A stretch of DNA of 26,199 nt from a virus. Made by a program: the position numbers and the translations under genes. Within the stretch, counting starts at the first letter, position 1. Every line of letters starts with the position of its first letter. Where the stretch lies: the IMG/VR virus record IMGVR_UViG_3300050821_000728, positions 1-26,199 of that record; one strand, written 5' to 3'. Of the stretch, positions 1 through 26,199 are shown piece by piece. The notes beneath the pieces were generated by a model. That model was not told where the DNA came from and searched no databases. It was given only the letters and a program-made list of their open reading frames with translations.

Positions 1-1
1 T

Positions 2-337
2 CCAGTCTCTAAGCCGACGGTCGAAGATCAACCTATAGAGACTGCTAAGCCGACGGCTAATCCTATTCCAGTCCCTAAGAAGAATAGTGTTAAGGTCGTT
101 CGCTTATCGGAATTAGCTGAACTATTCCAGTCTCTCGGATTAGGCTCTCTCTTACAGGCTAATCAGCCTATTCCGAAGAATACCTATAAGCCTATTCCTA
201 AGGCTAAGATCGACGTAGATCAGTCCGAAGCGGCTAAGAGAGCGTGGATCGAACGTCGAGAACGGTACGGATCTAACGGGATCTCTAAGAGCGGGCTGCG
301 ACGTATTAGAGTTAAGGCAGCTGGTCGACGTGCTTAG
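2..337 (+). CDS. 3' end of an unrecognised Lys/Pro-rich protein (partial)
   Basis: An open frame of 111 residues runs from the window edge to TAG, so the start lies outside. The protein is rich in Lys, Pro, Ile and Ala, with repeated Pro-Ile-Pro and Lys-Pro motifs (NPIPVPK, QPIPKN, KPIPKAK) and a basic C-terminus (KRAWIERRERYG then GLRRIRVKAAGRR). No domain is recognised; a nucleic-acid-binding or DNA-condensing role is only a guess from the charge. Internally the 12-mer CTAAGCCGACGG occurs twice (9-20 and 45-56). All 12 lysines use AAG, and there is no Met and no TTT codon, matching the odd composition of the non-coding DNA that follows. The composition could mean it is not a real gene, but 111 stop-free codons in TAG-rich surroundings argue for coding. 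Confidence 0.6.
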   Translation, partial: PVSKPTVEDQPIETAKPTANPIPVPKKNSVKVVRLSELAELFQSLGLGSLLQANQPIPKNTYKPIPKAKIDVDQSEAAKRAWIERRERYGSNGISKSGLRRIRVKAAGRRA

Positions 338-689
338 TAGATCCTAAGCTAAGTCTAATCCCTTAGCTCTATTAAGGGGGAACGGTCTCTAATACAGACT
401 ATTCCCCCTTAGTTCGCATAGCCTAGTCCCTATTCCCCCATAAATAAGACACGTATTCACCCTATTATTAGAGCAGGTCTAAGCCTAGGTACCTATTCAC
501 CCTAGGTATACAGACTACTATTCCCCCCTATTCCAGACCTATTAAGAGAGAGCTAAGAGACCGACACACACCTAGACCGTCTAGTCCCCTCTAAGGGTAC
601 CTGTACAGATCCCCTTCGAAGGATCTCTATAGTCCCGTTCCTATTAGACTGATTAGGATAAGTATACGATTAGACAAAGGATAAGACAC

Positions 690-764
690 ACACACCGATT
701 AGGACTAGACCGGATAAGCTTACAGGGAATACACCGCTACACTACAGGCTTACACACCGATTAG
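690..764. repeat. Direct repeat pair ACACACCGATTAG
   Basis: The 13-mer ACACACCGATTAG is present exactly at 690-702 and 752-764, 62 bases apart start to start. Further CCGAT and CCGGAT words lie between and after (GACCGGATAAG near 708, GAGACCGATACAC near 771). The spacing is close to six helical turns, as in protein-binding iterons, but two copies are too few to prove this. Confidence 0.75.
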
Positions 765-796
765 AATAGAGAGACCGATACACACTACACCGCTAC
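730..796. repeat. Direct repeat pair TACACCGCTAC
   Basis: The 11-mer TACACCGCTAC is exact at 730-740 and 786-796, 56 bases apart. Both copies are soon followed by an AGGCTTACA or AGCTTACA word, and another AGCTTACAG lies just before the first copy (717-725). This pair is interleaved with the ACACACCGATTAG pair, making a compact repeat field at about 690-810. Confidence 0.75.
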
Positions 797-1079
797 AGCT
801 TACAATTAGCACCCTCTCTCTTATCCTATTCACTCTTACCCACACACAAAGGTCTCGGTACGGGGAATTATGACGCGGTATTCTTTGTGCCTAATTAGGA
901 TAAGAATAGAATGTAACGCTAAGTAGTATTCGTGCCTAAAAATGCTACTTGTCCACCGCATGGAGAGAACGTATGAGCTATGCACTGCTATGCTGCTGTT
1001 GGTATGCTGATGGGATACGATGAGAGTGAATGAAGGGGGGATTGGATTCGAGTGCATGCGTACGGATCTTAGCCTATTA

Positions 1080-1092
1080 AAAAGGTCCTTTT
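1080..1092. promoter_or_regulatory. Small palindrome AAAAGGTCCTTTT before an AT-rich tract
   Basis: AAAAGG and CCTTTT are perfect inverted arms around a single T, so it suits a dimeric protein-binding site better than an RNA hairpin. It is followed by an AT-rich run resembling a -10 region (TTTATATATATAG), about 120 bases upstream of the terS start. This is a possible operator or promoter for the structural operon; no -35 box is convincing. Confidence 0.3.
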
Positions 1093-1213
1093 CTGTTTAT
1101 ATATATAGTTCTAGGCTGAGATATTAAAAATTACCCATTTCGGGCTATAGGGATTATCTGGTTGGGGGTCTTGGTCTTATTCTCTCTCCCAATCGTTCTA
1201 GGGGGAAACTAGC

Positions 1214-1606
1214 ATGGCAAATGAGCCTATTAAACGTAAGCCTGGACGTCCAAGGATAGAGATTGATAGTGAGCAGGTGAAGGCCCTTGCCGCTAAGCAA
1301 TGGAAGACTACTGAGATAGCTGCATTCTTTGGAGTTGATAGGTCTCTTATTGAGCGGCGTTTTGGCGCAGAATTAATTGAAGGTAAGCAGTCTGGGTGCG
1401 CGAAACTCAGAGACCTGCAGTGGAAGCGGGCCTTGGAGGGGTCTGACCGCGTTATAATCCATATGTCTAAGCACTATTTAGGGCAGAATGAGAAGATAGA
1501 CTTGGAGAGTACGGTAAAGACTTCGAAGGGTATAATAGAGAAGGTTGGGGAGGATGGGGTAATTGAAGGAGAGTCAGTTTTATTCAAGCTCCCTAAAGAC
1601 ATCTGA
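1214..1606 (+). CDS. terS: Terminase small subunit (DNA-recognition component)
   Basis: 130 residues. The small terminase subunit recognises the packaging site on phage DNA and hands it to the large subunit. Residues about 7-16 (KRKPGRPRIE) resemble an AT-hook, a minor-groove-binding motif. Residues about 23-52 read as a helix-turn-helix (VKALAAKQWKTTEIAAFFGV followed by DRSLIERRF). The rest looks helical, followed by an acidic tail. The start is the ATG after GGGGG (1201-1205), 8 bases away. The 3' end overlaps the large terminase gene by 44 bases in another frame, a usual arrangement for this pair. Position and HTH make the call firm, although small terminases are poorly conserved in sequence. 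Confidence 0.85.
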   Translation: MANEPIKRKPGRPRIEIDSEQVKALAAKQWKTTEIAAFFGVDRSLIERRFGAELIEGKQSGCAKLRDLQWKRALEGSDRVIIHMSKHYLGQNEKIDLESTVKTSKGIIEKVGEDGVIEGESVLFKLPKDI

Positions 1607-2927
1607 GACAGTATTTAAGTTTACACCTCACAGTGTCAAACAGAGCAAATTAATCCACTCAAGAGCTGCTATGACTATAGCTGCGACTGGTACTCAATGG
1701 GGTAAGTCGATAGCTGGGGCCTTATGGATGCTTAAGCAGATGTACGAGTTCGATGAAGCAGGAAGCATGTTCCTGATCATGAGTCCTACCTATAAGATAA
1801 TGCAGCAGAGTGTCATTCCGCACTTTACTTCGTTTGCTAGGCATCTTGGATCGTTTAATCAGACTGAAGCGGTGTTTGAGACTGATGATAAGCAACGCGT
1901 TTTTTTTAGGACAGAGACAGATCCAGATTCCATTGTGGGGATACCTAAAGTTAGAGCATATTGGCTCGATGAGGCTGGGAAGGTATCTCTTTATTTCCAT
2001 GAGAACATACAGGCTCGAGCGGCATCGGTTGGAGCTCGTGGTTTGTACTCCACTTCTCCCTATACCCGTAATTGGTTGTTCAAGGACTACATCGCGAAGA
2101 AGAGGATGGGTGAGTTACCGGACGTTGAGTTGATTTGTGCCGCGTCGTGGGAGAATCCCTATCACTCACTCCATGACATTACGAAACGCAATCAGATGCG
2201 GATGCGGATGGACCCGCGCCGGTTTGACATGCTCTTTGGTGGCGAGTGGGGGACACAAGCCGGTCTTGTTTACGATTGCTTTGACCATGAGAGTAACATC
2301 TGTGAGCCTTTCCGTTTACCCGCTGGGACTTCGTATTATGGGGGGATTGATTGGGGACATACTGAGCCTTTCGTTATTGTGATTCGTGCAGTCACTCCTG
2401 AAGGTAAGCATTACCAGGTTTCGGAGTTCTATAAGACTGGGATGACTGTCCCTGACCAGTTAGCGATTGCCAGGCAGAAGATGGATATTTTTGGAGTGAA
2501 GATGTTCTACTGTGGACATGAGAGACCAGAGAACATCATGCTCTTTAATCAAAAGGGAGTCCCTGCTATCCCTGTCCCCGAAAAGGATATACAATTAGGG
2601 ACAGACCTTCATTACGAACTCATCAAGACGCTGCGCTATAAGATATTTAATAAGACATCCCCACATACGATTGATGAAATAGAAACATACCACTACCCAG
2701 AGCCAGAGGACTTAGATGCAGATGACGATGCAGAGGACCAAGCGCCGGTAGGACAGAATGACCATTGCATGAGTGCTAATAGGTTTGTTACGCTTCGCAC
2801 CTATAAGGCACATGTAAAGCTAAAGGCTTATACTCCAGTTGACGAAGGAGATGGAGAGCGCAAAGAGACCCAAGAGATGCGTCTAAAGAGATTGATGAAG
2901 CCTAAGAATCAAACTAGAATATTTTAA
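1563..2927 (+). CDS. terL: Terminase large subunit (packaging ATPase and nuclease)
   Basis: 454 residues, normal length for the family. The motor pumps DNA into the prohead and cuts the concatemer. Walker A is TGTQWGKS (residues 42-49) and Walker B with catalytic Glu is AYWLDEA (132-138). The RNase H-like nuclease has its first acidic residue in GGIDWGHTEP (D263) and a late acidic motif NDHCMSANRF (D400-H401); an acidic low-complexity stretch (about 379-392) precedes the latter. The start is TTG at 1563, 9 bases after GGAGG (1549-1553). The first in-frame ATG (1671) lies only a few residues before Walker A and would remove part of the fold. The gene overlaps terS, suggesting coupled translation. 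Confidence 0.95.
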   Translation: MKESQFYSSSLKTSETVFKFTPHSVKQSKLIHSRAAMTIAATGTQWGKSIAGALWMLKQMYEFDEAGSMFLIMSPTYKIMQQSVIPHFTSFARHLGSFNQTEAVFETDDKQRVFFRTETDPDSIVGIPKVRAYWLDEAGKVSLYFHENIQARAASVGARGLYSTSPYTRNWLFKDYIAKKRMGELPDVELICAASWENPYHSLHDITKRNQMRMRMDPRRFDMLFGGEWGTQAGLVYDCFDHESNICEPFRLPAGTSYYGGIDWGHTEPFVIVIRAVTPEGKHYQVSEFYKTGMTVPDQLAIARQKMDIFGVKMFYCGHERPENIMLFNQKGVPAIPVPEKDIQLGTDLHYELIKTLRYKIFNKTSPHTIDEIETYHYPEPEDLDADDDAEDQAPVGQNDHCMSANRFVTLRTYKAHVKLKAYTPVDEGDGERKETQEMRLKRLMKPKNQTRIF

Positions 2928-2938
2928 TCGGAGACAAT

Positions 2939-3190
2939 ATGAGCAATAGCGGTAAAGGCAGTGTTGGGGATGTAAACCTTCCTGTAAAAGCAATGGACCC
3001 ACAGACTAATTATTATGGCAAACCGCTGCGAATGAGCGATCCAGTAATGAGTAAGATGGTGGATGATAGCTTTGCTAACTCTAACCCCAACATGGTTAAC
3101 GGTGGCGAGGATGATAGACCAGCAAAGCATGCACATGATAAAGAAACTAGATTAGCTGCGATGAAGCGTCGCATGCAAAAAGCTTATTAA
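2939..3190 (+). CDS. Small hydrophilic phage protein, function unknown
   Basis: 83 residues, not recognised. It is polar with no membrane segment. The N-terminal half is Gly/Ser/Pro/Asn-containing and probably extended; the last 20 residues (ETRLAAMKRRMQKAY) are basic and likely helical. It begins 11 bases after terL with GGAG just upstream (2931-2934) and is followed 21 bases later by another small gene, so it is part of the terminase-portal operon. Small genes here in podoviruses are often uncharacterised virion or assembly factors. Confidence 0.75.
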   Translation: MSNSGKGSVGDVNLPVKAMDPQTNYYGKPLRMSDPVMSKMVDDSFANSNPNMVNGGEDDRPAKHAHDKETRLAAMKRRMQKAY

Positions 3191-3211
3191 CTAATAACAA
3201 AGGAAAGTAAA

Positions 3212-3400
3212 ATGGCAGGCGAAAAACCAAGTAGCGGCGTATACGAAACGTTTGATTCCGGTGATGGCCCGACGGTACCAGATGAATCACGTTCCGACTT
3301 TGCTAACGCTGATTCAAAAGAAGGATTGGAATCGTATTGCTCTAACCAAGCGCAAGTAGAACAAGGTCTCAATCCCGAAGTGCCTAGCAAAAAGCGTTAA
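3212..3400 (+). CDS. Small acidic phage protein, function unknown
   Basis: 62 residues, not recognised. It is acidic and Ser/Glu/Asp-rich, with no hydrophobic segment and a basic end (PSKKR). It has AAAGGAAAG ahead of ATG as ribosome binding site. Its TAA shares the final A with the ATG of the next gene (TAATG), a translational-coupling arrangement, and this supports it being genuinely translated. No function can be proposed. Confidence 0.7.
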   Translation: MAGEKPSSGVYETFDSGDGPTVPDESRSDFANADSKEGLESYCSNQAQVEQGLNPEVPSKKR

Positions 3401-3759
3401 TGGTCTACGAGTATCACTGTGCCAGTTGCGATTTACGTTTCGACGTTATCAAACGCGCCGCTGACTATGATTGCGAAGAACGGTGTACTCGGTGCGATGC
3501 TGTGGCCACTAGACAGTTCGTCCCACAAAGGATTCATCTGTTTGGTACGGCTGTAGAGAGTCCAGAATATAATCCTGGCCTTGGATGCATTGTGAATAAT
3601 AAGCAGCACAGGAAAGAGATTGCCAAGTCTAAGGGACTAATAGAACTTGGCAGTGAATCCGCTGATAATATTCACAAGCATTACGATAAAGCCCGCGAAG
3701 AGAAACATGAAGCTGCGTGGGAAGAAGCATCCAAGGGATGGATTGGAAGCGAGGGTTAA
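3400..3759 (+). CDS. FmdB-type zinc-ribbon protein
   Basis: 119 residues. The N-terminus (VYEYHCASCDLRFDVIKR) followed by CTRC matches the FmdB/CxxC-CxxC zinc-ribbon family, with Cys7, Cys10, Cys29 and Cys32 as probable zinc ligands; Cys25 is extra. The C-terminal part (about 75-119) is charged and helical (KGLIELGSESADNIHKHYDK then EEKHEAAWEEASKGW). FmdB-like ribbons are small putative regulators in bacteria and also occur next to structural genes in phages, where their role is not established. The ATG overlaps the previous stop, and the next gene follows its stop directly, so it belongs to the operon. Confidence 0.8.
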   Translation: MVYEYHCASCDLRFDVIKRAADYDCEERCTRCDAVATRQFVPQRIHLFGTAVESPEYNPGLGCIVNNKQHRKEIAKSKGLIELGSESADNIHKHYDKAREEKHEAAWEEASKGWIGSEG

Positions 3760-4113
3760 ATGGGTTTCGGTGCATTTACTTATTATGCTGTAACAATGGC
3801 AAGCGGAGGGTCTTTAACTACCGCACTAGACGCATCTAGAAGTTGGGATAAGGCGTATATCCATATCCCTACAATGCCTAGTGCCGCTCAGGTTTACATT
3901 CAAGCCTCTGAAACAGCTACCGGAACATTCGTTAGAGTATACCAACCGACACTCAACTCATCGACCGTTGGAACTAACGTTTTTACCATCGTTAGTAACC
4001 TAACCAACGCAATGGTGCCTATTCCAAACGGGCTTAGGTACTACAAGATAGAAACGGATGTCTCCTGCGCGGGTGGAGCTACCTTCTACCTCCTCTTTGG
4101 AGATGGGGCTTAA
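3760..4113 (+). CDS. Small Ser/Thr-rich predicted virion protein
   Basis: 117 residues, not recognised by family. It is rich in Ser, Thr, Ala and Val with alternating hydrophobic residues, as in a beta-sandwich (VYIQASETATGTFVRVYQP, then RYYKIETDVSCAGGATFYLL). No signal peptide. The start follows the preceding TAA directly, with GAGGG 5-10 bases upstream. Composition and place before another C1q-like gene suggest a head-surface or small fibre-associated component; this is inference from texture, not homology. Confidence 0.75.
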   Translation: MGFGAFTYYAVTMASGGSLTTALDASRSWDKAYIHIPTMPSAAQVYIQASETATGTFVRVYQPTLNSSTVGTNVFTIVSNLTNAMVPIPNGLRYYKIETDVSCAGGATFYLLFGDGA

Positions 4114-4116
4114 TCC

Positions 4117-4620
4117 ATGTCGCAAAACTCTGGCAACTGGTGGTCCGGTGCCGGTGGTGGTGCCGGCGGCGGCAGTTCAAAAAGCCTACAAATAGCTACT
4201 GCCCTGATGAGCACCACTCCAACCGTGAATGGAGCTACTACACTTCTCCCTGTTAATTTCGATTCAGTAGACAGTGATACCAATTCAACCATAACCACAG
4301 GAGTGGGTTGGAAATTCACTGCGCCGGTAACAGGTTCTTATATCATAGCTGCATGTATTACGTGGCAACCGCAGTCGGCCTGGACTGCTGGAGATGAAGC
4401 AATCATGAGCTTTACTAAAAACGTAGGGCAAACAATCGTAACGGCTACTCATTGGGTAAATGTTGGAGATTCCACAGACCTTCGAATGACTAATGTACTC
4501 ACCTATGCCTTGTCTCTTACTGCTGGAGATTATATTCAGGTTAGAGCTAGAAATATTTCTAGCGATGTTATGCAAATTGCCGCTGCTTATTCTTCGTTTA
4601 TGGCGTCTTGGACAGCGTAA
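4117..4620 (+). CDS. C1q/TNF-like virion protein (probable head fibre or appendage tip)
   Basis: 167 residues. A Gly-rich linker (about residues 8-21, GAGGGAGGGSS) precedes a region that reads like a C1q/TNF-type jelly roll: a VNFDSVDSDTNSTITTG strand, GVGWKFTAPVTGSYIIAACI, and a late LSLTAGDYIQVRARN segment, the pattern seen in trimeric phage fibre heads. Such domains bind ligands or trimerise on the virion surface. It starts 3 bases after the previous stop. The DNA just past its TAA is duplicated on the far side of the HNH gene. The fold call rests on pattern recognition, so it is moderate. Confidence 0.75.
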   Translation: MSQNSGNWWSGAGGGAGGGSSKSLQIATALMSTTPTVNGATTLLPVNFDSVDSDTNSTITTGVGWKFTAPVTGSYIIAACITWQPQSAWTAGDEAIMSFTKNVGQTIVTATHWVNVGDSTDLRMTNVLTYALSLTAGDYIQVRARNISSDVMQIAAAYSSFMASWTA

Positions 4621-4648
4621 GGGGGATTTATTTCAGAGATAACAGTCC
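4619..4648 (+). repeat. Upstream copy of the portal translation-start sequence
   Basis: Compared base for base with 5071-5100, 23 of 30 positions match, beginning AAGGGGG and ending GTCC. In frame +1 it encodes GG-F-ISEI-T-V; the other copy encodes GG-I-ISEI-V-V. Most differences are at third codon positions (GGA/GGC, TCA/TCT, GAG/GAA), the mark of two copies that have both been under coding selection. The two copies flank the HNH gene. Confidence 0.8.
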
Positions 4649-4665
4649 AACTCAAACAACGATTT

Positions 4666-5094
4666 ATGGAAAAGGTGGCATTTATTCCTTTCCATGAGTG
4701 TTGGGAGTGGACTGCCTCGTTGGATGGGCGCGGATATGGGCAAATTAATATAAATAAGAAAATGCATAGAGCGCATAGACTATCCTGGCAGATAGCAAAT
4801 GGGAGAGAGCTAACGAAAAACGAGTTAGTCTGCCATTCATGTGATAATCCAACCTGCGTTAATCCTAAGCACCTATGGATTGGAACACAAAAAGATAACA
4901 TGTCGGATTGTGCCAGAAAAAACAGGGTTTACAGACCGAAACCATATCTAACAACTCATTGTAAAAGAGGACACCTATTCGACGAGAAGTCGACCTATAT
5001 AGCTCCAAAAAAAGGAGATAGAAGGTGTCGTATATGTGCGGTTCGCCATCAACGCGATTATAGGCGCGCAAAGGGGGCATTATTTCTGAAATAG
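4666..5094 (+). CDS. HNH homing-type endonuclease at the start of the portal gene
   Basis: 142 residues from the first ATG. It shows the HNH_3-type pattern of phage homing endonucleases: CWEWTASLDGRGYGQI, then AHRLSW, then VCHSCDNPTCVNPKHLWIG and TQKDNMSDCARKNR, with the catalytic His in the VCHSC region. A second Cys/His cluster (HCKRGHLFDE, then RRCRICAVRHQRDYRR) is the usual C-terminal zinc-binding repeat. The ATG has no Shine-Dalgarno. The frame is open upstream to the TAA at 4618, and the codons before it (QLKQRF) resemble the normal N-terminus of such proteins. Real initiation may therefore be near the ATT at 4630 behind AAGGGGG. The 3' end overlaps the portal frame. It is probably a mobile gene that nicks phages lacking it. 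Confidence 0.85.
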   Translation: MEKVAFIPFHECWEWTASLDGRGYGQININKKMHRAHRLSWQIANGRELTKNELVCHSCDNPTCVNPKHLWIGTQKDNMSDCARKNRVYRPKPYLTTHCKRGHLFDEKSTYIAPKKGDRRCRICAVRHQRDYRRAKGALFLK

Positions 5095-5100
5095 TCGTCC
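5071..5100 (+). repeat. Downstream copy of the portal translation-start sequence
   Basis: Partner of 4619-4648 (23 of 30 identical, no gaps). This copy lies in the last codons of the HNH gene and leads directly into the portal coding sequence: GGC ATT ATT TCT GAA ATA GTC GTC CCT. It contains the portal's likely ribosome binding site AAGGGGG (5071-5077), but no ATG, GTG or TTG in the portal frame. Confidence 0.8.
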
Positions 5101-7037
5101 CTTATACTTCTGAGCATCAGGCACCTGATAATTCCCATGGTACTGTCCCTGGTTACAATCCTTCTGCTGAAGAAAAAGCAGTTATCCAATTAGTCGATGC
5201 TCTTTACTCTAAAGCAAAGAAATATCGTAAACGCTACGACCAGAGATGGATTGACTGGTACAAAATGTTTAGGGGGCGACAATGGAAGGAAGTGAGGCCA
5301 TCTTACCGATCTAGTGAAGTACTAAATTTAATTTTCGAGACCATTCAAAGCATGGTGCCTATCTTAGTAGATAGCAAACCAAAGCTTGCTTATCTCCCTA
5401 CTGTCCCATCCCAATTCGAATTAGCAGACATCCTTACTAAAGTGGCGGCTAATGATTGGGACCATAATAATTGGTTAGAGATTCTAGTGGAGATACTCTA
5501 TGACAGTCACCTTTATGGAACTGCCTTTGGATATGTGGGCTACAATCCGAAAGCAGAAATGGGATTGGGAGCGATTGAGTTTGAGAGCGCGGATAGCTTT
5601 TATTGTTTCCCTGACCCCCAGGCGCGAGACATTAATGGTAAGAGGACCAAATACTTCATCACGGCGGAACCTACAGACATATCAGAGGTTAGAAAACAAT
5701 ATCCTGATAAGGCGCAATACATTACCGCCGATATCATCGACTTTGCTCAGGGAGATAAAGCAGATATCTACCAAGTAATGTTTAAAAGTCCTACCGACTC
5801 TAAATTAATCATTGAAGGCCCATCCGGTTACGATTCTATTGCTAAAAATCAGTGTTTAAAAATCACCTGCTACTCAAAAGACGACGATTTTGATGAGGAA
5901 CGCGAGCTAGAGCTTAAAGAAGACGGTACTCCGCTACTCGATGATAAGGGAAATCAGATGGAGCGGTTTACGCAGACGATGAAATACCCGCAGGGGAGGA
6001 AAATAGTCGTCTGCGGTGGCGTTTTATGTGAAGACGACGATGCGGAATTCGAAGATGGGCTATTTCCGTTCGTTAGAATGACTAATTATGTTCTCCCACG
6101 TGAATTTTGGGGCGTTGGAGAGGTGGAAAACCTAGATTCTCCGCAAAAAACCATAAATAAGATTCTAGCCTTCGCTCTAGATACCATGTCTTTGATGTCT
6201 AACCCTATTTACGTTGTAGACGACACTTCTGGAGTAGATACAGACAACCTTTTTAATAAACCAGGACTGGTAATTGAGAAAACGCAAGGTAGTGAAGTCA
6301 CAAGAGAGTCTGGAGTGGAACTGCCTCCTTATGTCCTGTCTCTTCTTGATAGGTATAAGCAGTATTTTGATGGTATTTCCGGTCAAACGGACCTGTCTAG
6401 AGGTGTTGAGCCTAACGATATTACCGCCGCTTCTGCTATTGAGAATTTGCAGCAAGCGCAGCAGACAAGATTGCGACTAAAATCGAAACACGTTGACGCC
6501 TTCCTTCAAGACTTCGGGAAATTGTACCTATCGCGCGTTTTCCAATACTACAACGTGCCCCGTATCGTTCGGGTAAGCGGAGATAACAATGCAGACTCGT
6601 TTTTCCATTTCCACGTGGAACGTATTGCCGATCCGAATGGTGGGCCTGATAAGAAGGTAGCTCACGTTATAGATGCGCAAGGTAACGCGAAACAACATGA
6701 GATAACCGGCGACTTCGATGTGAAGGTTTCTACCGGCTCGTCACTCCCATTCGCTATGGCGGATAAGATTGATAAGGCGATGAAGCTATTTCAGTTAGGC
6801 GTTATAGATGCCGAAGAACTTTTGAAAGATATGGATTACCCGAACTATGAGGCTGTTTTACAGCGCGTACAGCAGCAGAAAGCGCAAATGGCTGGCCCGC
6901 AGATGCAGCAGCAGCAACAAATGGCTCAGGCTAAGATTGCAGAAACTCAGGGTAAGGCGAATCAGGCGCAGGCAACGGCAGTAGAGAAAATGCACGCGGT
7001 GCATACTGGCGCAAACGTGCCGCAGCCTGTAGGATAA
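5082..7037 (+). CDS. Portal protein (P22-like family), non-ATG start
   Basis: About 651 residues if begun at ATT 5082; 590 from the first ATG (5265). The dodecameric portal occupies one capsid vertex, anchors the terminase during packaging and joins head to tail. Hallmarks are the N-terminal helical segment (AEEKAVIQLVDALYSKAKKY and RWIDWYKMFRG), the VLNLIFETIQSMVPILVDSK stretch, a FPDPQARD region, and a Gln-rich coiled C-terminus typical of these portals. The 60 residues before ATG 5265 are clearly portal-like, so 5265 cannot be the true start. The frame opens only at 5064, inside the HNH gene. ATT 5082 with AAGGGGG upstream is the best guess; a -1 frameshift from the HNH frame at A-AAG-GGG (5070-5076) is the alternative. 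Confidence 0.93.
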   Translation: MSEIVVPYTSEHQAPDNSHGTVPGYNPSAEEKAVIQLVDALYSKAKKYRKRYDQRWIDWYKMFRGRQWKEVRPSYRSSEVLNLIFETIQSMVPILVDSKPKLAYLPTVPSQFELADILTKVAANDWDHNNWLEILVEILYDSHLYGTAFGYVGYNPKAEMGLGAIEFESADSFYCFPDPQARDINGKRTKYFITAEPTDISEVRKQYPDKAQYITADIIDFAQGDKADIYQVMFKSPTDSKLIIEGPSGYDSIAKNQCLKITCYSKDDDFDEERELELKEDGTPLLDDKGNQMERFTQTMKYPQGRKIVVCGGVLCEDDDAEFEDGLFPFVRMTNYVLPREFWGVGEVENLDSPQKTINKILAFALDTMSLMSNPIYVVDDTSGVDTDNLFNKPGLVIEKTQGSEVTRESGVELPPYVLSLLDRYKQYFDGISGQTDLSRGVEPNDITAASAIENLQQAQQTRLRLKSKHVDAFLQDFGKLYLSRVFQYYNVPRIVRVSGDNNADSFFHFHVERIADPNGGPDKKVAHVIDAQGNAKQHEITGDFDVKVSTGSSLPFAMADKIDKAMKLFQLGVIDAEELLKDMDYPNYEAVLQRVQQQKAQMAGPQMQQQQQMAQAKIAETQGKANQAQATAVEKMHAVHTGANVPQPVG

Positions 7038-7097
7038 AGTTTTAGTACCGACTTAAAAGACAATCAATAACGACATTTTAAAAGGTAGGGGTTTTCT

Positions 7098-7409
7098 ATG
7101 CCTCAAGTATCACCGCCGCAAGGTGGACAACCGCAAGGTGCGCCACAGGGTGGACAGCAAGATGGTGGCGGTCCAGCCGTCGCTGCGATTAAAGAGATTC
7201 AAGCAGGGTTTCAAGCTTTGGGACAGCTCTTACAGCAGTCTCAAGGGCAAGTAGACCCGCAAGACATGAAGCTTTTCCAAGCTGCCGTCCAAGCTACGGA
7301 TAATTTTATTCAAAGCTTAAGCGGTCCTGCTCAGCCGTCACAGCCTAAGCCACAGCAAAGTGGTCCGCAGGACGCTAACGCTAATCAAGGCGCGCAGCCA
7401 GCAATGTAA
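7098..7409 (+). CDS. Gln/Pro/Gly-rich small protein between portal and scaffold
   Basis: 103 residues. Low-complexity Pro-Gln-Gly ends enclose a helical core (about residues 28-74, AAIKEIQAGFQALGQLLQQS and KLFQAAVQATDNFIQSL). No known domain. It has GGTAGGGG upstream, is 60 bases after the portal and is followed 21 bases later by the scaffold gene. Small proteins at this locus often take part in prohead assembly, but nothing specific is visible. Confidence 0.8.
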   Translation: MPQVSPPQGGQPQGAPQGGQQDGGGPAVAAIKEIQAGFQALGQLLQQSQGQVDPQDMKLFQAAVQATDNFIQSLSGPAQPSQPKPQQSGPQDANANQGAQPAM

Positions 7410-7416
7410 TTTTAAC

Positions 7417-7433
7417 TAGAGGAGACTTAAATG
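7417..7433 (+). promoter_or_regulatory. Recurrent ribosome-binding cassette TAGAGGAGACTTAAATG (scaffold)
   Basis: The same 17 bases, including the start codon, precede the gene at 11274, and a close variant precedes 9314. GAGGAG pairs with the anti-Shine-Dalgarno at 6-base spacing. This is probably a high-strength start for abundant virion proteins. Confidence 0.7.
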
Positions 7434-8363
7434 CCAGATAATGACATGGTACAGGATATCAGCGTTGATAAAGATACTAGGACTACGGAAGACCTAGATA
7501 AACTCGCAGACTCTACCGAAACGTCTCGCAATGGGACGCGTGGGATGACGCAGGAAACTGCTCCAGCGAAGGAAGCGGCTAAGTCAAAGACAGAAGAATA
7601 TGAGCTAGAGATTGGCGGTAAAAAGGTAAAGGGAACGCGTGAACAAGTTATTAAGTGGGCGCAAATGGGTTACGACCGCCCGCAATTCATGCAGAAATAT
7701 AACCAGGCTCAGCAAGAACGCGCTAAACTAAAAGAACAAGAGAAAACCTACGGGCAAAAATATTCCGTCTACCAACAAATTGATGACTACGCTGCTAAAA
7801 ATCCAGAGTGGTGGAATTACATCCAACAGGGTTGGCAAACACGTGGTACGCATCAGCCAGGAGCTACTCCAGCAGCAACGACTGGCGCTGTCCAAGACCC
7901 ACGTGTGGATACTCTTGCTAGTACTCTTAATCAAGTACAGCAGTTTATCCAACAGACGCAGCAGGAAAAACAAATAGCTTTTCAGAAAGAGAAAGACCAA
8001 GAACTCGACAGTGAAATCAAGTCCATCCGAGAGTCACACAAGGATCTAGACTGGGATAGCATTGACGAGAACGGGAAATCTCTCGAACTGCGAATATTGG
8101 AACATGGGAGTACCAACGGTATTCCTACGTTTCGCGCAGCGATGAGAGACCTACTCCATGATGATCTTCTCGCTAGAGCATCGTCACAGGCTAAAATCTC
8201 TGTGGCGCAGGGTATCCAACAAAAAACTAAGTTAGGTGTCCTAGGCACTTCGCCCACACCAACTAAATGGACACCCAAATCCAATAAACCAATAAGACAA
8301 ACCAGCTATGAAGACTTGGAGGCAGAAATCCGCGAGGAACTGCGCCAAGGAGTCAGGGCATAA
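7431..8363 (+). CDS. Scaffolding protein
   Basis: 310 residues, hydrophilic and highly charged. Scaffolding proteins template the prohead and leave before or during packaging. An acidic disordered N-terminus (1-50) is followed by YELEIGGKKVKGTREQVIKW (a short domain common in such phage proteins), a long coiled-coil-like Gln/Lys/Glu-rich stretch (about 88-125 and 165-215), and a C-terminal helical region ending YEDLEAEIREELRQG. The gene sits between portal and major capsid protein, the canonical scaffold position. The call is by position and composition plus the family-like pattern; no separate head protease is visible nearby. Confidence 0.85.
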   Translation: MPDNDMVQDISVDKDTRTTEDLDKLADSTETSRNGTRGMTQETAPAKEAAKSKTEEYELEIGGKKVKGTREQVIKWAQMGYDRPQFMQKYNQAQQERAKLKEQEKTYGQKYSVYQQIDDYAAKNPEWWNYIQQGWQTRGTHQPGATPAATTGAVQDPRVDTLASTLNQVQQFIQQTQQEKQIAFQKEKDQELDSEIKSIRESHKDLDWDSIDENGKSLELRILEHGSTNGIPTFRAAMRDLLHDDLLARASSQAKISVAQGIQQKTKLGVLGTSPTPTKWTPKSNKPIRQTSYEDLEAEIREELRQGVRA

Positions 8364-8379
8364 CAAAGGGGAATAAGTC

Positions 8380-9303
8380 ATGGCTTTAACCTATGACCAA
8401 ATCTCTGGTATTACCCAGAGAAAATTTATCCCCAAGCTCTACGATAATATCTTCAATTCCAATCCGCTCTTGCAGCGGCATCGGAAGCGGAGTTATGAGC
8501 TTGTGGATGGTGGTATCAGTATCATGGTACCGCTTAACTACGCCGTCCCAACTGCTTCGGGATGGTATTTCGGCGCTGACACTCTGAACGTTAACGATAA
8601 CGACCAGATTACGGCGGCGGAATATACCTGGAAGGCTCTTTACACGAACATCTCTATTCTTCGCACAGACGAATTAAAAAACGCTGGCGATGAGCAGATG
8701 GTGTCCTTGGTTAAGTCCAAGGTAAAGATTGCTGAAAAGCAGATGGAAGACCAACTCGGCACTGGTATCTTCTCGAACGCGACTAATGCTAAGTCCATTG
8801 TTGGACTCCAGCAAATCGTTGCTACGAGCAATACCATTGGCGGTATTTCTCAATCCAGCTTTTCTTGGTGGGGCGCGGGAAGTGTCGATAGCACGACTAC
8901 GACTCTTTCTCTCTCTGCTATGCAAACGGTATGGAACCTCTGCACCATCGGCTCTTGGAGCCCGACGGTAGCCGTAACGACTCGTAGCATCTTTAACAGC
9001 TACTATGCGTTGTTACAGCCGCAGCAGCGGTTTCAGGATAGTGAATCAGCAAGTGGTGGATTCCAATCGTTGTTATTCAACGGTTTGCCAATCCTCCCAG
9101 ATTCTCACTGTCCGTCGTCTAACCTCTTCTTCTTAAACGAAGACTATATGCACCTATGGGCGCATAAAGACGAGGATATGCGATTCGAACCGTTCGCGAA
9201 GCCTATTAACCAAAACGTCAAAGTAGCCAAGATTTATTGGATGGGAGCATACGGCACTTCCAATGCGCGTCTTCAGGGTGCATTGACGGGAATAACCAAC
9301 TAG
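8380..9303 (+). CDS. Major capsid protein
   Basis: 307 residues. The N-terminus (ALTYDQISGITQRKFIPKLY followed by DNIFNSNPLLQRHRK) and the pattern VDGGISIMVPLNYA ... TAAEYTWKALYTNISI ... QMEDQLGTGIF match HK97-fold capsid proteins without an N-terminal delta domain. The middle Ser/Thr-rich segment (about 140-180) and the C-terminus (FEPFAKPINQNVKVAKIYWM followed by GAYGTSNARLQG) also fit. It follows the scaffold by 16 bases, with AAAGGGG as ribosome site, and is followed at once by a decoration-protein gene. It is expected to be the most abundant product of the window. Confidence 0.93.
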   Translation: MALTYDQISGITQRKFIPKLYDNIFNSNPLLQRHRKRSYELVDGGISIMVPLNYAVPTASGWYFGADTLNVNDNDQITAAEYTWKALYTNISILRTDELKNAGDEQMVSLVKSKVKIAEKQMEDQLGTGIFSNATNAKSIVGLQQIVATSNTIGGISQSSFSWWGAGSVDSTTTTLSLSAMQTVWNLCTIGSWSPTVAVTTRSIFNSYYALLQPQQRFQDSESASGGFQSLLFNGLPILPDSHCPSSNLFFLNEDYMHLWAHKDEDMRFEPFAKPINQNVKVAKIYWMGAYGTSNARLQGALTGITN

Positions 9304-9316
9304 GAGGACTTAAATG
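9301..9316 (+). promoter_or_regulatory. Ribosome-binding cassette variant TAGGAGGACTTAAATG
   Basis: A near copy of the cassette at 7417 and 11260, with AGGAGG 6 bases before the ATG of the decoration gene. The TAG of the cassette is also the stop codon of the capsid gene. Confidence 0.65.
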
Positions 9317-9835
9317 CAAACTCTATTGCCTCAAGGCCTCCCTGTTGAATTCGAATCCGTATCCAACGTTACCGCTACCAATAGCGTTAACTTGGGTGAG
9401 GTTCGTATGGTCAACGGTGAGGAGTACCTCTACGTGTACAACGCAGGGGTGCAACAAATATCGCAGGGCCAATGCGCTGTGCTATCTGCTAACTCTGGAT
9501 TCAGTGTCACTGTCTCCTCTGTTACTGGGTATGACTACGTTATCGGCTTTGCAAAACATGCAACAATTACTACCGGCGGTTATGGATGGTTAGTCACCCG
9601 AGGTTTCACAAAGGTGCAAAATGCCATGGCAAGTACCGCTCTTGCAGTTGGAGATCCGATTGTTGTCGCAGGACAGGGTGGCGTTCAAGGCCTGAACGTT
9701 TCCACGACTGCTCTTTGCGGTAACGTCGGAATGCTTGCTGCAATTGGTCCGTTAGGAGTTGTCGTATCTGCGTGCGCATCGGGAGCTAGTGCGAATAGCT
9801 TAGCTGTCGCTTATGTACGCTGCTACGGAACATGA
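9314..9835 (+). CDS. Capsid decoration/stabilisation protein (probable)
   Basis: 173 residues, small, beta-rich and Ser/Thr/Gly/Val-rich, directly after the major capsid gene. The pattern ... GEVRMVNGEEYLYVYNAGVQ ... VIGFAKHATITTGGYGWLVT ... ALAVGDPIVVAGQGGVQGL resembles DUF2190/decoration-type proteins that bind the outside of the mature head. There is no signal peptide. A strong hairpin follows its stop. The downstream Maf-like glycosyltransferase makes this surface-exposed Ser/Thr-rich protein a candidate glycan acceptor, which is inference only. Confidence 0.8.
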   Translation: MQTLLPQGLPVEFESVSNVTATNSVNLGEVRMVNGEEYLYVYNAGVQQISQGQCAVLSANSGFSVTVSSVTGYDYVIGFAKHATITTGGYGWLVTRGFTKVQNAMASTALAVGDPIVVAGQGGVQGLNVSTTALCGNVGMLAAIGPLGVVVSACASGASANSLAVAYVRCYGT

Positions 9836-9853
9836 TGTGAATAGCTGCTGATA

Positions 9854-9884
9854 GGGCGGGGGGTTACTCCCGTTTCCTCCGCCC
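9854..9884 (+). terminator. GC-rich hairpin after the capsid-decoration block
   Basis: Arms GGGCGGGGG (9854-9862) and CCTCCGCCC (9876-9884) pair over 9 base pairs with one G-U, around a 13-base loop. No T-run follows, so it is not a textbook intrinsic terminator. It may give partial termination, or protect the 3' end of the capsid messages. It falls in one of the longest gaps of the structural operon (9836-9921). Confidence 0.55.
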
Positions 9885-9921
9885 GATTGGCTCAGCAAAG
9901 ACTTATAAGAAAGAAGGACAA

Positions 9922-10953
9922 ATGGCTGAGAAAAGAAAAGTAGAGATGGTACTGCAATATCAAAATTATATTGAAACTCCACCTGTGAGACCTTCACAGC
10001 TATGGGGTGCTGCGTGCTCTAGTGATACAGTCACTATCGAGTCATGGAGAAAGATTTGGTGCGATAACGTCACCGCTAATCATAAACACTTTGGAAGTTT
10101 TAAGGCTCATAGTGTTGGGCAGCTTTACCAAAAGAATCAGTATCGACCGGCTATCATAGTCGGTAGTGGTCCTTCACTTGGATATAACGGAGAGCATCTT
10201 AAGAATAAGAAAGACATCCCAGCGATTTCATGTCTTCATAATTATCATTTCTTTGAGGACCGTGGGATTAACATCGACTATTACGTTACCCTTGATGCTG
10301 GTCCCGTGGTCCTTGAGGAAGTATCAGAGGGCGGGAAAAAGTCGCCTGCTGAATATTGGGATTCTACCAAAGATAAAACAGTACTAGCATTCATTGGTAC
10401 TGACCCAGAATTCTTTAAAAAGTGGCAGGGAAAAGTTTATCTCTTCAACGCTCCAGTGCCGGACCCGGCATATATCAAGACCTTACAAGACCTAGAGCCT
10501 TTCCATTGCTACATCTCTAACGGTGGAAACGTCTTAGGCGCGTGTCTTTATATCGCTAAAGCGATTATGGGTAGCAATCCTATAGCGTTTATGGGAGCTG
10601 ACTTTAGCTTTGGATACGATAAGGGTGAAGGTCACAAATTCCATTCGTGGGATTCTAAGTACGATGCGAAGTTAGGAAACGTCCAGCGTGGTGTGGATGT
10701 GTTCGGTAACAAGGCGCTGACTTGGCCGTCTTATTTTAACTTCAAAAACTTTTTCGATTTTATAACGCTGCAAGTTCCAGGGCTTTACGTTAATTGCACA
10801 GAGGGTGGGATATTCGGTGCTTATCCAGAAGGCAATTTAATGAGCCTTAAGCAGCAAGCGTTAGAGGATTTCATTGGTATGTACCACATGAATGAGGCGA
10901 TCCGAGGGCAATGCGAAAACCCAGAGATTCCTGACAATAAACTGTTGTTTTAA
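9922..10953 (+). CDS. Maf/DUF115-family protein glycosyltransferase-like protein
   Basis: 343 residues. The core matches the DUF115 family (Maf motility accessory factor, PseE; MptE-like in databases): AIIVGSGPSLGYN (about 77-89) with the GxGPSL loop, INIDYYVTLDA ending at D125-A126, then SNGGNVLGACLYIAKAIMGS (199-218) and PIAFMGADFSF (220-230) with a nearby His pair (H238, H241). In bacteria Maf proteins attach pseudaminic or legionaminic acid from the CMP-sugar to Ser/Thr of flagellin. This copy is about half the length of flagellar Maf proteins. It has AGAAGGA upstream and sits between capsid and small virion genes. The sugar-nucleotide cassette at 22133-25658 supports a transferase over the alternative pterin pyrophosphokinase role. 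Confidence 0.8.
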   Translation: MAEKRKVEMVLQYQNYIETPPVRPSQLWGAACSSDTVTIESWRKIWCDNVTANHKHFGSFKAHSVGQLYQKNQYRPAIIVGSGPSLGYNGEHLKNKKDIPAISCLHNYHFFEDRGINIDYYVTLDAGPVVLEEVSEGGKKSPAEYWDSTKDKTVLAFIGTDPEFFKKWQGKVYLFNAPVPDPAYIKTLQDLEPFHCYISNGGNVLGACLYIAKAIMGSNPIAFMGADFSFGYDKGEGHKFHSWDSKYDAKLGNVQRGVDVFGNKALTWPSYFNFKNFFDFITLQVPGLYVNCTEGGIFGAYPEGNLMSLKQQALEDFIGMYHMNEAIRGQCENPEIPDNKLLF

Positions 10954-10967
10954 AGGAGGATAGAAGT

Positions 10968-11252
10968 ATGGCTTTTTCAAGCACAGTTGCATACAAGTCG
11001 GTCTTTGGTAATACCCGCGTTGTTTGCCTTAGCATGGTGGCTGATAGTGCTAACGGAGACACAGTTGCAAGTGGTGTAGCCGGTATCGGTTATGCGTTTA
11101 GTGCGCATTTATCACCTATAAGCATGGCTACCGCTGCTCCGATTGTAAAAATTAACAAAGGAAACGCAGGTACGTCGATAAACGGAAACGTAAGCATTTC
11201 CGCATGCGCTACTGGCGATGTTTTCTACCTGACTATTTACGGACGTTCGTAA
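10968..11252 (+). CDS. Small Ser/Ala-rich predicted virion protein
   Basis: 94 residues, not recognised. It is Ser/Thr/Ala/Val-rich and beta-like (FSSTVAYKSVFGNTRVVCLS, then GNVSISACATGDVFYLTIYG), with Lys spaced as in a head or tail surface protein and no membrane anchor. It has one of the best ribosome sites in the window (AAAGGAGG, 10953-10960), so it is probably made in quantity. It lies 14 bases downstream of the Maf-like gene; Maf genes are often next to their acceptor, so it is another candidate glycoprotein. No function is established. Confidence 0.75.
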   Translation: MAFSSTVAYKSVFGNTRVVCLSMVADSANGDTVASGVAGIGYAFSAHLSPISMATAAPIVKINKGNAGTSINGNVSISACATGDVFYLTIYGRS

Positions 11253-11259
11253 TCATAAA

Positions 11260-11276
11260 TAGAGGAGACTTAAATG
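11260..11276 (+). promoter_or_regulatory. Recurrent ribosome-binding cassette TAGAGGAGACTTAAATG
   Basis: Identical over all 17 bases to the cassette before the scaffold gene at 7431, despite unrelated flanks and products. This suggests a conserved or copied translation start. Confidence 0.7.
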
Positions 11277-11699
11277 AGTAACAGAGTAGCAGTGTTCAAC
11301 TACAATAACTGGCCGGTGAAGGAACTCTTCAAAGGGGAAGAGGTTGAAATACTAGCCAACGACTATTGGCGCGATAAGACTGGAAATATCAAAGTTATGG
11401 ATATTTTCGAGGCTAACGACTATCGCGGCCAATATAAACCTGTTCCGTTCGATGGCTCTGGGAAAATGATAGATGACCCGAAGTATCATAAAAAGATACG
11501 CCTAGAGCCATGGGGTGAGCAGCATAAGGCAGAGGAAAAACAGGTCTATCGCTGCATGATGAAAGAATGCAGTAAGACAGCCGTGTTTTCTACCGAAGAG
11601 GAGTTAACTAACCACATTAAGGGTAAGCATCCTGGTGCGGATACGTTGGTACTCCCAGAAGTAGAAGCGGATATCTCTGCAAAGAGGTCTAAGCACTAA
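11274..11699 (+). CDS. Phage protein with a C2H2-like zinc finger
   Basis: 141 residues. The N-terminal half (KELFKGEEVEILANDYWRDK and VMDIFEANDYRGQYKPVPFD) is unrecognised, but its mention of FKGEEVEILAN and a Pro-rich continuation is reminiscent of small adaptor domains. Residues about 91-119 read YRCMMKECSKTAVFSTEEEL then TNHIKGKHP, a Cys-x4-Cys-x14-His-x4-His arrangement fitting a classical zinc finger. Such fingers are uncommon in a virion operon; it could bind DNA or protein during assembly. The acidic tail ends KRSKH. The stop TAA shares its last base with the next ATG. Confidence 0.8.
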   Translation: MSNRVAVFNYNNWPVKELFKGEEVEILANDYWRDKTGNIKVMDIFEANDYRGQYKPVPFDGSGKMIDDPKYHKKIRLEPWGEQHKAEEKQVYRCMMKECSKTAVFSTEEELTNHIKGKHPGADTLVLPEVEADISAKRSKH

Positions 11700-12136
11700 T
11701 GCAGCTCAAGGGTAAATACTTCATCACGCTCTTTGGGGAAGGTGGCGAGGTGAAGAATTACCTTGAAGGTAATAATATCGTAACGACTAACGGCAAGGAG
11801 GCATTGGCCTCCTTGCTGTATTCGTGTGCCGCCACCGCTTGTACGAATACGTTTAAGTACATCGCAGTCGGTACAGGTAGTCCAACGGTAGCTCAAGGAG
11901 ACACTGTATTAGTCGCTGAAATTGGTAGGCAAACAGGTGCAGTGTCTTATGTAAGCGGCGCTATTTTCTCTGTAACTGCAACGCTACCGGCGGGAGTGGG
12001 GACAGGGAATATTACTGAGTACGGGCTTTTTAACTCGAATACTAATGGAACTATGTTTTCCCATGATACGGAAAACGTAATAGCTAAGGGGTCTACTGAT
12101 ACATTGTCTATAACGTATCAGTTGGCGTTTAACTAA
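11699..12136 (+). CDS. Phage structural protein, tail/fibre-associated type
   Basis: 145 residues. The pattern GNNIVTTNGKEALASLLYS ... FKYIAVGTGSPTVAQGDTVL followed by VAEIGRQ is a recognisable motif of phage proteins found near tail-fibre genes, and the C-terminal half is beta-rich (ITEYGLFNSNTNGTMFSHD). The exact role is not known; baseplate or fibre-base attachment is likely. It overlaps the previous and next genes by one base each (TAATG junctions), indicating coupled translation and probable stoichiometric expression. Confidence 0.75.
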   Translation: MQLKGKYFITLFGEGGEVKNYLEGNNIVTTNGKEALASLLYSCAATACTNTFKYIAVGTGSPTVAQGDTVLVAEIGRQTGAVSYVSGAIFSVTATLPAGVGTGNITEYGLFNSNTNGTMFSHDTENVIAKGSTDTLSITYQLAFN

Positions 12137-12372
12137 TGGCTGATTTGTCTATCACCATAGGTAATACGGTATTCTTCGTTACCGAGTTAACGCAAGCTGG
12201 ATGGGATTCTGCCGGTTGGGATACTTTCGCCTGGGATGGAACTTTATCTCCTACTGCGACTAACGATATCCCATCAGTTTATCTTTATGACAAAGCAGGC
12301 AATGCCTATGTGCAGCCTACTCCTGTTACCAACGTAGTGGGAGAAACTATAACGACTTGGACTCAGGTGTAA
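12136..12372 (+). CDS. Small predicted virion protein, Trp/Asp-rich motif
   Basis: 78 residues, unrecognised. It contains a curious WDSAGWDTFAWDG run (about 23-35) with three evenly spaced Trp-Asp pairs, and is otherwise Thr/Val-rich and beta-like. Start overlaps the preceding TAA and the next ATG follows its stop after one base. Its place between two fibre-like genes suggests a small tail component. Confidence 0.7.
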   Translation: MADLSITIGNTVFFVTELTQAGWDSAGWDTFAWDGTLSPTATNDIPSVYLYDKAGNAYVQPTPVTNVVGETITTWTQV

Positions 12373-12373
12373 T

Positions 12374-14026
12374 ATGGCTTTTACCTCTGCTACGTGGAAC
12401 GGAGTTACTTACAGTATCCCAGGACAGGGGGATACGAGTTGGAGTGGTACGTATAAGGTAGATGGGATCCTAATCTCTCTCGCGGCAAATGCGGTTAACC
12501 TAACGCTCGCGCAGACGTTAAAGACAAAGACGTTAGATTCCTCATGCGTATTATCCGACGCTACGGATACGACAAAGACTGTTGGTTATAGCCTAAGCGG
12601 CGCTACTGCCAGCACTAAGACTACTCTTACGTTTGCTCAAACCGTCGCCAGGACCATAACATTCCAGGACGCTACGGACACAGTAGTGATGTTGGCTACG
12701 ACCGACACGCTAGCCAATAAGACGTTAAAAACTTCCTGCACTATTGGCGATGCTACGGATACGACAAAGGCTCTCGCTTTTTCATTAAGCGGAGCGACTA
12801 CCGCAAAGACGTTAACGATAGCTTCTTCTCATACAAACGCTAGGACGATTACGCTTCAGGATGCTACGGATACCGTAGTGATGCGTGCGACTACTGATAC
12901 TCTATCCAATAAACAGATTGGTGACCCTACAGACATTACTAAAGCTATTGCATTTACTTTGTCTGGAGCCACAACTGCAAAGACGCTTACGCTAATATCA
13001 GCTCATACAAACAACAGGTCTTTAACGTTCCCGGATACAACCGATACGCTAACAGGTAAGGCGACTACTGACATTCTTACCAATAAGACTATTAACGCGT
13101 CTTCAAATACTTTTCAGGCGATAGATGAAGGCCAGAGTATTTGGAATGCTACTATCGCCGCCTCTGTTGGCGCTAATGCACTTACCGTGGCTTTAAAGAC
13201 TAAAGCCGGAACAGATGCATCTGCGACGGATACCGCATTCTTCTCATTTAGAAATGCTACTGCTACCACAGGCACTTATACCGTTGTTTCCGTAACAGGA
13301 GCATCATCTGTAGTTGCTCCAGACGCGCAGTCACTTGGTTTGGTAATAGGTACTCCTACGTACCTATATGTTTATGTGATTAATAATGCTGGAACTGCTG
13401 AATTAGCTTTGAGTGCAACTGCATTCGATGAAGGCACTGTACAGACGACGGTGGCTATAGCAAGCGCAGCTACGGCTACAACGATGTATTCCACTACGGC
13501 TAGAAGTAACGTGCCGGTAAGGCTTATTGGTAGAGTGCTTATTAATTTAGGTGCATCTACTCACTGGTCTAACTCTCCAACTGAAGTATCGATGCAGCCG
13601 TTTCAATTTCAAAGGCAATTTGCGGTTGGCGCTGCACAGGCAAGTTCCAGTACCATTACTGCTACTTCATACACAACACTAACAAATACAGTTAGTGTTA
13701 CGTTTGTTGCTACTAGGACTGGGCTTTATCATATATCGGTAGATAGCGTTGCTCAGCAGACTGTTTGTTCTACTGTTGGATATTTCCATATAACCGCTAC
13801 AGCAGGGTCTCCAAGCATAGTTCAAAGTTTTGATAGCGTTAACGGTATTGGCGCTGCTGAGGCAAATGGATATGGCGCAATTTACCCAGCGGTAATAGCA
13901 AGTTTATCTGCTGGAACAACCTACGGATTCACTCTTCTAATGAAGACTGATTCTGGTGGAAGTGTAGTGCATAGACCAGATTTTAATACCAGCGGCACCG
14001 CAATGGTGGCGGAGTTTAAACAATGA
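12374..14026 (+). CDS. Tail fibre/appendage protein with three internal repeats
   Basis: 550 residues, about a quarter Ser plus Thr. An N-terminal module (1-60) is followed by three imperfect repeats of 57-64 residues (about 62-125, 126-183, 184-246), each starting D[AP]TD[TI]TK, passing through LSGAT and ending TTDTLxNK. The TTDTLTNK-type motif is common in phage fibre shafts with triple beta-helix or beta-spiral folds. The C-terminal 150 residues (from about 410) read as a C1q-like globular head: FVATRTGLYHISVDSVAQQT ... LSAGTTYGFTLLMKTDSGGS. It probably trimerises and contacts the host surface. It sits before the adaptor and hub genes, unlike most podoviruses, where fibre genes come last. 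Confidence 0.85.
   Translation: MAFTSATWNGVTYSIPGQGDTSWSGTYKVDGILISLAANAVNLTLAQTLKTKTLDSSCVLSDATDTTKTVGYSLSGATASTKTTLTFAQTVARTITFQDATDTVVMLATTDTLANKTLKTSCTIGDATDTTKALAFSLSGATTAKTLTIASSHTNARTITLQDATDTVVMRATTDTLSNKQIGDPTDITKAIAFTLSGATTAKTLTLISAHTNNRSLTFPDTTDTLTGKATTDILTNKTINASSNTFQAIDEGQSIWNATIAASVGANALTVALKTKAGTDASATDTAFFSFRNATATTGTYTVVSVTGASSVVAPDAQSLGLVIGTPTYLYVYVINNAGTAELALSATAFDEGTVQTTVAIASAATATTMYSTTARSNVPVRLIGRVLINLGASTHWSNSPTEVSMQPFQFQRQFAVGAAQASSSTITATSYTTLTNTVSVTFVATRTGLYHISVDSVAQQTVCSTVGYFHITATAGSPSIVQSFDSVNGIGAAEANGYGAIYPAVIASLSAGTTYGFTLLMKTDSGGSVVHRPDFNTSGTAMVAEFKQ
12557..13111 (+). repeat. Three imperfect tandem repeats inside the fibre gene
   Basis: Units begin at about 12557, 12749 and 12923. 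The first two share the exact 18-mer GCTACGGATACGACAAAG at 12560-12577 and 12752-12769, 192 bases (64 codons) apart. The third is more diverged and its linker is shorter. Repeat-number variation here would alter shaft length. Confidence 0.75.
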
Positions 14027-14667
14027 CAGTTACCGATTTAATCACCGCCGCACGTGACCTATATAACGCTACCGGAGATACGTTCTTCACAGACGCGCAA
14101 TTATATAACTGGATTTGGCAGGCTTCACACGAATTAGCTAAGAAAGCATGGCTAATCGAGAGAAAATATAATGCATCTACCGTAGCAGGTACTCAAGACT
14201 ATCAATTCCCTACGAATACCATTGCGATTAAGCGAGTAACGGTAAACGGACGAAAGATTAAAAACATCACGCACCGCTATGACGATGCGATTACTCTTTC
14301 TAACGCCACCGTTACCACCATGGGCTGGCCCATATATTACACTACGTTCAACTACACTATTTCACTTCGTCCTATACCGGATGCAGTATATACGCTCCAG
14401 GTATTTTCCTATAGCGATGCACAGCAGATAACAGCACAGTCTACTTTAGAAGTACCGCCGCTATTTCATTTCGACATGGTGGATTACCTTCTATACAGAA
14501 TGTACTTTAAAGATAAGGACACGCAAAACGCGCAGATTCATGCGGCTATTTGGGCAGACCACGTTAAAGACGCAATCGCTTATAAGAACAGAATGAAGAG
14601 AACAGATTCATTCGCTACCGTCCAATCAGAGGACGTACTCCCGGTGACGATTGTTGGAGAGTCGTAA
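14023..14667 (+). CDS. Head-tail adaptor/connector protein
   Basis: 214 residues. The N-terminal helical bundle (LITAARDLYNATGDTFFTDA followed by QLYNWIWQASHELAKKAW) matches the phage adaptor family (P22 gp4/HK97 gp6-like) that forms a ring beneath the portal and extends the DNA channel. A beta-rich middle follows (YQFPTNTIAIKRVTVNGRKI; ISLRPIPDAVYTLQVFSYSD), then a C-terminal helix (MVDYLLYRMYFKDKDTQNAQ). This order is typical of short-tailed phage adaptors. It overlaps the fibre gene by four bases (ATGA) and its stop abuts the hub gene, so the two are co-translated. Confidence 0.85.
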   Translation: MTVTDLITAARDLYNATGDTFFTDAQLYNWIWQASHELAKKAWLIERKYNASTVAGTQDYQFPTNTIAIKRVTVNGRKIKNITHRYDDAITLSNATVTTMGWPIYYTTFNYTISLRPIPDAVYTLQVFSYSDAQQITAQSTLEVPPLFHFDMVDYLLYRMYFKDKDTQNAQIHAAIWADHVKDAIAYKNRMKRTDSFATVQSEDVLPVTIVGES

Positions 14668-16620
14668 ATGGCAGATGCTCAGTCATACAAAAGGCTATTT
14701 CCTAGTCAGGAATACCTTACGTTTGACGGTGGAAAAGATAATAAGTTTGAGCCAACATTACTACCAAATAATGAATCTTCAGACTGTTTAAACGTAGAGT
14801 TTGTTAATGGGTCTGTAGGAACAAGGCAGGGGACAGTTAAGTTAAACACCGCTGCTGCGGGAAATGTGGCATTTGATGGGCTTTATACAAGACGCGCGAA
14901 CGACGGTACATCGGAAAGCATGTGCGCTTTTATTGGCGGTCATATGCTTGTCCTTAATGCCACAACTTTTGTTACTGTACCTTCTGCACAGTCTGTCTTT
15001 ACTATCGGTGCGCGTGTTGGATGCGACACAGCGGAAGGTTATCTCTTTATTGGAAACGGTGGAGCCGGACCGTATAAGTGGGATGGTACTTACTTTACTC
15101 AACATGGGGTACCCGCGCCGGTAAATACAGCTCTAGTTGGCTCTGCTACCACAGGCTCTTTAACGACTAATGGGCAATATGTTTACAAGTACACTAACGT
15201 TAATACACACCTTGTGGAGTCCAACCTTGGACCAGCGAGTGTTACTTTTGCTGTTAGTAGTGCAGGCCTTGCTATCAATGTTTCAGGCATTGCTAGTGGT
15301 GCTACTCTACCGTCACAGGGCATCTTCGCAAGATACCTATACCGTTCTGTAAACGGCGGCGGGTTTTTCAGAGTAACTAAACTTTTAGATACATCGACAA
15401 CTACTTATGCAGACATTCTTGCTGACGCCAGTCTTGGAGTTGCGGCACCAACCGACAACGGAACACCTCCTCTGTATAACGCCATTATCTACCATTCTAA
15501 TATTCTTTTTTGTAATGATGCTGCTAACCCTAATTATGTTTGGTACTCGACGATAGGACAGCCGTTCACTTATCCAAGTACCAATTTCTTTAAGGTTGGG
15601 GATAACACAGCCGATTTAGTTAAAGGGTTTGCCTCTTATGATAACTATATCGTTATATTTTGTGAGAAAAGTACGTGGATTAATTACATGCCTGACCCAG
15701 CTACTCCATCGGGATGGAAACAGGTCAAATCGAATAGTCCCTACGGCTGTAAAAGTACCTATGGCTCAGTCAGGTGTAACGTCAAAGGGCAAGACGTACT
15801 ACTTCACCCTGCGGTCTTAAATAGTAAGCTAATGGGTTTCGGCGCTCTATCTGGTACTACTCTAGACCCAAGTGTGAGCTTAATGCCGGTAACTAGCGCC
15901 GGAAGTGATTTGGTCAGTCAGGTGATAGAGCCTGACATGTTCAACATCAATAACTCTGTCCTTGGAAATATCTCCGCTATCACGTTTAAGAATAGAGCCT
16001 TTATCACTGTTCCTTTTGGAAGTGGGCAAACGACTAATAACAGAGTTTATGTATGGGATTTCAGTCTTTCTAATTTAAAGAAAGACCAGGAGGCTTCTTG
16101 GGTGCCTTGGAGTGGGACTGGATTTAATATTGCTCAGTTTACTATCTATGGTGGAAATCTCTACGGGTGCGATTCTGGTACTACTGGCTTTGTCTACCGA
16201 CTTGGCGATACTGGGGTTTATAGCGATGACGGCAATGCTATTAACTCTTATCTCACCACTAAAGAATATTCTGGAAACGAAGAGGACACGCAGCTAACCA
16301 AAGATTTCCGTTACGTGAATATGCTCGTTGACCTAGCCGGTAACTATTACATGAATATAACGGCCAAGGTAGATTCTGATTCTGGCAGTGGTACTTCCAT
16401 CCAAGTTTATCTCAATCCAGGTGGGACAAACTGGGGTAGTGTGATGACTTGGGGTAGCTCTACTTGGGGTGGTGCTAAGACACAGCTAGAAACGCGTGTC
16501 TTTCTTGGTGCGCAACTGGGTAAGAGGTTATCCCTCACGTTTTCGAATCAAAACACAGCGGGTCAACGCTTCAAAGTGCATCGGGCGCAGTTTTTGTATA
16601 ACATACGAGGATATAGGTGA
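14668..16620 (+). CDS. Tail hub / head-closure protein (P22 gp10-like, beta-propeller)
   Basis: 650 residues. It reads as the large hub of podovirus tails: N-terminus DGGKDNKFEPTLLPNNESSD followed by CLNVEFVNGSVGTRQGTVKL is the conserved opening of this family, followed by many short beta repeats of propeller type (for example DGTYFTQHGVPAP, LYRSVNGGGFFRV, YDNYIVIFCEKSTWIN). The end contains WGSSTWGG and ISxxx-type strands. The hub lies below the adaptor, closes the DNA channel and holds the tailspike or fibre. Length and position after the adaptor fit. ATG directly follows the preceding TAA. Confidence 0.85.
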   Translation: MADAQSYKRLFPSQEYLTFDGGKDNKFEPTLLPNNESSDCLNVEFVNGSVGTRQGTVKLNTAAAGNVAFDGLYTRRANDGTSESMCAFIGGHMLVLNATTFVTVPSAQSVFTIGARVGCDTAEGYLFIGNGGAGPYKWDGTYFTQHGVPAPVNTALVGSATTGSLTTNGQYVYKYTNVNTHLVESNLGPASVTFAVSSAGLAINVSGIASGATLPSQGIFARYLYRSVNGGGFFRVTKLLDTSTTTYADILADASLGVAAPTDNGTPPLYNAIIYHSNILFCNDAANPNYVWYSTIGQPFTYPSTNFFKVGDNTADLVKGFASYDNYIVIFCEKSTWINYMPDPATPSGWKQVKSNSPYGCKSTYGSVRCNVKGQDVLLHPAVLNSKLMGFGALSGTTLDPSVSLMPVTSAGSDLVSQVIEPDMFNINNSVLGNISAITFKNRAFITVPFGSGQTTNNRVYVWDFSLSNLKKDQEASWVPWSGTGFNIAQFTIYGGNLYGCDSGTTGFVYRLGDTGVYSDDGNAINSYLTTKEYSGNEEDTQLTKDFRYVNMLVDLAGNYYMNITAKVDSDSGSGTSIQVYLNPGGTNWGSVMTWGSSTWGGAKTQLETRVFLGAQLGKRLSLTFSNQNTAGQRFKVHRAQFLYNIRGYR

Positions 16621-16624
16621 AATT

Positions 16625-17260
16625 ATGGGCTTTGGATTCTTTGGCATAGGTAGCAGTCCAGACACACCACAAATTAATCCTGACTTAAACTCGTTTAAGC
16701 AGAATCCTTGGATTTCTTCGCTCTATCAGCAGGCTACAAATAACCCGTTAACTGCTACGCCTGTTACTCCGCAAAAAATGGGGGATATGGCCCTCCCTCA
16801 ATACGACGCGATGAGAGCGCGTCTTAATACGCAGTACAATCAAACGCAACAGCAGGGGCAGGATTCTATTGACAGACAATTCGCTGCAATGGGTGGTGGT
16901 CCTGGTAATGGTGCGCAACTTAAGCAGACTGAAAATCTTACGGCTGGAATTGCGCAACAAAAAGGACAAGACCTTAATTCCATAAATGCAGAGGAGGCGC
17001 AGGCCCGTACTGGTCTACAGCAGCAGGATGTTCAGAACAATATGCAGGCGCAGGAATTTAACTCCCAACAAGGAACTAATGTCGGTCAGTTCAATAGAGG
17101 GTTCCAGGCTAGTGTCACCGGAATGGGTACTGGATTTTTGCAGGCGCAATCTGAGGCACAGAACAACCAATTTAATGCGGCTATGGCTAATTGGCAGGCG
17201 CAACATAGCGGAGGATTACTTGGTCAGGGTGGATTCCTTGGTGGCGGTTTTGGAGCATAG
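16625..17260 (+). CDS. Gln/Gly-rich predicted ejection (internal virion) protein
   Basis: 211 residues from the ATG at 16625, which has AGGTGAA just upstream; the frame is open further left into the hub gene, but those codons are out of frame with it and not convincing. Gly-rich ends (GFGFFGIGSS; GGLLGQGGFLGGGFGA) enclose a long Gln/Ala/Asn-rich helical centre (about 65-180). This texture is typical of small podovirus proteins ejected with DNA or forming an ejection channel. It lies directly after the hub gene, starting 4 bases past its stop, and is followed by three more such proteins. Confidence 0.75.
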   Translation: MGFGFFGIGSSPDTPQINPDLNSFKQNPWISSLYQQATNNPLTATPVTPQKMGDMALPQYDAMRARLNTQYNQTQQQGQDSIDRQFAAMGGGPGNGAQLKQTENLTAGIAQQKGQDLNSINAEEAQARTGLQQQDVQNNMQAQEFNSQQGTNVGQFNRGFQASVTGMGTGFLQAQSEAQNNQFNAAMANWQAQHSGGLLGQGGFLGGGFGA

Positions 17261-17269
17261 GAGAACAGT

Positions 17270-17737
17270 ATGCCTATAAATAAAATAAATTCCGGCGGCG
17301 GTAGTACTGGCCTTGGAAGTATTTTTAACATGATACAAAATATCGGCGGCGGTAAACGCGGTAACGATAGCATCGGGAATGATGCCTCTAGCCTGGTAAA
17401 TGCTACTCAGCCATCTAATCCAGTGAGTGGGAATGATTCCTCAGACTTTTTAAATAAAGAAGGACAATACGATCCGATGAAGTCGGCTGTCGATAATCAT
17501 CCGGTTACTCAGGCTAACAATGCCTTACAACAGTTATGGAAGCCTGCCTCTGAAGGCGGATTAGATTTAGATTACGATACGCGCATGGCGGTGGTAGAGC
17601 CACTTCTAAGGGCTGTCCATTTAGGGCCTGGCGGCGGTCTCACAAATAGGAATCAGGGTGAAGGAATAGCTCCAGCCAATGGAGATAAGAGCGCTTCAGG
17701 CGCTATGGGAGCAATTGGAGCTATTGCGGCTCTTTAA
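17270..17737 (+). CDS. Gly/Asn-rich small protein of the ejection module
   Basis: 155 residues, unrecognised. The N-terminus is Gly/Ser/Asn-rich and low in complexity, a short helical core lies at about 78-115 (NNALQQLWKPASEGGLDLDY), and the end is Ala/Gly-rich and hydrophobic (GAMGAIGAIAAL), which could insert in a membrane. AGGAGA precedes the ATG. It shares the MPIN- start and general texture with the next gene. A role in DNA ejection is inferred from position only. Confidence 0.7.
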   Translation: MPINKINSGGGSTGLGSIFNMIQNIGGGKRGNDSIGNDASSLVNATQPSNPVSGNDSSDFLNKEGQYDPMKSAVDNHPVTQANNALQQLWKPASEGGLDLDYDTRMAVVEPLLRAVHLGPGGGLTNRNQGEGIAPANGDKSASGAMGAIGAIAAL

Positions 17738-17746
17738 GGAGATTCT

Positions 17747-18862
17747 ATGCCGATTAATCAATACCAAAGACCGGAAGCAGGAATAGGAAATGTCCTAACT
17801 GCGTTACAGGCGGTGCATACTCTCTACGGGATAGACACTACAATAGCTCAGAAAAAATTAATGGAGAGTGAGTTAGCGCAAAAGCAAATGGCGCTAAAGG
17901 CTGCACAGGAAGAGAATCAGCCTGACAGTCTCGCATCACAAAGAGCAAGAGTTGAAGATTCTTTTGGTAGTAAAAGGACAGAGGACGCATTAAATATTCC
18001 TGGTTATTCTTCAGCACTAGCTAAGGTTACTCAAGAGCAGCCTAACGACATTAATCCTGTTTACGATAAAGATGGAAACATTGTCTCAGCAGATGCGTAT
18101 GCGCATCCTGGCGCTACCGCCGCACAAATAAAAGGTGGGCAAGATAGCTATTTGCAAAAGCTAGCAATAGCACACGAAAGCGCGCAGAGAATGAACGCTA
18201 TGGCTGGTGTTCGCCAGGGTGGAGTAGAGGAACAAATCCACAAAGACGCTCTAGCTCCGATACAACAGCATATTAACAACTACACATCAGTAATGGGGTC
18301 TCTTGCTACCCTAGATGATCCGAATGTAACTAACGCTAAAGTAAAAGACCATTTAGAGAAGCTCGTGGCCGCTAACGCTGGAATGGGTAGGAACACAACT
18401 TCTGATGCTAAGTTAAAATTCGCCATCCCTGGCTATTCTGGCACTAACATGAATGACGTATTAACTTATCTCGGTGATAACCCAGATTTACCTGCTGCCA
18501 GTTCATTGCTTTCTTATACAAGGGGTTTTGGTAAGGAAACGATTGGTAACTTGGCAAACACTATAAAATCTACCGCTCAGGGACAGGCTCAATCCATGCA
18601 GTTTTCCGATCCTAATAATAATTCGATAGTTCAGAAAACGTTGAATCCATATATCTCTGGTAGTTGGTTTAAAGGGACTGATAAAAATTATTTTCCAGGC
18701 GGAAGGCCTGCATGGACTACCGAAAAGGGTGGGAAAGCGCCAAGTGCTCCGCAATCTGCGTTTGCACCACACCCAGCAGACTCAGACGCAGTAACGTGGG
18801 CTAAACAGAATCCTAAAGACCCCAATGCTCAGAAAATATTGCAAATGAACGGAGTGCAATAA
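17747..18862 (+). CDS. Predicted ejection (internal virion) protein
   Basis: 371 residues. Long, mostly helical, Gln/Ala/Lys-rich, with a coiled-coil-like N-terminal region (about 30-60, AQKKLMESELAQKQMALKAA) and no membrane segment. The C-terminus contains ADSDAVTWAKQNPKDPNAQK and ILQMNG, a short amphipathic module often seen at the ends of phage internal proteins. AAGGAG precedes the start. The gene lies between other ejection-type genes in the hub-to-fibre interval, as in P22 (gp7, gp20, gp16). Exact homology cannot be assigned from sequence alone. Confidence 0.78.
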   Translation: MPINQYQRPEAGIGNVLTALQAVHTLYGIDTTIAQKKLMESELAQKQMALKAAQEENQPDSLASQRARVEDSFGSKRTEDALNIPGYSSALAKVTQEQPNDINPVYDKDGNIVSADAYAHPGATAAQIKGGQDSYLQKLAIAHESAQRMNAMAGVRQGGVEEQIHKDALAPIQQHINNYTSVMGSLATLDDPNVTNAKVKDHLEKLVAANAGMGRNTTSDAKLKFAIPGYSGTNMNDVLTYLGDNPDLPAASSLLSYTRGFGKETIGNLANTIKSTAQGQAQSMQFSDPNNNSIVQKTLNPYISGSWFKGTDKNYFPGGRPAWTTEKGGKAPSAPQSAFAPHPADSDAVTWAKQNPKDPNAQKILQMNGVQ

Positions 18863-20470
18863 GTGGCGGGATTCGACCCACAGGCATACATTGCCGAAAA
18901 ACAGTCTGGGTTTGACCCACAGGCATACATTGCGCAAAAGCAGGCAATGGAGGACCAGGGCGCTCCACATGCGGCGGCGGTTAAGGCGGCGGATTGGATT
19001 TTAATGGGAGGATTGCCAAAGTTAGCTGGCGCTGTGGCCTCACCAACTGGTGCGGCTAAAGCGGCTGGTAGTTATGTTGGTTTACCTCCAGAAGAAAACG
19101 ACCCAGACGTTCATAAATATCAGGTAGCTAAGGATGCTGAAGAAACAGAGATTAAAACAAGCGAAAAGCTTCACCCAATAGCTTCTAAGGTTGGCTCTGT
19201 TGGCGGTTTCGGTATGAACGCCGCTATTCTCACTCCATACATGGCGGCTAAAACACTAGCTGGAAAAACAGCTATAAATTCCGCTCTAGGTACCGCAGTT
19301 GGGCTACTTCACGCTAATGCGAATAGCCCGGCGGAAGCTGTTAAGCAAACTGCTCCGTATACTGCATTCGGCGCAATAGTTCCAGGGGCGGCGGAAAGTT
19401 TTGCTGGCTCTAGTGTTGGGGCCTCTACCGCAGCTAAGGCAGGCAATGCTTTCTTTGATGTTCCTGAAAAGGTAACTCAAAGATATTTGGAAAATCCAGA
19501 ATCCGTTAATAGCGCGATGGATAGACCGGATGTTGCGCAACGTATAGCTGATACCGTGGGTGATATTCGACAAGATACCGAACCATTAAACTCTGGTGCT
19601 TTATCTACGTTATCAACTGAAAGAAATCCATCTCCAGGGGCTTCTGTTGAAGATGTAGTAAACACGCTCACTAAGATTAAGTCTCCACAAACAAAAGAGC
19701 TGGCCGCTCGCCTGGCCGATGAATACAAACAACGATTAGCAGATATATCTAACCCTAATAATGCTGGGTTTCTTACAGAAGCAGAAATGCATGAAGCGAA
19801 GCAAGCAATGCAACAAGCTGCTGGGAACTGGGGACAAATAAATCCAGAGGCAGATAGTGCGATGGCTAGAAGGGAACAGGGTTTACTTAATAGGCAGATA
19901 AAGACCGCTAATCCCGAATACGATTCAGCAATGAAAGAAGTAGCTCAGAATATTAACAGCAAAAAAGCCTTAGCTAGTAAATTTGGTGTGCAACCTGATT
20001 TCACCGGAGCTAATGATTCTGGAGCTACATTTTCCGATAGGACAATGCAGGCTATTAACGATATCTCCAAAGCAAACAAGGTCGATAGAGCTAGGATACT
20101 AGAATCCATAAAAAACCAGGGATATGGAGACCTAGCAGAGCAAATACAAAATACTCTCGCGAAGGAAACTCTAAATGGAGAAGGAAGGCCTAACGGGTCA
20201 AGGAAAGCAGTGATTGGCGCAGGCCTTGGAACTGCGTTAGGCGCATATATTAACCGACATGCAGATGCACCGGGAATGGAATATATTCTAGGCGGTTTGG
20301 GCGCGGCTGCCGGCGGCACTGCTGATAAATATGGGCCAGTAATTTTCAAAAAAGGATTAGATTCGGGTATGTCGGCTCAACCGAATATAACCGCCGCCCC
20401 ATTGATTAACCTAGGTGGACAGGTGATAGACGACATGTCTGCTGTCCGTAGACGCTTACAAAGGAAATAA
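18863..20470 (+). CDS. Large predicted ejection protein with N-terminal FDPQAYIA repeats
   Basis: 535 residues, GTG start directly after the previous TAA, with GGAG upstream. The N-terminus carries two copies of GFDPQAYIA[EQ]KQ (residues 3-14 and 16-27), a short motif found at the ends of phage internal virion proteins. A long Ala/Gly-rich region with hydrophobic stretches (about 40-190; VGGFGMNAAILTPYMAAKTL) could form a membrane-active channel. A charged helical centre follows, then a Gly/Ala-rich hydrophobic tail (KAVIGAGLGTALGAYI and YILGGLGAAAGGTADKYG). No lytic transglycosylase signature was found. By place and texture it is the largest ejection protein, likely crossing the host envelope. 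Confidence 0.78.
   Translation: MAGFDPQAYIAEKQSGFDPQAYIAQKQAMEDQGAPHAAAVKAADWILMGGLPKLAGAVASPTGAAKAAGSYVGLPPEENDPDVHKYQVAKDAEETEIKTSEKLHPIASKVGSVGGFGMNAAILTPYMAAKTLAGKTAINSALGTAVGLLHANANSPAEAVKQTAPYTAFGAIVPGAAESFAGSSVGASTAAKAGNAFFDVPEKVTQRYLENPESVNSAMDRPDVAQRIADTVGDIRQDTEPLNSGALSTLSTERNPSPGASVEDVVNTLTKIKSPQTKELAARLADEYKQRLADISNPNNAGFLTEAEMHEAKQAMQQAAGNWGQINPEADSAMARREQGLLNRQIKTANPEYDSAMKEVAQNINSKKALASKFGVQPDFTGANDSGATFSDRTMQAINDISKANKVDRARILESIKNQGYGDLAEQIQNTLAKETLNGEGRPNGSRKAVIGAGLGTALGAYINRHADAPGMEYILGGLGAAAGGTADKYGPVIFKKGLDSGMSAQPNITAAPLINLGGQVIDDMSAVRRRLQRK
18869..18943 (+). repeat. Tandem repeat coding for GFDPQAYIA units
   Basis: Two 36-base units (18869-18904, 18908-18943) separated by one Ser codon. 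They share the exact 20-mer GACCCACAGGCATACATTGC, so the duplication is recent or conserved at DNA level. Confidence 0.8.
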
Positions 20471-20472
20471 AC

Positions 20473-21414
20473 ATGGCTTTCCCCTCAGTAACATACACGT
20501 TCACAAATGGAACTACCGCAGACGGTACGCAGGTTAACCAAAACTTCACTGACCTAGTTAATGGAGTTTCCGACGGTACGAAGTCTCTTAATATCTCCGC
20601 ACTAACGTTAGGCTCTACACTAACGGCGAATGGCTCTGTAGTGTTAGGAGCTTCATCGGGTAACTCGATAACGGTAAACGGGTCCATTGGGTCTTCTATC
20701 GCTTATGCGAGTAATACTCTTTACGATATCGGTGGCGCTACTCTTGGAATAAGAAGTCTTTATGTCGGCGGTGGTAGTTCATTCACGGTAAGGCTACTCG
20801 GCGGGTCAATGTCGTCTAGTATGACTCTTACCCTGCCGACTGCGCTACCTGCTTCTACTGGAGTTATCGGAGTGACATCGGGTGGAGTGTTGTCATGCAC
20901 GATTACTCCTACCGTTACGTCATTAACACTGACTGCTGGCGGTGCTGTGTTATCGGCATCGGCGGATACGGCGACTAATGCGCTACTTAATCAGCCTTTG
21001 CAAATGACAACTGGCAATGCGGTGCTAGCGAGCTTTAGCACTCTTTCATTAGCGGTGCAGACTAAGCTAAACGCGAATGCTAGACCGATTGTCGTGTCTC
21101 CAGCGCCAGCCACACACGGGTTAATGGTAATAAGAGGACAGGTAGTACATCAGGCAGGTAATGGTGCGTGCTCTGTCGTTGGAGAGGGATTTACTGCATC
21201 TAGGACAGGAAGCGGCACTTACGTTGTAACTTTTAATCCGGTTTTCTTGGATGCGCCTGGTATTGGCCTCACTCAATGCTCAGACACACAGGGAGTTGTT
21301 TATACAAAAGGTTTTCCAACTACCAGCGGCTTTACATACCAATGCTTAACGTTAGGTGGTGGAACACAGGATACGGATACTGCATTCGTTGCCGTAGGAC
21401 AGCGTGCCTCCTAA
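20473..21414 (+). CDS. Tail fibre / receptor-binding protein (second fibre)
   Basis: 313 residues. The N-terminus (AFPSVTYTFTNGTTADGTQV followed by NQNFTDLVNGV) is the usual adaptor segment of phage fibres that anchors to the hub. The middle is Ser/Thr/Gly-rich and beta-repeated (SLTLTAGGAVL). The C-terminus from about 215 (GLMVIRGQVV ... GEGFTASRTGSGTYVVTFNP followed by VFLDAPG) is a C-terminal fibre domain widespread in phages, likely the receptor-contacting or trimerising tip. It follows the ejection module in the canonical podovirus fibre position. AAAGGAAA precedes the start. Its last 11 bases overlap the HNH gene. Confidence 0.85.
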   Translation: MAFPSVTYTFTNGTTADGTQVNQNFTDLVNGVSDGTKSLNISALTLGSTLTANGSVVLGASSGNSITVNGSIGSSIAYASNTLYDIGGATLGIRSLYVGGGSSFTVRLLGGSMSSSMTLTLPTALPASTGVIGVTSGGVLSCTITPTVTSLTLTAGGAVLSASADTATNALLNQPLQMTTGNAVLASFSTLSLAVQTKLNANARPIVVSPAPATHGLMVIRGQVVHQAGNGACSVVGEGFTASRTGSGTYVVTFNPVFLDAPGIGLTQCSDTQGVVYTKGFPTTSGFTYQCLTLGGGTQDTDTAFVAVGQRAS

Positions 21415-21649
21415 ATGCATAGTCTGTGGGGCTACTCCAACGGATAGGGACCATATACGAAGTCGCGGAGCAGGTGGTACGGACGATGACTGGAATATCT
21501 GGCATGTATGCCGTTTCCACCATCAACAAAAACATAGCATGTCCCTAACGTTATTCGTTAAGCACTATGGCTTGCAGGATGTCTTGATTAAGAAGGGCTG
21601 GGAGTTTGATTCCTTAATTAAGAAGTGGCGTCACATTGATTCTACGTAA
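21404..21649 (+). CDS. Small HNH endonuclease
   Basis: 81 residues, GTG start inside the fibre gene end. CIVCG (5-9), then DRDHIRSRGAGGTDDDWNIW and CRFHHQQKH give a compact HNH fold with DH as catalytic pair and Cys/His ligands. Stand-alone HNH proteins of this size assist terminase in some phages or act as homing nucleases. The stop overlaps the convergent KH-like gene by 19 bases. A weak AGGA lies upstream of the GTG, so translation is probably coupled to the fibre gene. Confidence 0.82.
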   Translation: MPPKCIVCGATPTDRDHIRSRGAGGTDDDWNIWHVCRFHHQQKHSMSLTLFVKHYGLQDVLIKKGWEFDSLIKKWRHIDST

Positions 21650-21894
21650 TCATCCCCATCATTCACCACTACCGTTACCATTGCCCTATTTCTCTGCGCT
21701 ATCGCAATGGAGATAGCTTTTAAGTGTTGCAGCTTGGAATAGACGAATCGTAAGTCTTCTTTCGCGCACCCTATCACCAAGGTGACCATCTGCCCGTTTT
21801 GGGTAGCTTCTATTTTCACCTGTTCTTGATTATCGCAAATGCCACGCGCGGCGTTGTAAAGAAAATTATGTAAGTCTGACATTGCGCTCATCAT
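21631..21894 (-). CDS. KH-domain-like (KhpA-type) small protein, only leftward gene
   Basis: 87 residues. The pattern DLHNFLYNAARGICDNQEQV then KIEATQNGQMVTLVIGCAKE and DLRFVYSKLQHLKAISIAIA resembles bacterial KhpA/YlqC (KH-domain RNA-binding proteins that act with KhpB). The position of the RNA-gripping GxxG loop (usually IGKQGR) reads VYSKLQ (51-56), so the key glycines are missing and the family call is tentative. It is the only convincing leftward gene here, and convergent with the HNH gene. The first ATG has AAAAAGG 12-18 bases upstream and a TATACT box nearby, consistent with its own promoter. It may bind phage or host RNA, but this is inference. Confidence 0.7.
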   Translation of the reverse strand: MMSAMSDLHNFLYNAARGICDNQEQVKIEATQNGQMVTLVIGCAKEDLRFVYSKLQHLKAISIAIAQRNRAMVTVVVNDGDDYVESM

Positions 21895-21932
21895 TTCAGT
21901 ATAGTACCTTTTTATTGAATTAACTGACTTAA
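21895..21932. promoter_or_regulatory. 38-base divergent interval between KH-like and membrane-protein genes
   Basis: Read leftward, TATACT (in GGTACTATACTGAA) is a good -10-like box immediately ahead of the KH gene, with AAAAAGG overlapping it as a weak ribosome site; no clear -35 is seen. Read rightward, TTGAATTAACTGACTTAA precedes the ATG at 21933 without a Shine-Dalgarno. Confidence 0.35.
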
Positions 21933-22136
21933 ATGACGCTAATTATCCTCACCGCAGCACTCACGTTATCCATCTCATGTAATGCATTTCTTTTCGTTCT
22001 ACTAAAGAAGAAACCTAAAAGGCAACAGAGCCAAGAGCTACAAGAATTCTTGGGTGACTTAATGAGTGGCTTCGGAATGATAGCAGTCTCTCGCGTAGAC
22101 CCGACAAGTATTCTCATGCGGAGCCCGAAGCGGTGA
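21933..22136 (+). CDS. Small single-pass membrane protein
   Basis: 67 residues. A hydrophobic segment (about 3-24, LIILTAALTLSISCNAFLFV) is followed by KKKPKRQQ, so the basic tail probably stays in the cytoplasm. The rest (ELQEFLGDLMSGFGMIAVSR) is amphipathic and ends RVDPTSILMRSPKR. No known family. The stop overlaps the GTG of the dehydratase gene (GTGA), so the membrane protein is translationally coupled to the sugar cassette and may belong to it. A holin is possible but the context argues against it. Confidence 0.75.
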   Translation: MTLIILTAALTLSISCNAFLFVLLKKKPKRQQSQELQEFLGDLMSGFGMIAVSRVDPTSILMRSPKR

Positions 22137-22990
22137 AATACCTAATCACCGGAATAACCGGCTCATTGGGTACGGCAGTATCTCGCTCTCTCCTTGATTC
22201 TGGTAATGAAGTAATTGGTATATCTAGAGACGAATGTAAGCAGGCCCGCATTCCAAGACACTCTAAACTAACTCTTTATCTATGCGATATCCGAGACCAA
22301 GACAGGTTTGTAGAAGCATCCCGTGGAGTAGACTTAATCTACCATTTTGCTGCTCTTAAGCACGTCGATATCTTGGAAGATAACCCAGAGGAGGCGATAG
22401 AAACAAATGTCGCAGGAACTAAAAATGTCCTTCATGCGCAAAGGGTTAATAAAGTGCCTAGGGTGGTGCTTAGTTCGACTGATAAGGCCGCATACCCAAT
22501 CAACACATACGGAATGTCTAAGGGTTTGGCTGAGAGACTTGTACTTAGAAATCCCTCCAACATCGTTTGCCGGTACGGGAACGTTCTTGCGTCAAGAGGC
22601 TCCGTGGTTGAGAAGTTTGTGCGTACCCTTAGAGACGCCAATACCGTCGAATTGACTGACGCTAACATGTCTCGGTTTTGGATAACCATTAAGGGGGCGG
22701 CGGAATTTGTTATTTGGAGTAGTCGAGATACTAAGGGCGGTTTAAAGATACCGCAGATGAAAGCAGCGAGTGTAAGTATGGTAGCGGAAGTGATTGCTAA
22801 GATAATGAAGATACCTTCCTATAAGGTGGTAGATGTTGGGATTAGAAAAGGTGAAAAGATTGCTGAGTGCTTACGTACTTCTTTTGAAGGCCAAGAGGCT
22901 TTTTCTAACTCGGTCACTCAATACACTGAAGAGGAATTAACCAATCTCCTATTACCGATAGTGGGGACATTGTGCCAAACCATACAGTAA
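22133..22990 (+). CDS. UDP-GlcNAc 4,6-dehydratase-like enzyme (PseB/FlaA1 family)
   Basis: 285 residues, extended short-chain dehydrogenase fold. The NAD(P) loop is GITGSLG (7-13). FAALKHVDILEDNPEEAIET (72-91), STDKAAYPINTYGMSK (115-130), RYGNVLASRGSVV and DANMSRFWITI are hallmarks of PseB, FlaA1 and CapD enzymes. Asp117-Lys118 and Tyr126-x3-Lys130 fit the active site. These enzymes convert UDP-GlcNAc to a 4-keto-6-deoxy sugar, the first step to pseudaminic acid, legionaminic acid or bacillosamine; C5 inversion cannot be decided from the motifs alone. GTG start, coupled to the gene before. It heads a block of overlapping genes. Confidence 0.88.
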   Translation: MKYLITGITGSLGTAVSRSLLDSGNEVIGISRDECKQARIPRHSKLTLYLCDIRDQDRFVEASRGVDLIYHFAALKHVDILEDNPEEAIETNVAGTKNVLHAQRVNKVPRVVLSSTDKAAYPINTYGMSKGLAERLVLRNPSNIVCRYGNVLASRGSVVEKFVRTLRDANTVELTDANMSRFWITIKGAAEFVIWSSRDTKGGLKIPQMKAASVSMVAEVIAKIMKIPSYKVVDVGIRKGEKIAECLRTSFEGQEAFSNSVTQYTEEELTNLLLPIVGTLCQTIQ

Positions 22991-23688
22991 CTATCGGCGT
23001 ACAGGCCCGCTCTACCTCTACCCGTTTACCCAATAAGATTAACGCACAGATTGGCTCTCGTAAGCTTTTAGACCATGTACTTGATTCGTGTAAGAAGGCG
23101 ACGCTGTATCTTAATAACTGGAATACGAAGTCTATCATTGCAGAGACATTCCTACTTATCCCAAAGGGAGACCCGATAAAGGATAGGTTTAATAATATAT
23201 GGGCTTCGATAGAAGGGGATGAACATGACGTGCTCTCTAGATACGTTAATTTGCAAAAGTGGCAAAAGTCCGCTTTTATTGTTCGTGTTACTGGGGATTG
23301 CCCTCTTATACCATCTTTTGTCATCTCGAAAATGATTACACTCGCCGTAATGAATAATTACGATTACGTATCCAATGTAGACGAGAGAGTGAGGACTGCG
23401 CCGGATGGGTTTGACTGCGAAGTAGTATCGAAGAGGATGCTTGCCTGGTTAGACGAGAATGCTAAATCGAAAGAGGATAGGGAGCATGTAACACTACTCG
23501 CTCGCAGGGAGTTTCCTGACTATTACAAACAGGCTTGCATGATTAACTATATGGACCTATCTGGTATTAAATTGTCTGTGGACACTAACGACGATTTAAC
23601 TAGGGTGATTGAGGAATATATCCGCGTCGAGAAGAAAGTTCATTTGGCGAATAAGATATTTGGTAAATCGGCGGTGCATCGTGTTTAA
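22972..23688 (+). CDS. SpsF-type cytidylyltransferase (CMP-sugar synthetase family)
   Basis: 238 residues. The nucleotide-binding signature QARSTSTRLPNK (11-22) corresponds to the QARxxSTRLPGK of SpsF/NeuA-type proteins. IVRVTGDCPLI (103-113) carries the metal-binding Asp109, RTAPDGFDCEV (141-151) and EDREHVT (168-174) also match the SpsF family. Members are cytidylyltransferase-like enzymes of surface-polysaccharide and spore-coat clusters, taken to activate an acidic sugar with CTP. GTG start overlapping the dehydratase by 19 bases. In this cassette it would provide the CMP-sugar that a Maf-type transferase needs; the exact substrate is unknown. Confidence 0.85.
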   Translation: MPNHTVTIGVQARSTSTRLPNKINAQIGSRKLLDHVLDSCKKATLYLNNWNTKSIIAETFLLIPKGDPIKDRFNNIWASIEGDEHDVLSRYVNLQKWQKSAFIVRVTGDCPLIPSFVISKMITLAVMNNYDYVSNVDERVRTAPDGFDCEVVSKRMLAWLDENAKSKEDREHVTLLARREFPDYYKQACMINYMDLSGIKLSVDTNDDLTRVIEEYIRVEKKVHLANKIFGKSAVHRV

Positions 23689-24904
23689 GGGTAAGAGCAG
23701 GATAGACGGTGAGTTGTATCGACGAGCGATGGAGTCTATCGCCCACGGAAGTCTAACAAACTCCAAGCGTCCAGAGAGCTATGTTAAGAACGTTTTCCCT
23801 GTTCATCTTAAAGAAGGAAATGGTTGTTACGTCCATGACACATTTGGAAATAGGTATGTGGATTTTATTTGTGGCCTTGGATCTAATCTGTTTGGTTACG
23901 GCAACGAGGAGATTGCTAAAGTTGTATCCTCCCAATTTTCCAAGGGTGCCGTTTTGTCTTTGGGTACGCCGATTGAAGTTGAAGCTGCTGAAAGAGTTAA
24001 GGCAGTGGTCCCTGTAATTGAAAGGCTTCGTTTTCTAAAGACTGGGAGTGAGGCGACGGCGGCGGCGTTAATCATTGCGCGAGCGTTTACCAAGAGAGAG
24101 AAGGTGCTAAGCGATGGATACCATAGTTGGATGGCTGAATTCACATCGCTTACCGCTCCAGCTAATGGCGTGGTCCGTAGCGACTATCGTAGTATCTCTA
24201 AGTTTAACTCTCTTGATGATATTAATGACAAAATTGCTGCGGTGATTCTTGAGCCTGTTATCATTGACAATTCGCCAGTAAATACTGATTTCCTGCAAAG
24301 ATTGAGGCAGAAATGTACTAAGCATGGAGCGCTTCTTATCTTTGATGAAATCATTACGGGGTTTCGTGTCCCGGAGTATACGATTGCTCAGCGTCTTGGT
24401 ATTACTCCTGACCTTATCTGTCTTGGTAAGGCTATTGGAGGCGGCCTACCGTTGTCTGTGGTAGGTGGGAAAAAAGACATCATGGAGAGTGAGTATTTTG
24501 TCTCTTCAACGTTCGCTGGGGATACGCTTGCGCTGGCTGCTTGTATCAAGGTGTTGGACCTACTTAAAGACAAGTACAAGTTGGAAGACCTTTGGTTGTC
24601 TGGTGAGGATTTTAGGTATCACTTTAATCAACTGGGTGAAGGGATTGTTTCATTAGAGGGGTACCCTACTCGCGGAATTATTCAGGGAGAGCCTTTAAAT
24701 AAAGCGCTCTTTATGCAAGAGGCTTGCAAGGCGGGGCTTCTATTTGGCAGCTCTCTCTTTTATAATTTCTGCCATGTCGGGATTAAAGAGGATGTGCTGT
24801 CCATCCTAAGAGATGTGTTTGGTAAATTAAAACGTGGCGAGTGTGAATTAGAGGGCGAGATGCCTTCTAGTCCATTTGCTCAAAAGGTAAGGGAGAAAAC
24901 ATGA
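23681..24904 (+). CDS. Class III PLP aminotransferase (glutamate-1-semialdehyde mutase-like)
   Basis: 407 residues from GTG 23681, which overlaps the preceding gene by 8 bases; longer in-frame starts would lie deep inside that gene. Conserved points are FLKTGSEATAAA (118-129), GYHSW (146-150), FDEIITGFRV (221-230; Asp222 contacts the PLP pyridine) and LGKAIGGGLP with Lys250 as Schiff-base lysine, then STFAGDTLALAA. The fold matches HemL-type enzymes. In a sugar cassette it is better seen as an amino-transferring enzyme acting on a keto sugar or related intermediate than as a heme enzyme; such HemL-like genes recur in bacterial surface-glycan clusters beside SpsF. It replaces the DegT-type PseC expected for pseudaminate, which is absent. 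Confidence 0.88.
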   Translation: MFKGKSRIDGELYRRAMESIAHGSLTNSKRPESYVKNVFPVHLKEGNGCYVHDTFGNRYVDFICGLGSNLFGYGNEEIAKVVSSQFSKGAVLSLGTPIEVEAAERVKAVVPVIERLRFLKTGSEATAAALIIARAFTKREKVLSDGYHSWMAEFTSLTAPANGVVRSDYRSISKFNSLDDINDKIAAVILEPVIIDNSPVNTDFLQRLRQKCTKHGALLIFDEIITGFRVPEYTIAQRLGITPDLICLGKAIGGGLPLSVVGGKKDIMESEYFVSSTFAGDTLALAACIKVLDLLKDKYKLEDLWLSGEDFRYHFNQLGEGIVSLEGYPTRGIIQGEPLNKALFMQEACKAGLLFGSSLFYNFCHVGIKEDVLSILRDVFGKLKRGECELEGEMPSSPFAQKVREKT

Positions 24905-25128
24905 ATCAGGCATTTCTAGATACGTTACGGTCACTCAAAGAAGAGTCTCTTGGTTTAAAGAACCGTGAAGTAGAGACAAAGCCAGCGATTGATGCGGTAG
25001 GGAAACTGAAAACGGATAACGGACTCCATCAGGAAAAGGTGGGCGGGTTTCTTAGGGAGAATGGGTTAGCCGAAACGTTTACTTTAGCAGAGGCTCTTTG
25101 TTGGGCGGCTGAAAAGGCTATTGGTTGA
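24901..25128 (+). CDS. Small helical protein in the sugar cassette, function unknown
   Basis: 75 residues, unrecognised. It is charged and mostly helical (FLDTLRSLKEESLGLKNREV, then EALCWAAEKAIG). It lacks the DSL serine of an acyl carrier protein, so that idea was dropped. ATG overlaps the preceding stop (ATGA), and its own stop overlaps the TTG of the acetyltransferase. Tight packing on both sides argues for real translation and perhaps a small partner subunit of one of its neighbours. Confidence 0.7.
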   Translation: MNQAFLDTLRSLKEESLGLKNREVETKPAIDAVGKLKTDNGLHQEKVGGFLRENGLAETFTLAEALCWAAEKAIG

Positions 25129-25658
25129 TAACTCTTCCCGACAACAAGACTTGTCTAGTTAAGGACATACCAAGAGATGCCCTGGCGTGGAGGAATGCAC
25201 CTATCATAAATAAGTGGTGCAGGCAGGTTACGGACATTTCCTCATTCTCTCATTCTAGGTGGTTAGAGAAGATAGAGACTGACCCAACGATAGAGATGTA
25301 CGGGATATTGGATAAGTCTAAAGTGATGGTGCAGATGCTAGACTTGGAAATTGGCGTCTGCGGTTTCACGTCGATAAACCATATCAATCAATCGGCAGAA
25401 TTCTCATTGTACATAGCTCCGAAGTATCAGAAAAAAGGATTCGGAGCAGATGCATTAAGGCTATTATGTAATCACGGGTTTAAGTCGATGAACTTAAATC
25501 GTATATGGGGGGAAGTATTTATAGGAAACCCAGCGATGAAGATATTTCAGCAGTTGGGTTTTGTGTTGGAGGGGCATTTACGGCAGTCGTATTTTAAAGA
25601 TGGTAAGTTTATTGATTCAGAAATTATCTCGCTACTCAGGGGCGAAGCGTGTTTGTAG
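25125..25658 (+). CDS. GNAT acetyltransferase (PseH/RimL-like)
   Basis: 177 residues, TTG start within the overlap TTGA. The N-terminal region is followed by GVCGFTSINHINQSAEFSLY (77-96), the acetyl-CoA-binding motif QKKGFGADALRLL (102-114; Q/R-x-x-G-x-G/A), VFIGNPAMKIFQQLGFVLEG (121-140) and HLRQSYFKDGKFIDSEIISL, a tail typical of the RimJ/RimL class and of PseH, which N-acetylates a 4-amino-4,6-dideoxy sugar nucleotide. With the dehydratase and aminotransferase upstream it would complete a diacetamido sugar. A protein N-acetyltransferase cannot be excluded. Confidence 0.85.
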   Translation: MITLPDNKTCLVKDIPRDALAWRNAPIINKWCRQVTDISSFSHSRWLEKIETDPTIEMYGILDKSKVMVQMLDLEIGVCGFTSINHINQSAEFSLYIAPKYQKKGFGADALRLLCNHGFKSMNLNRIWGEVFIGNPAMKIFQQLGFVLEGHLRQSYFKDGKFIDSEIISLLRGEACL

Positions 25659-25876
25659 GTGGCTTCTTACTGGGTTACATCTCGTCTATCTTATCGCTTT
25701 GGCTTGGTTGGTATTCTTCGCGTCATTTGTTATCCATGGGAAAAGATGAGACAATTAGTATTCCGCCTATTTTTACCCGAAGAAAAGAAAAGAAAAAGCC
25801 GAAAGCTATAAGTGACCTAGAACTCTGGCAAAGGGAGCAGAAAGAGGCACCAGCCGATCCGATGTTTAAACCATGA
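25649..25876 (+). CDS. Small membrane protein with cytoplasmic basic tail
   Basis: 75 residues, GTG start overlapping the acetyltransferase stop by 10 bases, with AGGGG just upstream. The N-terminal hydrophobic segment (about 4-24, GGFLLGYISSILSLWLGWYS) spans the membrane once. The rest is polar and basic (RRKEKKKPKAISDLELWQRE). No known family. It shares its last bases with the next gene (ATGA). With two further small membrane genes following, it probably starts the lysis or membrane module. Confidence 0.72.
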   Translation: MFVGGFLLGYISSILSLWLGWYSSRHLLSMGKDETISIPPIFTRRKEKKKPKAISDLELWQREQKEAPADPMFKP

Positions 25877-26160
25877 AGCGATTATCTCCTTTAACATGGG
25901 AATCGGTGGCTGCGAGGATAGTTACGGTTTGCCTCCCAATCATCCTAGCTATTCTTGGGTTTATCTTGGTGCGCGCCTTGAGCTGGGGTCTCTGGGTCAC
26001 AGCGAGTTTAAACGATATACGAACAGATATTAAGGTGCTGAAAGTTGCAAACCATTTGGCGTTAAGAGACCCGATGGCTAATGAAGCGAGAGACCCTATA
26101 TTTAGTTTATTTGGACCTTCTTTACCGAGGAGAGCCAGTGAAGTACCCATGGGAAAGTAA
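25873..26160 (+). CDS. Small membrane protein, possible holin/spanin-region component
   Basis: 95 residues. A long hydrophobic stretch (about 13-45, AARIVTVCLPIILAILGFIL followed by VRALSWGLWVTAS) could form one or two spans, followed by a polar helix (LNDIRTDIKVLKVANHLALR) and a Pro/Arg-rich end. Such layouts are common among phage holin-like and lysis-associated proteins, but no family is recognised. Its ATG overlaps the previous stop, and its last 23 bases overlap the next gene. Confidence 0.7.
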   Translation: MKRLSPLTWESVAARIVTVCLPIILAILGFILVRALSWGLWVTASLNDIRTDIKVLKVANHLALRDPMANEARDPIFSLFGPSLPRRASEVPMGK

Positions 26161-26199
26161 GACGATAATAGCGAACGTGATAATGGCCGCCGCCCCCTT
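26138..26199 (+). CDS. Start of a holin-like gene (partial, runs off the window)
   Basis: A GTG at 26138 behind GAGGAG (26127-26132) opens a frame that stays open to the window edge: VKYPWESKTIIANVIMAAAP, with the first Val read as Met. The WxSKTxxxN opening followed by a hydrophobic run is a recurrent start of phage holin and related membrane proteins. Only 20 codons are visible, so the call is tentative. It overlaps the preceding gene by 23 bases. Confidence 0.5.
   Translation, partial: MKYPWESKTIIANVIMAAAP

Follow-up and report, generated by a model that had tools for sequence, protein, structure and literature searches.

Why should the first codons of a phage portal gene appear twice, once in front of an HNH endonuclease gene and once again at its end? 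This arrangement is found in the window, as we call the whole stretch of 26,199 nt that was analyzed. The features concerned are collected in Table 1, together with those of comparable loci. An earlier note on this DNA had proposed that a mobile HNH gene came to lie directly behind the start of the portal gene and brought a recoded copy of this start, so that the portal is still made.

Table 1. Features of the window and of other loci with terminal copies (L numbers designate loci or records outside the window, with their own coordinates).
Feature	Position	Strand	Details
167-aa gene (window)	4117..4620	+	phrog_15750, unknown function; its TAA abuts copy 1
Copy 1 of portal initiation region (window)	4619..4648	+	Shine-Dalgarno AAGGGGG, 4 nt, ATT, codons I-S-E-I-T-V
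HNH endonuclease ORF (window)	4630..5094	+	154 aa from ATT 4630; HNH_3 PF13392 E=8e-8; phrog_826 E=2e-35
Element body between the copies (window)	4649..5070	+	HNH coding sequence only
Copy 2 of portal initiation region (window)	5071..5100	+	Shine-Dalgarno AAGGGGG, 4 nt, ATT 5082, codons I-S-E-I-V-V
P22-like portal gene (window)	5082..7037	+	predicted start ATT 5082; PF16510 E=4e-40; phrog_156 E=4e-60
HNH stop codon TAG (window)	5092..5094	+	10 nt inside copy 2
L084 (= L089)	2324-3530		34-residue 5' copy of the N-terminus of a TOPRIM primase gene
L108 (= L112)	2474-3350		5' copy; target glycosyltransferase-like
L188	2501-3150		5' copy; target unknown
Escherichia phage PSK2 (L196)	1128-1659		HNH at the 3' end of the DNA polymerase gene, with replacement polymerase end

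The ungapped match between the two copies, 23 of 30 bases as the earlier note had counted, is confirmed by a recount, by shuffling and by mismatched pairs. None of 300 dinucleotide shuffles of positions 4519-5200 (682 bases) reaches 23, the maximum being 21. Among 495 pairs of gene starts in the window, the highest match apart from the two copies is 18 out of 30, while 354 window-specific and 1306 GC-matched pairs, in which the flanks of real HNH genes were mismatched, reach 21 at most. The edges of the repeat are sharp: the adjoining ten-base blocks match at 0-5 of 10 positions on both sides. Both translations contain GG-x-ISEI-x-V, as had been observed. The protein score of the copies, 33, is not significant (537 shuffles, with a maximum of 40), so the significance of the pair is carried by the DNA level and by its position. 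With nine codons, this is the shortest of the terminal copies we have found. Four of these codons are identical, three are synonymous and two are non-synonymous, and the seven differing bases include four at third codon positions. The earlier description of these differences as largely synonymous, third-position changes is therefore too strong for the window copy.

The HNH gene is free-standing: its reading frame takes up the segment and has a stop codon of its own. The match of the protein to HNH_3 is above the cut-off, and its motif residues H, C, D and N are invariant in the family alignment; a comparison by sequence with solved structures gives no match. Copy 1 is in frame with this gene and supplies its sole upstream start candidates, ATT 4630 with AGGGGG four bases before it. 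The first ATG is found at 4666, and a start at this point would lose the preceding residues KQRF, of which RF is common to several members of the HNH family at the same place. The proposal that the HNH gene borrows the first copy for its translation is thus supported: copy 1 is the HNH N-terminus, and the HNH stop is found inside copy 2. The position of this stop makes the portal start and the HNH end overlap, and translational coupling is possible. The sequence patterns used did not detect any relative of the 167-aa upstream gene in viral contigs.

Other regions of the window may be mentioned here. A second, unrelated small HNH protein (HNHc_6, 81 aa, GTG start) is found at 21404-21649, its gene overlapping the end of the preceding one by 11 bases. 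A MptE-like (DUF115) protein is coded among the structural genes (9922-10953), and there is also a sugar cassette (22133-25658) with genes for a polysaccharide dehydratase, a cytidylyltransferase, a class III aminotransferase and an acetyltransferase. Taken together, the MptE-like gene and the cassette look like a nonulosonic-acid-type sugar pathway. The related record L012 has a gene of the NeuB family.

Initiation of the portal at the rare start codon ATT 5082 is likely, since the portal frame contains no ATG, GTG, TTG or CTG between the stop at 5061 and the ATG at 5265, and the alignment with relatives begins at this ATT: the window portal is 74% identical to that of L002 from this residue onward. 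A start at ATG 5265 would remove 61 conserved residues. Relatives without the HNH gene have portals with 74% (L002), 63% (L010 and L011), 55-60% (L012 and L013), 43% (L022) and 41% (L023) identity to that of the window. In all of them the portal gene is uninterrupted, its ATG is located at the stop of the preceding gene or close to it, and no HNH gene is found before it.

The portal N-terminus is MSEITVPY in both L002 and L010. Copy 1 (ISEITV) agrees with the MSEITV of these two records except for the start residue, and its SEITV residues are also identical in L011. It retains the threonine at position 5, with the codon ACA of the relatives, where copy 2 (ISEIVV) has valine. Over 19 bases copy 1 matches the relatives slightly better, at 12-13 positions, than copy 2, at 10-11 (13 versus 11 in L010); over six residues, copy 1 has five matches and copy 2 has four. 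Both copies, not just one of them, are homologous to the portal starts of the relatives without HNH, and the residue identity of copy 1 supports the claim that it was the original portal start. Both have ATT-TCN where the relatives have ATG-AGC, which argues that they are copies of one another and not independent starts.

The earlier note had also expected that relatives lacking the HNH gene would have a portal start which follows directly on the 167-aa gene. The homologous portal start, MSEITVPY, is found in these relatives, but the exact junction of the window is not: none of the relatives found has the two genes which precede HNH (3760-4620), so this junction is not directly reconstructable. 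Portal relatives in phage records are all distant, and searches of bacterial and archaeal genomes gave none. Among the relatives found, with 41-74% portal identity, there is no close one with an empty site. A search for ATT-start copies elsewhere with degenerate patterns gave chance matches only.

We have surveyed about 180 HNH loci, obtained by collecting HNH relatives from viral contigs and phage genomes. In each locus the sequence before the HNH core was scanned against the sequence at the HNH end, with the 537 shuffles mentioned above as a control. Besides the window, five or more settings in unrelated phages also have terminal copies, as independent parallels. L084 (score 102), the group of Escherichia phage PSK2 (58-71), L033 (55) and L108 (51) are clear cases; L188, with a score of 42, is also backed by its position and DNA identity. 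In L084, L108 and L188, as in the window, the HNH stop is found in the second start of the target gene or next to it.

The HNH protein of L084 starts with MLNEKQRISLTDAAERYSSNLTTQARSYLEGLTE, and the product of the next gene, a TOPRIM primase, starts with VLNEKQRTLLTDAANRYSESLSEQAKDYLKDRGLTE. Out of 31 codons, two are identical, 17 are silently different and 12 are different: 17 of the 19 codons which code for the same residue have changed. The HNH start overlaps an upstream zinc-finger primase gene. In mycobacteriophage NicoleTera, which has no HNH gene at this place, the second primase frame also overlaps the upstream primase gene, so the first copy of L084 appears to be at its native place and the second one appears to be extra.

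About 95% of the surveyed HNH genes have no terminal copy. An HNH gene near a gene start can thus do without the duplication, which is one strategy among several. No duplication is found where HNH genes adjoin T7-like portal, ligase or polymerase starts. We have rejected Klebsiella phage IME205 and other Autographiviridae as parallels on this account, since their HNH genes abut the starts of DNA polymerase, ligase, endonuclease I or portal genes without any copy. L034 has tandem HNH paralogues instead, and L172 is ambiguous, with copies far from the HNH end. Outside our count of cases, the HNH gene of L068 (2459-3062) is flanked by a 46-nt diverged repeat which includes a hairpin, a ribosome-binding site and ATGGAG; it may be a version of the terminal copy for regulatory regions.

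The arrangement is reversed in L033 and in the PSK2 group, where the copied part is the end of the upstream gene. In L033 this end, APCREPKKG, recurs as the HNH end with silent changes; the target gene has no relatives in phages. The PSK2 group allows a comparison with empty sites. An HNH gene is found at the 3' end of the DNA polymerase gene in Escherichia phage PSK2 and in Klebsiella phages Henu2_3, pKP-M186-2.2 and RCIP0106 (L203-L205). About 170 other matching records, with 80-95% identity, nearly all contain the flanks only, which corresponds to an empty site (56 among the matches listed). The presence of HNH at this single site therefore varies among near relatives of PSK2. In five phages with an empty site, the polymerase ends in GCTGAAATGGGTACAAGCATGTACAGTAAGGAGAAAGTAGAATGA or nearly so. 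In the phages with HNH, this native end has been displaced downstream and now codes for the HNH C-terminus.

The two ends may be told apart without difficulty in PSK2, pKP-M186-2.2 and RCIP0106. Compared to the phages with an empty site, the displaced native end differs at 1-5 of 45 bases, and the polymerase end in use at 12-17 (27-38%). When PSK2 alone is compared with its near relatives, the displaced copy has 1-2 differences in 45 bases and the copy in use has 12-15. Just upstream of the replaced end, the polymerase gene is only 3-14% different over 200 bases. The copy which serves the target gene is the foreign one. Out of the 15 codons of the end in use, 4-7 are silently changed and four are replaced with respect to the native end; the corresponding proteins end in CEMGVSMYAKEKIE (replacement) and AEMGTSMYSKEKVE (native). 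Among these three phages, 1-3 of 45 bases differ between the replacement ends, against 52-72 of 380 (14-19%) between the HNH bodies. An end which is nearly constant next to such variable bodies is best considered as part of the mobile unit.

Two other observations were made in these genomes. In Henu2_3 the start of the HNH gene is closely followed by a run of G, and the annotated ORF is shortened. In other phages of this group, such as Klebsiella phage SU503 (L211, 500-1048), a different gene comes right after the DNA polymerase gene, annotated as nucleotidyltransferase or poly A polymerase in relatives, and the polymerase end there is native.

We may now return to the window. It contains a duplicated portal start, the first copy of which has been captured in frame by the HNH gene. 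We estimate at about three in four the probability that this is a free-standing HNH homing endonuclease gene within the portal gene, with copy 1 as the native start and copy 2 as a recoded replacement. This polarity is the mirror image of the PSK2 case at the 3' end. It agrees with the one proposed in the earlier note, to which the residue identity in the window, the primase overlap in L084 and the empty sites of the PSK2 group lend support. The idea that the 3' end of the element supplies the recoded copy also fares well: copy 2 is the likely portal start, and the PSK2 copy travels with HNH.

According to this reading, the HNH gene would have been inserted into the portal gene directly behind the sixth codon. 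The first codons and the native ribosome-binding site would have remained upstream, where they would now start the endonuclease. The 3' end of the element would supply the diverged copy 2, which would include a ribosome-binding site and an ATT start of its own, and a full portal would still be made. The endonuclease would cut or nick the native junction in phages with an empty site, and repair from the genome which bears the element would install the HNH gene and the recoded end together. Both would be copied at once, as the two genomes would be homologous again only past the replaced codons. These codons would no longer form the target, which would stop re-cutting while the protein is kept.

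The duplication might also be a by-product of insertion: illegitimate recombination, or an event similar to target-site duplication, would have copied 30 bp, and the copies would have drifted later, with no function in immunity. A 30-bp direct repeat around a 422-bp insert is indeed the footprint expected from insertion at a staggered cut, and the window copies differ at just seven positions, with two non-synonymous codons out of nine. We consider this explanation unlikely. In the PSK2 group the copy in use is practically unchanged across HNH bodies which differ by 14-19%, and it is 27-38% away from the native end: this combination indicates that the end travels with the element, and does not arise by drift after each insertion. 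The change in 17 of 19 codons with the same residue in L084 also speaks against simple drift.

A role in packaging would make the repeated start incidental: the HNH protein would be a packaging nuclease of the HK97 gp74 or lactococcal HrdP type, acting with the terminase. An HNH gene immediately before the portal gene is a fixed feature of lactococcal Skunavirus phages (PMC6105707, PMC12724721), and in T7 the portal gene is likewise preceded by gene 7.7. We find this very improbable for the window, because the terminase-portal region of its relatives has no HNH gene. None was detected before the portal in any relative found, and five out of six relative records, which may be fragments, lack an HNH of the window type. 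The window protein, besides, matches the homing-type families HNH_3 and phrog_826.

Two gene starts might also resemble each other by chance or by functional convergence, with similar ribosome-binding sites and an MSE-type N-terminus. AAGGGGG is by itself a plausible ribosome-binding site and accounts for seven of the 23 matches, and the protein score alone is not significant. In L190, moreover, shared promoters explain a match of 22 out of 30: its HNH gene and the next gene (2460-3000) have promoter-like sequences in common (TTGACAAAT, then TATAGT/TATGAT). We have rejected L190 as a parallel for this reason, and it is a caution that regulatory convergence can mimic a terminal duplication. Nevertheless, convergence is extremely unlikely in the window, where the control pairs described above all stay below 23 and both copies share the rare ATT start and the ATT-TCN which sets them apart from the ATG-AGC of the relatives.

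The bypass of T4 gene 60 has matched take-off and landing sites. A similar arrangement here, or a degenerate group I intron, in which copy 1 would begin the portal and the 452-nt segment would be hopped over or removed, is practically negligible: in T4 gene 60 ribosomes do bypass a 50-nt insert, which is linked to a homing endonuclease (PMC5009743), but the window segment has no match to RNA families in Rfam, group I introns included, at the gathering threshold or even at E<=1, it is almost entirely HNH coding sequence with no room for a group I ribozyme, and copy 2 alone gives a full-length portal with the conserved N-terminus. The earlier claim that the element differs from group I introns and inteins agrees with this, as we have found neither.

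On balance, we favor the existence of a recurrent class of phage HNH genes which insert in the first or last codons of a target gene and bring a recoded version of the part which has been cut off, at either end. If this is true, these genes would be natural home-and-rescue drives. Recoding which blocks re-cutting while keeping the protein would be selected, and capture of the start or stop region of the target would drive expression of the nuclease. This bears on how a selfish nuclease may occupy a conserved part of an essential gene with neither intron nor intein: it carries the missing piece in a form from which the protein can still be made, while the target site is presumably lost. Annotators should also be aware that, where an HNH gene seems to have a short N- or C-terminal "extension", this can be a captured piece of a neighboring gene.

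Several known systems may be compared with these elements. The free-standing HNH genes of phages, such as the T4 mob genes and the I-HmuI-like genes of Skunavirus, are described in excerpts of two papers (PMC2988022, PMC12724721) as stand-alone ORFs next to or inside essential genes which overlap their neighbors, as in the window. Several of the T4 examples are promoterless; mobE splits nrdA of Aeh1 and mobA splits T4 gene 60 (excerpts of PMC2988022). They are found between genes or split a gene, and unlike the window, a recoded target end is not mentioned in these excerpts. Our searches of the open-access literature gave no account of recoded target ends being carried by endonuclease genes in phages. 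The case of mobA and gene 60 (PMC5009743) resembles the window in that a homing endonuclease is associated with an odd sequence solution which keeps the target product. The solutions are different: in T4 the gene is split and the ribosome skips 50 nt, while in the window the gene end is supplied again with no skipping. The engineered gene drive HomeR, a synthetic Cas9 system in insects, also places a homing element in an essential gene whose function is kept during spread, as far as excerpts of its description indicate (PMC7968924). HomeR is synthetic, while the phage elements are natural, with a presumed resistance to cutting.

The closest known kind are the mORFs of fungal mitochondria with carboxy-terminal duplication, found in atp6 of Allomyces macrogynus and in atp6, atp9, cox2 and nad3 of Glomus (PMC3630166). 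In both systems a free-standing endonuclease ORF is found inside a gene, the native end of which is left beyond the ORF. The gene end which is missing is brought along by the fungal element as a diverged, largely synonymous copy, and the phage elements also bring a diverged copy. Compared to the ends of a close relative, the inserted fungal ones have 64-81% DNA identity, and the proteins are much more alike (PMC3630166). The earlier idea of a mobile gene which duplicates the start signal of its target is supported, but it is not without precedent, as these fungal C-termini already illustrate the principle. Fungal mORFs code for LAGLIDADG or GIY-YIG endonucleases and are found in mitochondria at 3' ends, whereas the window has an HNH gene in a phage, at a 5' end which includes a translation start: its duplication is amino-terminal instead of carboxy-terminal. 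PSK2 and L033, with carboxy-terminal duplications, are direct phage counterparts of the fungal mORFs at the 3' end. What sets the window apart is a phage HNH element at the 5' end which duplicates a translation start; the kind to which it belongs is already known from the fungal mORFs.
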